Source: an uncultured bacterium
GTDB taxonomy: Bacteria; Verrucomicrobiota; Lentisphaeria; Victivallales; UBA1829
Assembly (NCBI GenBank): GCA_949297765.1
Contig: CASFTV010000006.1
Coordinates: 1 to 64,000 of the forward strand
Length of the DNA stretch: 64,000 nucleotides
Direction of reading: 5' to 3'
Part shown: piece after piece, positions 1-64,000 of the stretch
Layout: the number at the start of each line of letters is the position of its first letter
Position numbering within the stretch: position 1 is the stretch's first letter
Made by a program: the position numbers and the translations under genes
Notes under the pieces: generated by a model
Seen by the model: the letters and a program-made list of their open reading frames with translations, nothing else
What the model was told of the DNA's origin: nothing
Database searches by the model: none

Positions 1-233
1 GAAATCTGTTTTACATCTGTCGCGAAAGACTTCTGCTTCTGCAGGAGAGCTCGAAAGGGAAAGAACTGTTTATTCAAAGCTGGCTCCATGGAGATCAAAA
101 CCTTTTTGAAATTCTGCAACAGGACCGTTTGCTTCTTCAAAATTACAAAGACTCGCTCTCCGTCCGACTGGGACTCTTTCTGACCTGGATTCCCCGGAAA
201 TTACTCACCATTCTAACAGGAAGGGAATTCTGA
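1..233 (+). CDS. Glycosyltransferase (GT2-type), 3' end only
   Basis: An open frame runs in from the left edge and stops at TGA 231-233. It encodes about 76 residues ending in LTWIPRKLLTILTGREF. That tail is almost identical to the C-termini of the two complete GT2 genes that follow, so this is inferred to be the end of a third tandem paralogue. No catalytic motif lies inside the window. The stop overlaps the next ATG by one base (TGATG), as at the next junction, which suggests translational coupling in one operon. The last ~90 bp are nearly the same at DNA level as the end of the next gene. Confidence 0.75.
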   Translation, partial: NLFYICRERLLLLQESSKGKELFIQSWLHGDQNLFEILQQDRLLLQNYKDSLSVRLGLFLTWIPRKLLTILTGREF

Positions 234-305
234 TGCCGCCGAACGTTTCTGTCCTGATCCCGATTCACAATGCAGAAAACACGCTGAAGACCGCGCTGGA
301 TTCTC
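141..305 (+). repeat. Junction repeat, copy 1
   Basis: The 3' end of the partial glycosyltransferase and the 5' end of the next one. It aligns base for base with 1205-1369 at an offset of exactly 1064 bp, with few mismatches from about 172 to 300. The repeat spans a gene boundary, as expected for tandem gene duplication or homologous exchange between paralogues. Confidence 0.8.
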
Positions 306-1297
306 TGAAGGCACAAACTCTTCCGGAAATTGAATTTGTCTGCATCAACGACGGTTCCACCGACCGTTCTGCGGAAATTCTGCAAAGCTATGCACAGGAT
401 CCCCGGTTCAAGATCATCTCTCTGCCGGAAAATCAGGGAACTTTTCTTGCACGGAAACGGGCTGTGGAATCCGCCTCAGGGCAGTACATCATGTTTCTGG
501 ATGCGGATGACCGGTTTGAGCCGGACGCCTGTGAAATCGCTTTCCGGGAAATTCAGCGTCACAATGTTCAGATTTATCATTTCGGGACACGAGTTGAAAG
601 TCCGAATCTCTCCAGACGCAAGTGCAGAGAGATCGAGGAATCTCTGCGTCCCCATCCCGGCTGTCTGAAAGGAAATGACACCTTCCTTCTTACCGGGACT
701 GGCGAATATAAATACACGCACACGCTGTGGAACAAAATTTTCTCTTCCGCTCTATGCAAGGAAGTTTATCGGATCATGCCGGACGCGCGGATCATCTGCA
801 TGGAAGATTTCTTTACCGGCGTTCTTCTTTCCCTGCTTGCAGACTCCTATTACGGATCAGAACGTCATTGTCTGTACCATTATCATTTTGCCGGCGGGAT
901 CTGGTCCGGAACACAAACAAAGATTAGCCCGGAACAATTTGCCGTCTACAGCCATGATTTAACCTATTTCCCCGTTCTGCTGGATCTACTGAGACAAAAT
1001 GGTTTTGACAAAAAACATATAACATCATTTCGACTCTCCAAAGGACCGCTGCTAGCATGTTGTTTTCAGAAATTCTATCTTCTGGACGATCCGGAAACCT
1101 GCAGGGGAATCTTCCAGAAAGAGTGCTTTGCCAATGATGAGGAACAGTTTCATACGGCAGAAGCGCTGTATTCCCGGCTTGCTCTGTATGAAATCTATCT
1201 GAACAATTACAAGGTCTCATATTCCGTCCGGCTTGGATTCTTTCTGACCTGGATTCCCCGGAAATTACTCTCCATTTTAACAGGAAGGAAATTCTGA
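233..1297 (+). CDS. GT2 family glycosyltransferase
   Basis: A 354-residue protein opening with the GT-A fold signature SVLIPIHNAENTL, then NDGSTD near residue 42 and the metal/nucleotide motif LDADD near residue 90. These are classical for inverting GT2 enzymes, which move a sugar from a nucleotide donor to a growing glycan on the cytoplasmic face of the membrane. Donor and acceptor cannot be read from the sequence. The C-terminal half is family-variable and ends in a basic/aromatic tail (LTWIPRKLLSILTG) shared with its neighbours, including the GT8 gene at 4380. Start and stop overlap adjacent genes by one base each, so the cluster is tightly coupled. Likely role: capsule, LPS or another exopolysaccharide. 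Confidence 0.9.
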   Translation: MPPNVSVLIPIHNAENTLKTALDSLKAQTLPEIEFVCINDGSTDRSAEILQSYAQDPRFKIISLPENQGTFLARKRAVESASGQYIMFLDADDRFEPDACEIAFREIQRHNVQIYHFGTRVESPNLSRRKCREIEESLRPHPGCLKGNDTFLLTGTGEYKYTHTLWNKIFSSALCKEVYRIMPDARIICMEDFFTGVLLSLLADSYYGSERHCLYHYHFAGGIWSGTQTKISPEQFAVYSHDLTYFPVLLDLLRQNGFDKKHITSFRLSKGPLLACCFQKFYLLDDPETCRGIFQKECFANDEEQFHTAEALYSRLALYEIYLNNYKVSYSVRLGFFLTWIPRKLLSILTGRKF

Positions 1298-1369
1298 TGC
1301 CGCCGAACGTTTCTGTCCTGATTCCGATTCACAATGCAGAAAACACGCTGAAGACCGCGTTGGATTCTG
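1205..1369 (+). repeat. Junction repeat, copy 2
   Basis: Second copy of the gene-junction repeat, covering the end of the GT2 gene at 233 and the start of the GT2 gene at 1297. Identity falls away on both sides, so only tail and head sequences are kept alike. Confidence 0.8.
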
Positions 1370-2334
1370 TAAAAAGACAGACCTTGCAGGAAATCGAAAT
1401 CATCTGCATCAATGACGGCTCAACAGACCATTCTCTGGAAATTCTACGGAATTATGCAGATGATCCCCGATTCAAAATCGTCAATCTACAAAAGAATCAG
1501 GGAACCTTATTTGCACGAAAGCGAGGTGTCGAATCCGCTACGGGAAAATACATTATGTTTCTGGATGCAGACGACTGGTTCGAACTGGACGCTTGCAAAA
1601 TCGCTTTTCAAAAAATTGAAACACATCAAGTTGACATCTTTCATTTCGGAACCAGAATCATTCCAGGGAAAAACATTTCAAGACAGGATAGAACATGCAT
1701 TCGAAAAGCGATCCGACCATATCATGGCTTTTTAGAAGAAGAAGAGGTTTTCTTCAAAGGTTTCGACCAGTGGCCTAAATATGATTGTTATCTTTGGAAT
1801 AAGATTTTCTCGTCTAGTCTCTGCAAAAGAGCTTATATTCTTCTAAAAGAATTTCCTTTAAATGTTTGTGAAGATTTATATTTATATTTTGCTTTGGCTC
1901 TTCTGGCACATCGTTATTATGGAGAAAACATTCCCCTCTATAATTATCATTTTGCCCAGGGGATCTGCAGCGGGACCTGCCAGAAAATTTCCGGGAAACA
2001 ATTTGAACAATTCTGTGCGACACCTCAACTTGTCACGCGTTTGCAGAAACTTTTGACCAATCTTGGGAAAACGGATCAGGAACATATTCAGACATTGTAT
2101 AGAATTCATACTATGCTTTTTTCCCTTTGCCGAAAAAGATTTCAACAGCTGGATTTCCCGGAAGAATGGAATCATCTGTTTATCCGGAGCTGGTTTCATA
2201 ACGATCCATTTTTGTATGAGACAGTACAAACCTTGATCGGCCGTTACCAGAACTCCCTTTCCGTTAAACTCGGTTTGATCCTCACATGGATTCCTCGGAA
2301 AATTCTGGCTCTTCTGACTGGGAGACAATACTGA
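1297..2334 (+). CDS. GT2 family glycosyltransferase, tandem paralogue
   Basis: A 345-residue paralogue of the upstream GT2. The first ~25 residues are nearly identical, with the same NDGSTD and LDADD motifs and the same closing tail (LTWIPRKILALLTG). The middle and C-terminal acceptor regions differ more, as expected when duplicated enzymes add different sugars or linkages. Base composition is visibly more A/T-rich at about 1480-2130 than in the surrounding genes, so part of this gene may have been acquired or recombined. It begins inside the stop codon of the previous gene and is followed four bases later by the HAD-type gene. Function beyond sugar transfer is not readable. Confidence 0.9.
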   Translation: MPPNVSVLIPIHNAENTLKTALDSVKRQTLQEIEIICINDGSTDHSLEILRNYADDPRFKIVNLQKNQGTLFARKRGVESATGKYIMFLDADDWFELDACKIAFQKIETHQVDIFHFGTRIIPGKNISRQDRTCIRKAIRPYHGFLEEEEVFFKGFDQWPKYDCYLWNKIFSSSLCKRAYILLKEFPLNVCEDLYLYFALALLAHRYYGENIPLYNYHFAQGICSGTCQKISGKQFEQFCATPQLVTRLQKLLTNLGKTDQEHIQTLYRIHTMLFSLCRKRFQQLDFPEEWNHLFIRSWFHNDPFLYETVQTLIGRYQNSLSVKLGLILTWIPRKILALLTGRQY

Positions 2335-2337
2335 ATC

Positions 2338-4377
2338 ATGCAGAAAGCCGAGAAACAGCTCATTCCTCCGGGAAAAACTGGCCCGTTTGCTCAAAAAGAC
2401 CGTGAAACGGTTTATTCCTTTGATCTCTTTGATACCCTGATCTCGCGCAAGGTGGGAAGCCCGAAAGGCATTTTCTGCGTAATGCGGAACATTTTGACGA
2501 AACAGGCGGAACTGAAAAAGGCCTTCATAGACCAATTTTACGATTTCCGGATTCAAGCCGAACAGAAAGCCAGAAAAATCGCCCGCCGCGAGGAAATCTC
2601 TCTGAAAGAGATCTTCCGAACCATGCAGGAAGAAAATCCGGATATTCCAGCGGAACAACTGGCTGCGCTGGAAATGGAAACAGAATGGAAATATTCCTTC
2701 GGCATCCGCGCGACCGTCAACACGATCCATTTTCTGCTGGATCAAGGCAAACGAGTTCTTTTTATTTCCGACATGTATCTGCCCCTTCCCCTGATCCAGA
2801 AAATACTGAACAGCATCTCGCCGCGCCTGTCTGCCCTTCCGATCTATCTGTCTTCACAAGAGGGAGTCATGAAACGGACGGGAAATTTGTTCCGCCGGGT
2901 TCTGAAACAGGAGAATCTCACCCCGGATCAACTATTCCATACGGGAGATGATTCATGGTCGGATATCCACGTTCCGGGAACTCTGGGAATCCGCACACGG
3001 CATTACACAGACAGCGTTCTGCTTGCTCCGGAAAAAATCATGCTGCACCGGGAAGACGATCTCTATGCCCAGCTGATGTGCGGAGCTTCACGATTCACCC
3101 GGCTGACCTCGGAAGACCGCTCCGATGCCTTCCGGACGGCGGCAACTTTTTCCGGTCCGCTTTTCTACACCTGCGTCCTTCCGGTTCTCGAACGGGCCGC
3201 AAACACAAAGAATGCGCTGGTACATTTCATGGCCAGGGATGGAAATGTTCTGAAGATCATCGCAGATGAGATTTTATCTATCCGCCATTTCCCTGTCCGG
3301 ACGAATTATTTTCATGCATCGCGGGAGACATTGCTTTTCCCATCCCTCCGGAATTGTTCCGGGACTCTGTTTTCCGTATTGAAACAGCGCCGTTTTCTGG
3401 ATTCCTGCGAGACTCTGCATTCATTGTCCGGGAAGTTTTTTCTCCCGGAATCCTCCATTCGGGATTTTGCGGAACAGAACCGGATTCGGCCGGATCAGGC
3501 CATGCCGGAAAAGATGCTGAAAAAATTCTTCACGTTTCTGTCGCAGAACGGCGGTCTCCGAAATCTCCGGGAAGAAGGAGAAAAAAGCCGGAATCTGTTT
3601 CTGAAATACCTGAAGGAGAACGGTTTTTTCCACGCTTCGAATTTTGTTGTCGACATCGGCTGGTTCGGAAAAAGCCTGACCGCGCTTCGGGAGCTTCTGG
3701 ACAACATTCCCGTCTCCTGCGAAAATATTCTCTGTTTCGGAGATGCCCGCGAACAGCAGGCACCGGAAATTGAAATTCTCACGCCTCTGACTCCGGACGA
3801 ACAATACCGTTTCAATCCCTGTCTTGAACTTTTCTGCCGGGCGGATCACGGAAAAACTATCGGATACGAACGGAAAGATGGCATAATCCAGCCGCTTTTC
3901 CGTTCCGTTCCGTCCCAATATCTGGACTGGCCGTTTGAGCGTTACTATTCAGGACTTCGGAGTTTCTCAAGGAATTTCACCCTTCTGCTTCGAGATTTTG
4001 ATCTGGACGAAGCGGAATCGGCCCTCCGTCTCCGAAAAGCGCTTCTGAATATTCTGAAAAGACCGCCGCTGTACATTGCCCGGTCCGTTGGGAGCATCCT
4101 GTATACACGCGGAGTCCCTAACGGACAACCGAAAGAAGCAGCCCCCCCCTTCACCTGCAAAATGCTGATGCAGTACTTCCTCCACCGGAATGCAGAAATC
4201 ACAAGCTGGTATGAAGGATCTTTGGCCCGTTCAAATTTCCGACTGATCCGATTGAACGCCTCTTTTTTCCTGTTGATCCGCAAACTGACAAATGTCTTCA
4301 TCTGGCTGAAGCGGGATGGGATTGCCGCAACGTGCAGGGAAGCTATCCGGCAACTGAAAACCATAGGAAGGGAATAA
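2338..4377 (+). CDS. HAD-superfamily protein of a polysaccharide cluster
   Basis: A 679-residue protein whose first ~230 residues carry all four HAD motifs: FDLFDTL (nucleophile Asp), FISDMY (Ser), a Lys in MKRTG, and HTGDDSWSDI (metal-binding Asp pair). This predicts a phosphatase or phosphate-transfer enzyme. The remaining ~440 residues have no motif I recognise. Large HAD proteins of this build occur in bacterial surface-polysaccharide loci with glycosyltransferases, and the neighbours here agree. GGGAG lies about 12 bases before the ATG. The coding region ends two bases before the GT8 start, so one operon is likely. Substrate unknown; a role in sugar-phosphate processing or glycan modification is inference. 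Confidence 0.75.
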   Translation: MQKAEKQLIPPGKTGPFAQKDRETVYSFDLFDTLISRKVGSPKGIFCVMRNILTKQAELKKAFIDQFYDFRIQAEQKARKIARREEISLKEIFRTMQEENPDIPAEQLAALEMETEWKYSFGIRATVNTIHFLLDQGKRVLFISDMYLPLPLIQKILNSISPRLSALPIYLSSQEGVMKRTGNLFRRVLKQENLTPDQLFHTGDDSWSDIHVPGTLGIRTRHYTDSVLLAPEKIMLHREDDLYAQLMCGASRFTRLTSEDRSDAFRTAATFSGPLFYTCVLPVLERAANTKNALVHFMARDGNVLKIIADEILSIRHFPVRTNYFHASRETLLFPSLRNCSGTLFSVLKQRRFLDSCETLHSLSGKFFLPESSIRDFAEQNRIRPDQAMPEKMLKKFFTFLSQNGGLRNLREEGEKSRNLFLKYLKENGFFHASNFVVDIGWFGKSLTALRELLDNIPVSCENILCFGDAREQQAPEIEILTPLTPDEQYRFNPCLELFCRADHGKTIGYERKDGIIQPLFRSVPSQYLDWPFERYYSGLRSFSRNFTLLLRDFDLDEAESALRLRKALLNILKRPPLYIARSVGSILYTRGVPNGQPKEAAPPFTCKMLMQYFLHRNAEITSWYEGSLARSNFRLIRLNASFFLLIRKLTNVFIWLKRDGIAATCREAIRQLKTIGRE

Positions 4378-4379
4378 CC

Positions 4380-5417
4380 ATGCAACTTGATTTTTCTTCC
4401 GCTCAAAAAGAGATTCTGGCTGAGGCGGCAAAAGATGGTTCCATCCCGGTCATTCTCGCCGGAGACAATGATTTTGCGCTGCCGATCGCCGTCACCATCC
4501 GCTCCGTCATCGACAGTGCAAACGACAAGGATTCCTACCTGTTTCTGATTCTTTCTGACCGTATTTCAGAAACTCGGCAACGGATTCTCTCCGCACTGGA
4601 ACAAATCCGGGAAAGGATTCACATCCTGATTTTTGATATGGAAGAATTTTTTACTCCTCTCCAGGACCGTTTCCCGGTCCGTCTGTACTGGAAACGCGCA
4701 ACATTCTTCCGTCTTTTCCTTCCGGAAATTCTGCCGCAGTTTGAAAAAGTGTTCTACCTGGACGGAGACCTTCTGGTCCGGGCAGATCTCGCGGAATTGT
4801 TCCATGAAAACCTCTCTCCGGATATCTGGTGCACCGCCGTTGAGGATTGCCTGGGACGCATTTCCCGCAATCAGAAGCGCTATATGAGAAGGGAACTGCA
4901 CCTTCCCGCAGATCATATTTATTTCAATGCGGGCTTCCTGCTTCTGAATTTGACAGCTCTCCGAAACATTCATTTTTCCGAACGGGCGCTGGAGATTCAG
5001 GATCGACTCAAACCGCTCTATCAGGATCAGGACATTCTGAATATACTCTGCTGCGGACATGTCCGGCTTCTTCCGCATTTTTGGAATTACATGCTCATTG
5101 ACATTCCCCCTCTCTCGTCGGACTCGGTTCCGACCCTCTCCCCGGCCGGAAAGGACGAAAACGTCCGGATCCTCCATTATTCCGGAGACCGGAAACCCTG
5201 GGCATTTCCGGAACAGCTCCACGCGGAGGAGTGGTGGACCACTGCCCGGCGCCTCTCCTGCCCGGAAGAGCTGGAAAAATACTCTCTGAAACAACGGGCG
5301 GAATTTTATCAGAACAGGACGGAAATGTATCAGAGATCGCTTTCACTGAAACTCGGACTGGCGCTCAGTTGGCTGCCGCGGAAGATTCTCTCCGCTTTGA
5401 CAGGGAAAAAATTCTGA
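4380..5417 (+). CDS. GT8 family glycosyltransferase
   Basis: A 345-residue protein from ATG 4380, chosen over an upstream in-frame start because AGGAAGGG sits just before it and the upstream start lies inside the preceding gene. Family GT8 (LgtC/glycogenin-like, retaining) is shown by VILAGDNDFALP near the N-terminus, YLDGDLLV (the DxD metal site), FNAGFLLLNL, and HYSGDRKPW near the C-terminus. The family transfers galactose or glucose from UDP-sugars, often onto LPS core or glycoprotein. It ends in LSWLPRKILSALTG, the same tail as the GT2 enzymes upstream although the catalytic folds are unrelated. Last gene of the cluster. Confidence 0.9.
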   Translation: MQLDFSSAQKEILAEAAKDGSIPVILAGDNDFALPIAVTIRSVIDSANDKDSYLFLILSDRISETRQRILSALEQIRERIHILIFDMEEFFTPLQDRFPVRLYWKRATFFRLFLPEILPQFEKVFYLDGDLLVRADLAELFHENLSPDIWCTAVEDCLGRISRNQKRYMRRELHLPADHIYFNAGFLLLNLTALRNIHFSERALEIQDRLKPLYQDQDILNILCCGHVRLLPHFWNYMLIDIPPLSSDSVPTLSPAGKDENVRILHYSGDRKPWAFPEQLHAEEWWTTARRLSCPEELEKYSLKQRAEFYQNRTEMYQRSLSLKLGLALSWLPRKILSALTGKKF

Positions 5418-5459
5418 AACAGAAAGCGAAAAACCACGCGATATTATGGAATATGCAGC

Positions 5460-5487
5460 TTGCAATTTTGCAAAACCGGTTTATATT
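5460..5487 (+). promoter_or_regulatory. Candidate sigma-70 promoter for pnp
   Basis: TTGCAA, 16 bases, TATATT, about 220 bases before the pnp start. The 287-base gap to pnp otherwise holds no gene I can support. Confidence 0.45.
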
Positions 5488-5704
5488 TTTCTATTGTTGA
5501 ATCAGGAATTCGACAGAACGCCTGTCCGTCCCGGCCCATCCCGATGATCCTGTGGAATTCGGTCGGTACCGCCTCCCGGAAAAGCTCCGGAAGCCGATAC
5601 CGCGATTCCGCAATCGTCATAAAAGCCGGTCCGGACACAGAAAAAACAATCAGAACGCGGCGGCCGACAAATCTCGCCGCACCCAAACAGAAGGACTGTA
5701 TTTT

Positions 5705-7813
5705 ATGCAGCAGGAAACGAAAGTTTCAATTGAATTGACGCCCGGGAAATCCATGGAGATTTCCACGGGCAAACTCGCCCATCTTGCCAACGGCTCGTGC
5801 GTGGTCCGCATGGGCGACACCTGCGTGCTGGCGGCCGCATGCTCCGGCCCCGCCCGGAAAGGTGCCGACTTCTTCCCGCTTCAGGTGGACTACCGCGAAA
5901 AATTCTCCGCCGCAGGACGCTTCCCGGGCGGATTCATCAAACGCGAAGGACGGCCGACCGACAAGGAAATCCTCACGATGCGCATGACCGACCGTCCGCT
6001 GCGTCCGCTGTTCCCGGAAGGATTCTTCGACGAGGTGCAGGTGTACGGACTGGTGCTTTCCTACGACGGGAACTATGATGCCGATACACTGTACATGCTC
6101 GGAGCATCGGCGGCGCTCTGCCTTTCCGATCTTCCGTTCCAGGGACCGGTCGGCGCGGTGCGCGTCGGATACATCGACGGGCAGTTCATCGCCAATCCGA
6201 CGGTCGAAGAGATGAAGAAAAGCGAAATCGAACTGGTCTATGCCGGCAAGGAAGATCAGGTCATCATGATCGAAGGCGAGGCAAAAGAGTGTTCGGAACA
6301 GCTTCTTGCCGACGCCATGTACTTTGCCAACGACATCATCAAACGGCAGTGCGCCGCACAGAGAGAACTCGCGGCAAACTGCGGACGCACGAAAAAAACT
6401 CCGGAACTGCATCTTGTCCCGCAGGATGTGATGGATGCGATTGAAGAGTCCTGCGGAGCCACGCTGGAAGGCGCGGCATTCCTTCCGGGCAAAGAAGAGC
6501 GCAGCAAAGCGCTGGATGTGGTGCTTGCAAAAGTGCTGGAGGATCTCAGACCGAAATTTGAGGAGACTCTCGGCGAGGATTTTGAATTCTATGTGAAGAT
6601 GGGATTCGACAAGCGCGTCCAGAAGGCGGTCCGTTCCGCGATTCTCGACAAGCACATGCGCATGGACGGCCGCGGCATTACCGACATCCGTCCGCTTTCG
6701 GCGGAAGTCGGGATCCTTCCGGTGGTTCACGGCAGCGGACTGTTCCAGCGCGGTGAGACGCAGGCGCTTGTGATCGCCACGCTCGGAGGACCTCAGGATG
6801 CGCAGGAATATGACAATGTCTGCGGATCCAACGACAGCAAGAAATTCTATCTGCATTACAACTTCCCGAACTACTCGGTCGGCGAAGTCGGCAAAGTGAC
6901 CGGCCCCGGCCGCCGGGAAATCGGACACGGCAATCTTGCGGAGCGTTCGGTTTCGCAGGTGGTTCCGGCGGACTTCCCGTACACGGTCCGGTGCGTTTCC
7001 GAGATCATGGCGTCGAACGGTTCCACCTCGATGGCGTCGGTCTGCGGAGCGACGCTCGCACTGATGGATGCCGGCGTTCCGATCACATCGCCGGTTGTCG
7101 GAATCTCCTGCGGACTGGTCACGGATGATTCCGGACGGGAGCTGATCCTGACCGACATCATCGGCGCGGAAGACCATTTCGGCGACATGGACTTCAAGGT
7201 CTGCGGCAGCCGGAAAGGAATCACCGGCTTCCAGCTCGACCTCAAACTTCCGGGCATTCCGATCGACACGCTGGTCCGCGCGATGGCGCAGAACAAGGAA
7301 GCACGAGAAAAGATCATGAAGGTTGTGACCGACTGCATCCCGGCACCGCGTTCCGAGGTCAGCCCGAACGCCCCGCAGATGGATGTGATGAAGATCAATC
7401 CGGACAAGATCGGCGCACTGATCGGAACCGGCGGCAAGAACATCAAGGAGATCTGCGAAGTCACCGGAGCCCAGGTCGATATCCAGGACGACGGAACCGT
7501 CAGCATTCTTGCAAAGAACAAAACGGTTCTGGAAGACGTCAAGCGCAGAGTTCTCTCCTATACGGCGGAAGCGGAGGTCGGCAAGATCTACCGCGGTCTG
7601 GTGAAGACGGTCCGCGACTTCGGTGCATTTGTGGAAATTCTGCCCGGACAGGATGGACTGCTCCACATCTCCGAAATGGCGAACTACCGGGTCAACCAGG
7701 TCTCCGACATCTGCAAGGAAGGCGACTACATCACGGTCAAGGTCATCGACATTGACCGCTCCGGCAAGATCCGTCTGAGCCGGAAGGCGGCTCTCGACGA
7801 AATCGAGAAGTAA
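5705..7813 (+). CDS. pnp: Polyribonucleotide nucleotidyltransferase (PNPase)
   Basis: A 702-residue protein when started at ATG 5705, which follows AGAAGGA at 5687 and gives the normal family length; a longer frame upstream reads through non-conserved sequence. Two RNase PH domains (about 10-140 and 320-460), the catalytic DMDF segment near residue 495, a KH domain with GTGGKNIKEI near 573, and a C-terminal S1 domain from about 625. PNPase degrades RNA 3' to 5' with phosphate in the cytoplasm and is a partner in degradosomes. rpsO, its usual upstream neighbour, is absent; the gene follows a polysaccharide cluster and probably uses its own promoter. A strong terminator follows. Confidence 0.97.
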   Translation: MQQETKVSIELTPGKSMEISTGKLAHLANGSCVVRMGDTCVLAAACSGPARKGADFFPLQVDYREKFSAAGRFPGGFIKREGRPTDKEILTMRMTDRPLRPLFPEGFFDEVQVYGLVLSYDGNYDADTLYMLGASAALCLSDLPFQGPVGAVRVGYIDGQFIANPTVEEMKKSEIELVYAGKEDQVIMIEGEAKECSEQLLADAMYFANDIIKRQCAAQRELAANCGRTKKTPELHLVPQDVMDAIEESCGATLEGAAFLPGKEERSKALDVVLAKVLEDLRPKFEETLGEDFEFYVKMGFDKRVQKAVRSAILDKHMRMDGRGITDIRPLSAEVGILPVVHGSGLFQRGETQALVIATLGGPQDAQEYDNVCGSNDSKKFYLHYNFPNYSVGEVGKVTGPGRREIGHGNLAERSVSQVVPADFPYTVRCVSEIMASNGSTSMASVCGATLALMDAGVPITSPVVGISCGLVTDDSGRELILTDIIGAEDHFGDMDFKVCGSRKGITGFQLDLKLPGIPIDTLVRAMAQNKEAREKIMKVVTDCIPAPRSEVSPNAPQMDVMKINPDKIGALIGTGGKNIKEICEVTGAQVDIQDDGTVSILAKNKTVLEDVKRRVLSYTAEAEVGKIYRGLVKTVRDFGAFVEILPGQDGLLHISEMANYRVNQVSDICKEGDYITVKVIDIDRSGKIRLSRKAALDEIEK

Positions 7814-7834
7814 ACCGGGAATTCACATTCCGCA

Positions 7835-7867
7835 CGGGAACTCCGGCAACGGGGTTCCCGTTTTTTT
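7835..7867 (+). terminator. Rho-independent terminator after pnp
   Basis: An 11-bp stem (CGGGAACTCCG / CGGGGTTCCCG, one G-T pair) closed by a GCAA tetraloop and followed by seven T. Confidence 0.93.
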
Positions 7868-7921
7868 CGTTCCGCAGCCCCGGTCTTCCGCGGAGTCCGG
7901 GTTCAACACGAAAGGCGCGCC

Positions 7922-9133
7922 ATGTACAACAGCATCATCTGCCGGTACCACGAAATCGCCACGAAAGGCGACAACCGGTCCATGTTTGAAAACAAGCTCA
8001 TCGACAATCTCAAATATCAGTGTTCCGCGCTTGATTCCCTCCGATTTTCCCGCGTCCGCGGCCGGATCTACATCCGGAAGAAGGAGGATGCGGTTTTCAC
8101 GGAACAGGAACTGGAGATCATCCGGGAGGGGCTGGAGCGGTGTTCCGGACTCGAATCGTTTTCTCCCGCGCTCGAATGCGCACCGGAGATGGAGGAGATT
8201 CTGCGTCTGGTTTCGGAGAGTGTCCACGAGTTTTTCGATCCGGTTCTGGCGAAGCGGGAGCGCCTGGAATTCCGGGTCCGCGCCCGCCGGAGCGACAAGA
8301 GTTTTCCTCTGCGGTCCAAAGAAATTGAAATCGCCGTCGCGACAAAGATTGAGGAGCTGTTCGGGAAAGAACGTCTGAAGGTCAATCTGGAACACGCAGA
8401 CGTCACTCTTGGAATCGAAGTCCGCGACGTGAACGCGCTGCTCTACTACACGGCCTACAAGGGAGCGGGAGGACTTCCGGTCGGAAGCAACAGTCCGGTT
8501 CTGGCGCTTCTTTCCGGCGGGATCGACTCCCCTGTCGCCTGCAAGATGATCATGACCCGCGGCTGCCATGTCGATTATCTGACCTTTCACAGCTATCCCT
8601 ATACGCCGATGGAATCGCTGGAGAAGGTGAAGCGTCTTGCGGCGGTTCTCAACCGGCACCAGAAACCGGGAACGCTCTACGCCTGCAATTTTTCGGAGAT
8701 TCAGAAAAAGATCCGCGACGTCTGCAATCCGAAGTTCCGGACGGTTCTCTACCGCCGCTACATGATGCGGATCGCAAACATGGTCTGCCGCCGGAAACAC
8801 CTGTATGGAATCGTCACGGGGGAGTCGGTCGGACAGGTCGCCAGCCAGACGGTCATCAATCTCGGGACAATCAACGCGGCGGCGGAGTTTGTCGTCATCC
8901 GTCCGCTCTGCGGACTCGACAAGCTGGAGACGATCCGCCGGGCGGAGGAACTCGGCACATTTCCGATCTCGATCGAGCCGCAGCCGGACAGCTGCACCGT
9001 GTTTGCGCCCCCCTCCCCGTCCGTTGCGGCGAAACTTCCCCGCATCGAAGCGGAAGAGGCTCTGCTCGGAGATATGACCGATCTTCTGGAACAGGCCTGG
9101 TCCTCCCTGGAAATCAGCGTCGATCTCCCGTAA
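7922..9133 (+). CDS. thiI: tRNA 4-thiouridine synthase ThiI
   Basis: A 403-residue protein with an N-terminal ferredoxin-like/THUMP region (to about 165) and a PP-loop ATPase domain with SGGIDSP near residue 197. It adenylates uridine 8 of tRNA for sulfur insertion and in many bacteria also supplies sulfur for thiamine. The protein ends soon after the PP-loop domain and lacks the C-terminal rhodanese domain of the E. coli enzyme, so it resembles the short Bacillus-type ThiI that relies on an external sulfur carrier. A conserved PDSCTVFAP segment lies near residue 357. No sulfurtransferase gene is adjacent. It stands alone between the pnp terminator and a long AT-rich gap. Confidence 0.93.
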   Translation: MYNSIICRYHEIATKGDNRSMFENKLIDNLKYQCSALDSLRFSRVRGRIYIRKKEDAVFTEQELEIIREGLERCSGLESFSPALECAPEMEEILRLVSESVHEFFDPVLAKRERLEFRVRARRSDKSFPLRSKEIEIAVATKIEELFGKERLKVNLEHADVTLGIEVRDVNALLYYTAYKGAGGLPVGSNSPVLALLSGGIDSPVACKMIMTRGCHVDYLTFHSYPYTPMESLEKVKRLAAVLNRHQKPGTLYACNFSEIQKKIRDVCNPKFRTVLYRRYMMRIANMVCRRKHLYGIVTGESVGQVASQTVINLGTINAAAEFVVIRPLCGLDKLETIRRAEELGTFPISIEPQPDSCTVFAPPSPSVAAKLPRIEAEEALLGDMTDLLEQAWSSLEISVDLP

Positions 9134-9559
9134 GGAAAGCGGCCGGCATCCCCCTCCGGACACGCGGAACAATGATTTTTTCCGCGGGAAATCCCGGAAA
9201 AAACGCAGAATCCGCCGGAAAACAGGGAAAAAGAGAAAGAAAATACGTTTTTTTTCCGTTTTTTTGCGAATTTTCTTTTGCATTCCTGTGCGCACGGTAT
9301 AAGTTAATTCGAAAGTCCGGGAAATCCGGACCGAATACCGAGGTGTACGATTGCGTTCCGGCAGTTTCTCCGGGAGGGAAAAAGTCCATGCGCTGCGCAG
9401 ACCGAGGATGAGGGAACATTGAAACAATGTTCAAAATGGTCTGAAAAAAGAGGGTGTTTTCAGACTGCCGCGCGATGCGGCAGCAATTTGCAGATGGCGG
9501 GCCGTTCCATTCCCCGAACAGAGGAAACCGGCCCGGCCGAAACGGAGAAGAGCAGGAAA
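9134..9559 (+). other. Intergenic region and long leader of the RRM gene
   Basis: 426 bases without a supported gene. The first part is rich in A and T runs. A possible promoter is TTGCAT (9278-9283), 14 bases, TATAAG (9298-9303); the short spacer makes it weak. If real, it gives the RRM gene a leader of about 250 bases. No clear hairpin terminator for thiI was seen. Confidence 0.4.
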
Positions 9560-9904
9560 ATGAAGAGCTTATATGTGGGCAATCTGCCTTACAGTGCAAC
9601 GGAAGATGAAGTTCGCGATCTTTTTTCCCAGCATGGGGAAGTCAGCCGCGTCAAACTCGTAATCGACAGGGAAACGAACCGTCCGAAAGGGTTCGGATTC
9701 GTGGAGATGGATGACAACGGAGCCGCAGGAGCAATCCAGGCGCTCGACGGCCAGGAATTCGGCGGGAGAAGACTTCGCGTCAACGAAGCGCGGGAACGCG
9801 CGGAACGCCCGCAGCGCTCGTTCGGAGACCGTCCGAGACGGTTTGACGGCCCCCGGAACGGAGGATTCCGTCCCCGCGAGGATCGCCCCGGAACGGAGTT
9901 TTAA
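9560..9904 (+). CDS. Small RRM RNA-binding protein
   Basis: A 114-residue protein from ATG 9560, preceded by GAGAAGAGCAGGA. A single RRM fills residues 3-80: RNP2 is LYVGNL, RNP1 is KGFGFVEM. The remaining ~35 residues are rich in Arg, Gly, Phe and Asp (FGDRPRRFDG and similar), like the RG-rich tails of cyanobacterial Rbp and other bacterial glycine-rich RNA-binding proteins. It probably binds single-stranded RNA and acts as an RNA chaperone. Known relatives are often cold-induced through a long 5' UTR, and a long leader is possible here too. Targets cannot be predicted. Monocistronic by position. Confidence 0.9.
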   Translation: MKSLYVGNLPYSATEDEVRDLFSQHGEVSRVKLVIDRETNRPKGFGFVEMDDNGAAGAIQALDGQEFGGRRLRVNEARERAERPQRSFGDRPRRFDGPRNGGFRPREDRPGTEF

Positions 9905-9916
9905 GTAATTTCGGAA

Positions 9917-9932
9917 GACCGGTTCGCCGGTT
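9917..9932 (+). terminator. Weak hairpin after the RRM gene
   Basis: A 6-bp stem (GACCGG / CCGGTT, one G-T pair) with a TTCG tetraloop 13 bases after the stop. No T-run follows at once, so termination here is uncertain. Confidence 0.3.
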
Positions 9933-9997
9933 CCGTTTCACGGCTTTCGATCACCTCCCGGGGTCGGAAGCCTTTTTCTTGTCAGGAATTTCCCGAG

Positions 9998-10804
9998 ATG
10001 AAAGAGATTCTGTTTCAACTGCCGCAGGCGAATTTTCCGAATCCGCTTCATCTGGAGTCCGCGGGCATCACGCTCCCGGACCGGAATTATCATATCCGCA
10101 GGGAGTGTTCCAACATCACGGTGATTGAATACATCGTCTCGGGAAAAGGGCATCTGCGGGTGGAAGACCGCTGCTACACCATTCATGCAGGGGATGTCTA
10201 TCTGCTCCACCCGGGAACCAGTCACGACTATCATGCCGACCGGGAGGATCCATGGGAAAAAATCTGGTTCAATCTTTCCGGCTCGCTTGCCGGTCATCTG
10301 ATCGAGGCCTATCATCTGAAGGACGCGGTTCATTTTCCCGGCTGTCCTCTGGAACAGGAGTTCCGCAATGCGCTCGCGATCGTGCAGAACCGTCCGCCCG
10401 GCGCCTATATGGAGCTGTCGCTCGCCCTGCACCGTCTCTTCGCCCTGCTGAACGAGTGGAGAGAACAGCATCCGGAAATGCGCAAAAGTCCTGAAGGATT
10501 GAAACTGAAGGAATATCTGGATCTCCACTGGCGCAATCCGGTCTCGCTGGATGAGCTGGCGGACTGCATCGGGCGCTCCCGGTCTCAGGTTGTCCGGATC
10601 TTCCGGCGCGACTGGAACACCTCTCCCCTTCAGTATCTCCAGCAGCAGCGTCTGAATCTGGCAAAACAGTACCTGGAAAACACCGACTGCAAAATCGCCA
10701 TGATCGCCGAAATCACCGGTTTCCGCGATGAATTCTATTTTTCCAACTGGTTCAAAGAAAAAACAGGCGTTTCCCCCCTGTATTACAAGAGAGGGAAACG
10801 CTGA
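9998..10804 (+). CDS. AraC family transcriptional regulator
   Basis: A 268-residue protein with an N-terminal cupin-like sensor domain (hydrophobic strands with G-x-H and a YLLHPGTSHDY segment, roughly 10-150) and a C-terminal double helix-turn-helix. The second HTH has the AraC signature: IAEITGFRDEFYFSNWFKEKTGVSPLYY. The sensor probably binds a sugar or derivative. The gene converges on the oxidoreductase gene ending at 10839, leaving 34 bases and no obvious terminator. Together with the AraC gene at 13894 it brackets a three-gene catabolic operon, which makes it a candidate regulator of that operon. The inducer is not known. Confidence 0.93.
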   Translation: MKEILFQLPQANFPNPLHLESAGITLPDRNYHIRRECSNITVIEYIVSGKGHLRVEDRCYTIHAGDVYLLHPGTSHDYHADREDPWEKIWFNLSGSLAGHLIEAYHLKDAVHFPGCPLEQEFRNALAIVQNRPPGAYMELSLALHRLFALLNEWREQHPEMRKSPEGLKLKEYLDLHWRNPVSLDELADCIGRSRSQVVRIFRRDWNTSPLQYLQQQRLNLAKQYLENTDCKIAMIAEITGFRDEFYFSNWFKEKTGVSPLYYKRGKR

Positions 10805-10838
10805 TCTGAAAATGTCCGGAAGGGAAGTGATTCCCGTC

Positions 10839-12035
10839 TCAGGAACGGTCTGACCGGCGCTGTCCGCGGGCGAAATAGGCGATCAGCTCGTCGGACAGAG
10901 GAGGAATCTCCATCGGAATACTGCCGTTCCGCATGGAGAAGTGGCCCTGGACTCCGGCGGCGACCGCGTAGCGCGCGGCAACCGGAGAGACATCCGGGAT
11001 CACATCCTCGGCAACAAAATCGCAGAAGGCGTTCAGGAGTTTTCCGTCGGACCCGCCGTGATCCTCTGCTCCGCCCTTCAGGTAGTAGACGACATCCGGT
11101 TCCCGCCGGCTTCCCCGGTCCGTCCACACATGGATCTCACAATCGCCGAAGTCGCCGATGTTCTCCACGCGGCCGTGCGTGCCGATGAACGTGTAGTTCC
11201 GCTCCGAATCAGGAGCGTACATGCACTGTTCGTAGGAGGCCTGCACGCCGTTGTCGAGCTGCATGAGAATCATGCTGTGATCCTCCACGTCCATCCGCGG
11301 GGAGAGGCCCGTCAGCGCAAGAGGCGGCCAGCACTCCCGGGTGAACGAAATTTTCCGGTCCGGCTTCTCCCCCGGCGCGAGTCGCCCTTCAGTCCGGTTG
11401 TAGACCGAAAGACGTCCCATCGCAGTGACGCGCGCGGAATATGCGCCCGCGATCCAGTGGATGACGTCGATATCATGCGCGCCCTTCTGCAGCAGAAGGC
11501 CGGTGCAGTTTTTCCGTTCGGCGCACCAGTGACGGAAATAGCAGCTCCCGTAATTGATGAAATGACGCACCCATGCACACTGCACTTCCCCGATCACTCC
11601 GGAATCGACGATCTCCTTCATTTTGCGGATCGACGCGACATAGCGCATGTTGTGGCCGACAAACAGTTTGGATCCGGTCCGGTACGCCGTTTCCAGAATC
11701 CGGTCGCACCCCTCAATGGTGATCGCCATCGGCTTTTCGAGGAAGACGGCTTTTCCGGCATTCAGAGCGGCCAGGGCGATCTCTTCATGGTACTGGTCGC
11801 GCACCATGATGAAGACGGCATCCAGCGAAGGATCCCGCACCAGATCGCGGTAATCCGAAAACTCCCGGCACATCTCCGCTCCGGGACGCGCCTCGCGGAA
11901 GCGGCGCAGCATTTCCGGATCCCGGTCGCAGACGGCCGCAATCACCGCGCGGGATGGATCCAGATGGCGGAACACCATTCCCGCCCGCAGGGAAAGATCG
12001 GCGCCGATCACTCCGGTTCGAATCAACGTTCCCAT
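10839..12035 (-). CDS. Gfo/Idh/MocA family oxidoreductase
   Basis: A 398-residue protein with an N-terminal Rossmann-type domain and the family marker LEKPMAI near residue 100, followed by the K/D/H active-site region KGAHDIDVIHW. Members oxidise or reduce sugars, inositols and sugar acids with NAD(P). The usual GxGxxG loop is not canonical (GVIGADLSLRAG), so cofactor binding may differ in detail. It is the last gene of a minus-strand operon with a NagB-like protein and a metal-dependent hydrolase (gaps of 12 bases). AAGGAGAAG lies before the ATG. Substrate unknown; the setting suggests breakdown of an unusual sugar or amino sugar. Confidence 0.88.
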   Translation of the reverse strand: MGTLIRTGVIGADLSLRAGMVFRHLDPSRAVIAAVCDRDPEMLRRFREARPGAEMCREFSDYRDLVRDPSLDAVFIMVRDQYHEEIALAALNAGKAVFLEKPMAITIEGCDRILETAYRTGSKLFVGHNMRYVASIRKMKEIVDSGVIGEVQCAWVRHFINYGSCYFRHWCAERKNCTGLLLQKGAHDIDVIHWIAGAYSARVTAMGRLSVYNRTEGRLAPGEKPDRKISFTRECWPPLALTGLSPRMDVEDHSMILMQLDNGVQASYEQCMYAPDSERNYTFIGTHGRVENIGDFGDCEIHVWTDRGSRREPDVVYYLKGGAEDHGGSDGKLLNAFCDFVAEDVIPDVSPVAARYAVAAGVQGHFSMRNGSIPMEIPPLSDELIAYFARGQRRSDRS

Positions 12036-12047
12036 CTGTTCTTCTCC

Positions 12048-12896
12048 TTATTTCAGTTTCATTGCCGGGATTCCCTCCCGAAGACGGCGGGCGTTTCCGT
12101 AAAAGAACTTTTCGGCCTCTTCCGGAGCGCCCCAGCGGTAATAGACCGATCCGATCAGTTCAAACAGAAGAGTCCAGAAGGTCTTCAGCTTGAGAGCCCG
12201 TTCGTTCTCCTCGCGGATTCCGTAGAACTGATCCGTTGCGAAGAGGAATTTTTCATTCAGGAAACGGCCCGATCCGTCATGCGTGAACCGGTCCAGATTC
12301 GCGAGCAGTTCAGGAATGGAATTGCGGTAGCCGCTGATGTCGTGAACGATATTGTCGTAATAATAGAGATTGTGGAACGTTTCCTCCACCCACGGATATC
12401 CGAGATGTCCTCCGATGATCCGGAGATCCGGGAAAGCCTCGGCGATTCCGGCGAGGAACGAAGGTCGCATCCCGTCCGGCCCGAATCCCCGCCCGGGAGC
12501 GCGGCAGTTCCGCCACTCTCCCGCCCGGGCCGCCATGCCGGTATGAAACAGAATCGGCATGCCGAGCTGTTCGGCCCGTTCATAGTAGGGATAGAACTTC
12601 TCGTCGTTCCAGTTCGTATCGGGCTTGTAGGGTTTGAGGCCGATGAACCCCTTGTCGCGGAGGCGGTCGATCTGCTCGACCGGACGGCTGAAATCCAGAT
12701 GCCCGAACGCATAAACGACACCGGGATGCGCCTTCACCGCGTCGAGGACTTCGCTCTCCTCGGCCAGCCGGATACCGCCGAGGTTGTACCCGGAAAGATC
12801 CATCAGCCAGATTTCGTCGAAGACGCCGGAATCGGCAAGTTCGTGAAACCCCTCCGGACGATGCGCCAGATGGGCATGAGCATCAATGCATTTCAT
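12048..12896 (-). CDS. Amidohydrolase-superfamily metal-dependent hydrolase
   Basis: A 282-residue TIM-barrel protein. DAHAH at residues 5-9 gives the first two metal-binding histidines, HTG near 155 and GGHLG near 198 supply further ones, and FATDQFYG near 235 holds the catalytic Asp. This pattern fits the Amidohydro_2 group, which hydrolyses lactones, decarboxylates or cleaves C-C bonds in sugar and aromatic degradation. No signal peptide is present, so it is cytoplasmic. It is the middle gene of the operon nagB-like, hydrolase, Gfo/Idh/MocA. In this setting lactone hydrolysis after sugar oxidation is a reasonable guess, but substrate specificity cannot be read from the motifs. Confidence 0.85.
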   Translation of the reverse strand: MKCIDAHAHLAHRPEGFHELADSGVFDEIWLMDLSGYNLGGIRLAEESEVLDAVKAHPGVVYAFGHLDFSRPVEQIDRLRDKGFIGLKPYKPDTNWNDEKFYPYYERAEQLGMPILFHTGMAARAGEWRNCRAPGRGFGPDGMRPSFLAGIAEAFPDLRIIGGHLGYPWVEETFHNLYYYDNIVHDISGYRNSIPELLANLDRFTHDGSGRFLNEKFLFATDQFYGIREENERALKLKTFWTLLFELIGSVYYRWGAPEEAEKFFYGNARRLREGIPAMKLK

Positions 12897-12908
12897 GATG
12901 AGAACCTG

Positions 12909-13763
12909 TCAGATATTGAACTTCGGAGCGGTTGCCGTTGCGCGGTCGGTCGCGATCGTGCAGTTCGGATGACGGCGGCAGTAGGTGACCGGGTAATCGT
13001 CTCCGGGGCTTCCGGCGGCGGAGATGCGGATGATGGTGTTCGCCCAGAGAAATTCCGTCGATTCATTCCGGGTCATCAGGAGCATCCGTCTTGCGCCGAG
13101 GCACTGTTTCATGCCGAGCGTGATCGCCCGTTTCGGGAAGTTTTCCAGATTTCCGCCCACGCCCTTGTGACGGGTGGCGTCGATGGTCCGGGTGAATTCG
13201 TTGATCTCCAGAATGCGCGGATCGGACTCCGCCACTCCGGGCGCCGGCTCGTTGAACGCCACATGCCCGTGAATGCCGATTCCCCCGAAACAGACCTCGA
13301 TTCCGCCGCTCGATTCGATCATTTCCGGCAGTTCCGCAAGGATTTCGGGACGCGGGAAAATGATCTGCTCTTCCGGCATCCGGAGATCCGGACGGAGACG
13401 GTTGAAAAACAGAGGGCCGATCTGTCCGCGGAAACTCAGCGGATGCGTCATGGGAATGAGTTCGTCCCGGTCGTCCTCGACATACTCGTCCATAAAGAAG
13501 AAGCGGACGTTTTTCAGCGACACGCCTTCGCGGTTGATTTTCTCCGCCATGATCCGGTACGGCTGGGTGGGTCCGACCGGCATAATGAAATTGACAATTT
13601 TCTCTCCCGCTGCGGCTTTGCGGAACTCCGCCACCATCTCCTCCGCCAGATACTCGTACAACTCCTCCAGCGAATCGACCACCTTCAGCTGCCCTCTGGA
13701 CTCCGCAATCAGCTCCTCCACTGAAAGCGACAGCAAATGACGCACTTCCTCTTTTCTGTTCAT
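12909..13763 (-). CDS. NagB-like sugar-phosphate isomerase/deaminase family protein
   Basis: A 284-residue protein of the glucosamine-6-phosphate deaminase/6-phosphogluconolactonase fold. I start it at 13763 (MNRKEE) because AAAGGA is eight bases before that ATG and overlaps the alternative at 13772. MDEYV and AFNEP are kept from NagB. However, the catalytic NDGH of E. coli NagB is replaced by IHGH, putting His165 where Asp141 should be, and the phosphate loop reads MPVGPTQPY instead of the usual TGGTP type. A true GlcN6P deaminase role is therefore doubtful; a related amino-sugar or sugar-acid isomerase is possible. First gene of a three-gene operon, divergent from an AraC gene. Confidence 0.82.
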   Translation of the reverse strand: MNRKEEVRHLLSLSVEELIAESRGQLKVVDSLEELYEYLAEEMVAEFRKAAAGEKIVNFIMPVGPTQPYRIMAEKINREGVSLKNVRFFFMDEYVEDDRDELIPMTHPLSFRGQIGPLFFNRLRPDLRMPEEQIIFPRPEILAELPEMIESSGGIEVCFGGIGIHGHVAFNEPAPGVAESDPRILEINEFTRTIDATRHKGVGGNLENFPKRAITLGMKQCLGARRMLLMTRNESTEFLWANTIIRISAAGSPGDDYPVTYCRRHPNCTIATDRATATAPKFNI

Positions 13764-13806
13764 TTCATTCATCCTTTTTTGTTTTCAGCCGCAGCGGATT
13801 CTGCGC

Positions 13807-13834
13807 TTGTTTTTACAAATATAGGTGTTATATT
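13807..13834 (+). promoter_or_regulatory. Candidate promoter for the AraC gene at 13894
   Basis: TTGTTT, 16 bases, TATATT on the plus strand. Because it interleaves with the minus-strand promoter, one bound regulator could control both. Confidence 0.42.
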
Positions 13835-13845
13835 CCCGAAAACAA
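13818..13845 (-). promoter_or_regulatory. Promoter for the NagB-like operon
   Basis: On the minus strand TTGTTT, 16 bases, TATATT. It lies in the 130-base divergent region and overlaps the opposing promoter. Confidence 0.5.
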
Positions 13846-13871
13846 TATTCTTTTTGATGAAACAATAACAC
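13825..13871. promoter_or_regulatory. Inverted repeat, candidate AraC-type operator
   Basis: GTGTTAT (13825-13831) and its exact reverse complement ATAACAC (13865-13871), centre to centre 40 bp (near four helical turns), around the divergent promoters. Confidence 0.45.
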
Positions 13872-13893
13872 TTTTGAAGGAAGTTGGCAAACG

Positions 13894-14844
13894 ATGCGTA
13901 AAATCGTCAGCCGTCCGAATCCCGGCCGTCTTCCCGGATTTCCGATGCCGGTCCACATCCGCTCGTCGGGCTACAATGAGGCCGAGTACGGATGGACGGA
14001 ATTCGAACCAGGAAATGAAAAACCGTTTGTCCAGCTGTTCTGGTGCGTGCAGGGAGCGGGAGAGATCGTTCTTCCGGACCGGACGGTGATTCTGCGTCCG
14101 GGAGAGACCTTCCACCATCTTCCCGGCGAGGACCATGTCCACCGCTCCTGCGATCCGGAAAACGAATGGCGCTACTACTGGTTCACATTCGACGGGCCTG
14201 CGGCAGAGGCCTTCATTGAGGCATACGGCTATCCGCGGGAGAGCGTCTATTCCGGCGAATGCCCGGTGAATTTGTTTCTGGAGCTGGAGATTCTGGTGCG
14301 GAAACACACGCCGTATGCGCAGCGGCACGCGCTTTCGGTTGCGGCGGAAATTCTTGCCCTCGCGGGCGGAGCGGATGATTTTGTGCCGGAGGAAGGACTG
14401 GTCAAACGGTTTCTTCATCTGGCGGAGGAGTCGGTTCAGTCACCGGGCGTGACTGTGGAGCGCCTGGCGAAAAAACTCGGTGTTCACCGGACCACTCTGA
14501 CCGCGCTTTTCCGTTCGGAAATGGAGATGACGCCCGGAGCCTATCTTGACGGACTCCGTCTCCAGCACGCGCTCGCGCTGCTCCGCGAAACCGATATGAG
14601 AATCAAGGAAGTTGCGGAACACTCCGGTTTTTCGAATCTGAGTTATTTCAGCAGGGCGGTCCGCCGGGCCACGGGACACACTCCGCAGGACTACCGCGCG
14701 GAGAACCGTTCCGCACCGTCCGTCGGCAAAGAGATCCTCCCGTCTCCGGAAGCGGAGGGAAATCCGCTTCCGGAAGGAGGAAGGAATCTTATTCGTTCTG
14801 GAAGATCTGGAATCCTCCGTAGGCTTCCATTCCATGCTCGCTGA
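13894..14844 (+). CDS. AraC family transcriptional regulator
   Basis: A 316-residue protein. Residues ~20-150 form a cupin-like sensor (LPDRTVILRPGETFHHLPGEDHVH), and ~190-280 hold two helix-turn-helix motifs with the AraC signature around IKEVAEHSGFSNLSYFSRAVRR. GAAGGAAG precedes the ATG. It is transcribed divergently from the NagB-like operon and is its most likely regulator. The ~40 residues after the DNA-binding domain are poorly conserved in character and run 56 bases into the 3' end of the convergent amtB gene, an unusually long tail-to-tail overlap, so the C-terminal tail may be dispensable. Confidence 0.92.
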   Translation: MRKIVSRPNPGRLPGFPMPVHIRSSGYNEAEYGWTEFEPGNEKPFVQLFWCVQGAGEIVLPDRTVILRPGETFHHLPGEDHVHRSCDPENEWRYYWFTFDGPAAEAFIEAYGYPRESVYSGECPVNLFLELEILVRKHTPYAQRHALSVAAEILALAGGADDFVPEEGLVKRFLHLAEESVQSPGVTVERLAKKLGVHRTTLTALFRSEMEMTPGAYLDGLRLQHALALLRETDMRIKEVAEHSGFSNLSYFSRAVRRATGHTPQDYRAENRSAPSVGKEILPSPEAEGNPLPEGGRNLIRSGRSGILRRLPFHAR

Positions 14845-16123
14845 GGTCGAGGCCGCGGATTTCCTCTTCCTCGCTTGTACGGAGACCCCAGAAGCGTTTG
14901 ATCAGCAGGAAGAGTACCGAAGCGCTGAGGAAGGAGGCCGCGCCGACAGCGATCACCCCCACGAGCTGCGGCAGGAATTTGAAATCGGGACTGAAAATTC
15001 CAACAGCCAGCGTTCCCCAGACTCCGTTGACAAGATGAACCGCAAGCGCGCCGACCGGATCATCCAGAAAAAGACGGTCGAACCAATAAACCGCCAGCAC
15101 CACGATCACACCGCCGATGCCGCCGATCACGATCGACGACGTGATGCTGACACAGTCCGCCCCGGCGGTAATTGCGACCAGTCCCGCGAGCACGCCGTTG
15201 AGCATCATCGAGAGATCGGGCTTTTTCTGAATCGACCAGGATGTGAACATCGCGGTCATGCACCCGGCGCACGCGGAGAGAGTCGTCGTCACAACGATGT
15301 AGGAAACCAGATAGGGATCCGCAGAAAAGGCCGATGCGCCGTTGAATCCGAACCATCCGAACCAGAGCAGGAAGACTCCGATTGTGGCCAGCGGCATATT
15401 GTGCGCCATGATCGGCCGGGAAATTCCGCCGACGAATTTTCCTGTCCTCGGGCCGAGAAGAATCACCCCTGCGAGGGCGGCCCATCCGCCGACGGAGTGA
15501 ACAAAGGTCGATCCGGCCAGATCATGGAAATTCAGCGACGCGAGCCATCCGCCGCCCCACCCCCATGACCCGACAACCGGATAGACGAACGCCGCATAGA
15601 ACAGCGCAAAAATCAGGTACGAACTCAGACGGATGCGCCCCGCGACCGCTCCGGAAACAATCGTCACGGAGGTTGCAGCGAACATTGCCTGAAAGATGAA
15701 GTCGGTCCAGCAGGTATAGCGGCCGCCGTTGTAGCCGATCAGCCCGGCATCTCCGGGGGGACAGTCGAGTCCGGAACCGCCGAATCCGAGAACGCCTCCG
15801 ATCAGCCAGTCGTTTCCGGGATACATCAGACCGAATCCGATCAGCAGAAAGGTCAGGATGCCGATGCACGGCGTCGCAAGATTTTTGCAGAGGATGTTCA
15901 CGCAGTTTTTCGCCCGGGTGAGTCCGGTTTCCAGAAGAGCGAATCCCAGATGCATGATGAACACCAGAAATGTTCCGATCAGCATCCAGAGATTGTTGAC
16001 CGTGAACATCGTCTCTGCGGCGGTTGCGCGGGCGACAAGCGACTCCGCCTGAGAATTTCCCTCCGCCGCGAACAGGAGAGTTCCCGTCAGGAACAGCAGC
16101 ATGCACAAATTCCATTTTCTCAT
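14789..16123 (-). CDS. amtB: Ammonium transporter
   Basis: A 444-residue Amt/Rh channel protein from ATG 16123 (AAAGGAG before it). A signal-peptide-like N-terminus (MRKWNLCMLLFLTGTLLFAA) precedes about 11 membrane helices, as in other Amt proteins with a cleaved leader. The twin pore histidines are visible in AGSTFVHSVGG and GALAVHLVNGVWG, and NNLWMLIGTFLVF... is the typical first helix. It moves ammonium across the inner membrane. It follows glnK by 16 bases, the classic glnK-amtB pair in which the PII trimer plugs the channel when nitrogen is plentiful. Transcription is expected from the sigma-54 promoter upstream of glnK. Confidence 0.95.
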   Translation of the reverse strand: MRKWNLCMLLFLTGTLLFAAEGNSQAESLVARATAAETMFTVNNLWMLIGTFLVFIMHLGFALLETGLTRAKNCVNILCKNLATPCIGILTFLLIGFGLMYPGNDWLIGGVLGFGGSGLDCPPGDAGLIGYNGGRYTCWTDFIFQAMFAATSVTIVSGAVAGRIRLSSYLIFALFYAAFVYPVVGSWGWGGGWLASLNFHDLAGSTFVHSVGGWAALAGVILLGPRTGKFVGGISRPIMAHNMPLATIGVFLLWFGWFGFNGASAFSADPYLVSYIVVTTTLSACAGCMTAMFTSWSIQKKPDLSMMLNGVLAGLVAITAGADCVSITSSIVIGGIGGVIVVLAVYWFDRLFLDDPVGALAVHLVNGVWGTLAVGIFSPDFKFLPQLVGVIAVGAASFLSASVLFLLIKRFWGLRTSEEEEIRGLDLSEHGMEAYGGFQIFQNE

Positions 16124-16139
16124 TTTTCCGTCTCCTTTC

Positions 16140-16481
16140 TCAGCCGATTGCGGCCGTTCCGGTTTCGCCGGTCCGGATCCGGATGCACTCTTCAAGGGAG
16201 GTGATAAAGATTTTTCCGTCGCCGATCGTTCCGGTTCTTGCGCCGGCGATGATCGCGTTGACGGTCTGATCCACGAATTCATCGTTGACGGCGATCTCCA
16301 TCCGGACCTTCTTGTGGAGATTGACCTCCTGCACCACGCCGCGGTAGGCTTCCAGATATCCTTTCTGGCGTCCGCATCCGAGCGCATTGGTGATCGACAT
16401 TTTGAAAATTTCACGTTTGAACAACTCCTGCTTGACAGCAGTGAGGCGTTCCGGCTTGATGTACGCAGTGATCAACTTCAT
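16140..16481 (-). CDS. glnK: PII-family nitrogen regulator GlnK
   Basis: A 113-residue PII protein from ATG 16481 (GGAGG seven bases before), full length for the family. Typical segments are [25 protein letters not shown] (start of the T-loop), [10 protein letters not shown] (B-loop/nucleotide site) and IRTGE near the end. It senses ATP/ADP and 2-oxoglutarate and gates AmtB. Aligned with E. coli GlnK without gaps, position 51, the uridylylated tyrosine, is Gln, and position 49 (Ser in the phosphorylated cyanobacterial proteins) is Val. Known covalent switches therefore look absent, and control may be by ligand binding alone. First gene of the glnK-amtB operon. Confidence 0.95.
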
Positions 16482-16538
16482 TCCGGCCTCCTTTTCCTTT
16501 GAATGGCTGATTCCTGAAACGGTTCTGCCGGGAAGGAA

Positions 16539-16554
16539 AGCAGAAGCCGTGCCA
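16539..16554 (-). promoter_or_regulatory. Sigma-54 (-24/-12) promoter of glnK-amtB
   Basis: On the minus strand TGGCAC, 5 bases, CTGCT: a near-consensus RpoN promoter with GG and GC correctly spaced. It lies 58 bases before the glnK ATG, which fits a short leader. A NifA-like sigma-54 activator is encoded at 55809. Confidence 0.82.
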
Positions 16555-16641
16555 GATCCTTCCCGCGGGAGACTTTGCTCTGTTTTGAACGTGTTCAGAC
16601 GCATCCGGCAGTCCGGAATTTCATCCGGAAGCATACAAAAA

Positions 16642-16655
16642 TGTAACGTTTAACA
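16642..16655 (-). promoter_or_regulatory. Possible enhancer for the sigma-54 promoter
   Basis: TGTAACGTTTAACA (plus-strand reading), a partly symmetric TGT...ACA site centred on AACGTT, about 90 bases upstream of the -24 element, a usual distance for activator sites. The spacing between TGT and ACA is 8, not the 10 of classical NifA sites. Confidence 0.3.
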
Positions 16656-16714
16656 AAAATGGACGACAAAAATGAAGAGATTCCGATTCCGGGAGAGAGG
16701 GGACACGGACAGAC

Positions 16715-16742
16715 TTGAAAAATCGGGAAACCGTGTCATATT
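16715..16742 (+). promoter_or_regulatory. Candidate promoter for the lipoprotein gene
   Basis: TTGAAA, 16 bases, CATATT, 32 bases before the ATG at 16774. Confidence 0.4.
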
Positions 16743-16773
16743 TCCATAGTATAGAAAGAGAGGAGAATTCCGA

Positions 16774-17208
16774 ATGAAGAAATATCTGTTTCCGGCGCTT
16801 GCGGTGACGGCGCTTGCAATGACGGGCTGCGCCCCCGACCTCTATCCCGACATGCCCGATGACAAAACCTGCTACCGCCGCGTGCAGGAGATCACGGCAC
16901 AGCTGAAGGAGAGCGATTCTCTGGACCCGAAAACCTACGCCTCTCTGAATCCGGATCCTTATCTTGCGGTGCTTTGCGCACGGGGAAAGCTCCGGAAGGT
17001 CTGCATCAGCATTGAGCGGAAGGAGCAGATGCGCGGACTGCTCAAACTGGTCGGAGACACGCCGGAAATCATCTACTGGCAGGGCAGCGGACGCGCCTTC
17101 GGCTTTCAGAACTACGAGCATCCGACGCACGATCTTGTAACGCTGTATTTCTGGAACAAGGACACCCCTCAGATTCTTGCGATGCTGCGCCGGCTGTACG
17201 GGAAATAA
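16774..17208 (+). CDS. Small lipoprotein of unknown function
   Basis: A 144-residue protein with a lipoprotein signal: KK, a hydrophobic stretch, and LAMTGC with the lipidated Cys at about residue 19. AGAGAGGAG precedes the ATG. The mature part is small and mixed alpha/beta with no motif I recognise; it has a WQGSGRAFGFQNYEHPTHD segment. It is predicted to be anchored in the inner or outer membrane on the periplasmic side. It stands between divergent glnK-amtB and yajC with its own weak promoter. I cannot assign a function. Confidence 0.75.
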   Translation: MKKYLFPALAVTALAMTGCAPDLYPDMPDDKTCYRRVQEITAQLKESDSLDPKTYASLNPDPYLAVLCARGKLRKVCISIERKEQMRGLLKLVGDTPEIIYWQGSGRAFGFQNYEHPTHDLVTLYFWNKDTPQILAMLRRLYGK

Positions 17209-17295
17209 GCGTATTTTTCTTTTCCCGCGGTGGAGGAGAGGCGTTCTTCCGGACGGCGGGAAGGGAAAATAAACGGAAAAAATTCTCCGCGTCCC

Positions 17296-17323
17296 TTGCG
17301 ATTTGCGTTTCGCGATGTATAAT
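17296..17323 (+). promoter_or_regulatory. Promoter of yajC-secDF
   Basis: TTGCGA, 16 bases, TATAAT (perfect -10), 44 bases before the yajC start. Confidence 0.75.
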
Positions 17324-17366
17324 ATGATCTTATGTCATTGTGAAATCGAAAGAAGGGAAACGTACT

Positions 17367-17774
17367 ATGACCGAATTTTTTGTTCTTGCACAGGGAGCGT
17401 CCGCTCCCGCTGCAGCCCCCGTCTCGACCCCGGTGAACGCCGCACCCGCCACGCAGGCTCCCGCGAAGGGAACCCAGCCCCCCGAACAGGGCGCGATGGG
17501 CGGCCTGATGGGCATGCTCCCGATGATTCTCATCATCGCCGCGATGTTTTATCTGATGTGGCGCGGCCAGGCAAAGGAGCGGAAGAAACGGGAGGCGATG
17601 CTCTCCGCCATCAAGAACGGCGACCGCGTCGTCACGATCGGCGGAATGTACGGAACCGTCGCCGAGGTAAAGAATGAAGGCTTCATCATCAAGATTGCCG
17701 ACAATGTGAAGATCGAAGTGACCAGGAACGCAATCGGTTCTGTTGTCACAAGCGGGGAAGCGGCGGCCAAATGA
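17367..17774 (+). CDS. yajC: Preprotein translocase accessory subunit YajC
   Basis: A 135-residue protein from ATG 17367, chosen because AGAAGGGA lies nine bases before it; an upstream GTG in frame is less likely. A Pro/Ala-rich N-terminal segment precedes one membrane helix (MGMLPMILIIAAMFYLMW, about residues 50-68). Then comes the YajC cytoplasmic part RGQAKERKKREAMLSAIKNGDRVVTIGGMYGTV. YajC joins SecDF in the holotranslocon. The long Ala/Pro-rich N-terminal region (~45 residues) is more than most YajC proteins carry. Its stop overlaps the secDF start by four bases (ATGA), so the two are translationally coupled. Confidence 0.93.
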   Translation: MTEFFVLAQGASAPAAAPVSTPVNAAPATQAPAKGTQPPEQGAMGGLMGMLPMILIIAAMFYLMWRGQAKERKKREAMLSAIKNGDRVVTIGGMYGTVAEVKNEGFIIKIADNVKIEVTRNAIGSVVTSGEAAAK

Positions 17775-20371
17775 ATAAAAAACCGATCATTCTCAGAAGT
17801 TTTTTTGCTCTTCTGATCCTGGCGGTGTTCCTGTTCTCGATGTTCCCGCTCGGGCAGACCGATTTCTACAAGAGCATGAAGAGCATGTTCACCAATCCCG
17901 ACGACCCGAAGATCGAAGAGCTGATTTCGCTGGCGAAATCGAAACAGGCCGCGGACAAGAGCATGTACGCGTCGACGGCGATCGAAGAGGCCGCGCGGGA
18001 AAAAGGAATCCTCCTGACGGAATTTGTCAAGCCGCGCATTGTCTCCAGCCAGAATCTGACCAACAACCGCGACGTGATCGCCCATGCGCGGAAACTTTCC
18101 GCGGGTTCGATCCGTCTCGGAATCGACCTCAACGGCGGAGCGGAATTCCTTCTGGAACTGGAACCCAACGAAACCGGAACGGACGCCGCCAAGAAACGCA
18201 AGGAAGTGGAAGACAACTTCGAACGCTACCGCGATGTGGCGATCGAAACTCTGCGGACCCGTCTGGAAAGCGAGAATATTTTTGAAAGCGAAATCTCTCC
18301 TGCCGGCGGCAATCTGATCTCGCTTCGAGTTCCGATTGTTTCGAAGGAGGAGAAGTCCCGTCTGGAACGTCTGATCAAGATGTCGGCGCGTCTGAGTTTC
18401 GCGCTTGTGCATCCGGAGAATGAGAAGCTGGTCCAGGCGTATCTGGCCAATCCGGAGAAATTCACTCCTCCGGAAGGCTACAAGATGATGGAGAACACGG
18501 AAACGACCCGCGGAGGGAAAGTGCGCCGCGCCATCTATTTTGTGGAACGCGAACCGCAGATGGACGGCAAAAACATTTCCGACGCCTTCCCGACCATGAG
18601 CCAGTTCGGCCAGCGGGAGATCATCCTCAACTTCAATACCGACGGAGCAGTCCGCTTCGGAGAGATCACAAGCAAGAACGTCGGCCGTCAGCTTGCGATT
18701 ATTCTGGACAACATTCTCTATTCCGCGCCGAACATCAAGCAGGCGATCACCGGCGGAACCGCGCAGATCACCGGCGACTTCTCAAGAGAAGATGCCGAAA
18801 CGATCTCAAAAGCTCTTGTCAGCGGCAGTGTTCCATTCAAGGTGAAGGTTCAGGCGCAGTATGACATCGACCCGACCATCGGAGCGGAAACGGTCCGCGA
18901 CGGACTGTGGTCCGGTATCGCGGGAACGATCCTGGTGATGATCTTTATGGCGGTCTACTACTCGCGGGCCGGAATGATCGCGAATCTTTCGCTGATCGCC
19001 AACGCGCTTCTGATGCTGGGCGCCATTGCCGCGTTTGACGTGACGCTGACCCTGCCGGGCATCGCGGGAATCATCCTGACGATCGGTATGGCGGTGGATG
19101 CCAACGTGCTGATCTACGAGCGAATCCGCGAAGAACTCGCGTCAGGGAAAACGATCCAGAACGCGATCGACATCGGATTCGACAAGGCGTTCGCAGCAAT
19201 TTTCGACTCGAACATCACAACGCTGTTCGTTGCGCTGATCCTTCTCTGGCAGGGAACCGGAGCGATCAAGGGATTCGCGATGACGCTGGCGATCGGTATT
19301 TTCACAACGCTGTTCACCGCGGTGTTCCTGACGCACCTGTTCTTTGATCTGATGACGCGCTTCACAACGGTCAAGAACCTGAAAATGCTTCAGTTTGTGA
19401 AACCGGGAACGAACATCGACTTTTTCAAATATGCGAAACCGGCGATGATCTTCTTCGGAATTCTGATCGTTGCCAGTTTTGTGACGCTGGGAATCCGCGG
19501 ACGCGACGCGCTCGGCATCGACTTCACCGGCGGTACTCAGATTGAGCTGGATTATCAGAAGATCATTCCGGCGGGACAGATTGAGAAAGTCCTTTCGAAC
19601 GCGGGCTATCAGGTCAAGGTCAACTACAAGACGCCGGGATCGATGGCCTCCGACAAGAAGAAGCTGGAAATCCTGCTGCGGGACAAGCATGGAGTGACCG
19701 CCGAAAAGGTGGATACGTCCAACAACGACGAAATGACGCTGGTCTGCAATCTTCTGAACAAGAGCTTCCCCGATGCGAAGTACACGCCGGACCGGCAGTC
19801 GACACTCGGCTCCCTGATCGGCTGGACGTTCACGAAATCGGCGATTCTTTCGCTCTCGCTGGCGATCATCGGCATGTTGCTGTACATGACGCTGCGGTTT
19901 GAATTCACTTACTCGATCGCGGCGAACATCGGCACGCTGAACGACGTGATCGTTTCGATGGGAATCTTCCTGATGTGCGGCGGAGAGCTGACGCTGAACG
20001 TGGTGGCGGCGGGACTGACCCTGCTCGGATACTCGGTCAACGACACGATCGTCAACTTCGACCGGATCCGGGAGAATCTGGTTCTGGTGAAAGGCAAGAG
20101 CTATCGGGAGATTGTGAATCTTTCGATCAACCAGACGCTTGCACGAACGATCCTGACATCGCTGACCGTGGTGCTGGTGCTGGTGATGCAGCTCTGCTTC
20201 GGCGGAGCTTCCATCCGCGACTTTGTGTTTGTGATGCTGGTCGGCGTTATCGTCGGAACCTTCTCGACGATTTTCGTCTCGACAGTCATTGTCGCCTACT
20301 GGCACAAGGACAAGGGGACCGCCGAAAAGACCGGTGAAAACAAAGCGGAACCCCGGCATCTTTCCGCCTGA
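17771..20371 (+). CDS. secDF: Protein translocase SecDF (fused)
   Basis: An 866-residue fusion of SecD (to about 540) and SecF (from about 550). Each half has an N-terminal membrane helix, a periplasmic domain and five further helices. SecD signatures are LGIDLNGGAEFLLEL and GMAVDANVLIYERIREEL; the SecF half shows GIDFTGGTQIELDY and YSVNDTIVNFDRIRENL. The D-containing helices conduct protons to drive late steps of protein export at the inner membrane. Fused SecDF is known in Bacillus, Bacteroidota and PVC bacteria. Co-transcribed with yajC and followed by a strong bidirectional terminator. Confidence 0.96.
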   Translation: MNKKPIILRSFFALLILAVFLFSMFPLGQTDFYKSMKSMFTNPDDPKIEELISLAKSKQAADKSMYASTAIEEAAREKGILLTEFVKPRIVSSQNLTNNRDVIAHARKLSAGSIRLGIDLNGGAEFLLELEPNETGTDAAKKRKEVEDNFERYRDVAIETLRTRLESENIFESEISPAGGNLISLRVPIVSKEEKSRLERLIKMSARLSFALVHPENEKLVQAYLANPEKFTPPEGYKMMENTETTRGGKVRRAIYFVEREPQMDGKNISDAFPTMSQFGQREIILNFNTDGAVRFGEITSKNVGRQLAIILDNILYSAPNIKQAITGGTAQITGDFSREDAETISKALVSGSVPFKVKVQAQYDIDPTIGAETVRDGLWSGIAGTILVMIFMAVYYSRAGMIANLSLIANALLMLGAIAAFDVTLTLPGIAGIILTIGMAVDANVLIYERIREELASGKTIQNAIDIGFDKAFAAIFDSNITTLFVALILLWQGTGAIKGFAMTLAIGIFTTLFTAVFLTHLFFDLMTRFTTVKNLKMLQFVKPGTNIDFFKYAKPAMIFFGILIVASFVTLGIRGRDALGIDFTGGTQIELDYQKIIPAGQIEKVLSNAGYQVKVNYKTPGSMASDKKKLEILLRDKHGVTAEKVDTSNNDEMTLVCNLLNKSFPDAKYTPDRQSTLGSLIGWTFTKSAILSLSLAIIGMLLYMTLRFEFTYSIAANIGTLNDVIVSMGIFLMCGGELTLNVVAAGLTLLGYSVNDTIVNFDRIRENLVLVKGKSYREIVNLSINQTLARTILTSLTVVLVLVMQLCFGGASIRDFVFVMLVGVIVGTFSTIFVSTVIVAYWHKDKGTAEKTGENKAEPRHLSA

Positions 20372-20391
20372 GTTCTCCCGGAACAAACATA

Positions 20392-20428
20392 AAAAAACGG
20401 ATTCATTGCAGCAATGAATCCGTTTTTT
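20392..20428. terminator. Strong terminator after secDF
   Basis: A perfect 17-bp stem including flanking A and T runs (AAAAAACGGATTCATTG and its complement) with a 3-base loop; it works in principle in both directions. Confidence 0.93.
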
Positions 20429-20451
20429 CTTTTACGGGGAGGAAATTTGAA

Positions 20452-21624
20452 GTGAGCACGCCGGTATTTTATGCACGCACGCCGGATTATGCGCCGGAGA
20501 ATCTGCGTCCGGCACTGGAGCGGATTCTGGCAGAAGAATTCCGGGAGACCGAAGGGGTTTCCGGGCAGAAAATTCTGCTCAAGCCGAATCTTCTGGCATG
20601 GCGGCGGCGCGGCGATATTGCCTGTGTCCATCCGGCGGTGATTGTGGAGACGGCGAAACTGTTCCGGGAAGCCGGGGCGTCCGAGGTGGCGCTTCTGGAG
20701 AATCCCGCAGTCCAGACCGCGCCCGCGATCATCCGTGCGATGGGGATTGAAGAGGAGTTGAAACATCTCGGCGTCCGGACGGCGAACTTTGCAGACTACC
20801 GGAGAGTTGAACAGCCGGAGGGGGTCCGGTTTCATAATCTGGAACTTGCGGCGGAGTTTCTGGACTACGACGCGGTCGCGGACCTGGCCAAAGCGAAAAC
20901 GCATGCGATGATGATTCTGACGCTGTGCGTGAAAAATCTGTTCGGTCTGGTAAAGGGGAGCGAACGGATGGGATGGCATCTGGCGGTCGGGCGCGATTTC
21001 GGGAAATTTGCGGACATGCTGCTGGATCTCTATCTGACGGTTCGTCCGCGGTACAACATTCTTGACGCCGTGGTCTGCATGGAGGGGAACGGACCGGGCA
21101 GCGGGACGCCGGCTCAGCGGAGTTTCCTTGCGGGATCGACGGATGCTCTGGCTCTGGATGCGTCCGCGGCGGCAATCCTCGGCGTCCCCGAACTTCTTCT
21201 GCTGCGGAATGCCGCGGAGCGCGGACTTGACACCGGCTTTGAAAACCGGGGGGAAATTCCGGAACCGAATCCGCTGAAACGCCCCGATCCGCCGGGGATT
21301 CTGACGGAATGGGGTGTATTTCTTCCGCCGTTCCTGAAAGGTGTTCTGCGGGAATTTGTGATTTCAAAACCGCTTCTGGATCCGGCGCGGTGCATCGGGT
21401 GCGGACTCTGTGTGAAGATGTGTCCGCCGCAGTCGCTGAAGCTGCGGGAGGGGAAACCGGTTTTCGATCTGCCGAACTGCATTCGCTGCTACTGCTGTCA
21501 GGAACATTGTCCGGAAGGGGCGATCACGCCGCACAAGACGCGCGCGATGCGCGTTGCGGAAAAGATCGAAGACAGCATCCGTTCCCTGTTCGGTCCGCAT
21601 CAAAAAACGGAAAGGCGGAATTGA
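20452..21624 (+). CDS. DUF362 protein with two 4Fe-4S clusters
   Basis: A 390-residue protein with a GTG start at 20452 preceded by GGGGAGGAA. Residues 1-300 are a DUF362 domain (ILLKPNLL, then TGSxx-type and NLFGLVKG segments). The C-terminus has two ferredoxin clusters: CIGCGLCVKMC near 313 and CIRCYCCQEHC near 342. DUF362-ferredoxin proteins are common in anaerobes and are thought to be redox or corrinoid/metal-related proteins, but no reaction is established. The -35 box of the next gene overlaps the stop codon. Likely cytoplasmic and oxygen-sensitive. Confidence 0.85.
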   Translation: MSTPVFYARTPDYAPENLRPALERILAEEFRETEGVSGQKILLKPNLLAWRRRGDIACVHPAVIVETAKLFREAGASEVALLENPAVQTAPAIIRAMGIEEELKHLGVRTANFADYRRVEQPEGVRFHNLELAAEFLDYDAVADLAKAKTHAMMILTLCVKNLFGLVKGSERMGWHLAVGRDFGKFADMLLDLYLTVRPRYNILDAVVCMEGNGPGSGTPAQRSFLAGSTDALALDASAAAILGVPELLLLRNAAERGLDTGFENRGEIPEPNPLKRPDPPGILTEWGVFLPPFLKGVLREFVISKPLLDPARCIGCGLCVKMCPPQSLKLREGKPVFDLPNCIRCYCCQEHCPEGAITPHKTRAMRVAEKIEDSIRSLFGPHQKTERRN

Positions 21625-21649
21625 AAAAAAGAAAAAACGGGTGTATAGT
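21621..21649 (+). promoter_or_regulatory. Promoter for the FMN oxidoreductase gene
   Basis: TTGAAA, 17 bases, TATAGT, 39 bases before the ATG. The -35 box lies on the stop codon of the DUF362 gene. Confidence 0.7.
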
Positions 21650-21687
21650 ATTCATTTCATTTGCATTCAACATAAAGGAGACGAGCG

Positions 21688-22710
21688 ATGGAACTCAAAT
21701 ATCTGGAACCGCTGATGAAGCGGGGAAGCGACTTTCTTCAGTGCAAATATCCGATTCTCTGCGGAGCGATGACGTGGGTTTCGGAACCGAATCTTGTGGC
21801 GGCGGTCTGCAATTCGGGCTGTTTCGGCTGTCTTGCGGGCGGCAACGCGCCGACCGACATTCTTCGGCAGCAGATTGAGCAGACCCGCGCGCTGACGAAC
21901 CATCCGTTTGCGGTCAATCTGATCACGATCGCGCCGGCCTATCTGAGCCATCTTGCAATGCTGCGGGAGTTCAAAGTCCCGTACATCATCTTCGCCGGAA
22001 GTTTTCCGAAGGAGAAGGAGGTCATCGCGGCGAAGGAGACCGGAGCGAAAGTTCTCTGCTTTGCTTCGACGGTCTCCATTGCGGAACGGATGATCAAATT
22101 CGGCGCGGATGCGATCATTCTGGAAGGCAGCGAGGCGGGCGGCCACATCGGTCATGTCTCCTCGGTGGTGCTGATGCAGCAGGTTCTGTTCCGTTTTGCG
22201 GACCAGGTTCCGATGTTCTGCGCGGGAGGAATTGCGACCGGAAAAATGATCGCCCATACGCTTCTGATGGGAGCGGCAGGCGCCCAGCTCGGAACCCGGT
22301 TTGTCATGACCGAGGAGTGCAAGGTCCATCCGAAGTTCAAGGAGGTGTTCAGCAAGGCGAACGCGCGCGATGCGGTGTCGACGCCGCAGTTTGACTCGCG
22401 TCTTCCGGTTGTTGCGGTCCGCGCGCTGCGGAACAAGGGAACGGAGGAGTTCGGCAAACTTCAGCTTTCGCTTCTGAAGAAGCTCGAAGCGGGAGAGATT
22501 CACCGTCAGGAAGCGCAGGAACAGGTGGAGAAGTTCTGGATCGGCGCACTCCGCAGAGCGGCCATTGACGGAGATACCGATATGGGCTCGCTGATGGCGG
22601 GTCAGTCCGTCGGCCTTGTGAACAAGATTGTCCCGATCCGGGAGCTTGTCGACGAGCTGCTGACCGACGCGGAAAAAGAACTCGAACTCGTGCGCGGCAA
22701 ACTGGGCTGA
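21688..22710 (+). CDS. NAD(P)H-dependent FMN oxidoreductase (nitronate monooxygenase/FabK type)
   Basis: A 340-residue TIM-barrel flavoprotein. FMN/active-site segments are ILCGAMTWVSEPNLVAAV at the start, LEGSEAGGHIGH near residue 152 (with the conserved His) and CAGGIATG near 178. The family covers nitronate monooxygenases and enoyl-ACP reductase II (FabK), and these motifs alone do not separate the two. No fatty-acid genes are adjacent. The C-terminal third (KFWIGALRRAAIDGDTDMGSLMAGQ) resembles the substrate-channel end of FabK-like proteins, so I lean slightly to an enoyl-reductase-like role. AAAGGAGACGAGCG precedes the ATG. Confidence 0.85.
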   Translation: MELKYLEPLMKRGSDFLQCKYPILCGAMTWVSEPNLVAAVCNSGCFGCLAGGNAPTDILRQQIEQTRALTNHPFAVNLITIAPAYLSHLAMLREFKVPYIIFAGSFPKEKEVIAAKETGAKVLCFASTVSIAERMIKFGADAIILEGSEAGGHIGHVSSVVLMQQVLFRFADQVPMFCAGGIATGKMIAHTLLMGAAGAQLGTRFVMTEECKVHPKFKEVFSKANARDAVSTPQFDSRLPVVAVRALRNKGTEEFGKLQLSLLKKLEAGEIHRQEAQEQVEKFWIGALRRAAIDGDTDMGSLMAGQSVGLVNKIVPIRELVDELLTDAEKELELVRGKLG

Positions 22711-22716
22711 GCAGTT

Positions 22717-24480
22717 ATGGCCGAACCGGAGAAAAGACTCAGCGCCGGCGAAATGTGGCAGAACGTGAAAGCGTTCGCCGCCTATTACAAGCCGTTCAAA
22801 GCACTGGCGGCGGCCGACGCTGTGTCGATTCTGGCACAGGCAACCCTGACCATCTTTCTTCCGATGGTGGTCTACCGGGTGTTCAACGACTATCTGCCGC
22901 GGATGGAACTTCCGCGGCTTCTCGCCGCCTCGGCGGTTCTTCTGGTGCTGACGCTGCTGATCGCCGGAGCGGACTACGTCAGTCTGCGGTGGGGCCATAT
23001 TCTGGGAGCGCGCATGGAAGCCGCGATGCGGCAGGATCTTTTTGTCCACCTTCAGCGCCTCTCGTTCAACTATTTCGACCGGACCAAAACGGGACATATC
23101 ATGTCCCGGATCTCGAACGACCTGACCATGCTTGCGGAAACGGCGCACCATGCGCCGGAGGATCTGACGATCTCGGCACTGACCCTGACAGGCGCATTTG
23201 CCGTCATGTTCTGGATGAATCCGCTTCTGGCTTCGATCACGCTGATTCCGCTTCCGTTCATTCTCGTGTGGGGATCCATCTTCCAGTCACGCATGCGCCG
23301 CGGCTTCCGGAGCGTCCGGGAGAAAATCGCGGAGATCAACCGGAGCGTGGAGAACTCCATTCAGGGAGTCCGGGAGGTCAAATCCTTCACGAACGAAGGC
23401 ATGGCAATCCTTAAATTCAACAAGGTGAACCGCTCGTTTCTTGCGGCGAAAGAGGATGTGTATGCGACAATGGCCTCGTTCCATTCGGGCATCATGCTTC
23501 TGATCCAGTCGTACTCCCTGCTCTTCATCGGCGCAGGAGCGATTCTGGCCTACTACAACAAAGCCGATATTCCGCAGATCATCGCCTTTGTGATGTACTC
23601 GCGCTACATCACGATGCCGATGATGCGGCTGGTGAACTTCACGGAACAGTTCCAGCAGGGCTCCGCCGCGTTCGAACGGTTCCGGGAAGTGATTCTGGAG
23701 GCTCCGGATCTCCGCGATCCGAAGACTCCGGCGGATGCCGGGCAGATCCGCGGGGAAATTGAATTCCGGGATGTCTCCTTCCAGTATCCGTCGCGACCCG
23801 ATTCGGACGTTCTGGAACACGTCTCCTTCACGATCCGGGCGGGGACGACGGTTGCCCTGGTCGGGGAATCCGGGGCAGGCAAATCGACAATTGCCGCATT
23901 GATCCCCCGCTTCTATGACGTCTCCTCCGGCTCAATCCGGATCGACGGCATCGACGTGCGGGATTTCGCGCAGAAGGATCTGCGGCGCAATATCGGAATC
24001 GTCCAGCAGTCGGCGTTTCTGTTTGACGTTTCCATCCGGGAGAATATCCTGTTCGGGCGTCCCGATGCGACGGATGAGGACGTGCGGGAAGCCGCACGGC
24101 GCGCGAATGTTCTGAACTTTGTCGACACCCTTCCGGACGGACTCGACACGCAGACCGGTGAACGCGGAGTCAAACTCTCCGGCGGACAGCGTCAGCGCAT
24201 TTCCGTTGCCCGGGTCTTCCTGAAAAATCCGCCGATTCTGATTTTCGACGAAGCCACCAGCGCGCTCGACAACGAATCGGAAGAACTGGTCCGCCAGTCG
24301 ATGGAGGAACTCTGCCGCGGCCGGACCGCGATCATCATTGCCCACCGTCTTTCAACGGTGAAGCATGTTGACCTGATTCACTGCATCAAGGACGGCAGAA
24401 TCATTGAAAGCGGCACCCACGCGGAACTGATCGCCCGCAACGGCTACTACAAGAAGCTCTACGAAATGCACAGTTTCTGA
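22717..24480 (+). CDS. ABC exporter (MsbA/multidrug type)
   Basis: A 587-residue half-transporter. An N-terminal six-helix membrane domain occupies about 20-315, and the ATPase domain about 345-585. Walker A is GESGAGKS near 382, the signature LSGGQRQR near 486 and Walker B ILIFDEATSALD near 507, with the H-loop IAHRLSTV after it. It works as a homodimer in the inner membrane; relatives export lipid A, lipids, peptides or drugs, and the substrate is not readable here. It starts six bases after the stop of the oxidoreductase gene with no good ribosome site, so translation is probably coupled. Confidence 0.92.
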   Translation: MAEPEKRLSAGEMWQNVKAFAAYYKPFKALAAADAVSILAQATLTIFLPMVVYRVFNDYLPRMELPRLLAASAVLLVLTLLIAGADYVSLRWGHILGARMEAAMRQDLFVHLQRLSFNYFDRTKTGHIMSRISNDLTMLAETAHHAPEDLTISALTLTGAFAVMFWMNPLLASITLIPLPFILVWGSIFQSRMRRGFRSVREKIAEINRSVENSIQGVREVKSFTNEGMAILKFNKVNRSFLAAKEDVYATMASFHSGIMLLIQSYSLLFIGAGAILAYYNKADIPQIIAFVMYSRYITMPMMRLVNFTEQFQQGSAAFERFREVILEAPDLRDPKTPADAGQIRGEIEFRDVSFQYPSRPDSDVLEHVSFTIRAGTTVALVGESGAGKSTIAALIPRFYDVSSGSIRIDGIDVRDFAQKDLRRNIGIVQQSAFLFDVSIRENILFGRPDATDEDVREAARRANVLNFVDTLPDGLDTQTGERGVKLSGGQRQRISVARVFLKNPPILIFDEATSALDNESEELVRQSMEELCRGRTAIIIAHRLSTVKHVDLIHCIKDGRIIESGTHAELIARNGYYKKLYEMHSF

Positions 24481-24504
24481 AGCCATCCGCCCGGACCGGT
24501 TTTC

Positions 24505-24531
24505 CGGGACGGATCCTGTTTCCCGTTTTTT
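24505..24531 (+). terminator. Weak terminator after the ABC exporter
   Basis: CGGGA and TCCCG can pair over an 11-base loop and are followed by six T. A second hairpin (CCCGGA / TCCGGG, 24490-24508) overlaps it. Confidence 0.35.
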
Positions 24532-24537
24532 CTTCCG

Positions 24538-25239
24538 TCACTCCGGCAGCACGGTTGTTCTCATTCCGCCGCGGCTGTGACACCGTTTAACGAATTCGAA
24601 CACTTCCTCTGCGGTATCGAAAACGCGGTAAAGCTGCAGGTCCTCCGGGGAGATCATCCCTTCGGCGACAAGGGTTTCTTCAAACCATTTCAGCAGGGGT
24701 TCCCAGAATTTCCGTCCGACCAGGACGATCGGCACTTTCCGGACCTTATGGGTCTGGGTCAGAGTCAGGGTTTCCATCAGTTCGTCCATGGTTCCGAATC
24801 CGCCGGGATAGACGATCAGGGCCACCGAATACTTCAGGAAGCAGACTTTCCGGACAAAGAAATACCGGAATTCCAGACTGGTCGTCTGATAGCGGTTCGG
24901 ATGCTGTTCCATCGGCAGGGAGATGTTGAGTCCGACGGAGATTCCATGATTTTCAAAGGCGCCTTTGTTTCCGGCCTGCATGATTCCGGGTCCGCCCCCG
25001 GTCAGGATCCCGTATCCGGCTTTTGCAAACAGGCCCGCGAGTTTGGCCGCATTCTCATAGTCGGGCGAACCCGGTTTTGTCCGGGCGGAGCCGAAAATTG
25101 TCACCAGCGGCCCCTGTTTGGACATGGTTTCAAAAGAGTCCACCAGTTCAGCCATGATCCGGAAGATCCGCCACGGTTCATCCCGCACATAATCGGGATA
25201 CGCACAGATTGGTCCGACAAAACTTGCATCTTCTTCCAT
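24538..25239 (-). CDS. LOG family protein (nucleotide 5'-monophosphate phosphoribohydrolase type)
   Basis: A 233-residue Rossmann-like protein with the family motif PGGFGTMDELMETLT and the phosphate-binding segment ILTGGGPGIMQAGNKGA. Family members cleave the base from nucleoside monophosphates (cytokinin-activating LOG; PpnN-type purine/pyrimidine nucleosidase). Bacterial copies are linked to nucleotide homeostasis. The N-terminal 50 residues before the GSARTKPGSPDY segment make it a longer-type member. AGGAG lies before the ATG, and the gene follows the coiled-coil protein by nine bases in the same minus-strand operon. The link to those neighbours is unclear. Confidence 0.88.
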   Translation of the reverse strand: MEEDASFVGPICAYPDYVRDEPWRIFRIMAELVDSFETMSKQGPLVTIFGSARTKPGSPDYENAAKLAGLFAKAGYGILTGGGPGIMQAGNKGAFENHGISVGLNISLPMEQHPNRYQTTSLEFRYFFVRKVCFLKYSVALIVYPGGFGTMDELMETLTLTQTHKVRKVPIVLVGRKFWEPLLKWFEETLVAEGMISPEDLQLYRVFDTAEEVFEFVKRCHSRGGMRTTVLPE

Positions 25240-25248
25240 AAGCGACTC

Positions 25249-26442
25249 CTATTCCAGCGCACCGTTTTTCCGGAGGATTTTTTCGAGATCCTCGGCTGAA
25301 TACGCATTATTCCGGTATTGATATTTTGTATGCAGTTTTTTCACTGCCATGCTTCGGGCAAGAGCGGGAGAGAGACCATCGGCAAGATAGGTTTTCACGA
25401 GAGCATCGAGTTCCGTACCCTGTCCGGAGGTCAGAAGTGCGCGGTATTTTCCATAAAACTCTTCTGAAACACCCCGGAGTTTGTTGTCTGAGCGGAAGAG
25501 ATCGTTTTTGGTTTTTGTGTAGAGTTTCCACAGTTCCTCATAGGAGTGGCGTTTCGGGGAACCGTCGATCTCATCCTTTGATTCCGTTTCCGCTCCCTGG
25601 TAAATGGGCTGGAGATCGTGGCGGCGGATTCGCATGGAAAAATCAATCCGCTTCAGAAAATCAATATCCATCTCCAGACGGCTTGCCGCGTATTCCAGAC
25701 TGTTCTGGAGGTCCTTGTAATTTTTCGTTTTCACCAGTTTCCGGATATCGTTGTTGTCGTGCTTCGCGCGCTGGGAAAAGAGTTTTTCAGCGTTTTTCAG
25801 AAACGCCTCCATGTGGACGGTCAGATTGAAATCCGTCGGCAGTTTGATCCGGTCCTTCTGTACTTTGAGGGCGATGTTCTGACCGAGTTTTTTGAAATCG
25901 TCGCACTTTTCTTCATAGCGTTCCACCGTCGTCTTCTGGAGACGGTTTTTCCGGATCGCATCCTGATAAATCTGGCGGAACAGATTATTGTAATGATGAA
26001 TCGCCTCGTACGTTCCGGAATCCGGATAGGGATTTTCAAACGTTCCGGACTCATAGGAATAATTCAGTTTCCGGAGATAGTTGATCTGCCGGCGCAGCTC
26101 GGCCGCATGCTCCGCGACCGATCCCGCCCCGCGGACAAGCCCTCCGGAGGAGACCCCTTTGATCTGGACACAGGAAACCAGTTTGTTCATTGTGCTCTGG
26201 AGCGTGACCCGCGGGATCCCCAGCTTCTGAGCGGAGCGCTGGAGTTTGTACGCGCGGTCAACCGCCAGAGTGATCCGTTTCCGGTACTCGTCGCGGAACG
26301 GCGACTTCACTCCGGCCTTTTTGACCTCGTTATAGGATTTGTCCAGGAAATTGACATCGGACTCGAATTCATCCAGCAGCCCTTCCGCCCCCGCAGCCAG
26401 CGGAAACAGAAGGACGGCCAGCAGCAGATTTCGGATTTTCAT
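25249..26442 (-). CDS. Secreted helical protein, unknown function
   Basis: A 397-residue protein with a signal peptide (MKIRNLLLAVLLFPLAAGAEG, cleavage after AGA). The mature part is rich in Lys, Arg, Glu and Tyr with long heptad-like helices and few recognisable motifs, so it is probably a helical-bundle or coiled-coil periplasmic protein. Its ATG overlaps the stop of the polysaccharide-deacetylase-like gene by four bases (ATGA), so the two are co-translated and probably act in the same process, possibly the cell envelope. The ORF can be extended upstream, but only inside the neighbouring gene. No family assignment. Confidence 0.7.
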   Translation of the reverse strand: MKIRNLLLAVLLFPLAAGAEGLLDEFESDVNFLDKSYNEVKKAGVKSPFRDEYRKRITLAVDRAYKLQRSAQKLGIPRVTLQSTMNKLVSCVQIKGVSSGGLVRGAGSVAEHAAELRRQINYLRKLNYSYESGTFENPYPDSGTYEAIHHYNNLFRQIYQDAIRKNRLQKTTVERYEEKCDDFKKLGQNIALKVQKDRIKLPTDFNLTVHMEAFLKNAEKLFSQRAKHDNNDIRKLVKTKNYKDLQNSLEYAASRLEMDIDFLKRIDFSMRIRRHDLQPIYQGAETESKDEIDGSPKRHSYEELWKLYTKTKNDLFRSDNKLRGVSEEFYGKYRALLTSGQGTELDALVKTYLADGLSPALARSMAVKKLHTKYQYRNNAYSAEDLEKILRKNGALE

Positions 26443-28310
26443 GGCCTCCCTCCCGTTTTTTGCTTCACCGCTCCGTTCAGCGGAAGGAAATCCACGCACG
26501 CGTCAGTTTCCCCGTTCAGGAACAGGAAATGGACCCGGGTCTGCGGCGAACGGAGCACGATGCGGTTTGCACCGTCAAGAGGACTCAGCTCCACAGACTG
26601 GTTCTGTTTCGGGAAGGAGATTTTCCGGCCGTTCATCCAGACTTCCGTTTTCATCCACTGGGAAGCCGCGGAGGACTGGAGAATCAGTTTCCCCGGCTTC
26701 CGAAGTTTGAAATCGACAACGGCGACATACCCCGGACTCTTTCTCCGGTCATTTTCCGGATACAGCACTCCCGTTCCGACTGAGCCGGCTCTTTTACGGA
26801 CTCCCGGAGTCAGACAGGAAAGATCGGCGGAGGGGCGGGAAAGATCGGCAAGATCCGCTTTTTCCGGCAGATGGAAGAAGGCGGCGGCCTCCTGAACGGT
26901 CATCGGCAGATTCTTCTCCGCCATCTCCTGAAGATCGGCGTAGAGACGATACCGTTTCCCATCGCGGACGAAATCCGCCTGCACCGCATAGTACGGCTTT
27001 CCGTAACGGTAATAGAGGGCTGTTTTCCCGGATTTCTGGGTCACGGAAACCGTAGTGTCCGCAGTGGTGCCGACATCCTTGCGGATGACCTCTTTTTCCC
27101 ACGGCGAGGGGAAGCGGAAAGTAAATGCGAGCTGTTCAACCGGTTTCCCGTCGAGCGTTTTCAGAACGGCGTCCCAGGTTTTCGGCGCGCTGTGCTTCAA
27201 AATCAGAGAGACAAACGGGATTTCCCGGCTTTTTCCATTTGCATCGGTTCTTCCGAATACAGCGGGAAGAGTCTGTGCATCGTCATGCGGCAGTTCGACC
27301 GAATTTCCATGGAGTTTCGCGCCGGACACGCCGACCGCTTTCGCCTTTTCTATCGAAAACCAGAGCGGAACGCGGGCCCCGAGTTCGATCGGCTGCATCC
27401 GGGTCACGGTGAATTCCGCCTGTTTCCCGCGGACTTTCTTCGTCACCGAGACATTCTGCGCTTCGTAGCGGTACGCGCCGTATTCGTTCTGATTGCAGTA
27501 CCACCATTCCGGATTGTTTGCCAGGCGGGCATAGGCCTTGTCGAGATTGACCAGTCCCTCCTTCGTGTGCCAGGAGTGCATGGACATGGAAATCGACGGC
27601 TGAATCGCAAGTGCTTTTTTGTTCCGGAGCGCGGAAGTGAGCTGCTGTTCCAGTTTTTTCAGATCGGGATTGCGGTCGCCGGGCGTGAGGACCCGCGACT
27701 GTGCAAAACTTTTCGGCGGATATCCGAGATCCTTTTCCCGGGCGGGATAGAGAACATCGGGCGCCGAGATCACACCGGTTGCGCGCATCGCCCATCCGAT
27801 GCTCTGCGCAATCTTCGGATCGGGACCATTCCAGTCGCAGAACGGCAGAACTTGCGCATTGACCGGCGCCTGAGCTTCCGTTTCGAGCAGGATCCGGTTT
27901 CTCATATATTCCCGGAAATGTTCATTCGGGTCCTGTCCGGGCAGCTGCGGATGGGTTATGGTGTGCAGTCCGATGGTGCAGCCGTCCTTCTGGAGTTCCG
28001 CTACATAGTTCGGATTCTTCTTCAGGACCCATGTGCAGTCACCGAGGAAGAAGGTCCCTTTGATATGATGTTTCTGCATCACCGCATGGGTTTTGAGATG
28101 TGCGGGAGCGGAATCATCCCAGCGGGAGGAGAATGCGAGTTTGTACTCTGCGGGAAGCGCCTTCGGGATCAGGACCGCGTTCTGCGCATCCTGTTCGGTC
28201 GGGAACGTCAGGGTGAATGTCTGCGGATACTCCCGGAACTCAAGCGGATTTTCCGCATGGACGAACGGAAGCATGGAAAACAGGGAAAAAAGAACCAGAA
28301 CTTTTTTCAT
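26439..28310 (-). CDS. Secreted polysaccharide-deacetylase-like protein
   Basis: A 623-residue protein from ATG 28310 (AAGGAGATATA before it) with a signal peptide ending in PFVHA. Residues ~50-250 resemble a NodB-type deacetylase domain: SSRWDDSA (metal Asp position), HIKGTFFLG and GLHTITHPQL (metal-binding H-x3-H pair). The following ~370 residues are beta-rich and probably form carbohydrate-binding or sandwich domains; one segment near the end reads LRKPGKLILQSSAASQW. It may de-N-acetylate a surface or dietary glycan. It has its own strong promoter after the Bat terminator, and its stop overlaps the next gene. Confidence 0.75.
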   Translation of the reverse strand: MKKVLVLFSLFSMLPFVHAENPLEFREYPQTFTLTFPTEQDAQNAVLIPKALPAEYKLAFSSRWDDSAPAHLKTHAVMQKHHIKGTFFLGDCTWVLKKNPNYVAELQKDGCTIGLHTITHPQLPGQDPNEHFREYMRNRILLETEAQAPVNAQVLPFCDWNGPDPKIAQSIGWAMRATGVISAPDVLYPAREKDLGYPPKSFAQSRVLTPGDRNPDLKKLEQQLTSALRNKKALAIQPSISMSMHSWHTKEGLVNLDKAYARLANNPEWWYCNQNEYGAYRYEAQNVSVTKKVRGKQAEFTVTRMQPIELGARVPLWFSIEKAKAVGVSGAKLHGNSVELPHDDAQTLPAVFGRTDANGKSREIPFVSLILKHSAPKTWDAVLKTLDGKPVEQLAFTFRFPSPWEKEVIRKDVGTTADTTVSVTQKSGKTALYYRYGKPYYAVQADFVRDGKRYRLYADLQEMAEKNLPMTVQEAAAFFHLPEKADLADLSRPSADLSCLTPGVRKRAGSVGTGVLYPENDRRKSPGYVAVVDFKLRKPGKLILQSSAASQWMKTEVWMNGRKISFPKQNQSVELSPLDGANRIVLRSPQTRVHFLFLNGETDACVDFLPLNGAVKQKTGGRP

Positions 28311-28353
28311 TATATCTCCTTCATCTGCGATTTTCTGAATGGACGACGGGAGA

Positions 28354-28382
28354 AATATAATCGTGTTTCCGGCGTCTGTCAA
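28354..28382 (-). promoter_or_regulatory. Strong promoter for the deacetylase-like operon
   Basis: On the minus strand TTGACA (perfect -35), 17 bases, TATATT; it lies 44 bases before the ATG at 28310. Confidence 0.82.
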
Positions 28383-28406
28383 TCATCCCCGCGGATTAAT
28401 TGGGTC

Positions 28407-28449
28407 AAAAAGAGGAACGCGGGGACGGAAGAAACTTCCGGGCCCCGCG
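28407..28449 (-). terminator. Terminator after the Bat locus
   Basis: A two-part hairpin: outer stem CGCGGGG / CCCCGCG and inner stem CGGAAG / CTTCCG with loop AAA, followed on the minus strand by a T-rich tract, 11 bases after the BatD-BatE stop. Confidence 0.85.
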
Positions 28450-28459
28450 GTTTCCGGTT

Positions 28460-31024
28460 TCAGAAATCCCAGATTGTGCGGATATCGTTCTTTTTCACCC
28501 ATCCCTCTGCGGAGCCGGAGCGGACCCGGACCCAGTCGAGACGGGATTCAACGATCGAAACATCCTCTCCGGGCCGAAGCGAGATTTCGGACAGGCGCGG
28601 CGACTGAGTCGAAGGCAGCGCATAGACCGGAGCGTTTCTTGTCAGGACCACGGCGAGCGACGAATTGTACGACGTCGCATTCTGCGCCATGATCGCGGCG
28701 AAGGAAAGCCCTGCGACGATCAGGCCGGTTCCGAGCAGCGGCCCCCAGACGGGCGGCTTCACAAACCGCCGGAATCCGAGTGCGGCAAACACGGCCGCGC
28801 CCCCCGCCATGACCAGGAACATCCATTCATCCGGGCGCAGGCGGTCGCGGACGTACGGAAGCACATCCGCCGGACTCTCCAGACGGTTTTTTTCCGGCAG
28901 AGCCAGTTTCCGGCGCGTCAGATTCAGATTTTCCAGAATATCCGAATCGCGCGGAGCGATCCTCAGAGCGCTCTCATAGGAGGCCAGCGCTCTGGAGAAC
29001 TGTCCCTGCTGATACTGGCAGTTTCCGATGTTGTAGTACAGTTTGGCAGACGGTTTTGTGGACCGCAGAAGCGAAGTGTAATACTCTTCCGCCTCCGCAA
29101 ATCTGCCTTCATCATACGCGGTCATGGCGGCTTCCGGCGAAGCGATTTTCGCGGATGCGCCCGGTGCCGGAGAAGCCGCCGAGAGCGTTCCCGCTCCGAA
29201 CAGCAGTCCGATACAGACCAGTTTCGACAATGCTTTTATCAGTTTCATTTTAAACTCCTCATTGAGGCCGGAAGATCCGAAAGACCAGGAGGAATCGGAA
29301 AGTTTCCGTAACGTTTCGCCCAGCTCCCGGTTCTCCTCTCCGGCGATGGATGCACTTTCACTGAGACTCGATCCGGGCGGAAGATCGAGACAGTCGTTTA
29401 CATAGGAAGCAATCTCCGCGTTCCAATCCGGGATTGCTTCCGGTTTTGCCGCCTTCAGGCGGTTCAAAAGAGCGTTTTTTTGTTTTGCCGCCTCTCTGCG
29501 GCGGCGCCGTCCGGGATCGTTGTCGCGGACGCGGCGGTGGAGATGGTACAGTTCGGAGACGATCCAGAATGCCAGTCCCGCAAGACAGACCAGCACTCCC
29601 GGCACGATCCGGTTTCTCCAGAGCGGCAGGGAAATTTCTTCGAACGGCGCCTTTTTCAGATAGAGGACGCCGGTCGGACCGCGTTTCTCCGGCTCGACGG
29701 ACGGTTCCTGCTGCGGAGCGGATGCGTCGATCACGCTCGGCCCGGAGGCGCCGCGGAAGACCGCGGCGGATTTTTCCACCGTCACCGTCTTCGCGGAAGC
29801 CGCTTCGACGTATGTTCCGGACGAAGGATCGAACGTCGAAAACTTGAGTTTCAGTTCCTGCGTTCCCGCTGCGGTCGGGATGAGAATATATTTGATCCGG
29901 GCGGAGCCGGCGGAATCGTTCCGTTCCGTTTCCGGGCTGTAGACACGGAATCCGGGCAGCTCCAGAGCGGGGGCTTTCAGCGTTCCCAGAGAACCTTCGC
30001 CCTTGACATCCACAAAAAGGGTCAGGGCCTCGCCGACCCGTCCGGTCGAAGAGGAGAGCGAGGTTTCCACATTCCAGCGACCGACCAGACCGAGGAAAAG
30101 CGCATCTCCGGTCCGCGGCGGCAGAGGCTTGATCTCCAGCTCGGGAAGCGACGCACGGACAGAATGGCGGACCAGACGTGCTCCGCCGAAAAACGGGTCA
30201 TCAAAGAAACTGTCGAAAAGAGAGCCGGAACGCCGGCGCGGATTCTGCGTCTCGATTCCGACATTCGCCACCGCCGTCAGATTCAAGCGGCCGAAGGAGA
30301 TCGGGCGGATGACCGTCCGGAAAAAGTAGACCAGATAGGGACGCCCGTCAATCTCGGTCTGTCCGCGGCGCGGACGTTCGAATTTCGGATTTTCCGGATT
30401 CGCCTTCTGGTAATCGCGGAACAGGATCTGGGAATTTTTCCCGGTCTGGATTTCGGGCCAGCTCATTTCACAGCGCAGATTGCGCGCCTGATAGACCCGG
30501 ACTTCCAGCGGAATCTCCTCGCCGGCATAGAACTTCCGGTCCCCTTCGGGAATGGAGATTTCGGCAAACAGCAGCTTGTCGAGCTCCTCCGTTCCGCGGG
30601 AGTTGCCGTTTCCGCCGGACGCATTTCCGCTCCCGGTGGAGAACCGCGGTGCGGATGCCCGGAACGTGACCGGCTTCGTCTTCTGCAGATTTCCGCCGAT
30701 CCGGACGGAGATCCCGGGAATGGTGTATTCCCCGGGTTTTTCCGCGATGAAACTGTAGGTCAGCGTAACGGCATGCGATGCGCGTCCGTTGATGATGCGG
30801 GTACTCCGGCTGCTGCTCCGGCCGACCCACTGCAAACCGGAGATTTCCGGCATCCGTTCCGGTTCCGGAAGGGAGGTTCCGTCGTATGTGATGGAGAATT
30901 CCGCCGGGATCCCCGCATACACCGGGCCGGACGCGATTTCCGCCGTCAGTCCGGCGGCCGCGAGAACCGATCCTGTCAGCAGAACGCAAAGCGCGCCGAA
31001 CCATTTGAATGAACGTCTGATCAT
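28460..31024 (-). CDS. BatD-BatE fusion (aerotolerance-type locus)
   Basis: An 854-residue protein. Signal peptide, then BatD beta-sandwich domains to ~470 (LTAEIASGPVYAGIPAEFSIT, ISVRIGGNLQKTKPV), a membrane helix near 485-510 (IVPGVLVCLAGLAFWIV) and a cytoplasmic tail. At residue 593 an internal Met begins a second signal-like helix (KALSKLVCIGLLFGAG), then TPR repeats (KLYYNIGNCQYQQGQFSRALASYESAL style), two membrane helices and a C-terminal SH3-like domain: the BatE build. No stop separates the halves, yet a good ribosome site (GAGGAG, 7 bases) precedes the internal ATG at 29248, so BatE may also be made alone. Bat proteins support envelope and oxidative stress tolerance; exact function is unsettled. 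It is 18 bases after BatB-BatC. Confidence 0.85.
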   Translation of the reverse strand: MIRRSFKWFGALCVLLTGSVLAAAGLTAEIASGPVYAGIPAEFSITYDGTSLPEPERMPEISGLQWVGRSSSRSTRIINGRASHAVTLTYSFIAEKPGEYTIPGISVRIGGNLQKTKPVTFRASAPRFSTGSGNASGGNGNSRGTEELDKLLFAEISIPEGDRKFYAGEEIPLEVRVYQARNLRCEMSWPEIQTGKNSQILFRDYQKANPENPKFERPRRGQTEIDGRPYLVYFFRTVIRPISFGRLNLTAVANVGIETQNPRRRSGSLFDSFFDDPFFGGARLVRHSVRASLPELEIKPLPPRTGDALFLGLVGRWNVETSLSSSTGRVGEALTLFVDVKGEGSLGTLKAPALELPGFRVYSPETERNDSAGSARIKYILIPTAAGTQELKLKFSTFDPSSGTYVEAASAKTVTVEKSAAVFRGASGPSVIDASAPQQEPSVEPEKRGPTGVLYLKKAPFEEISLPLWRNRIVPGVLVCLAGLAFWIVSELYHLHRRVRDNDPGRRRRREAAKQKNALLNRLKAAKPEAIPDWNAEIASYVNDCLDLPPGSSLSESASIAGEENRELGETLRKLSDSSWSFGSSGLNEEFKMKLIKALSKLVCIGLLFGAGTLSAASPAPGASAKIASPEAAMTAYDEGRFAEAEEYYTSLLRSTKPSAKLYYNIGNCQYQQGQFSRALASYESALRIAPRDSDILENLNLTRRKLALPEKNRLESPADVLPYVRDRLRPDEWMFLVMAGGAAVFAALGFRRFVKPPVWGPLLGTGLIVAGLSFAAIMAQNATSYNSSLAVVLTRNAPVYALPSTQSPRLSEISLRPGEDVSIVESRLDWVRVRSGSAEGWVKKNDIRTIWDF

Positions 31025-31042
31025 AAGAACACTCCTTCCCTC

Positions 31043-33343
31043 TTACCAGTCTTTTGCGGGCGATGCGTTTTTGAAGCGCTGTTTCCGATACGCTCTGATG
31101 GCATCGCGCAAATCTTTTTCATCTTTTGACATATCTTCCAGAATGGAAACCGCCTGGGCCTTGTCGATCTCGCCTTCCTCGGGCTGCTTCTCCGCTTTTT
31201 CCGCAGCCGGTCGCTGAATCTGCTGATCGGATTTGTCCTGGGAGTTTTCCGAAGACTGTCTGTCTGCCTTTTCCGGCTTCTGCGAATCCTTTCCTTTCTT
31301 TTCGGACGATTTCTGATCCTTCTTGTCGCCGTTGTCCTTCTCCGAATTCTCTCCTCCGAGAGCATCAAGCGCCTTCTTCAGATGCTCCTCCGCGGAACGA
31401 CCGTTGCCTTTTTCCTGCTCGCGGCGGGCATTTTCAAGTTCTTTCTTCGCCTGCTCGGCGGAGTCGGCCAGTTGCTGCTGACCCATTTCCCGGGCTTTCT
31501 TCTGCAGATCTCCGGCGGATTTTGCCGCCTGATCCGTCATCTGCTGCGAAGACGGCGAACCCTGCTTCTGCTGATCCGAGCCCTGCTGAGACTGTGAACC
31601 CTGCTGGGACTGTTTCTGCTGATCCGAGCCCTGCTGAGACTGTGAACCCTGCTGGGACTGTTTCTGCTGATCCGAGCCCTGCTGAGACTGCGAACCCTGC
31701 TGGGACTGTTTCTGCTGATCCGAGCCCTGCTGGGACTGCTTCTGCTGATTTTCCTTCTGCTGCTGATTTTTTGCCTGCTGTGTCTGTTGCTGAGCCTGCT
31801 GCTGCAGTTTTTTCAGTTCATCAATTTTCTTTTTCAGATCTTCGGCTTTTTTCCGGTCTGCAAGAAGGATGGACTGATTTTTTGCGAGCGATTCATGCTG
31901 AAGGGTTTCGCGCATGGAGTCGCGATACATTCCCTCGGCGGCATTCAGGGTTTTCAGAGAGGAATCGACCTTTTTTGAAGCATCGTCAAGATTCTGTCCC
32001 TGAAGGGAACGGAGGGCCTCATCAAGCTCTGCGCGTGCCTTTGTATGAGCGATCACGCCGAGGTTCTGAGCGGCCTTTCCGCGGATTTCCACATCTCCGG
32101 TTCCGGTGCGCAGGGCTTCTTCGTATGCGCCTGCCGCGGCGGCAAGATCACCTTTTTCATGCGCGTCCACGCCGCGGTTGAAGGATTCCTCCGGAGTGAC
32201 GGGAGAAGATTCCGGAACGGCGGATTTTCCGCTTTCCGCTTTTCCGACCGGGGCATCGGGTGCCGGAGCGGGAGATTGTTCCTGCGCATCCAGAGCGGAT
32301 CCGAACAACAGCGGAAGGAAAAGGAGAAGGAGGGCTGTACGGCGAACGGCGCGCTCGGAAATTCCGAACCAGATCAGCAGGAGAAGTCCCGCGATGGAGA
32401 GCGGATAGCTGAAACGGTCGATCGGTTTTGTTGTTTTGAGCGTCTCGTACTCCTTCGGGGCGAGCGCGCGGATGCGTTTTTCGAGAGCCTGCAGACCCGG
32501 ATCTCCCGCGGTGGAGCGGACATAGATTCCTCCGGTGCGTTTTGCCAGATCGCCGAGCTGTTTTTCATTCAAAGGACTGTTGACGACATTTCCGGCGGAG
32601 TCGGTGAGAGTTTTCACGCCGCCGTTTCCATCCGGGACCTGGATGATCGACGGCTGGGACGGATCGCCGATTCCCGCAATGAACAGAGGAATTCCGCGGG
32701 CGACGATTTCATCGACCGCTTTTCCGCTGTCGCCTTCGAGTTCATCGCCGTCGGTGACGAGAACCACCGCGCGATGCTGAGTTTCCGCGGCGCGGAATGC
32801 CCGGAGAGCGGCGGCGAGAGCCTCCTGAATATTGGTTCCGCCGACCGGAATGGATTCGGTGGACAGTTCGTCGAGCATCTGAATGAAGCTGGTCTTATCG
32901 GAAGTCAGCGGACACTCCAGGAACCCTTTTCCGGCGAATGCGATCAGGCCGAAGCGGTCGCCCGGATTCTGCTTTACCAGCTCCTTCACGAGCCATTTTG
33001 CATGCGCCAGGCGCGACGGCTGGACATCTTTTGCCAGCATGCTTTTCGAAACATCGAAAACAAACAGCAGATCGCGTCCCTGTCCGCTCATTTCCTGAAT
33101 CTGGACGCCCCACGAGGGACGGGCGGCGGCAACCACCAGAAAGAAAACCGCTCCGCAAAGGAGAAGGAAACGGAGGAGCCGCCTTCCATGGGAAACAAGG
33201 ACATAGTCGGGATCGTCCGCCCGCCGTCCGAGAAAAGTGTTCAGAATCCGCGCGGTATTTCTGCGGGAAATCAGGAAAATGACAAGCATCGCGGGAAGGA
33301 TCCACAGCAGATGCCACAATATTTCAGGCTGTAAAAATCTCAT
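31043..33343 (-). CDS. BatB-BatC fusion: VWA protein with TPR and Gln-rich tail
   Basis: A 766-residue protein from ATG 33343 (GAGAGGAAG before it). Two N-terminal membrane helices (about 8-25 and 56-75) and a periplasm- or cytoplasm-facing VWA domain with the MIDAS motif DVSKS at 97-101 follow the BatA/BatB plan, closed by helices near 310-360. Then comes a BatC-like part with TPR repeats (~390-450), a coiled coil, and a Gln/Ser-rich region (~500-620) containing 16-residue tandem repeats. The last ~100 residues are strongly Lys/Glu/Asp/Gln-rich. BatB and BatC are separate genes in the classical operon. No moxR, DUF58 or second VWA gene is adjacent upstream. Confidence 0.85.
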   Translation of the reverse strand: MRFLQPEILWHLLWILPAMLVIFLISRRNTARILNTFLGRRADDPDYVLVSHGRRLLRFLLLCGAVFFLVVAAARPSWGVQIQEMSGQGRDLLFVFDVSKSMLAKDVQPSRLAHAKWLVKELVKQNPGDRFGLIAFAGKGFLECPLTSDKTSFIQMLDELSTESIPVGGTNIQEALAAALRAFRAAETQHRAVVLVTDGDELEGDSGKAVDEIVARGIPLFIAGIGDPSQPSIIQVPDGNGGVKTLTDSAGNVVNSPLNEKQLGDLAKRTGGIYVRSTAGDPGLQALEKRIRALAPKEYETLKTTKPIDRFSYPLSIAGLLLLIWFGISERAVRRTALLLLFLPLLFGSALDAQEQSPAPAPDAPVGKAESGKSAVPESSPVTPEESFNRGVDAHEKGDLAAAAGAYEEALRTGTGDVEIRGKAAQNLGVIAHTKARAELDEALRSLQGQNLDDASKKVDSSLKTLNAAEGMYRDSMRETLQHESLAKNQSILLADRKKAEDLKKKIDELKKLQQQAQQQTQQAKNQQQKENQQKQSQQGSDQQKQSQQGSQSQQGSDQQKQSQQGSQSQQGSDQQKQSQQGSQSQQGSDQQKQGSPSSQQMTDQAAKSAGDLQKKAREMGQQQLADSAEQAKKELENARREQEKGNGRSAEEHLKKALDALGGENSEKDNGDKKDQKSSEKKGKDSQKPEKADRQSSENSQDKSDQQIQRPAAEKAEKQPEEGEIDKAQAVSILEDMSKDEKDLRDAIRAYRKQRFKNASPAKDW
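31573..31748 (-). repeat. 48-bp tandem repeats inside BatB-BatC
   Basis: Three nearly identical 48-bp units (31573-31620, 31621-31668, 31669-31716) and a partial fourth. They encode QQKQSQQGSQSQQGSD-type 16-residue units. Copy number could vary by slippage without shifting the frame. Confidence 0.92.
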
Positions 33344-33537
33344 ACGTTCTTCCTCTCCGTTTTTTTCAGTGAAATTTACGCTGTATAGACTCCGGAAGAG
33401 AGCGGAATGTTCCCGGAGAAGCGGAGTCTCTCCTTTTTCAGAGAGCGGGAAAGGCTCTGTTTTCTCTCCGTGCCGGAAGGGAAAATGGAATTCAAAACAA
33501 AAAAATTCATCCATTTTTATGTAATTTATTGTTGATT

Positions 33538-33565
33538 TTTACATTTCTTCTGCTAAATTTATATC
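33538..33565 (+). promoter_or_regulatory. Candidate promoter for the HU-type gene leader
   Basis: TTTACA, 16 bases, TATATC. It would give a leader of about 390 bases. Confidence 0.42.
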
Positions 33566-33663
33566 GCGGGCATTTTTGCAAAACTTTTTGTTTAAGGAGA
33601 GAGAGAGGGGTTTCATCACATAATAAAAAAATAGTTCTTATTTGCATGATACGGTTTATTTGT

Positions 33664-33835
33664 CAATCAAAGCGGTTTTATTGATTGCCGATTCATCATT
33701 TGTGCTGGAGGAAACGAGGAAAACGCAGGGCTTTGCCGCCGGATCTCCTCAACGGGAGGAGCCGGACAACCACTGAATCCTGAAACAGGATATCCTTTGC
33801 CGCAGAAACCATTCCGGTTTCATGTTCTTATGAAC
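33664..33835 (+). ncRNA. Structured leader or small RNA (unassigned)
   Basis: Five consecutive self-complementary segments: CAATCAA/TTGATTG, CCGG-CTCCTC/GAGGAG-CCGG, ATCCTG-AAA-CAGGAT, GAAACC/GGTTTC and GTTC/GAAC. CTTTGCCGC also occurs twice (33731, 33796). I compared it by eye with common riboswitch, 6S, SRP, RNase P and tmRNA consensus elements and found no match. It may be a cis-regulatory leader or a separate sRNA. Confidence 0.35.
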
Positions 33836-33966
33836 GTTGGCAATGTGATCCGGATCGCGGGAACGATGGTTTTCAAACATTTTTTTGCGGGAAATGATTT
33901 CTTTGCGATCTCTGTTTTTCCGGCATGGACCAGGAAGGAAAACTCGGAAAAAGGAGAGGAAAGGCT

Positions 33967-34254
33967 ATGACAAAACGGGAACTTGTCGTCAGAATTGCTG
34001 CGGAGACAAATCTGCATCAGGAGAAAGTTGCAACGGTGGTGCAGAAAACTCTGGACTACATCGCAGATGAACTGGCGGCCGGAAGAAACATTGAAATCCG
34101 GAACTTCGGAATTTTTGAGGTCGTTGTCCGGAAGGAACGGAAAGGAAGAAATCCGAACAAGCCGGAAAATGAAGTGATGATTCCGGAACGGGCAATTGTC
34201 AAATTCCGTGCGGGAAAAGATTTGAAGGAACGAGTTGAAAATCTGATAAAGTAG
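33967..34254 (+). CDS. HU/IHF family DNA-binding protein
   Basis: A 95-residue protein from ATG 33967 (AAAGGAGAGGAAAGG before it). It shows the full HU/IHF fold: MTKRELVVRIAAETNL helices, then NIEIRNFGIFEVVVRKERKGRNPNKPE (beta arms with the DNA-intercalating Pro) and FRAGKDLKERVEN. It bends and compacts DNA as a dimer. Length and arm fit both HU and IHF, and homodimer or heterodimer status cannot be told. The length of the upstream leader (up to ~400 bases) is unusual for this family. A terminator follows at 34319. Confidence 0.93.
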   Translation: MTKRELVVRIAAETNLHQEKVATVVQKTLDYIADELAAGRNIEIRNFGIFEVVVRKERKGRNPNKPENEVMIPERAIVKFRAGKDLKERVENLIK

Positions 34255-34318
34255 AGTATATTAGATTCCTGCTGCATCTGCACAGGGTCACAAGAAAAGC
34301 GATCGGAAATTGACGTAA

Positions 34319-34357
34319 AAACGCCCTGCGGGACCCTTTTCCGCCGGGCGTTTGTCT
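34319..34357 (+). terminator. Terminator after the HU-type gene
   Basis: Stem AAACGCCC / GGGCGTTT extended inside by GCGG / CCGC, followed by TTTGTCTTT. Confidence 0.85.
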
Positions 34358-34380
34358 TTGCACAGGAAAGAGGTATTTCT

Positions 34381-35634
34381 ATGTCTAAATCATCACCGCC
34401 GCCGGGGACGAGCGACATTCTGCCTGAAGAGGCCCCCACCTGGAACCTTCTGGAAAACACCGCCAGGAAAATTTTTGCTCTTTACGGATACCGGGAACTC
34501 AGAACTCCGATCTTCGAGTACACGGAAGTGTTTCAGCGCGGACTCGGCGATGAAACAGAAGTCGTGAAAAAAGAGATGTACACGTTTGAAGACCGCGGAG
34601 GACGCAGTCTCACTCTCCGGCCGGAGGGAACCGCGGGTGTAATGCGGTCGCTCTCCGGAACCGATGCGCTCAACGGTGTGGAACACCGGGTTTTCTATAT
34701 CGGTCCCATGTTCCGCGGCGAACGGCCCGCGGCGGGACGCAGACGGCAGTTTCACCAGATCGGCGTGGAAAATGCCGGCAAGGTGTCGCCGGAGCTGGAT
34801 GCGGAATGTATCGCGATGCTGCTGCACTATCTGGAAGAGATCGGCATCACGGGGACCACGCTTTATCTGAACACGCGCGGAGTCGCGGCAGACCGGCCCG
34901 CGGCGGAGCAGGCGCTGAGACAGTATTTTGAGCCCTGTCTCGACCGGATGTGCGCCGACTGCAGGGAACGTTTTGAACGCAATATCTGGCGGATTCTCGA
35001 CTGCAAGCAGGAGTGCTGCCGGCCGTTCATAGAACAGGCGCCGGATCCTGCGGCGTTCTTCAGCGATGAATCCAAACTCTATTTCAAGAAGGTGTGCGAC
35101 GCCCTCACCGCAATGGGGATTGAGTATGTTGTGGAACCCCGCCTTGTCCGCGGTCTGGATTACTATGTGCACACGGTGTTCGAGCTGGTCCATCCCGGAC
35201 TTGGCGGGCAGACCGCCATCGCGGGCGGAGGACGCTATGAACTGCGTCTTCCTGAAACCGGCAAACCGATCCAGGGAGTCGGATATGCGGCGGGCATGGA
35301 ACGTCTTCTGATGGTCCGGGAGGCGCTGGGCATTCCGCCGGTCCCGCAGGAAAACCCGAAGATCTTTCTGGTTTCCATGGGAGAACGGGCGCTTGCGTTC
35401 AACATTGCGCTGGCGGCGAAGCTCCGCAAGGCCGGTATCGCAGCCGGACTGGAGCTGGAGACGAAGAGTTTGAAATCGCAGATGCGGTCGGCGGACCGCC
35501 TGAAGGCCGCCTGGTCCGTGGTGGTCGGAGAGAGCGAACTGGAGTCCGGAAAGGCGATGCTGAAAAACATGGCGGATTCCTCCCAGAAGGAGATCGAACT
35601 TACAGCCGACGCGCTCGCAAAGGAGCTCTGCTGA
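34381..35634 (+). CDS. hisS: Histidyl-tRNA synthetase
   Basis: A 417-residue class II synthetase, normal bacterial length. Motif 1 region PPPGTSDILPEE, motif 2 LRPEGTAGVMRSL ... RQFHQIGVE (from about 79), the His-specific motif RGLDYYVHTVFELV near 255, and motif 3 with GYAAGMERLL. A C-terminal anticodon-binding domain follows from about 325. A Cys-rich insertion (CLDRMCADC ... CKQECC, about 180-210) is a bacterial HisRS feature that may hold zinc. AGGAAAGAGG precedes the ATG. It is followed three bases later by DAHP synthase, an uncommon pair that presumably shares a transcript. Confidence 0.97.
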   Translation: MSKSSPPPGTSDILPEEAPTWNLLENTARKIFALYGYRELRTPIFEYTEVFQRGLGDETEVVKKEMYTFEDRGGRSLTLRPEGTAGVMRSLSGTDALNGVEHRVFYIGPMFRGERPAAGRRRQFHQIGVENAGKVSPELDAECIAMLLHYLEEIGITGTTLYLNTRGVAADRPAAEQALRQYFEPCLDRMCADCRERFERNIWRILDCKQECCRPFIEQAPDPAAFFSDESKLYFKKVCDALTAMGIEYVVEPRLVRGLDYYVHTVFELVHPGLGGQTAIAGGGRYELRLPETGKPIQGVGYAAGMERLLMVREALGIPPVPQENPKIFLVSMGERALAFNIALAAKLRKAGIAAGLELETKSLKSQMRSADRLKAAWSVVVGESELESGKAMLKNMADSSQKEIELTADALAKELC

Positions 35635-35637
35635 ACG

Positions 35638-36675
35638 ATGCAACGGGTTTACAACGTCAACATTGAGGCGCAGCATCCGCTGCCGACACCGCAGGAGATC
35701 CATGAAGAACTTCCGCTCCGGAGCGGAATGGAGGACTTTGTGGAACACGCCCGCGGAATCATTGAAGGAATCGTCCATCGGCGCGACAAACGCATTCTGG
35801 TTGTCACGGGGCCGTGCAGCATCGACAATTACGATGCCGCTCTTGATTATGCGGACCGCCTGAAAGCTCTTTCCAAAAAGGTGGAGTCGAAATTTTATCT
35901 GGTCATGCGGACCTATTTTGAGAAACCGCGCACCACGATCGGCTGGAAGGGGATGGTGTACGATCCGGATCTGGACAAGACGTTCAACATCGAAAAAGGA
36001 CTGCGGATGTCCCGCCGGATTCTGCTGGAGATGGCGGAACGGGAAATCCCGACGGCAACGGAATTTCTTGATCCGATCATACCGCAGTATCTTTCCGATC
36101 TGATCAGCTGGGCGGCGATCGGCGCGCGCACGACAGAGTCGCAGACCCACCGTCAGCTTGTGAGCGGACTGTCAATGCCGGTCGGCTTCAAGAACGCCAC
36201 CGACGGGTCCATCCACATTGCGATCGACGCGATCAAAACGGCCTCCGCAAAACACAGTTTCCTCGGCGTCATCAACGACGGCCGTACCGGAGTTTTCCAT
36301 ACAAAGGGGAACCGGAACTGCAACATCATTCTCCGCGGTTCATCAAGTTCCACGAACTACGGATCGGAATACATCGCCTTCACGGAGGAGCTGATGAGAA
36401 AATCGAATCTTCAGCCGTCGATCGTCGTGGACTGCAGCCACGGGAACTCTCTGCGCAATCCGCTGAATCAGCCGGCGGTCTTCCGCGACATTGTCGGCCA
36501 GCTGAAAAGCGGAACGGATTCCATTGCCGGAGTCATGCTGGAAAGCTATCTCAAAACCGGGAAGCAGCCGATGAAGAACCGCTGCGACCTGACCTACGGA
36601 CTCTCCATCACCGACGGCTGTCTCGGATGGGAAGAGACCGAACAACTCATTCTCGAACAGTACGACGCCCTCTGA
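35638..36675 (+). CDS. 3-deoxy-7-phosphoheptulonate synthase (class I, AroG/F/H type)
   Basis: A 345-residue DAHP synthase, first enzyme of the shikimate pathway (PEP + erythrose-4-phosphate). Signatures are VVTGPCSIDNYDAAL, EKPRTTIGWKG, TESQTHRQLVSGLSMPVGFKN and VDCSHGNS near the C-terminus. Length and build match the E. coli-type feedback-regulated class Ia enzymes. Which amino acid inhibits it (Phe, Tyr or Trp) cannot be told by eye, so I give no aroF/G/H symbol. Cytoplasmic, metal-dependent. It starts three bases after hisS; a strong terminator follows. Confidence 0.95.
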   Translation: MQRVYNVNIEAQHPLPTPQEIHEELPLRSGMEDFVEHARGIIEGIVHRRDKRILVVTGPCSIDNYDAALDYADRLKALSKKVESKFYLVMRTYFEKPRTTIGWKGMVYDPDLDKTFNIEKGLRMSRRILLEMAEREIPTATEFLDPIIPQYLSDLISWAAIGARTTESQTHRQLVSGLSMPVGFKNATDGSIHIAIDAIKTASAKHSFLGVINDGRTGVFHTKGNRNCNIILRGSSSSTNYGSEYIAFTEELMRKSNLQPSIVVDCSHGNSLRNPLNQPAVFRDIVGQLKSGTDSIAGVMLESYLKTGKQPMKNRCDLTYGLSITDGCLGWEETEQLILEQYDAL

Positions 36676-36696
36676 AACATCGTTTTTCGCGACAGA

Positions 36697-36743
36697 AAAC
36701 GGGCGGCTTCCGAATTTTTCCGGGAGCCGCCCGTTTGATTTTT
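36697..36743 (+). terminator. Terminator after DAHP synthase
   Basis: A 16-bp stem beginning AAACGGGCGGCT with one G-T pair and an 8-base loop, then GATTTTT. It also separates the convergent tpiA gene. Confidence 0.92.
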
Positions 36744-36799
36744 CCTGGCATGCCGTCCGCTTCCGGAGTGAAGCGGGAACTCCGGCACAGGATTCCGTC

Positions 36800-37564
36800 T
36801 TACTTCTGAGCGTTGGCGATCAGAGCGGTGAAGGAATCCGCCTTCAGAGCGGCGCCGCCGATAAGTCCGCCGTCGATATCCTTCTGGGCGGTCAGAGCCG
36901 CGGCGTTTTCCGCCTTCATGCTGCCGCCGTACTGGATGACAGTGTTTTCCGCGACCTCTTCGCCGAACATTCCGGCAAGGGTTTTCCGGATGAAAGCGTG
37001 GGTTTCCTGCGCCATTTCAGGAGTTGCGGTCTTTCCGGTTCCGATCGCCCAGACGGGTTCATACGCGATGGTGATGTTTGCCATGTCCGCCGCAGAGAGA
37101 TCCGCGAGGCCGCCCTTGAGCTGGACATCGAGAACGTCGTTGGTCTTTCCGCCTTCGCGTTCTGCGAGAGTCTCACCGATGCAGACGATGGGTTTGAGTT
37201 CATATTTCAGAGCTGCTTTGATGCGTTTGTTCACGGTTTCATCGGTTTCGCCGAAATACTGTCTGCGTTCGCTGTGACCGATGATGACGTATTCCACGCC
37301 GATTTCCTTCAGCATGGCGCCGGAGATTTCACCGGTGAACGCGCCGTTGTCGGCCCAGTGGATGTTCTGAGCGCCGACCTTGACGTTGGATCCTTTGAGG
37401 ACTTCGACGGCCGTCGCAAGACTCGTGAAGACCGGGCAGACCGCCATCGTGACGCTGTCTCCGAACTGGGCGAGACTTTCCTTGAGAGCTTCCGCGAGCG
37501 CTTTGGTCTCCGCTGCGGTTTTGTTCATTTTCCAGTTGCCGGCAATAAAGGTTTTGCGTGCCAT
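36800..37564 (-). CDS. tpiA: Triosephosphate isomerase
   Basis: A 254-residue TIM barrel from ATG 37564 (AAGGAA before it); a longer frame upstream is not conserved. Active-site residues are visible: Lys in GNWKMNKT, His in IGHSERR near residue 95, Glu in AYEPVWAIGTG near 165, and the phosphate loop IQYGGSMKAENA. It interconverts dihydroxyacetone phosphate and glyceraldehyde-3-phosphate in glycolysis. It stands alone with its own promoter and is convergent with the hisS-DAHP synthase unit. Confidence 0.97.
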   Translation of the reverse strand: MARKTFIAGNWKMNKTAAETKALAEALKESLAQFGDSVTMAVCPVFTSLATAVEVLKGSNVKVGAQNIHWADNGAFTGEISGAMLKEIGVEYVIIGHSERRQYFGETDETVNKRIKAALKYELKPIVCIGETLAEREGGKTNDVLDVQLKGGLADLSAADMANITIAYEPVWAIGTGKTATPEMAQETHAFIRKTLAGMFGEEVAENTVIQYGGSMKAENAAALTAQKDIDGGLIGGAALKADSFTALIANAQK

Positions 37565-37631
37565 TTTGCTGAATTCCTTACATTGTTGTTTGCGGCGTTT
37601 CCGCCAGTATTGTAATAAAAAGTTCTCCTGT

Positions 37632-37660
37632 AATATAATTTCCCAACGACCTGAATTCAA
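37632..37660 (-). promoter_or_regulatory. Promoter of tpiA
   Basis: On the minus strand TTGAAT, 17 bases, TATATT, about 68 bases before the ATG. Confidence 0.65.
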
Positions 37661-37798
37661 GCCGGGATTCAAAAACAATTTTTCCGTGAGGGAGAAAAAG
37701 AGTTCCGTGCGGAAGGAACGCAACTTCGATTTTGTCCGGTGCCGGAAATCACAATACGAAGAGCGGGGAACACCGGAAGATCGACGGAAAGCTCCGCT

Positions 37799-39112
37799 TC
37801 AGGCTTTGCGGCGGTTGGCGGCAATCGAAATCAGCATGCAGATCCCGAGCAGATAGGGATAGCAGAGAAATTTCAGGAGATCCACGGACGACACCGCCAT
37901 GGCGCCGCCGGCAAGTCCCGTTGCGGCAAGGATCTGTGCACCGTACGGGATGATGCCCTGAACCACGCAGGAGGAGGTGTCAAGCAGACTGGCGGAGCGT
38001 TTCGGATCGACCTTGTAGCGTTCCGCGATATCTTTTGCGATCGGGCCGGCAATCACGATGGCAACCGTGTTGTTGGCGGTGAACAGATTGACCACCATTA
38101 CCAGCAGGGAGATTCCGAATTCAGCTCCGCGGTGTCCCCGGATGTGCCGTTCGATCTTCAGGAGGATATATTCGATTCCGCCGTTGTAGCGGATCACGCG
38201 GAGCAGACCTCCGGCGAGCAGGGCCACGATCAGAGTTTCCGACATGCTCAAAGCCCCCTTCCCCATCACATCCAGGAATCCCCAGAAGTTGAATGCCCCG
38301 TTCAGCAGTCCGATTCCTCCGGCGAACACGGTTCCAAAGATCAGCAAAGCCATCACGTTGAACCCGAGAACGGCAAGGATCAGCACACTGAGATAGGGAA
38401 GCACGGAAATGAACGCGTTCCAGTTGAGCAGTTTGTTTTCCACCGCGCCGGATCCGTGACCGAGAAAGAGATAAAGCACAACCGTCAGAAGCGCCGCCGG
38501 GATCGCGATACGGACATTGGCATAGAATTTGGCCCGCATTTCAACGCCCTGGGTCCGGGTTGCCGCGATGGTCGTATCGGAGATCATGGAAAGATTGTCG
38601 CCGAACATGGCGCCGCCGACCACGGCTCCGAGACACAGCCCCATGGACACTCCGATATTTTCCGTCAGTCCGACCGCGATCGGCGCCAGCGCCACAATCG
38701 TCCCGACCGATGTTCCAATGGAGATGGAGATGAAGCAGGCCACCACAAACAGTCCGCAGACCAGCAGATTCGGCGGCACGAATGCCAGCGCGATATTGAC
38801 AGCCGAATCCACCGCTCCCATTGCTTTTGCCGTATACGCGAACGATCCAGCGAGAATGAAGATCAGACACATCGTCATGATGTCCACATTTCCCATTCCG
38901 TGAGCAAAGAGTTCGATCTTGCTTCGGAGCGACGCCTTCCGGTTAAGCAGCAGAGCCGTCGCCGATGCGACAATGAATGCAATCGGCATCGGCACCCTGT
39001 AAAAATCCCCGGAGGAAATGGAAAGTCCCAGATAAAACAGAAGGAACACTCCAAACGGGATCAGAGCTTTCGCTCTCGGCGGACGGTTCAATGAAAAATC
39101 CGTGATATCCAT
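37799..39112 (-). CDS. NhaC-type Na+/H+ antiporter family protein
   Basis: A 437-residue inner-membrane protein with about 11-12 hydrophobic helices, started at MDITDF (39112); upstream residues in frame are basic and unlikely to be native. Family segments are SIGTSVGTIVALAPIAVGL, GAMFGDNLSMISDTTIAA and TANNTVAIVIAGPIA, typical of the NhaC/PF03553 group, which exchanges Na+ or organic substrates for H+. The ribosome site is weak. Ion specificity is not certain; some members carry malate/lactate or amino acids. It follows the small secreted protein gene by 22 bases. Confidence 0.88.
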   Translation of the reverse strand: MDITDFSLNRPPRAKALIPFGVFLLFYLGLSISSGDFYRVPMPIAFIVASATALLLNRKASLRSKIELFAHGMGNVDIMTMCLIFILAGSFAYTAKAMGAVDSAVNIALAFVPPNLLVCGLFVVACFISISIGTSVGTIVALAPIAVGLTENIGVSMGLCLGAVVGGAMFGDNLSMISDTTIAATRTQGVEMRAKFYANVRIAIPAALLTVVLYLFLGHGSGAVENKLLNWNAFISVLPYLSVLILAVLGFNVMALLIFGTVFAGGIGLLNGAFNFWGFLDVMGKGALSMSETLIVALLAGGLLRVIRYNGGIEYILLKIERHIRGHRGAEFGISLLVMVVNLFTANNTVAIVIAGPIAKDIAERYKVDPKRSASLLDTSSCVVQGIIPYGAQILAATGLAGGAMAVSSVDLLKFLCYPYLLGICMLISIAANRRKA

Positions 39113-39134
39113 TGGCAAATGCGCAGAGTTGGTC

Positions 39135-39803
39135 TTATTTTGATTTCCGGCTGGAGCGGGAGCTCTTCGACTTTTTCGCGGCCTTGGAAGACCCTTTTCC
39201 TCCGGTTCCGATTGATACCGCTTCCTTGCCGTTATTGACACTCATATCCAGAGAAATCCCCTCTCCGTCTTCTCCTTCGGCATCGGCATTCTTCTTTGAT
39301 TTTTTCGTCGGGCCGGTCAGTTCGATATTTTTCGGGAAATTGCTTTCCTGCTGTTCGGTTTCCACGATCAGGACCTTCGGCTTGGTCTGTTCAATCTGTT
39401 TCTGGTATTTTTTCTGAATTTCGTCCGGCAGTTCTTCGACCTTGACAATGGTCACGCCGCCCCAGTGGGAGATATGTGCACCGCTTTCGCTGAAGCGGAG
39501 GATCTTGTATTTTTTCAGGACGGCTCCGGTTTTTGTCGTCAGATCGGGCCGTTTGCTGATGGCTTTTCTCCGGCGTTCGATCTTGGCGATGTACTTTTTG
39601 ATTTCCTCGCGCCGGTTTTCGGGCCATTCCTCCAGCGGAATCATGACAGCACCCTGGCTGTGCAGGATCGTCAGACCTTCCGCGGAACAGGACGCGACGG
39701 AATATCCGTAATAGGTTTTGCCTTTGGTCGTTGTGATGTCAGCGGCCTGCAAAACAGCGAGAGACATCAGGAGGGAGAAAAAAAATCCGCAGAATTTCAT
39801 CAT
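39135..39803 (-). CDS. Secreted protein with a duplicated small beta domain
   Basis: A 222-residue protein from ATG 39803 (AAAGAGGA, long 12-base spacing). A signal peptide ends near LAVLQAA. Two similar ~50-residue units follow: ITTTKGKTYYGYSVASCSAE...MIPLEEWPEN, and LTTKTGAVLKKYKILRFSES...IVKVEELPDE. Each shows a K/G-rich start, a beta hairpin and an acidic LPxE-like end. The last ~60 residues are rich in Lys, Ser and Gly. Similar small domains occur in secreted proteins of planctomycetes and relatives (from memory), with unknown function. It is probably periplasmic. Confidence 0.7.
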   Translation of the reverse strand: MMKFCGFFFSLLMSLAVLQAADITTTKGKTYYGYSVASCSAEGLTILHSQGAVMIPLEEWPENRREEIKKYIAKIERRRKAISKRPDLTTKTGAVLKKYKILRFSESGAHISHWGGVTIVKVEELPDEIQKKYQKQIEQTKPKVLIVETEQQESNFPKNIELTGPTKKSKKNADAEGEDGEGISLDMSVNNGKEAVSIGTGGKGSSKAAKKSKSSRSSRKSK

Positions 39804-39940
39804 CGCATCAACATCCTCTTTCCTTTGCCGGTTCCATGATTGCAGACAATTTACCACAGGAAACGGGAAGTTGCAAGACAGGAAAAAAGGTTTTTCGGAA
39901 AATCGCCGCCGGAGGAAACCTCCCTCTCCGGAAACAGAGG

Positions 39941-39968
39941 TTGAAAAACGGCGGATCGGTGGTATAGT
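39941..39968 (+). promoter_or_regulatory. Promoter of aguB-aguA
   Basis: TTGAAA, 16 bases, TATAGT, 31 bases before the aguB ATG. Confidence 0.65.
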
Positions 39969-39999
39969 TTGCGAAATATGGAACAACCCCGGAGGAATC

Positions 40000-40866
40000 A
40001 TGACGATCAAACTAGCACTCCTGCAGAGCCGCGCCTTTCCGTCGAAGGCGGAATCCATGGCGGAACACGAACGGCTGATTGCGGAGGCCGCCCGGAACGG
40101 AGCCAACATCATCTGCACCCAGGAACTCTGCTTTACGCCGTATTTCTGCCGGACGGAAGACCCGGCGAACTTCGATCTGGCCGAACCGGTCCCGGGGCCG
40201 GCGACCGAACATTTTTCCGTGATCGCAGCCCGATACGGTGTAGTCCTGATTCTTTCTCTGTTTGAATTCCGCGCACCCGGGATCTGCCACAACACGGCGG
40301 CGATCCTGGATGCGGACGGGCGGTATCTTGGGAAATACCGTAAAATGCACATCCCGCAGGATCCCGGATTTGAAGAAAAATTCTATTTTACGCCCGGAGA
40401 TCTCGGCTTCCGTGCATGGCAGACCCGGTTCGGACGCATCGGCGTCATCATCTGCTGGGATCAGTGGTATCCGGAATCGGCGCGTCTGACGGCTCTCGAC
40501 GGAGCGGAAATCATCTTCTGCCCGACCGCAATCGGAGGAATTGCCAGTGAACCGGAATCGCTCGCCGCGCTTCAGCGCGACGCCTGGATCAACGCCCAGC
40601 TTTCACACTCCGTTGCAAACGGCTGCTATTATGCGGCGGTCAACCGGACCGGCGTGGAAGCCGGAACGAAATTCTGGGGCAGCTCCTTTGTGTGCGATTT
40701 CTACGGCAACCGCATTGCACAGGGATCGCAGGACCGGGAGGAGATCATCTATGCGGAGTGCGATCCCGCCGCAATGGAGGAACACCGCCGGATGTGGCCG
40801 TTCTTCCGCGACCGCCGCATTGACGCCTATCAGGGAATTCTGAGGAGATTCCGCGATGACCTTTGA
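40000..40866 (+). CDS. aguB: N-carbamoylputrescine amidase
   Basis: A 288-residue nitrilase-superfamily enzyme from ATG 40000 with GGAGGA just before it. The catalytic triad is visible: Glu in the EHERLIAEAA region, Lys in KYRKMHIPQDPGFEEKFYF and Cys in VIICWDQWYPE. The long match around the Lys and the AguA partner support N-carbamoylputrescine amidase rather than another nitrilase. It hydrolyses N-carbamoylputrescine to putrescine, CO2 and ammonia in the cytoplasm. It overlaps aguA by 11 bases. Polyamine synthesis from agmatine is the likely purpose; no arginine decarboxylase gene is in the window. Confidence 0.94.
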   Translation: MTIKLALLQSRAFPSKAESMAEHERLIAEAARNGANIICTQELCFTPYFCRTEDPANFDLAEPVPGPATEHFSVIAARYGVVLILSLFEFRAPGICHNTAAILDADGRYLGKYRKMHIPQDPGFEEKFYFTPGDLGFRAWQTRFGRIGVIICWDQWYPESARLTALDGAEIIFCPTAIGGIASEPESLAALQRDAWINAQLSHSVANGCYYAAVNRTGVEAGTKFWGSSFVCDFYGNRIAQGSQDREEIIYAECDPAAMEEHRRMWPFFRDRRIDAYQGILRRFRDDL

Positions 40867-41905
40867 TTCCCCCGCCGCCCACGGTTTCCGGATGCCGCCG
40901 GAATGGAGCCGACAGGAAGCGATCTGGCTTTCCTGGCCGCACAACCCGGATACATGGCCCGGAAAAATGGATGAGGTCCGCCGGATCTTCGCTGTGTTTG
41001 CCGCCACCATCTCCCTGTACGAGAAAGTCTGCATCATCCGGGGAAACGCCCGCCGGGACAGCATTCTGGAACTGCTCTGCGATGCGGGCGCCGATATCTC
41101 CAATGTCGAGCTTTTCGATTTCCGGACCAACGATGTCTGGTGCCGCGACCACGGTCCCGTTTTTCTCCGGAACAATGCGACGGGCGAACGCGCCGTGGCG
41201 GATTTCTCCTACAACTCCTGGGGCGGGAAATTCCCTCCCTGGAATTTCGACAACGAAATACCTTCCCGGATCGCGGAAACTCTTCATCTCCGCCGCTTTC
41301 CCATTCCTGTGGTCTGCGAGGGCGGCGCGCTGGAAATCAATGGTCTCGGCGATCTCCTGACAACGGAATCCGTCCTTCTGAACGACAACCGGAATCCGGG
41401 AATCGGAAAAGAGGAGATGACCCGGATTCTGAAGGCCGCCCTCGGCGCGGAAAACGTCTTCTATCTCAAGCAGGGAATGACCGGCGACGATACGGACGGC
41501 CATATCGACACCCTTGCCCGTTTCGCCGCGGACGATGTCATTCTTGCCGCGGTCGACGACTCCTCCGAGGGACTCAACAAAACCGTTCTGGATGCGAATC
41601 TCCGGGACCTGGAACGCTTCCGGAACGGGAACGGCAGACAATGCACTGTCATCCCGATTCCCTGTCCCGCGCCGATCCATCCGGAAAACTGGCGGGAGGA
41701 GGTTCTGCCCGCCACCTATGTCAACTATCTCCTGATCAACGGAGCCGTTCTGGTCCCCACCTATCGCGACGACAAACACGACGCCCTCGCCTGCGAACGG
41801 ATCGCCGCCGCGTTTCCCGGGCGGAAATTGGAACCCGTTGACTGTTTCGACATTCTCCTGGAAGGCGGCGCATTGCATTGCCTGAGTCAGCAAATGCCGC
41901 TTTAA
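40856..41905 (+). CDS. aguA: Agmatine deiminase
   Basis: A 349-residue member of the peptidyl-arginine-deiminase-like fold. Conserved points: FRTNDVWCRDHGPVF, EGGALEINGLGDLLTTE, GDDTDGHIDTLARF and the C-terminal Cys nucleophile in EGGALHCLSQQMPL. It converts agmatine to N-carbamoylputrescine and ammonia; with aguB it completes the agmatine to putrescine route. The start at 40856 overlaps aguB by 11 bases, showing translational coupling. An unusual hairpin array begins ten bases after the stop, ending in a bidirectional terminator. Confidence 0.95.
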   Translation: MTFDSPAAHGFRMPPEWSRQEAIWLSWPHNPDTWPGKMDEVRRIFAVFAATISLYEKVCIIRGNARRDSILELLCDAGADISNVELFDFRTNDVWCRDHGPVFLRNNATGERAVADFSYNSWGGKFPPWNFDNEIPSRIAETLHLRRFPIPVVCEGGALEINGLGDLLTTESVLLNDNRNPGIGKEEMTRILKAALGAENVFYLKQGMTGDDTDGHIDTLARFAADDVILAAVDDSSEGLNKTVLDANLRDLERFRNGNGRQCTVIPIPCPAPIHPENWREEVLPATYVNYLLINGAVLVPTYRDDKHDALACERIAAAFPGRKLEPVDCFDILLEGGALHCLSQQMPL

Positions 41906-41914
41906 CGGGGATTT

Positions 41915-42097
41915 CGTGCTCCGCACGACCAGCGTGTTCGCCGCTGGACCGCGACAAGGACAGCGTCCTTGACCCTGGCGGAATGCTTTCCGCATTCCGC
42001 CGTTCCTGATTCTGCCCGGAGGGCCGGGAGCCGCAGGCTCGGTGCAGGTCTCCGACCTGCTTCGGTCCAGCGGAATACGCTGGTCGCCCGCAGGGCG
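41915..42097. repeat. Array of eight perfect hairpins (palindromic element)
   Basis: Stems with arms of 5-10 bp: CGTGC/GCACG (41915-41927), CCAGCG/CGCTGG (41929-41947), CAAGGAC/GTCCTTG (41955-41971), GGCGGAATGC/GCATTCCGCC (41977-42001), GAGCC/GGCTC (42028-42040), GCAGGTC/GACCTGC (42044-42060), CCAGCG/CGCTGG (42067-42083), CGCCC/GGGCG (42085-42097). Five loops are exactly 3 bases. The first two and last two hairpins are mirror images: 41927-41951 and 42063-42085 are inverted copies. No ORF with plausible coding content lies here. It looks like a composite REP/BIME- or MITE-like element. Confidence 0.85.
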
Positions 42098-42103
42098 AAA
42101 TCC

Positions 42104-42141
42104 AAAAAAAAAGGAACTCCCGAACAAGGAGTTCCTTTTTT
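42104..42141. terminator. Bidirectional terminator between aguA and rpsI
   Basis: A 10-bp perfect stem (AAGGAACTCC / GGAGTTCCTT), 7-base loop, nine A on one side and six T on the other. Confidence 0.95.
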
Positions 42142-42162
42142 GCATTTCCAGAACGGAGAAAA

Positions 42163-42555
42163 TCAGCGCTTGGAGAACTGGAAGCGTCTTCTTGCGCCCG
42201 GCTGACCGGGTTTCTTACGTTCTTTCTCGCGAGCGTCGCGGGTCAGCATTCCGCTGGCCTTGAGGACGGATTTGCAAGCCTCCTCGTCGTGTTTGACGAG
42301 AGCGCGGGCGAGTCCGTGGCGGACAGCGCCGGCCTGACCGGCTTTTCCTCCGCCGGTGACGGTGGCTTTCACGTCGATTTTTCCGACGAGACCGGTCACA
42401 ACGAGGGGCTGAAGGATATATCCGCGGAGAGCTTCGGTATTGAAATATTCCTCAAACTTTTTTCCGTTGACGGTAATTTTTCCGGTTCCTTCAGCGATGA
42501 CGACTCTGGCGCTGGCGCATTTTCTGCGTCCGGTGGTACGGAGTTCAGTGCTCAT
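42163..42555 (-). CDS. rpsI: 30S ribosomal protein S9
   Basis: A 130-residue protein from ATG 42555; an ATG six bases earlier is too close to the AAGGAG site. Typical S9 features: [12 protein letters not shown], the central [29 protein letters not shown] and a basic C-terminal tail ending RRRFQFSKR, whose last residues reach the P-site tRNA. It follows rplM by 12 bases, the universal rplM-rpsI pair. Confidence 0.98.
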
Positions 42556-42567
42556 TCCCATATCTCC

Positions 42568-42993
42568 TTATTTAGCCGTTTCAGGTTTCTGAGCGGCGTG
42601 CGGATGCTCGGCGCCGGCATAAACTTTGAGTTTGCGGTACTGCGCTCTGGCGAGGCGGCCTTTGGGGAGCATGCCCCAGACGGCGTCGCGGATCAGGCGC
42701 TCGGGTTTGGTTTCGCGGACGTAGGCGGCGGTTTTCTCTTTGAGACCGCTGCGGTAGCCGGTGTAATCGACATAGGTCTTTTTGGTTTCTTTGGAACCTG
42801 TCAGCAGCACCTTGTCGGCGTTGATGACGATGACAAACTTTCCGGTATCGACATGCGGGGTATAGGTCGGGCAGTCTTTGCCGCGCAGGGCGTTCACGAT
42901 CTTGACGGCAAGGCGACCCACAGGGACGTTCGCGGCATCAAACACAACGTGTTTGCGCTCAATTTCGCCCACTTTTGCAAGATAGGTCTTCAT
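42568..42993 (-). CDS. rplM: 50S ribosomal protein L13
   Basis: A 141-residue protein from ATG 42993 with CGGAGA before it; an upstream in-frame Met has no ribosome site. Family segments: VVFDAANVPVGRLAVKIVNALRGKD, YTPHVDTGKFVIVINADKV, KPERLIRDAVWGMLPKGRLARAQYRKLKVYAGAEHPHAAQ. It starts the rplM-rpsI operon. Autoregulation by L13 at its leader is known in some bacteria, but I see no clear structure here. Confidence 0.98.
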   Translation of the reverse strand: MKTYLAKVGEIERKHVVFDAANVPVGRLAVKIVNALRGKDCPTYTPHVDTGKFVIVINADKVLLTGSKETKKTYVDYTGYRSGLKEKTAAYVRETKPERLIRDAVWGMLPKGRLARAQYRKLKVYAGAEHPHAAQKPETAK

Positions 42994-43223
42994 TGTTTCA
43001 GTTTCTCCGAGTTCGTTTTTTATCGGTCCGCCTCCGGACACTCTTGTTGTTGAACCGTTTCCCGCCAGGTCTTCGGTTCGTTTCCTTCTCCGTGATCGGG
43101 TAATACGGATGCAGGAATGAATAATTTACTCCATCTTTTTCATTTTGCAAATCAAATTCCATCCGGAGGAGCAATTTCCTGTTATTTTTCCCTGCCGGAG
43201 CGTTTTTTTCAGACTTTCCGCAC

Positions 43224-43251
43224 TTGACTTTTTCCTCCGCAGCCTTATATT
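43224..43251 (+). promoter_or_regulatory. Promoter of the GntR/LacI-like regulator
   Basis: TTGACT, 16 bases, TATATT, 43 bases before the ATG. Confidence 0.62.
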
Positions 43252-43257
43252 CCTTTT

Positions 43258-43279
43258 AATGGACCGATAATGGACCGAT
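43258..43279 (+). promoter_or_regulatory. 11-bp tandem repeat, candidate autoregulatory operator
   Basis: AATGGACCGAT occurs twice head to tail, one helical turn apart, near the expected transcription start and just before the regulator gene. Confidence 0.45.
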
Positions 43280-43294
43280 AACAGAACGGAACGG

Positions 43295-44323
43295 ATGAGA
43301 AAGACAACCGGCAACAAGATTTCCGAAGTGCTGAGGATCCGGCATTTCGTGATGAACATCATCTACCGGAGCGGGGGACGTTCGGTGATGATTCCCTCCT
43401 CGCGCGAGCTTGCCGCCCGGTTCGGGATGGCGCGGAGCACCGTGCAGCTCTCTCTGGAGCGGATGTCGGCGGAAGGGTTTCTGACCGGCAGGCCGGGGAT
43501 CGGCACGTTCACCAATCTGCGGAAAAGCTTTTTTCTGCAGCCGGGAGAGGTTCTTCCGCTGACCGGGATCAAAATCGGGACCGGAGATCATTTCTATCAT
43601 CTCTGCACGTCGTGGAGGATGTTTTCGGAGGCCGGCAATGCACTGGTGGATTCCGGCTGCACCATCCATCCCATGGCGGCGTGTTCCAGTACGCCGGAGA
43701 CGATCCGGCGGGAGATCCGCGATGTGTTTCTCGACGGGATTCTGTTTCTCGGGACTCCTGCACCGGTCGTCCGGGAAGCGGCGGCGGTTCTTCCGTCCGT
43801 GAGCATCGGCAAAGATCCGGTTCCGGAGGTTGACTCGGTGGTTCTTGATGCCCGGAAGGCGGCGGCGGAACTGGCATGCCGTCTGAGATCTGCGGGCCGT
43901 ACCCGGATTCTGCTCCAGCACGACGCGGATTTCCCCCCTCCGCCGTTCGCGGCGGTCCGGGACATTCTGGAAAATGGCGGATTCGATCTCTCGTTTCTGA
44001 ATGTGAAAGAGGGCGACTTCCCGTCGGAATTCCGGAACCGGCTCCTCTCCTGGAAGCCGCAGGCTCTTCTGATTTATTCGCAGTATGCGGGGCTTGCGCT
44101 GCGTTTTCTGGCGGAGTGCGGCGAAACACCGGAGAAGATCTGGCTGGTTTCGGCGGAAGACCTGCCCCGCAGCGGGGAATTTCCGGGATTCTACTTTCTG
44201 GAACCGAGGAAGGAGGCGGCGGAAAGCGCAGCCGCGATGCTGATCCGGAAGATGCGCGGAACGAAAGAACAGGCGGAGTCAAAATACCATGACATCCGGC
44301 TGATCTGCAATTTGCAGCAATAG
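43295..44323 (+). CDS. GntR-type HTH regulator with LacI-like sensor domain
   Basis: A 342-residue protein. The N-terminal winged helix (about 10-80) has the GntR pattern IPSSRELAARFGMARSTVQLSLERMSAEGFLTGRPGIGTF. The rest resembles a LacI/periplasmic-binding sensor (DGILFLGTPAP, PSVSIGKDPVPEVDSVVLDARKAA, WLVSAEDLPRSGEFPGF), an AraR-like plan. It is followed 41 bases later by an alpha-galactosidase on the same strand, so control by galactose or an alpha-galactoside is plausible. It may also bind the tandem repeat just upstream and repress itself. No ribosome site is strong; GGAACGG precedes the ATG. Confidence 0.85.
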   Translation: MRKTTGNKISEVLRIRHFVMNIIYRSGGRSVMIPSSRELAARFGMARSTVQLSLERMSAEGFLTGRPGIGTFTNLRKSFFLQPGEVLPLTGIKIGTGDHFYHLCTSWRMFSEAGNALVDSGCTIHPMAACSSTPETIRREIRDVFLDGILFLGTPAPVVREAAAVLPSVSIGKDPVPEVDSVVLDARKAAAELACRLRSAGRTRILLQHDADFPPPPFAAVRDILENGGFDLSFLNVKEGDFPSEFRNRLLSWKPQALLIYSQYAGLALRFLAECGETPEKIWLVSAEDLPRSGEFPGFYFLEPRKEAAESAAAMLIRKMRGTKEQAESKYHDIRLICNLQQ

Positions 44324-44364
44324 TTCAAACGAGATCTGAATCCACCACAAAAGAAAGGGACATT

Positions 44365-46173
44365 ATGATTCAGGCAGAAATCCAGATTGACGGGCGGTGG
44401 CTTCCGCAGGAGAACGGGGAAGGTTTTTCCGTCGAACTTGAGGGGACGGACACGCTCCGGGCGGTCCTGAGGAACAATTCCGGAAAACAGGTCCGCTTCG
44501 GCGGATTCCGGTTCCGCGGGTTCGAGTTTCCGGAGATTCCGGGAGAGCGGATCCGGGTCTACCGGGAGGGGTGGATCACGACGACTCCGGTCGGATCGAA
44601 ACGGTTCGGGGACAGAGATTTCAATCACAGCGACGGCTACCGGAGATTCTGCGTCTGCGACGAAGCGGCCTATGATTCGAAGACTCCGAACCGCTTCTCC
44701 GCGGAGTACGCCGCTGTTCTGAACGACCGGGAGACCGGCGACTGCATGCTGGTCGGCTTCATCACCTCGGCGGACCAGTTCACGCGCATCCAGATTGAGC
44801 TGGAGGAAGCGGGACTCAAAGAGCTTTCCGCCATCTGCTGCGGCGACAATATCGTATTCGATCCCGGCGAAACCCTCCGTTCCGAAGTTCTGACCGTTCT
44901 GCGCGGGCAGGACGCCTGGAAGCTCCTTCAGACCTATGCGGATCTCTGGGCAAAACGCATGAACGCGCGCAACTGGGACCATGTCCCGACCGGCTGGTGC
45001 AGCTGGTACTACTACTTCAGCAAAGTCACCGAAGCGGACATTCTGGAGAATCTCGACTACTGCGTTGCGCACAGGAAAGACTTTCCGATGGAGTACTTCC
45101 AGATCGACGACGGCTATCAGCCAGCCCTCGGCGACTGGCTGGAACCCTCGGAGAAATTCCCGCACGGGATCCGTCCTCTTCTGGAGAAGATCGCGGCGAC
45201 CGGCATCAAGCCGGGCCTCTGGTTTGCTCCGTTCGCCGTGGAGAAAGGCTCGAAGCTGCTGAACGCCCATCCGGAATGGATGATCCACGACGCCGAGGGC
45301 AATGTTCTCTTCCCGGCCGACTGGAGAGGCAATCCGGTCGCGATTCTGGACGGAAGCCATCCGGAGGTGTACACCTTTCTGCGGGATCTCTTCCGTGCGG
45401 TCCGCGCATCGGGCTGCGTCTATGTGAAACTGGACTTCATCATGTACGAGGTCTGCGTGCAGGGCGGAGTCTATCACAATCCGAAGATGACGCGGGCGCA
45501 GGCGCTGCGCCGGGGCCTTGAGGCGATCCGGGAGGGAATCGGCGACGAGTCGTTCATGCTCGGCTGCACCATTCCGCTCGGACCGACGGTCGGCATCGTC
45601 AACGCGAACCGCATCGGCACCGACATCACCCCCTACTGGGGACGGGAGCATCAGAAACCGTATGCGGAAGCGCCGCTTGTTCCGTATGTCTGCCGGAACG
45701 TGGTCAACCGCCTCTACATGCACAACCGCCTCTGGATCAACGATCCCGATGTCCATATTGCGCGGAAGGACAACAACGAACTGACGGAAAATGAAGTGCG
45801 GCTCTGGACCTCCGCGCTCTGGCTGGCGGGCGGACTCACGCTGATCTCCGACCGGTTCACCACGCTGGCGCCGGAACGGGCGGCGTTCTCCAAACTGCTT
45901 CTTGCCCGGACCGACACCTTCGACACCCGTCCCCTGGACTTCTTCGAACGCACCATTCCCGCGGTCTGGGGGGCAAAGCGGAGAAGCGACGGAGCGCCCT
46001 GCATCGGCGTGTTCAATTTCGAGGACACCCCTGCCGTCATTGAGGTGGATCTTGCCTCCTGGTTCGGTCCCGATGTTCTCCTGAAAGACCACTGGACCGG
46101 CACAACGCTCTCCTCCAACGCGGGCAAGGTGGAACTTCCTCCGCACACCTGTGCGGTCCTGATGAAGGCGTAA
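44365..46173 (+). CDS. Alpha-galactosidase (GH36)
   Basis: A 602-residue cytoplasmic glycoside hydrolase (no signal peptide). A beta-sandwich N-terminal domain (~1-200) precedes the (beta/alpha)8 barrel: GWCSWYYYFSKV near 212, YFQIDDGYQP near 243, the nucleophile Asp357 in YVKLDFIMYE and the acid/base Asp420 in RIGTDITPYW. These residues match clan GH-D. It removes terminal alpha-1,6-galactose from melibiose or raffinose-type oligosaccharides, or polymers after import. AAAGAAAGGG precedes the ATG. The GntR-type regulator upstream is probably its regulator; no dedicated transporter is adjacent. Confidence 0.93.
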   Translation: MIQAEIQIDGRWLPQENGEGFSVELEGTDTLRAVLRNNSGKQVRFGGFRFRGFEFPEIPGERIRVYREGWITTTPVGSKRFGDRDFNHSDGYRRFCVCDEAAYDSKTPNRFSAEYAAVLNDRETGDCMLVGFITSADQFTRIQIELEEAGLKELSAICCGDNIVFDPGETLRSEVLTVLRGQDAWKLLQTYADLWAKRMNARNWDHVPTGWCSWYYYFSKVTEADILENLDYCVAHRKDFPMEYFQIDDGYQPALGDWLEPSEKFPHGIRPLLEKIAATGIKPGLWFAPFAVEKGSKLLNAHPEWMIHDAEGNVLFPADWRGNPVAILDGSHPEVYTFLRDLFRAVRASGCVYVKLDFIMYEVCVQGGVYHNPKMTRAQALRRGLEAIREGIGDESFMLGCTIPLGPTVGIVNANRIGTDITPYWGREHQKPYAEAPLVPYVCRNVVNRLYMHNRLWINDPDVHIARKDNNELTENEVRLWTSALWLAGGLTLISDRFTTLAPERAAFSKLLLARTDTFDTRPLDFFERTIPAVWGAKRRSDGAPCIGVFNFEDTPAVIEVDLASWFGPDVLLKDHWTGTTLSSNAGKVELPPHTCAVLMKA

Positions 46174-46188
46174 CAGGGAACCGCAATC

Positions 46189-46204
46189 GTTCCGCCGGCG
46201 GAAC
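46189..46204. repeat. 16-bp perfect palindrome
   Basis: GTTCCGCCGGCGGAAC in the 86-base gap after the alpha-galactosidase. It may be an operator for the methyltransferase gene or a weak hairpin; no T-run follows. Confidence 0.5.
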
Positions 46205-46259
46205 GGCGTTCCGTCCGGCGGGAGATCCGTGCAGCCGAGAAAAGGGAGTATCTGAGCTT

Positions 46260-47015
46260 ATGAACAATCTGTGCAAATTTACCGGGAAAGCGGAAGTTTA
46301 TTCCAAATACCGTCCTTCCTACCCCGAAGCCTTTGTGGACGAGCTGTTCCGCAGAGTGCATCCGACGGAAGAGTCCGTTCTTGTCGAAATCGGTTCCGGG
46401 ACCGGGATCCTGACGGAGCAGCTTCTCCGCCGCCACAACTGTGTGATCGCCGTCGAACCGAACGACGACATGCGGAGCGTTGCGGAACAGAATCTTTCCA
46501 GATATACCGGTTTTGTCTCGCACATCGGCACGGCGGAGAACACGCTGCTGGAAAACAGCTGTGCGGATCTTGTCATTGCGGCGCAGGCGTTCCACTGGTT
46601 CGATCCGGAAGCGTTCCGGAAGGAGTGCCGCCGGATTCTCCGTCCGGGCGCACTGGTGGTCCTTGTCTGGAACATGCGCGACGGAAATGCACCGGTCATG
46701 CGCGAAAATGCGGAAATCTGCCGGACATTCTGTCCGGATTTCCACGGCTTCAGCGGAGAAGCGGTTTCCGACGAAGGAATCGTTCCCTTTTTCCTTCCGG
46801 GAAGCTGTGAAATCGTGGAGTTTGAAAATCCGCAGTTCTACGATCTGGAAACCTTCATCGGACGGAATCTTTCCAGTTCCTATGCGCCGGTGGCGGGGTC
46901 GGAACAGCGCGACGGCTTCATCGCTGCGCTGACCGATCTTTTCAACCGGAGAAAAAATGCGGAAGGCGGCCTTTCCGTCCGGCATGTCACCCGCGGTTAT
47001 TTCGGCCGGGTCTGA
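46260..47015 (+). CDS. Class I SAM-dependent methyltransferase
   Basis: A 251-residue protein with the Rossmann SAM-binding motif LVEIGSGTGILTEQLL near residue 40, motif II VIAVEPNDDM and motif IV ADLVIAAQAFHWFDPEAFRKECRRILRPGALVVLVWN. The AFHWF segment is typical of the UbiE/Tam-like group acting on small molecules. The substrate is unknown. GAGAAAAGGGAG lies before the ATG. Its 3' end overlaps the convergent murG gene by 19 bases, so no separate terminator is visible between them. Confidence 0.88.
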   Translation: MNNLCKFTGKAEVYSKYRPSYPEAFVDELFRRVHPTEESVLVEIGSGTGILTEQLLRRHNCVIAVEPNDDMRSVAEQNLSRYTGFVSHIGTAENTLLENSCADLVIAAQAFHWFDPEAFRKECRRILRPGALVVLVWNMRDGNAPVMRENAEICRTFCPDFHGFSGEAVSDEGIVPFFLPGSCEIVEFENPQFYDLETFIGRNLSSSYAPVAGSEQRDGFIAALTDLFNRRKNAEGGLSVRHVTRGYFGRV

Positions 47016-48133
47016 GACACCGAAAGGATGTTTTCGATCAGATTCAGCACCTGGGCGGCGGCGTTCGGCTGAGCGAGACGGCGCGATTGTTTTCCGCGTT
47101 CGGCGAACTCGTCGCGCCGGGGAAGCCACTCGCGGAGGAGAGAGGCGAATTTTGCTTCCGAGCAGTCGGCGTCGGCAATGACGGATGCGCCTCCGGCGGC
47201 GGCGAGCCAGCGGGCGTTGTCGTCCTGATGGCCGTCCGCGGCGAACGGGAACGGGATCAGATACGCATATTTCCCGTAAACGGCCAGTTCGGAGACCGTG
47301 CTTCCGCCGGAACGGCAGATCACCAGATCGGCAGCGGAATAAAGCAGATTCATCTCGCCGCAGCTTTCCAGGATCAGCTCTTTTGCGGGGGAGTCCGCGT
47401 AGAGGGGCCGGATTTTCTCCAGATTTCCGGGACCGACAAGCCGCACCACCTGAATCTCATGGGCCCCCGGCAGATCCGCGGGAATGCGGACCTTGGTATT
47501 GATTGTGCGTGCGCCGAGGCTTCCGCCGAACACGAGCAGGAGAGGCCTGTCCGGAGAGAACCCGGCGTTCCAGCGGCGGTTGATCTCCGCGACGGCATCG
47601 GCTTTGTCCAGAACGCCGTTCACGATTTCCGGGCGGAGCGGCATTCCGGTGAGGACCGCCGGACAGCGGCAGCGGGAGACATCCGCAACGGGGAAGGAAA
47701 GCGCCAGCGCCTTTGCCCATCGGCCGAGCATCCGGTTGGCGCGTCCGATTTTCGCATTTCCGTCGTGGAGGAACAGCGGGAAGCGGCACATGCGGGCGGC
47801 GACGGCGGGCGGGAAGGAAGCGAAACTCCCCATGCACAGAAGGGCCTGGCATCCATACTCCCGGTAGACGGCCTTCGTTTTTGCGGCGCCGCTGAACAGG
47901 GATTTGAAAAAGAGCGGCAGCTTCAGCGGATTCTTTGTCAGCGGCATTGCGGCAATGCGGACGGAGGGAATTCCGTATTCCGCAGCGGTCTGAGCCTGTT
48001 TTTCCGCATGTTTTCCGCCGAGGAGAAGAACCGGAGTGCCGCCGCGTGCCTTGAGTTCGCGCGCGATGCTGAGTCCGGGGTTGAAATGTCCGCTTGTTCC
48101 GCCGCAGCTGACAGCCAGTCGAGAGAGGGTCAT
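46997..48133 (-). CDS. murG: UDP-N-acetylglucosamine--muramyl-(pentapeptide) pyrophosphoryl-undecaprenol GlcNAc transferase
   Basis: A 378-residue GT28 enzyme that makes lipid II at the inner face of the cytoplasmic membrane. The N-terminal G-loop is CGGTSGHFNPGLSIA (usual GGTGGH; Ser replaces Gly), the second G-loop is VFGGSLGART and the donor site is CRSGGSTVSELAVYGKYAYLIPFPFAADGHQDDNA. Length is a little above the common ~355. It starts three bases after ftsW, the normal ftsW-murG order. The remaining dcw cluster genes (mur ligases, ddl, ftsQAZ) are not in the window, so the cluster is broken up here. Confidence 0.95.
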   Translation of the reverse strand: MTLSRLAVSCGGTSGHFNPGLSIARELKARGGTPVLLLGGKHAEKQAQTAAEYGIPSVRIAAMPLTKNPLKLPLFFKSLFSGAAKTKAVYREYGCQALLCMGSFASFPPAVAARMCRFPLFLHDGNAKIGRANRMLGRWAKALALSFPVADVSRCRCPAVLTGMPLRPEIVNGVLDKADAVAEINRRWNAGFSPDRPLLLVFGGSLGARTINTKVRIPADLPGAHEIQVVRLVGPGNLEKIRPLYADSPAKELILESCGEMNLLYSAADLVICRSGGSTVSELAVYGKYAYLIPFPFAADGHQDDNARWLAAAGGASVIADADCSEAKFASLLREWLPRRDEFAERGKQSRRLAQPNAAAQVLNLIENILSVSQTRPK

Positions 48134-48136
48134 GAA

Positions 48137-49420
48137 TCAGGTCTCCGTAGTTGAATCGTTTTTCAGACGGCGGAGGAGATTCCACTGTCTGGTTTTTTCC
48201 CGGAGGAAGTTCTGAAGGGTCGTCTGATAATCGGGCCATGCGGAATCCAGCGCCACGCTGAGGACAAGGCCGGTGGCGACCAGACAAGTCACCAGACTGC
48301 TTCCTCCATAGCTGATGAAAGGAGCCGGCATTCCTTTTGTGGGCAGCGCCCCGCAGATCACGCCGATGTTGATGGACGCCTGAATGGCGATGAACGTCGC
48401 ACAACCGAGAGCGGTGAGCATACCCTGCCGGGTCCGGGCCCGGCGCGCGATGCGGACCGCGAGAATCACGAAGGCGGCGTAGGCCGCAAGGACTAGAAGC
48501 AGGGAGATCAGGCCGAGTTCTTCGCCGACGATCGACAAAATGAAATCGGTATGCGCTTCCGGCAGATATTTCATTTTCATCCGGCTTTCCGTGAATCCGA
48601 GTCCGGTCCAGCTTCCGGAACCGAGGGCGAGCAGGGAATTCCAGAGCTGGTATCCTTCCTCCATCTGATACGGTTCCGGATTCAGGAAGATCGTCAGGCG
48701 GTCGCGCCGCATCGGATCGAAATTCATCAGATAGAAGTAGACCGCCAGCCCCGGGCCGAGGAGCAGCGGCAGCAGCAGTTTTCCCGGGATTCCCGCAACA
48801 TACATGACGGCGAAGAACAGCAGGGTCATCAGAAAGGTTGTCCCGAAGTCGCGTCCGGCCAGCACCGCCAGCATGATGACTCCGCAGCAGAGTCCGCCAA
48901 GGACAAACACGCTCCAGAACGGAGCCTGCCAGAATGCGGGATCTCCGGGGGAACAGAAACGGAAGAAGGGACCTTTTTCCAGATAGCGGACGCGCGCGGA
49001 AAGAAATTTCGCCAGAAAGAGCACCAGAATGACTTTGGCATATTCCGACGGCTGAATATTTCCGACCCCCGGAATTCGAATCCAGCGGTGGGCGCCGTTG
49101 ACGGCGGGGAAGCAGAAATCGGCCACAAGCAGAAGCAGAAGAATCATGGCCATCATCCAGGGACTCCAGTCGGAAACGCGCTTGTATCCGAAGAAGAGGA
49201 CTCCGAACGCTCCCGCCCCGCCGACGCAGGCCCACATGAGCTGTTTCAGGAAGTAGGCCGACCCTGCGGTCCCGAAGGAAGTGGAATAAAGCATGGTCAA
49301 ACCGAACAGCAGCATGATGAGTGTCACGCCGCCGAACAGCACTGCGGTGGGCAGGATATCTTCCGCCAGTTCCCGGGCGGCGGTTTCGCTGTTTTCGATT
49401 CGTTTGAAGACCGGTTTCAT
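48137..49420 (-). CDS. ftsW: SEDS peptidoglycan polymerase FtsW
   Basis: A 427-residue protein with ten predicted membrane helices. SEDS hallmarks: NGAHRWIRIPGVGNIQPSEYAKV (the WI-x-QPSE region with the key Glu/Lys), GLGFTESRMKMKYLPEAHTDFILSIVGEELG (with the catalytic-type Asp) and GMPAPFISYGGSSL near the C-terminus. FtsW polymerises lipid II during division with its cognate class B PBP. The murG neighbour favours FtsW over RodA. GGGAG lies ten bases before the ATG. Confidence 0.95.
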   Translation of the reverse strand: MKPVFKRIENSETAARELAEDILPTAVLFGGVTLIMLLFGLTMLYSTSFGTAGSAYFLKQLMWACVGGAGAFGVLFFGYKRVSDWSPWMMAMILLLLLVADFCFPAVNGAHRWIRIPGVGNIQPSEYAKVILVLFLAKFLSARVRYLEKGPFFRFCSPGDPAFWQAPFWSVFVLGGLCCGVIMLAVLAGRDFGTTFLMTLLFFAVMYVAGIPGKLLLPLLLGPGLAVYFYLMNFDPMRRDRLTIFLNPEPYQMEEGYQLWNSLLALGSGSWTGLGFTESRMKMKYLPEAHTDFILSIVGEELGLISLLLVLAAYAAFVILAVRIARRARTRQGMLTALGCATFIAIQASINIGVICGALPTKGMPAPFISYGGSSLVTCLVATGLVLSVALDSAWPDYQTTLQNFLREKTRQWNLLRRLKNDSTTET

Positions 49421-49823
49421 GAAATGGTTTCTCCCTGTCCCGGTAAACTAATACGGAATCGGGAAAATAACAACCGGGAATCCGGATTTTTTTCGGATTT
49501 TTCCGTCACAACCGGAAGGTGCGCAATGGGGAAAAGAACGGGCGGAAAATGCACTCTGCATGAGAAAAAATGGAAAAAAATCGGAATTTTTGTTCCGTTC
49601 CGGCTTTACAAACCGGGAAAGAGAGTGTATAATCAAAGAATTCGTCCGGCGGTATTCTGACGGCCTACGGAGTTTCTCTTGCCCGGGGAAACACCGCACA
49701 AGGGCCGGAATCGCCCGGCTGTTCCGCCGGACTGCTGGAATCATTGCTTCTATTCCATGAAAAAGAACAGTAACCGTAAAAATTGACAAGGAGACAATTT
49801 ATGCACGATACAAGGAGGATACG
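49421..49823 (+). other. Intergenic region upstream of the sugar-importer operon
   Basis: 403 bases. The left half is AT/G-rich with GGAATTTTT-type runs and no hairpin terminator. It holds the strong promoter at 49605 and a ~160-base leader with an 8-codon ORF at its end. No other gene is supported. Confidence 0.6.
49605..49633 (+). promoter_or_regulatory. Promoter of the sugar-importer operon
   Basis: TTTACA, 17 bases, TATAAT (perfect -10), about 165 bases before the leader ORF. Confidence 0.77.
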
Positions 49824-49827
49824 GTGA
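49801..49827 (+). CDS. Eight-codon leader ORF
   Basis: ATG CAC GAT ACA AGG AGG ATA CGG TGA encodes MHDTRRIR. It has an excellent ribosome site (AAGGAG, 7-base spacing) and its stop overlaps the GTG start of the next gene (GTGA). Its own AGG AGG codons are the ribosome site of that gene. It may couple or tune translation of the downstream gene; the peptide itself is unlikely to have a function. Confidence 0.45.
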   Translation: MHDTRRIR

Positions 49828-50636
49828 ACGCGAAGTTTCTGCAATCCGCAAGCCTTGCCGTTTGTTCTCTTCTGATGTTCGCTCCCGGCCCAGGAGCAGC
49901 TCAGGAGCAGAAATCCGGCGGGAAAAAAGAGGTCGATCCTTTGATTCAGGCCTATTCGGTCAACAATTATTCCAGAGTCCGGACTCTCGGAGCGGCCCGG
50001 AAGAATGAACCTCTGGCATCCCTGCTCCTCTCTCTGACCAAGGTGTATGACAAGACATTGAGTGAATCCGTTGCCAAGCAGGGAGTGGAGGAACTCGGGT
50101 TGTTTTACGCGGATAAGACCAAGCCGAAAAACCTGCGGATTCTCGCGGGTCTGAGCTATGCGCGCTGCGCCCAGCTGATGCAGGACCGCAAAGATATCTA
50201 CGGGACATTCGCCGATAAAATCGAATATAAAAAGGTGTATCAGGACATTCTCCGGGAAGTTCCGGGCAGCAAGGAGGCCGTCGCCGCATTTCTCTATCTG
50301 GAGCCGACGTCCGAGGAGATTGACGCCTACATCAAAACCTTTCCGGGAGACCGCCAGCTTTTGGTTCCCCTGCACCTGAACATTGCGAACAAGGAAATCC
50401 GCTTCCGGAAGAATTACAAGAGTGCAGTGGAGCATTTGAAAGCGGCGTACCAGACCGGCATTGTCCATCCGAGCATCCGGCGCAGCACGCTGTTCAAGAT
50501 CGGATATCTGTACGACAAACGCCTGAACGATTTCAAGAGTGCGCTTCCTTTCTATCAGGAATATATTAAAATTTATCCGCTTTCGACCCATGCGGTCGTG
50601 ATCCAGCGGTTCATCAAAGAGAAGGGAGCGAAGTGA
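49824..50636 (+). CDS. Secreted TPR-like protein of the sugar-importer operon
   Basis: A 270-residue protein with a GTG start (AAGGAGGATACG before it). A signal peptide ends near GPGAAQ. The rest is all-helical with TPR-like pairs: VNNYSRVRTLGAARKNEPLASLLLS, LRILAGLSYARCAQLMQDR, YKSAVEHLKAAYQTGIV, KIGYLYDKRLNDFKSALPFYQEYIK. It probably works as a periplasmic adaptor for the transporter encoded downstream, two bases after its stop; such a gene is not a normal part of sugar ABC operons. No family name can be given. Confidence 0.75.
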   Translation: MNAKFLQSASLAVCSLLMFAPGPGAAQEQKSGGKKEVDPLIQAYSVNNYSRVRTLGAARKNEPLASLLLSLTKVYDKTLSESVAKQGVEELGLFYADKTKPKNLRILAGLSYARCAQLMQDRKDIYGTFADKIEYKKVYQDILREVPGSKEAVAAFLYLEPTSEEIDAYIKTFPGDRQLLVPLHLNIANKEIRFRKNYKSAVEHLKAAYQTGIVHPSIRRSTLFKIGYLYDKRLNDFKSALPFYQEYIKIYPLSTHAVVIQRFIKEKGAK

Positions 50637-50637
50637 G

Positions 50638-52362
50638 ATGGAGGAGTCGAAATTTCAATTTGTGATGAACCGGATCGGTCTGGTCTGTTTTCTTCTGTTC
50701 TTCGTGCTTTCCGTTGTGATGGTGATCCGGAACGGGACCTTCGGCGGAGATCTGCTTTCCGACGGGAAACGCCTGACCTTCGCCCACTGGCAGCTGGAGG
50801 ACGGATTCCGGGAAGGATACGCGGATGCCATCCGCGAATATGAGCGGATCAAGGCGCAGGAGGGAGAGAAGATCCGGGTGATCCAGACCACGGTTCCGGT
50901 CCGGGGATATCCCCAGTGGTTTCTGACCCAGCTGATCGGCGGGGACTGCGCGGATGTGATTGAACTTTCCGGAAGTGAGGAAATCCACAATCAGTATTTT
51001 CTTCCGCTGTCCCGGTATCTTGCGGCGCCGAATCCGTACAACAAGGGAACTCCGCTGGAAGGGATGGCGTGGCGCGACACGTTTGCGGATGACATGGTCG
51101 GCGCCCTGAGCCAGACCTACTCCGAATACTTCGGCGTTTCCACGTTCATGACCACGACCCGAATGTATGTGAACGTGGATCTTTACGAGAAGGCGACCGG
51201 ACAGAAAAAAATGCCGGAAACGCTGGATGAATGGATTCTCTCCTGCCAGAAAATCCAGGAATACGGCGAGAAGATCGGCAGGCCTCTGATTCCGATCGGG
51301 GTGCGCGGATTCGACAAGGGGACGATCGCCCAGATCTTCACGCATTTCAACAACATCATCAATGCGGATTACAGCGATTCGCTTTCCGACTACGGCTACG
51401 GCCCCTCGATCTATGAGTTGTATCACAAACTTGCCGTCGGGGATAAGGATATTGATCTGGACCGTTTTCTTGCTCCGGCGGAAATTGTGGCGGAGATCGG
51501 GAAATATTTTGCAAAAGGATTTTCGGCGATCGATCTGGAGCAGACGAAATTTCTGTTCAATTCGGGAACGGTCGGCTACTTCATCGACGGGACCTACAAT
51601 GCGTTCTCCATGGTGAACAACTCTAACTTCAAAGTTGACATCATCCCGCTTCCGCTGATCGGGCCGAACGGGAAATACCGCGATCTTGGAAGAATGACGG
51701 AGGTCGGGGGCGGACTCGGCGGACGCTTCGGGATTCCAAAGAACGCGAAAGACATTGATCTTGCCATGGATTTTCTCCAGTTCATCACCTCCTACAAGAT
51801 CTCCCAGCTGACGATGGTCCGCCACAGCAAATGGGGCTCTCCGCTGAAGCGGGTCAACTACCGCGAGGCGTTCGGGCCGGAGATCTCGGCAATGTGTCAC
51901 TGCAAAAACAAAAAAGAGATGACGAAAAAAGAGATCGACGAAGAGGTCACTCTTCTGGAAAAGTGCCGTCCGTATGAAGGAATCGGCTATACGGGAATCG
52001 CCTGCATCTACGCCATCGGAGGGAAAACCCAGAGAGATCATGTGCTCACCATGGAGGATATCATCATCCATCAGCCGGAAAATCCGAAGAAGGTTTTCTG
52101 GAACAGCATTCTGAGCCGCCGTCATGATCTTCTCCAGGAGCTGGACGAGACCATTATTTCCGAGAAGCGGACGCTCTGGAATCTGGACGGCATGCGGGCG
52201 ACGTTCGCAGTCGCCGAACTGGATACCGGTTCCGCAGAGGAGAAAAAAGCGTACGATGACCGCTACAAGCTCAACATGGAAGGCATGACCAACCGTTTCC
52301 AGCAGCTTGACACCCTGTTTCAGGTCATCGAGGACATTCCCAATTTGAAGGAGATTGAATAA
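50638..52362 (+). CDS. Extracellular solute-binding protein, membrane-anchored
   Basis: A 574-residue family 1 (maltose-type) solute-binding protein, larger than the usual ~420-450. It begins with a cytoplasmic stub and one hydrophobic helix (IGLVCFLLFFVLSVVMVI, ~13-30) without a lipobox or clear cleavage site, so it is probably a signal-anchored binding protein. LTFAHWQLEDGFREGYADAIREYER and GGDCADVIELSGSEEI are typical SBP starts. The last ~120 residues are helical and charged and may contact the permeases. Its stop overlaps the next start (TAATG). Substrate: probably an oligosaccharide. Confidence 0.85.
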   Translation: MEESKFQFVMNRIGLVCFLLFFVLSVVMVIRNGTFGGDLLSDGKRLTFAHWQLEDGFREGYADAIREYERIKAQEGEKIRVIQTTVPVRGYPQWFLTQLIGGDCADVIELSGSEEIHNQYFLPLSRYLAAPNPYNKGTPLEGMAWRDTFADDMVGALSQTYSEYFGVSTFMTTTRMYVNVDLYEKATGQKKMPETLDEWILSCQKIQEYGEKIGRPLIPIGVRGFDKGTIAQIFTHFNNIINADYSDSLSDYGYGPSIYELYHKLAVGDKDIDLDRFLAPAEIVAEIGKYFAKGFSAIDLEQTKFLFNSGTVGYFIDGTYNAFSMVNNSNFKVDIIPLPLIGPNGKYRDLGRMTEVGGGLGGRFGIPKNAKDIDLAMDFLQFITSYKISQLTMVRHSKWGSPLKRVNYREAFGPEISAMCHCKNKKEMTKKEIDEEVTLLEKCRPYEGIGYTGIACIYAIGGKTQRDHVLTMEDIIIHQPENPKKVFWNSILSRRHDLLQELDETIISEKRTLWNLDGMRATFAVAELDTGSAEEKKAYDDRYKLNMEGMTNRFQQLDTLFQVIEDIPNLKEIE

Positions 52363-53264
52363 TGGCTGTTGAAGTTCCGATGAAAAAACTGCGGTATTAC
52401 TGGCCGGTCTATCTGCTGATCGCCATTCCGCTGATTATGGTTTGTGTTTTTTCCTATTATCCGATTTACAATGGGTTCGTCCACATTTTCTACCGCTGGA
52501 ACGGGGATACGGTGGAGGAGTTCATCGGACTGGGCAACATCATCCGGGTTCTTGAGGATTCGACTCTTCTGCACTCGTTCGGCGTGGTTCTGATCTTTGT
52601 CATTGCCAACGTGTTCAAGATGATTGTTCCGATCATCATTGCGGTTGTGCTGCACCATGTGATCAGCGATCGGATGGGGTATCTTTACCGGGTGCTGTTC
52701 GTGGTGCCGATGATTATTCCCGGGATGGTGGGAATTCTGATCTGGAAATATTTCTATGAACCGAACAACGGGGTTCTGAACGGGCTTCTCCGGAGCATGG
52801 GATTTCTTGCTCCGACGGACAGCATTCAATGGCTGTCGGATGAGCGGCTCATTCTTCCTTCGCTGATCTTCATGGGATTTCCGTGGGTGGGAGCGTTCGG
52901 CGTGCTGATTTATCTTGCCGGACTGCAGAGCATCCCCGAGGACGTGTACGAAGCGGCCGAAGTCGACGGAGCCGGTCCGTTCCGCATCTTCTTCCAGATT
53001 GAGCTTCCGCTGATTATGACTCAGATCCGAATCAATCTGGTTCTGATGACGATTTCGACTCTTCAGGCATGGGAGCATATTTATCTTTTTGTCGGCATCA
53101 GCGGAGGGCCGAACGGGGTGGCGACGGTACCGGGTCTGCGGATTTTCCGTGACGCCTTTTCGGAAGGTTTGTTCGGATACGGCTGCGCAATCGGGTTTGT
53201 GATTTTCCTTGTCACGCTTGCGCTGACGTATATCAACAACCGTTTTGTCAAAGTCAACAAATAA
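52362..53264 (+). CDS. Sugar ABC transporter permease (MalF/UgpA type)
   Basis: A 300-residue permease with six predicted membrane helices. The EAA loop that docks the ATPase is YEAAEVDGAGPFRIFFQIELPLI near residue 205. GAAGGAG lies inside the end of the previous gene, and the start overlaps its stop by one base. It forms the channel heterodimer with the next gene product. No long N-terminal MalF-like insertion is present. Confidence 0.93.
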   Translation: MAVEVPMKKLRYYWPVYLLIAIPLIMVCVFSYYPIYNGFVHIFYRWNGDTVEEFIGLGNIIRVLEDSTLLHSFGVVLIFVIANVFKMIVPIIIAVVLHHVISDRMGYLYRVLFVVPMIIPGMVGILIWKYFYEPNNGVLNGLLRSMGFLAPTDSIQWLSDERLILPSLIFMGFPWVGAFGVLIYLAGLQSIPEDVYEAAEVDGAGPFRIFFQIELPLIMTQIRINLVLMTISTLQAWEHIYLFVGISGGPNGVATVPGLRIFRDAFSEGLFGYGCAIGFVIFLVTLALTYINNRFVKVNK

Positions 53265-53282
53265 GAAAAGGATTCTTTTATC

Positions 53283-54113
53283 ATGGCAAGAAAAGTCCGA
53301 TCGAAGACAGCGGAATTCACCAAGCACCTGATTATCATTGCCGCTCTGTTTTTCGCATTCATTCCGTTTTATCTGATGCTGAACATTTCACTGAAGGACA
53401 ATGAACAGTTCTTTCAGAATCCCTGGCTGCCGTCTCTGCCTTTCCACTGGGAGAATTATGTGTACGGATGGAATTACATCGGGATGAAGATTTTCAACAC
53501 GGCGTTTGTCGCGGTGACGACCACGGTGTTCACGATCGCCTTTGCGGTGATCGGCGCGTATTTCTTTGCCCGCTTCAAGATGCCGGGATCGAAAATTCTG
53601 TTTCTCGTGTTCACGCTTCTGATGATGTATCCGGGCGTGGCGAACATGGTTCCGATGTTCAAGCTGATTACTTCGCTGGGGCTGTACAACAGCTATCTGG
53701 CGCTGATCCTGCCGGGAATCGCCGGAGGACAGGCGTTCAATATCTACGTTCTGCGGAACTTCATCGAAGATATCCCGCAGGACCTGTTCGACGCAATTGA
53801 AATCGACGGGGGAAGCATTCTCCAGCAGATCTGGCACATTGTGGTGCCGATGTCGATGCCGATCATCGGAACGCTGGGAATTCTGACCATCATCGGACAG
53901 TGGAACAACTTCATCAGTCCGCTGCTGTACATCCGCGACGACAACATGCAGGTGCTTTCCGTCTCGCTGCTGTACCTCGACGGCGAATACACCAAGCAGT
54001 GGGGACAGCTGATGGCCGGCTATACCGTCGCATCCCTCCCGCTGGTGGTGATGTTCCTCTTCTGCATGAAACTGTTTGTCCGCGGACTTTCCGCAGGCGC
54101 AATCAAAGGCTGA
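53283..54113 (+). CDS. Sugar ABC transporter permease (MalG/UgpE type)
   Basis: A 276-residue permease with six helices and an EAA loop (FDAIEIDGGSILQQIWHIVVPMSMP) near residue 165. AAAAGGA precedes the ATG. With the upstream permease it makes the membrane channel of a carbohydrate importer. The operon ends here in a strong terminator without an ATPase gene, so a shared MsiK/UgpC-like ATPase must be encoded elsewhere. Confidence 0.93.
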   Translation: MARKVRSKTAEFTKHLIIIAALFFAFIPFYLMLNISLKDNEQFFQNPWLPSLPFHWENYVYGWNYIGMKIFNTAFVAVTTTVFTIAFAVIGAYFFARFKMPGSKILFLVFTLLMMYPGVANMVPMFKLITSLGLYNSYLALILPGIAGGQAFNIYVLRNFIEDIPQDLFDAIEIDGGSILQQIWHIVVPMSMPIIGTLGILTIIGQWNNFISPLLYIRDDNMQVLSVSLLYLDGEYTKQWGQLMAGYTVASLPLVVMFLFCMKLFVRGLSAGAIKG

Positions 54114-54136
54114 CCGCAGCCGAACCGTTCTCCCGG

Positions 54137-54170
54137 CCGGATGGACTTTGTTCCATCCGGTCTTTTTTTT
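54137..54170 (+). terminator. Terminator of the sugar-importer operon
   Basis: A 9-bp perfect stem (CCGGATGGA / TCCATCCGG), 6-base loop, then TCTTTTTTTT. Confidence 0.94.
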
Positions 54171-54239
54171 GCCGGGAAAGGATCTGCGCAAACGCCGGAC
54201 GGACAGGATATAAAGATCGGGAAATTTTCGTTTCCCCTG

Positions 54240-54267
54240 TTGAAAAATTACGTTTTGGGAATATGTT
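54240..54267 (+). promoter_or_regulatory. Candidate promoter of putP
   Basis: TTGAAA, 16 bases, TATGTT, 37 bases before the ATG at 54304. Confidence 0.45.
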
Positions 54268-54303
54268 ACATTTTTGTTATCGCTGCAAAAGGAAAGGAAA
54301 CCG

Positions 54304-55788
54304 ATGGATCTGATTCCAACCTATACGACATTTGGACTCTACCTGCTTTTCATGGTGGCGGTCGGCCTGTATTTTTACAAGAAGGAGACGGATATCAAGG
54401 AGTATCTTCTCGGGGGCCGGGGAGTCGGCAGCTGGGTGACGGCGATGTCCGCCCAGGCGAGCGACATGAGCGGCTGGCTTCTGATGGGGCTTCCGGGAGC
54501 GGTCTACTGCGCGGGTCTCGGCGAAAGCTGGGTGGCGATCGGACTGGTGGCGGGAACGCTGGCGAACTGGATTCTGATCGCGCCGCGCCTGAGAATTTAT
54601 ACGGAAAAAGCGCGGGCGCTGACCATTTCCGCCTATCTCGGTCGCCGGTTCCGGGATCCGACGGGGATCATCCGGGTACTCGCAGCGGCGATCACGCTGT
54701 TTTTCTTCACGATTTACGCGGCATCCGGACTGGTGGCGGCGGGAAAGCTGTTCGAGTCGATGTTCTCGGTGGATTTCAAGATTGCGGTTCTGGTGGGAGC
54801 GGCGGTGATTCTTCTGTATGTGTTCATGGGCGGCTATCTGGCGGTCTGCTGGACGGATCTTTTTCAGGGACTTCTGATGTTCTTTGCGCTGATTGCGGTT
54901 CCCGTGGCGGCAGCGTGGAATCTGGAAAGCGGAGCGGTGGCGGCGGCGTGCGAAGCAAAAAACGTCTCTTTTTCCCTGCTTCCCAAAGGAGGAGGTGCGG
55001 CGGCGGGAATTGCGATTCTTTCCTCCGCGGTATGGGGACTGGGCTATTTCGGCCAGCCGCATATTCTGACGAGATTCATGAGCATCCATTCCTTCCGGGC
55101 GCTTCCGAGAGCGACCGTCATTGCGATGATCTGGGTGGTGATCTCGCTGGGAGCCTCGATTCTGATCGGCATTCTGGCGATTCCGATGTGGAGCGGCGCG
55201 GCGGAGCTTTCGAAGGCGGACAGCGAAAAGGTTTTCATTTACATGATCGGACGCCTGTTCAATCCGTGGATCGGGGGGATTCTTCTTGCGGCGATTCTTG
55301 CGGCGATCATGTCGACGATCGACTCGCAGCTTCTGGTCTCCTCTTCGACGCTCACGGAGGATTTCTACAAACAGATCATCAAACGGAAAGCCTCGGCCCG
55401 GGAACAGGTTGCCGTAAGCCGCGGCTTTGTTCTTCTGATCACGGCGGTGGCGACGGTGTTCGCCCTCGCGGATATCGAAACGATCTTTGCACTGGTGAAA
55501 TTTGCCTGGGGCGGTTTCGGCGCGGCGTTCGGACCGGTTATTCTGATGTCGCTCTATTCGCGCCGGATGACGTGGCAGGCGGCGCTCTGCGGAATGATCG
55601 CCGGAATGGGAGTCATGCTCGGCTGGTATGCCACGGGACTGAGCCGTTATATGTATGAAATTCTTCCCGGCTTTGCGGCAGGTCTTGCCGTGATCGTGTT
55701 TCTGAACCGGAGCCATCCGCAGAAAGATCCGAAGGTTCTCCGGGAATTCGACTCCATGACAGCGGAACTGCGTTCCGAAAAACAGTAA
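54304..55788 (+). CDS. putP: Sodium:solute symporter, PutP (proline) type
   Basis: A 494-residue SSS-family transporter from ATG 54304 (AAAGGAAAGG before it) with about 13 helices. Early segment [31 protein letters not shown] is strongly PutP-like and contains the Na+/substrate region of TM2; [15 protein letters not shown] and [17 protein letters not shown] are also family hallmarks. It takes up proline, or perhaps another amino acid, with sodium. It lies 20 bases before the NifA-like activator on the same strand, so the two may share a transcript and nitrogen control. Confidence 0.9.
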
Positions 55789-55808
55789 CCCACTTTGAAA
55801 GGAGCCCC

Positions 55809-57359
55809 ATGGCAGGCAGCGGAAAAAACGATCTGGAAATCGCCGTTCTGAACAGCATCAGCAAAACCGTGGTGCATGAACGGAACATCCCGACCCTCCT
55901 GAAAACGGTGCTGGACATCCTTCACCGCGAAATGGGTCTTCTGCGCGGGACCTTCACGCTGATGCACGGCGACACCCTGTTCATCGAAGCCTCCAACGGA
56001 CTCACGGAAGAGGAGATGCAGCGCGGAACCTACAAGGTCGGCGAAGGCGTGACCGGGAAAGTGGCATCCACGGGACTGCCGCGCGTGATTCCGGATATCT
56101 CCAAAGACCATGAGTTTCTCGGCAAGACCAAGGCCCGGAAAAACACCCGGAACGTTGCCTTCATCTGTGTTCCGGTCATCCACATGGAAAAGGTGATCGG
56201 CACCCTTTCCATCGACCACGAGGTCAAGCCGGGAGTGGATCTTGACCGCGATCTCAAAATTCTGGAAACGGTGGCGAACATCACCGCCGAGGCGGTGGCA
56301 GCCTGTCTTCAGGAACACGAGGAGCGCGAGAAGCTGAAAGCGGAAAATGTCCGGCTGCGGGAACAGCTCGGCAACGACATGCGTCCGGTGAGCATCATCG
56401 GCTCCTGCAGTGCGATGCGCGCGGTTTATGCGCAGATCGCCCAGGTGGCGCCGAGCAATGCCACAGTGCTGATCCGCGGAGCCTCCGGAACGGGCAAGGA
56501 GCTTGTGGCAAGAGCGATTCTGCAGGAGAGCAAACGAAAGGATAAACCATTCATCTGCGTCAACTGTGCCGCGCTGCCGGACAATCTGATCGAGAGTGAA
56601 TTGTTCGGTCATGAGAAAGGAGCGTTCACCGGGGCGATCAGCTCCCGGTGCGGACGGGCGGAGGCCGCAAACGGCGGAACGCTGTTTCTGGATGAAATCG
56701 GCGATCTGAGTCTTCCGGTTCAGGTCAAGCTGCTGCGGTTCATTCAGGAGCGGACATTTTCCAGAGTCGGCAGCAACGAGGAGATCAAGGTGGATGTCCG
56801 TCTGATCACCGCAACGAGCCGGAATCTGGAGCAGCTGATGGAGGAGGGGAAATTCCGGGAGGATCTTTACTACCGGCTGAATGTTTTCCCGATTCATCTT
56901 CCGTCGCTGCACAACCGCCGGAGCGACATCATGCTGCTGGCGGAACATTTTCTGGAAAAGTTCAAGAAGATCCACGGCAAGGAGATTGTGCGGATTTCGA
57001 CACCGGCGATCAACATGCTGATGTCGTATCACTGGCCGGGCAATGTGCGGGAACTGGAGAACTGCATGGAGCGCGCGGTCCTGCTCTCCACGGACAACGT
57101 GATTCACGGCTACAATCTTCCGCCCTCTCTCCAGACGGGCGAGTCCTCGGGAACCGCGATCAATCCCGAGATGAAGGCCGATTTCAATACGCTGGTGGAG
57201 TCGTTCGAGCGGGAGCTGATCGTGGAAGCGCTGAAGGCGACCAACGGAAATGTGGCGGCGTCTGCCCGCAAACTGGGGATCTCCCAGCGGATCATCCATT
57301 ACAAAATCAACAAAATCGGAATTACGCCCGAATGGTATAAACAGGACTCCCAGAAATAA
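55809..57359 (+). CDS. NifA-like sigma-54 dependent activator (GAF-AAA+-Fis)
   Basis: A 516-residue enhancer-binding protein. A GAF domain fills ~1-175 ([22 protein letters not shown] is very NifA-like). The AAA+ domain follows: Walker A GASGTGKE near 225, the sigma-54 contact loop GAFTGA near 271, Walker [12 protein letters not shown] near 292 and the arginine-finger region [14 protein letters not shown] Fis-type HTH ([22 protein letters not shown]) closes it. It opens RpoN promoters using ATP. No nif genes are in the window, so a general nitrogen or metabolic role is likely; the glnK sigma-54 promoter is a candidate target. Confidence 0.9.
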
Positions 57360-57383
57360 AAATCGGGGAAAAATTCGATTTTT
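57358..57383 (+). terminator. Weak hairpin after the NifA-like gene
   Basis: AAAAATCG / CGATTTTT with a 10-base loop starting at the stop codon, then ATTTGTTTT. Confidence 0.4.
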
Positions 57384-57385
57384 AT

Positions 57386-57414
57386 TTGTTTTCCTCGGGA
57401 AAGCATTGTATATT
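57386..57414 (+). promoter_or_regulatory. Promoter of the TRL lipoprotein gene
   Basis: TTGTTT, 17 bases, TATATT, 39 bases before the ATG. Confidence 0.65.
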
Positions 57415-57453
57415 CCCTGTCAGCACGCAAAACAACAAACAAAGGAGTTTTCC

Positions 57454-57771
57454 ATGAAGTTCAAAGCGATTGTCACAGCGGTTTCTCTGACGTCTCTTGT
57501 GGTCCTTGCCGGATGCGCAACGTCCTTCCCGCTCGGGTTCATCTACACGAGCGTCAATCTCCCGGTCACGGTCGGCAACGGAGAGATGAAGTATTCGAAG
57601 GTCGGCGAAGCAAAATGCCAGTCCATGTTCGGGCTTTTTGCGAGCGGAGATGCTTCGATCAATGCAGCCTGCGCGAATGCGAAGATCACCAAGGTCGGCT
57701 GGGTGAATCAGGAGGTTGTAAACATTCTCGGCATCTACGGAAGCTACAAGACGGTTGTCTACGGCGAATAA
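57454..57771 (+). CDS. TRL-like family lipoprotein
   Basis: A 105-residue protein from ATG 57454 (AAAGGAG). A lipoprotein signal ends in VVLAGC. The mature part has the TRL pattern: GFIYTSVNLP, KVGEAKCQSMFGLFASGDASINAACANAKI and LGIYGSYKTVVYGE. TRL-like proteins are small periplasmic lipoproteins of unknown function, first noted near tRNA loci; no tRNA is near here. It stands alone between its own promoter and a perfect terminator. Confidence 0.82.
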   Translation: MKFKAIVTAVSLTSLVVLAGCATSFPLGFIYTSVNLPVTVGNGEMKYSKVGEAKCQSMFGLFASGDASINAACANAKITKVGWVNQEVVNILGIYGSYKTVVYGE

Positions 57772-57803
57772 TTGTCGCGGGGCGATTGAATCCGTTTTTT
57801 CCG

Positions 57804-57828
57804 GGCGGTCTTCGGACCGCCTTTTTTT
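57804..57828 (+). terminator. Terminator after the TRL gene
   Basis: A perfect 7-bp stem GGCGGTC / GACCGCC, TTCG tetraloop, seven T. Confidence 0.95.
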
Positions 57829-57900
57829 ATGTCCGGATTCCGGTTGTCCGGATCGGTTGACACCGTTTTCTCCGGGCGTCAGGGAAAAGGAGGTGGTTTC

Positions 57901-58476
57901 ATGGACACGATCGGAGACAACCGGAACGGAGTGTTCCGGCAGATCCGCAAGAAGGACGGATTCTATTACGCCACGGTGGACGGCATCCGCTGGGACCGGA
58001 TCGACAATGCCGACGGCGCATCCGCCTACGAGGTCTGGCGGAACGAAGGACACGAGGGAACCGAAGAGGAGTTTTTTGAATATCTCCGGGGACCGCGCGG
58101 CTATACCGGCGAAACAGGACCGCAGGGAGAACAGGGTCCGCGCGGAGAACAGGGAATTCAGGGAATTCCCGGGGAAGAGGGGATTTCCGCCTACGAGGTC
58201 TGGCGGAACGAGGGACACAACGGAACCGAAGAGGAGTTTCTCGAGTCCTTGAGCGGGAAAGCGGCCACGGTCCGAATCGGCACGGTGACCCTTCTGCCGG
58301 AAGGCAGTGTTCCGACCGTCATGAACAGCGGAACCGAACAGGATGCGGTGCTGGATTTTGCGTTTCCCGAAGGAACCGTTGCCGCATCCGGGGACGAGGG
58401 AAAGTTCTCCGTCCAGCTCAGCTTCGGCGAACGCTTTTCCGGAACCACACGATTAACCTATGGAAGGAGAATTTAA
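57901..58476 (+). CDS. Collagen-like tail-fibre-type protein
   Basis: A 191-residue protein from ATG 57901 (AAAAGGAGGTGG before it). A ~30-residue collagen-like G-x-y stretch (GPRGYTGETGPQG and onward, about 63-93) is flanked by two almost identical motifs SAYEVWRNEGH-GTEEEF at 41 and 96. That motif (AYE...GTEEEWLxSLxG in general form) occurs repeatedly in phage tail fibres and their relatives. The C-terminal ~75 residues are beta-rich (AVLDFAFPEGTVAASGDEGKFSV). No signal peptide. It may form a trimeric fibre, but no other phage genes are present. It is one base from the next gene. Confidence 0.72.
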   Translation: MDTIGDNRNGVFRQIRKKDGFYYATVDGIRWDRIDNADGASAYEVWRNEGHEGTEEEFFEYLRGPRGYTGETGPQGEQGPRGEQGIQGIPGEEGISAYEVWRNEGHNGTEEEFLESLSGKAATVRIGTVTLLPEGSVPTVMNSGTEQDAVLDFAFPEGTVAASGDEGKFSVQLSFGERFSGTTRLTYGRRI

Positions 58477-58477
58477 G

Positions 58478-59062
58478 ATGGCTGTCTTCAAACCGCCTTA
58501 TGCAACAAGCGAAGAGCGTAAAACCGTGACTCTGGAGGAGGGCGAACTGATGTTCGACTCCACGGAAAAGGCGTTCTACACCGGCGACGGGACTCCGGGA
58601 GGACGCGCCATCCATGGAAGCACCGTCACAATCTCCGGATATGAAGAGCTTCCCGGCGGAAGCGCCCCCTGTTTCGAGGAGACGGAAGCATCCACTCCGC
58701 AGGCTCGGGAATATACGTTCCGATGCCCCCGGATCCCGGATTCCATCCGCATTCCGAGTGATCTTCTTTCCGATGACGACGTCGCTCTCCCGGAGGCGGG
58801 AAAGGTTGTTCCGTTCCTGCGGAGCGGAAACGATTCCATTGAATTCGCGGTCAAGAAGGAGGACGGTTCCGTTGTTCTTGTCTCCGGAGGTGCCGGGAAT
58901 GCGGCGGGAAGCGGAATGGTGGTTCCGGCGGTCTGCACCGAGGTGAATGGCTCACTCTGCATGGCCCGCCCAGTCTCCATTGCGTCCGACGGAACAGCCT
59001 CCTGGGCCGGAGATGCGGAGGAAGCTCTTCTCCCCGCCTGGGACGTACCCTCGGAGGAATAA
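58478..59062 (+). CDS. Tail-fibre-like protein with GDG motif
   Basis: A 194-residue protein from ATG 58478 (AAGGAG, 8 bases). Residues ~15-45 read LEEGELMFDSTEKAFYTGDGTPGG, the pattern found at the N-termini of many phage tail fibres and receptor-binding proteins (GE...D...kiGDGtT), which fits a fibre connector. The rest is beta-rich, Ser/Gly/Pro-containing and not similar to anything I know. It is almost contiguous with the collagen-like gene, so the two proteins are probably made together. There is no signal peptide. The 145 bases after it hold no gene I can support. Confidence 0.68.
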   Translation: MAVFKPPYATSEERKTVTLEEGELMFDSTEKAFYTGDGTPGGRAIHGSTVTISGYEELPGGSAPCFEETEASTPQAREYTFRCPRIPDSIRIPSDLLSDDDVALPEAGKVVPFLRSGNDSIEFAVKKEDGSVVLVSGGAGNAAGSGMVVPAVCTEVNGSLCMARPVSIASDGTASWAGDAEEALLPAWDVPSEE

Positions 59063-59207
59063 ACGTCGAAACCCGAAATGGAAACGGGGGTATCTCATGC
59101 TTTGCCGGATCGGCGAACCGCCGCAGAAGAGCATCGTGCATCCCCCCGATCCCTGCCGGCGCCCCTTTTCCGCAGGAAGCCGCCGGTCCGGATCCGTTCC
59201 GGGAGCA

Positions 59208-59924
59208 TTAACGGGCGATTTTCTGAAGGGTTTTCCGGATTTTTCGGCTTCCATCCGGACTGCAGACACGATCCGCCGCCTCAATCAGTTCAAAGGGACG
59301 GTAGAGCAGAAGAGCCTTTTCTTTCTCTGCTTTCAGACGGATGACGCCTTCCCGGACAACCTGTTCCGCTGGCGTTCCGAAATAAGACTCCTTCAGTTTT
59401 TTTTCAACAAACGCCTGCACCTTTGAAACGGGAACAGAAAACGCACCGGCCTTGCATTCGAGGATTCTGATTGCGAGAATTCCATTTTCGATTTCCATCC
59501 GGAAGCGGCAGCGGAAATTGAGAAACCGTCCGAAAGGAGTATCCCTTCCGATATCGTGCGGATAGAGAAAACGGAAAACGCCATTTTCCAGCTCCAGGCG
59601 TCCGCGCTTCATCTCCTCCGGAATGCGGAGGAAAGAAGTGGTGAACGGATTTCCGAGGGTTCCGGAAATCAGCGCATTGAATTCCCGCTCCGTCAGTTCA
59701 AGAGTCTGTTCTCCGCCCGGCCCCTGCTGGACCGCCGAACGGATGTTTGCGTTGATCGTCCGCATTGCGGTCATCATCGGGATGAAGTCCTGCGATGCCG
59801 GAATCTGCGTTGTGATCGGGGACTCGTCCAGCAGCATCGCGGCAAAGATGGAACACACCGTCAGCAGCAGAACAATGCCAAACAGCGGAAGAAGAACATA
59901 GAAAACCAGTTTGCGGAACGTCAT
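59208..59924 (-). CDS. Membrane-anchored protein, unknown function
   Basis: A 238-residue protein with one N-terminal membrane helix (VFYVLLPLFGIVLLLTVCSIFAAML), so most of it lies in the periplasm or outside. It has a segment LTEREFNALISGTL and then alternating strands, a build slightly like the YpmS/DUF2140 group, but this is only an impression. The C-terminus is Lys/Arg-rich. Its start overlaps tsaB by four bases (ATGA), so it is co-translated. No motif indicates enzymatic activity. Confidence 0.75.
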   Translation of the reverse strand: MTFRKLVFYVLLPLFGIVLLLTVCSIFAAMLLDESPITTQIPASQDFIPMMTAMRTINANIRSAVQQGPGGEQTLELTEREFNALISGTLGNPFTTSFLRIPEEMKRGRLELENGVFRFLYPHDIGRDTPFGRFLNFRCRFRMEIENGILAIRILECKAGAFSVPVSKVQAFVEKKLKESYFGTPAEQVVREGVIRLKAEKEKALLLYRPFELIEAADRVCSPDGSRKIRKTLQKIAR

Positions 59925-60619
59925 AGCGGTATCGTTCTTGGAATCCGCGCTTCAACAAACACCGCGGCGCGCAGATAGATCAGATCGGTCGGAGACGACG
60001 TGAAGTTTTCCGGATCGTTGAAGATCAGCTCTTCCGCCCGGATGGACGGCGTGTAACAGATCCGCCCCGCCAGTTCCGGAGCAAATGCGGCAAATGCGGA
60101 ACGGTCTTTTTCCAGCGCCGCGCCCCGGACCGTTGTCAGAAGAGCCGCCAGTTCCTCCTCTTTCCGGAGAACGGCGGTGAATCCGTCGGGAAAATAGGAA
60201 CCGTTTTTCAGTTCCATGCCATACGCGAGAATTTCAGATCGGCGTCCATCGAACAGCGCCACGGCTTTTTCCGGGAAATTCCCGGCGAACGCGGAACGGA
60301 TCAGTCCCGCCGCCGAGGGGACACCACGCACACGGACACCGCTCCGGCCGTAGGCAAGTCCGCTGACAAAGGCCGAGGCAACCCGCAGACCGGTGAACCC
60401 GCCCGGACCGGTCCCGACACTCCATTCCGCAATTCCGCAGAGAGAGGTTCCCGCGTGATCCGCGGCCTGTTCCAGACGCTCCGGAAGAACGGACGCATCA
60501 TGCCCGTTCAGCAGTATGGTTTCTGAAAAAAGAAGGTTGTTCTGGCGATCGGCAAGGGCAATGGACGCCTCGTTCCAGGAAAAATCCAGCGCCGCCCGGA
60601 CTGTATTGTGTTCCATCAT
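59921..60619 (-). CDS. tsaB: tRNA t6A threonylcarbamoyltransferase complex subunit TsaB
   Basis: A 232-residue ASKHA-fold protein with the family motif SVGTGPGGFTGLRVASAFVSGLAYG near residue 68 and an N-terminal ALDFSWNEASIALAD phosphate-loop remnant. TsaB partners TsaD and TsaE in adding threonylcarbamoyl to A37 of tRNAs. GGAG precedes tandem ATGs at 60619/60616. tsaD and tsaE are not in the window. It overlaps the anchored protein gene downstream. Confidence 0.93.
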   Translation of the reverse strand: MMEHNTVRAALDFSWNEASIALADRQNNLLFSETILLNGHDASVLPERLEQAADHAGTSLCGIAEWSVGTGPGGFTGLRVASAFVSGLAYGRSGVRVRGVPSAAGLIRSAFAGNFPEKAVALFDGRRSEILAYGMELKNGSYFPDGFTAVLRKEEELAALLTTVRGAALEKDRSAFAAFAPELAGRICYTPSIRAEELIFNDPENFTSSPTDLIYLRAAVFVEARIPRTIPL

Positions 60620-60682
60620 GAAATCTCCGTTCTGTCAACAGGTAAAAATAGCCTCTTTTTGCAGAAAATCAACCGGTCCTGT

Positions 60683-60979
60683 TCAGAAAAGAAGAACTTT
60701 CAACAGCCATGTCAGCGGGACAATCACAAGGGCGTAGGCGGTCGATTCCGGCCATGTCTTTGCATTTGTCATCACGGAGGTGAAGCGGAAAAGGAAAACC
60801 GTCGCAATGATCCATCCTGCGTACGGAATCAGAAACAGGATACTATAAATCACCACAAACGGGGGAAGAGCTCCCAGCGGAAAGCGGATTTTCATCCGGT
60901 CCGCGGCGTACCATGTCAGGAACGACTCCGCCACGAGGAACAGAAGCGCTTTTAAAAGGAACAATACGACGACCATCAT
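60683..60979 (-). CDS. Small membrane protein, unknown
   Basis: A 98-residue protein of mostly hydrophobic residues with about three membrane helices (VVVLFLLKALLFLVAESFLTW, ALPPFVVIYSILFLIPYAGWIIATVFLF, STAYALVIVPLTWLLKVLLF). Tandem ATGs at 60979/60976. It lies 63 bases before tsaB on the same strand and probably shares its transcript. No family recognised. Confidence 0.65.
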   Translation of the reverse strand: MMVVVLFLLKALLFLVAESFLTWYAADRMKIRFPLGALPPFVVIYSILFLIPYAGWIIATVFLFRFTSVMTNAKTWPESTAYALVIVPLTWLLKVLLF

Positions 60980-61050
60980 ATATTCACCCGCCTGGTTGAG
61001 TTGCTGTTTAAACCTATATCGGCAAATGAAAAAATCAAGTCCGTCCGCAG

Positions 61051-61082
61051 AAAAAAAGACGCCTCCGGGAAACGGAGGCGTC
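61051..61082 (-). terminator. Terminator of rhaA
   Basis: A 10-bp perfect stem GACGCCTCCG / CGGAGGCGTC, 5-base loop, seven T on the minus strand. Confidence 0.95.
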
Positions 61083-61101
61083 CTGGAAAATGCGGAATTG
61101 T

Positions 61102-62361
61102 TCAGGCGCGCGCGGCAAGAACCGTCTTTTCATACCGGTCGATCTCCGGCATGAAGTCGATTCCGGCGGGAACCGACTGCTGTTCGCAGAAGTAGTCGTA
61201 CACCGCGCCGAACGGGAACATTTTAAGTTCTTCGATCAGGGCCATTTTATGTCCGTTGTCGAAGTTTTTCTCCATTTCGCGAAGCTGTGCGGACGGCTCC
61301 AGAAGCGCTTTGAGAAGCGCTTTCTGCATATTGCGCGTTCCGACAACCCAGGCGATAATGCGGTTGATCGTGGCATCGAAGTAGTCGAGGCCGATATGGA
61401 TTTTTTCCGCGCCGTTGCCGATGATCTCCCGGGCGATGGCCTGAAGTTCATCGTCAAAGAAGACCACATGATCGCTGTCCCAGCGGACCGGACGGGAGAC
61501 GTGCAGAAGAATCTCGTCCACAAACAGCAGCACGGAACTGATCTTGTCGCTGATGATCTCCGTCGGATGGAAATGACCGGAGTCGAGGCAGAGCATCACG
61601 CCGTTCTTCACCGCGTATCCCAGATAGAACTCGTTGGATCCGACCGTGCAGCTCTCCACACCGATTCCGAACAGCTTGGACTCCACCGCATCGCGCATGC
61701 ACTTCGGAGAGATCTTTTCGGCGAACATGGCGTCCAGGGAGGATTCCAGCCGTTCCCTTGCCGCGCGGCGGTCGATGGTCACATCCTTGAATCCGTCGGG
61801 AATCCAGGTGTTCATCACCGCCGGCGTTCCGAGCTGGCGTCCCATCTCCGCAGCGATCCGGCGGCACGCGATTCCGTGTTCGATCCAGAACTGGCGGATC
61901 CCGTCGTCCGGATGGGAGAGCGTCAGATTCGACGACGCCTTCGGATGTCCGAAAAAGGTCGGATTGAAATCAAGTCCCGCATTCTGCTCCTTTGCCCAGT
62001 CGATCCAGCTCTGGAAGTGTTCCGGTTCGATTTTATTCCGTTCCACCGGTCTGGCCGCGTCAAGATAGATCGCGTGAAGGTTCAAACGTTTCTTTCCGGG
62101 AATCAGCGAAAACGCCTTCGCCAGATCTCCGCGAAGCTCCTGCGGCGTCCGCGCGCGGCCCGGATAGTTCCCCGTGGAAAGAATTCCTCCCGACGCCCCT
62201 CCCGCATCCGGTTCAAAGCCGCCGACATCATCCCCCTGCCAGCAGTGAAGGGAGATCGGGATCTGCGCCAGCTGTTCCAGTGCCGCGTCGGTATCCACTC
62301 CGAACGCCCCGTAATACTCTTTTGCCGCCTGATAATTCCGTTCAATGTTCCGCTGCGTCAT
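61102..62361 (-). CDS. rhaA: L-rhamnose isomerase
   Basis: A 419-residue protein matching RhaA over its whole length. Recognisable parts: [15 protein letters not shown] near the start, [68 protein letters not shown] and [14 protein letters not shown], which contain the metal-binding Glu, Asp and His residues. It converts L-rhamnose to L-rhamnulose in the cytoplasm with Mn2+. AAAGGGG lies before the ATG. It is divergent from an AraC regulator that is probably its activator. RhaB and RhaD are not in the window. Confidence 0.96.
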
Positions 62362-62419
62362 AGCAACACCCCTTTCGCTTGGTTTCAGAAGAAATTTAGC
62401 ATTTCCAAATCAAAAAACC

Positions 62420-62448
62420 TTGACAAACGGGCCGTTTTATAGTACAAT
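62420..62448 (+). promoter_or_regulatory. Promoter of the rhaA-linked AraC gene
   Basis: TTGACA (perfect -35), 17 bases, TACAAT, 21 bases before the ATG. On the opposite strand no good -35 is seen for rhaA, which fits an activator-dependent promoter. Confidence 0.75.
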
Positions 62449-62468
62449 AAAGCCAAAAAGGAGATTTC

Positions 62469-63320
62469 ATGTCCATTTTATCCCGGTCGGATTTCCTGGC
62501 GAACAAGACTCTTCCTCTGAAGCTGATCCGGCGCGATCCGCAGGAGTCGTACGGACTGCACAGCCACGAATTTTCGGAACTTGTGATCGTTTACCGGGGA
62601 TCCGGGGAACATCTGATCCACGGAGAACGCCGCACGGTTTCCGCCGGCGATATTTTCCTCATCAAGGAACAGACGCGGCACGGCTATGAAAATCTCCGGG
62701 ATCTGGCGCTCTGCAATCTGCTGTTCGATCTTCACGAGGTCGGCAGTCCGCTGTTTGCGCTGGGCTGCTATCCGCTTCTGCGCCGTCTCTCCCTTCTGGA
62801 ACCCGGACGCATCTCCGGGCGCGGCGTTCACCTTTCCGGCGGGGAACTGGAGCAGATTCTTGATCTTCTGAACGCCATTGAGGAGGAACAGAACAGCCGG
62901 AAAGAGGATTACGCCTCCGCGATGTCGGCGCTGTTTGTTCTTCTGATCGTCCGTCTCTCCCGTCTGCGGGGGACGGAAGCGGCGGGGCCGGAAGAGGGGC
63001 CTCTGGAACTCTTCCGGCTGCTCAACGCCCTTTCGGACCGTTCCGCAGAATCCTGGAGCCGATCCCGGATGGCGAAACTCGCCGGGATGTCGATCCGGAC
63101 TCTGACGCGGCAGTTCCGGAACGCGACCGGTTATCCCCCGAAGGAATATCTGCTCCGCCTGCGTTTGAAAAAAAGCGTCATGCTGCTGCTCAATCCGGAG
63201 ATGCCGATCTCCGAAATCGCCGAACGGACCGGCTTTTCCGACAGCAACTATTTCTGCCGGCAGTTCCGGAAACATTACGGACTCTCTCCGCAGAAATATC
63301 GGAAAAAACGCGAAACGTAA
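62469..63320 (+). CDS. AraC family regulator, probably of rhamnose use
   Basis: A 283-residue protein with an N-terminal cupin (LHSHEFSELVIVYRGSGEHLIHGERRTVSAGDIFLI), the RhaS/RhaR sensor plan, and a C-terminal double HTH with ISEIAERTGFSDSNYFCRQFRKHYGLSPQKYR. AAAAAGGAG precedes the ATG. Being divergent from rhaA, it is most likely an L-rhamnose-responsive activator; RhaS-like and RhaR-like roles cannot be told apart. The gene ends 22 bases before the convergent prfA. Confidence 0.92.
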   Translation: MSILSRSDFLANKTLPLKLIRRDPQESYGLHSHEFSELVIVYRGSGEHLIHGERRTVSAGDIFLIKEQTRHGYENLRDLALCNLLFDLHEVGSPLFALGCYPLLRRLSLLEPGRISGRGVHLSGGELEQILDLLNAIEEEQNSRKEDYASAMSALFVLLIVRLSRLRGTEAAGPEEGPLELFRLLNALSDRSAESWSRSRMAKLAGMSIRTLTRQFRNATGYPPKEYLLRLRLKKSVMLLLNPEMPISEIAERTGFSDSNYFCRQFRKHYGLSPQKYRKKRET

Positions 63321-63342
63321 TGCCGTCCTTTTCCGGAGGAGA

Positions 63343-64000
63343 TCAGACCCCGCGGGCGGAGAGAATTTCGTCAATCGCCCGCCGGGACTCCACTTCCAGC
63401 ACAGGATCGAGAATCAGGTCCAGATTCCCCTCCATCAGCGACGGCAGATCGTATGCCGACACGCCATACCGGTGGTCCGTAATGCGGTTCTGGGGAAAAT
63501 TATAGGTGCGGATCCGCTCGCTGCGGTCGCCGGTCCCCACCTGGAGTCGCTTGGACGCCGCATGCCGCGCCGCCTCTTCACTCCGCCGGATCTCCAGCAG
63601 CTTCGCCTTCAGGATGCGCAGAGCAATCTCGCGGTTGCGAATCTGCGACCGCTCCTGCTGACTGGCAACCACCAGTCCGCTCGGTTTATGCAGGATCCGG
63701 ACCGCCGAATCGGTCCGGTTCACATTCTGTCCTCCCGGACCCGACGAGCGGAACGTGGAAATTTCCAGATCCTCGTGCCGGATTTCGATCTCGTCGGTTT
63801 CGTCGGCTTCGGGAAGCACAGAGACCGTCACCGTCGAGGTATGAATCCGTCCGCCGGACTCCGTCGAAGGCACGCGCTGGACGCGGTGAACGCCGCTCTC
63901 GAATTTCATCAGAGAAAACACATCCGTTCCGGAGAGGGAAAACACCGCCTCCCGGACGCCGCCGAGATCGCTGTCGGTCTGGTCCAGCACCTCGCTGTGC
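63343..64000 (-). CDS. prfA: Peptide chain release factor 1, 3' part
   Basis: The last ~218 codons; the frame is open to the right edge, so the true start is outside. The GGQ peptidyl-hydrolysis motif is in FRSSGPGGQNVNRTDSAVR. FESGVHRVQRVPSTESGGRIHTST precedes it, and TYNFPQNRITDHRYG and MEGNLDLILDPVLE match RF1 (RF2 differs here). It recognises UAA and UAG through a PxT-type loop that would be N-terminal and outside the window. The RF1 call is by the C-terminal motifs only. Confidence 0.93.
   Translation of the reverse strand, partial: HSEVLDQTDSDLGGVREAVFSLSGTDVFSLMKFESGVHRVQRVPSTESGGRIHTSTVTVSVLPEADETDEIEIRHEDLEISTFRSSGPGGQNVNRTDSAVRILHKPSGLVVASQQERSQIRNREIALRILKAKLLEIRRSEEAARHAASKRLQVGTGDRSERIRTYNFPQNRITDHRYGVSAYDLPSLMEGNLDLILDPVLEVESRRAIDEILSARGV

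What the first reader, a model, noticed from the sequence alone, without database searches (positions are those of the whole stretch)
41915..42141. Array of eight perfect hairpins with inverted ends
Within 183 bp almost every base pair can belong to a short perfect stem; five loops are 3 bases long, and the two outer hairpin pairs are inverted copies (41927-41951 and 42063-42085). This is far beyond chance and has no coding explanation. It resembles a REP/BIME or MITE-type element placed just before a bidirectional terminator, perhaps acting as an mRNA stabiliser, a gyrase/IHF target or a mobile palindromic repeat.
Basis: seen in the sequence. Interest (0 to 1): 0.72.

Follow-up and report, generated by a model that had tools for sequence, protein, structure and literature searches.

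The report
Dispersed mobile hairpin-array repeat pair
The cluster of hairpins is two copies, placed end to end, of a short repeat that sits at about 50 places in this gut bacterium's genome, and a close relative of the repeat in a sister genus has recently jumped in a way that looks like single-stranded-DNA transposition.

Summary
In detail: eight short perfect hairpins, five with 3-base loops, lie at 41914-42098, the densest such stretch in the window. They are two related dispersed repeats set tail to tail between aguA and rpsI: unit A (41909-42003, +, 4 hairpins) and unit B (42103-42013, -, 5 hairpins). The same genome (a Victivallales bacterium) holds about 44 A and 7 B copies; relatives hold dozens to over 100. 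Stems vary by compensatory changes. A homologous unit, C, exists in 17 near-identical copies (150-bp core) in one sister genome; for two of them a relative has the precise empty site. Insertion is 3' of TTCAT or TTTAT without target duplication, and a base beside the left hairpin covaries with that target: the signature of IS200/IS605 (Y1/HUH) ssDNA transposition. The window feature is best read as old, non-autonomous, REPIN/BIME-like mobile palindromic DNA. No RAYT was found, REP's GT[AG]G guide is absent and no autonomous partner is known, so it is not filed as REP. Roles as mRNA stabiliser or IHF/gyrase site were not testable; copy orientation follows the G-rich (probably leading) strand as well as gene sense. 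New variant of a known kind.

The parts
41909..42003 (+). Unit A, four hairpins; one of about 44 copies in this genome
   Evidence: R1 match 41909-42009; alignment A1
41914..41928 (+). A hairpin 1, TCGTGC-TCC-GCACGA
41929..41947 (+). A hairpin 2, CCAGCG-TGTTCGC-CGCTGG
41955..41971 (+). A hairpin 3, CAAGGAC-AGC-GTCCTTG
   Evidence: compensatory A-T to G-C change in other copies
41977..42001 (+). A hairpin 4, 10-bp stem, sequence-variable with compensatory changes
42013..42103 (-). Unit B, five hairpins, opposite orientation; one of about 7 copies
   Evidence: R2 match 42004-42103; alignment A2
42084..42098 (-). B hairpin 1
42067..42083 (-). B hairpin 2
   Evidence: CCAGCG/CGCTGG to CCAGCT/AGCTGG in other copies
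42044..42060 (-). B hairpin 3
42028..42040 (-). B hairpin 4
42015..42028 (-). B hairpin 5 (weak), CCCGG-AGGG-CCGGG
   Evidence: sequence; B consensus fold
41909..41951 (.). Left arm of the long-range palindrome; pairs with 42063-42103
42063..42103 (.). Right arm of the long-range palindrome
42107..42141 (.). Intrinsic-terminator-like hairpin between convergent genes; probably rpsI's, not part of the repeat

Best explanation
The feature is a composite of two related non-autonomous mobile palindromic repeats (units A and B, each an array of 4-5 hairpins) that have spread through Victivallales genomes as DNA. The likely route is single-stranded-DNA transposition of the IS200/IS605 (Y1/HUH) type: a folded single strand with hairpins near its ends is cut and pasted 3' of a short sequence, TT(T/C)AT, read by bases next to the left hairpin, preferentially on one replication strand and without target duplication. 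Inverted pairs of units fold into one clover-like structure and form REPIN/BIME-like mosaics that later gain and lose units. Shown: the repeat family, maintained pairing, intergenic placement, strand bias, and precise insertions of the homologous C unit in a sister genus. Inferred: that A and B moved the same way, that a Y1 enzyme acted in trans, and that the window copies are now old and inert.
For: About 44 A and 7 B copies at unrelated places; dozens to over 100 in relatives. Compensatory pair changes above shuffles. A, B and C share a core and cross-match as structure models. In G005, 17 near-identical C copies with sharp ends and unrelated flanks; guide GTTAAT has TTTATT on its left 7/7, guide GTTGAT has TTCAT 9/10 and TTGAT 1/10; no target duplication. 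Two precise empty sites in G013. New copies abut the TTTATT end of older ones. Top strand G-rich by GC3 in 13/17 C copies; element strand G-rich in 33/41 A copies. Clover fold of the C element, z = -5.5. Mechanism traits as described in PMC6006769.
Against: The insertion mechanism is shown only for C, in another genus. A copies of this genome have no evident fixed target, no right-end hairpin, and odd G-rich flanks. No enzyme is linked: Y1 genes are missing or broken in several copy-rich MAGs and carry other end hairpins. The conserved TTCAT could in principle be the element's own end, though one TTGAT case and the empty sites argue for target. Later changes include slippage or recombination.
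Confidence: 0.6

Rival explanations
1. True REP/BIME elements, moved by a RAYT (TnpA_REP) encoded in the same genome and recognised through a GTAG-type guide.
For: Dispersed intergenic palindromes, inverted pairs, tandem clusters, compensatory changes as in REPINs (PMC3116915).
Against: Only an IS200-type TnpA in the own genome; no Y1 gene found in G001, G002, G025; no unit beside any Y1 gene. No GT[AG]G at stem feet in the consensus.
Confidence: 0.12
2. A structured RNA element in 3' UTRs (mRNA stabiliser, attenuator or terminator) kept by selection on the transcript; spread is secondary.
For: 31 of 39 A copies lie downstream of a same-strand gene, often within 100 bp of its stop; codirectional pairs 17 sense to 2 antisense. 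Pairing is maintained. One copy persists after the same gene in three congeners.
Against: The strand also has positive GC3 skew in 19 of 21 copies where neighbours are convergent, divergent or antisense, so replication strand may account for the bias. Copies are absent from several orthologous gene ends in congeners. No Rfam family reaches its threshold.
Confidence: 0.15
3. Classical MITE moved by a DDE transposase.
For: Short, non-coding, inverted ends, high copy number.
Against: No target duplication signal in 34 A and 17 C copies; the second empty site excludes the one apparent 5-bp duplication of the first.
Confidence: 0.05
4. Retroposition by a retron-type reverse transcriptase, leaving low-complexity tails on one side.
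For: 28% of 5' flanks are short tandem repeats (6% in controls, none on the 3' side); a retron-like RT is encoded in G000 and similar profile matches occur in G001, G003 and G005.
Against: No RT found in copy-rich G013 and G025; no unit near any RT. The recent C insertions have clean ends.
Confidence: 0.05

Closest known systems
REPINs / BIMEs (PMC3116915)
   Same: Intergenic palindromic units in high copy, inverted doublets and tandem clusters, compensatory changes, a clover alternative fold
   Different: Each half here is itself an array of 4-5 hairpins of about 95 bp; no GT[AG]G guide, no RAYT found; most A copies in this genome are single
IS200/IS605 family and their ends-only derivatives (PATEs; PMC6006769, PMC7290912)
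   Same: For C: subterminal hairpins, insertion 3' of a fixed short target, no duplication, guide-like bases beside the hairpin, strand preference
   Different: Three further hairpins lie between the ends; IS200 copies seen in these genomes have other ends; for A and B no fixed target or right-end hairpin was seen
Atypical repeats of class 3 TnpA_REP (about 600 in Solibacter usitatus; PMC6006769)
   Same: Non-proteobacterial, atypical secondary structures in high copy
   Different: Those flank their transposase gene and have a CnGA foot; no unit lies beside a Y1 gene here

Membership tests
REP/BIME/REPIN | High-copy intergenic palindromic units, inverted pairs possible | tested here: met
REP/BIME/REPIN | GTAG or GTGG guide 5' of the hairpin foot | tested here: not met
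   read from the consensus of A, B and C
REP/BIME/REPIN | RAYT in the genome, flanked by the repeats | tested here: not met
   MAGs may be incomplete
IS200/IS605-type non-autonomous element | Insertion 3' of a fixed short target without duplication | tested here: met
   for unit C only: 17 copies, 2 precise empty sites
IS200/IS605-type non-autonomous element | Same insertion rule for units A and B | tested here: inconclusive
   no duplication in 34 A copies, but no fixed target seen
IS200/IS605-type non-autonomous element | Subterminal hairpins with guide bases that pair with the target | tested here: inconclusive
   hairpins present in C; guide A/G covaries with target T/C in two subfamilies, one exception; pairing itself not testable
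IS200/IS605-type non-autonomous element | Matching Y1 transposase with the same ends | tested here: not met
IS200/IS605-type non-autonomous element | Replication-strand preference | tested here: inconclusive
   GC3 skew proxy 33/41 for A, 13/17 for C; no mapped origin
DDE MITE | Target-site duplication | tested here: not met
Known structured RNA family | Rfam match above gathering score | tested here: not met
Gyrase/IHF-binding BIME or mRNA stabiliser | Protein binding or effect on transcript | not testable with these tools
   needs experiment

The most novel reading that the evidence does not exclude
A, B and C are one previously undescribed superfamily, so far seen only in Victivallales, of ssDNA-transposing elements whose mobile unit is a clover of 4-5 hairpins. 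Target choice is set by a guide base that has naturally switched (TTTAT to TTCAT), and the enzyme is neither a RAYT nor a known IS200 of these hosts.
Probability: 0.3. Interest if true: 0.72.

Novelty: new variant of a known kind. Interest (0 to 1): 0.55.

Why it matters
Genome-wide palindromic repeats have mostly been studied where a RAYT is at hand. Here is a little-studied bacterial order with a recently active relative, precise empty sites and a natural guide-target switch, but no obvious enzyme. That makes guide-directed ssDNA targeting, and the question of what mobilises orphan repeats, directly testable.

Tried and rejected
Rfam, phages and plasmids and IMG/VR with the exact core pattern: no match above threshold. 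RAYT: none. Reverse transcriptase as mobiliser: distribution does not fit. Target duplications: none. Presence/absence at orthologous gene ends in congeners: absent after aguA, folP-like and V-ATPase genes; the macB-like gene keeps a copy in two of them with a different 5' partner; flanks too diverged for exact edges. A paralogous empty site suggested insertion in a terminator T-tract, but its edges were imprecise. A longer element carrying a gene between inverted units was not seen in the fetched loci, but this was not searched systematically. The integron attC idea was dropped because copies are dispersed singly; no integrase search was run.

Full report
Observation. The hairpin array is real and at the stated place: eight perfect hairpins with five 3-nt loops at 41914-42098, the densest stretch in the window, with folding z about -9. 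It lies between aguA (stop at 41905) and rpsI (42163-42561, minus) and is followed by a bidirectional terminator (42107-42141). A similar terminator follows rpsI in relatives that lack the repeat, so it is probably rpsI's own.

What it is. A search of the whole genome (4.23 Mb, 92 contigs) with 41905-42105 gave about 40 further copies of the left half and a few of the right half, each alone. The feature is therefore two repeats. Unit A (+) has the consensus GGATTTCGTGCTCCGCACGACCAGCGTTTCGCCGCTGGACCGCGACAAGGACAGAGTCCTTGACCCGnGAAAAATGCTnCCGCATTTTTCCGTT, four hairpins. Unit B (-) has five hairpins and shares the core TTTCG-stem-CGACCAGC..GCTGGACCG. Covariance models find about 44 A and 7 B copies here. 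In this window A and B are tail to tail; on contigs 53 and 55 a B and an A are head to head.

Stems are kept. In 22 A copies 98.5% of pair cells are paired, and 7 pairs show changes on both sides against 0.8 in shuffles. Unit C of a sister genus shows 5 against 2.0. This could be selection on structure or palindrome-correcting mutation; the data do not separate the two.

Distribution. Congeners G001-G003 have 28-36 matches; G005, G013 and G025 of another genus reach the cap of about 50. With deeper scoring G005 has 114 matches to the A model and 133 to the C model, overlapping sets. Weaker matches occur in other families of the order. An exact core pattern over 84,980 species found 38 stretches, in records titled Victivallales, Lentisphaeria or 'uncultured bacterium'. 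Viral contigs, phages and plasmids gave none.

Context. With a hexamer gene model trained on the window, nearly all copies are intergenic. Of 39 A copies with a called 5' gene, 31 have it on the same strand; codirectional pairs are 17 sense to 2 antisense. The element strand also has positive GC3 skew in 33 of 41 copies, and antisense genes show +0.156 on that strand. Reading together, the skew is positive in 19 of the 21 copies whose neighbours are convergent, divergent or antisense. Orientation therefore follows the G-rich strand, probably through replication; that last step is inference.

Mobility. The A copies here are old (median 85% identity, best 98.9%) and show no target duplication. 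The evidence for movement comes from unit C in genus g3. In G005, 17 near-identical copies share a 150-bp core with sharp ends: left hairpin, C hairpins 3, 2 and 1, right hairpin, TTTATT. Two subfamilies differ by one base beside the left hairpin: GTTAAT always has TTTATT on its left (7/7); GTTGAT has TTCAT (9) or TTGAT (1). Right flanks show no motif beyond T-rich starts. Of four loci comparable in G013, two have the precise empty site: GGTTCAT|TTCTTGAG against GGTTCAT|[element]TTCTTGAG, and GCTCAT|TTTTACG against GTTCAT|[element]TTTTACG. A third is filled in both; a fourth lacks the element in a diverged spacer. A 5-bp duplication fits the first site but not the second, whereas insertion 3' of the pentamer fits both. 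The exact cut is uncertain by one or two T residues. Some copies abut the right end of a previous copy, which explains head-to-tail arrays. The element has inverted ends and folds as a clover.

These are features described for IS200/IS605: ssDNA substrate, subterminal hairpins, guide bases 5' of the hairpin foot, insertion beside a fixed short target, lagging-strand template preference (PMC6006769). REPINs are the closest functional analogue, with a clover alternative and compensatory changes (PMC3116915). Membership in REP is not claimed: no GT[AG]G guide in the consensus and no RAYT.

Homology of A and B to C rests on significant cross-matches of the structure models and the shared core. That A and B moved by the same mechanism is inference.

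Turnover after insertion. Orthologous loci of G005, G013 and G025 differ by one or two tandem A units, by a C-containing duplicate, or by loss of the roughly 236-bp middle of a longer C-middle-A composite. So copy changes also occur by slippage or recombination.

Unexplained. A copies in this genome have G-rich, C-poor flanks on the element strand (5' skew 0.48, 3' 0.38; other intergenic DNA 0.02-0.10), and 28% of 5' flanks are short tandem repeats against 6% of controls. In one congener the duplicated unit includes half of hairpin 1, which would fit a polymerase stalling at the array; this is only a suggestion.

Limits. The genomes are MAGs, so absence of a transposase is weak evidence. Gene calls are crude. 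Strand bias rests on skew, not on a mapped origin.

Noticed in passing
own genome, flanks of A copies (L032-L061, L167-L180): Flanks are strongly G-rich and C-poor on the element strand and many 5' flanks are short tandem repeats; neither is explained by the insertion model.
   Followed up: partly
L096, L237 and other loci of genus g3: A longer composite of about 410 bp, C unit (minus) - palindromic middle - A unit (plus), occurs in many copies, some in head-to-tail tandem.
   Followed up: partly
L119, L120, L121 (G002, G003): A second palindromic repeat (GAGCCTTTGCG...CGCAAAGGCGTCAGAAGTTT...GCGAGGGGAGAAG...) sits directly upstream of A units, giving tandem composites of about 250 bp.
   Followed up: no
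L319, L318, L322, L323, L330, L328, L327, L332 (G005): In eight of 17 recent C copies the called 3' neighbour gene ends 1-9 bases inside the element's right end, so the element seems to supply its stop codon.
   Followed up: no
L178/L090 and L215-L217, after the folP-like gene: A spacer motif with a run of 7-9 G (..GAGGGGGGGGAAT..) inside a longer possible stem is conserved in four congeneric genomes although its stem sequences differ; may be a structured RNA.
   Followed up: no
L265:1150-2286 (own genome, contig 2): A retron-like reverse transcriptase (best PADLOC profile RT_X, E 8.6e-79); similar RT matches in G001, G003 and G005.
   Followed up: partly
L031 (own genome, contig 38): An intact IS200-type TnpA gene (157 aa, PF01797) with its own end hairpins, unrelated in sequence to the repeat.
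   Followed up: partly
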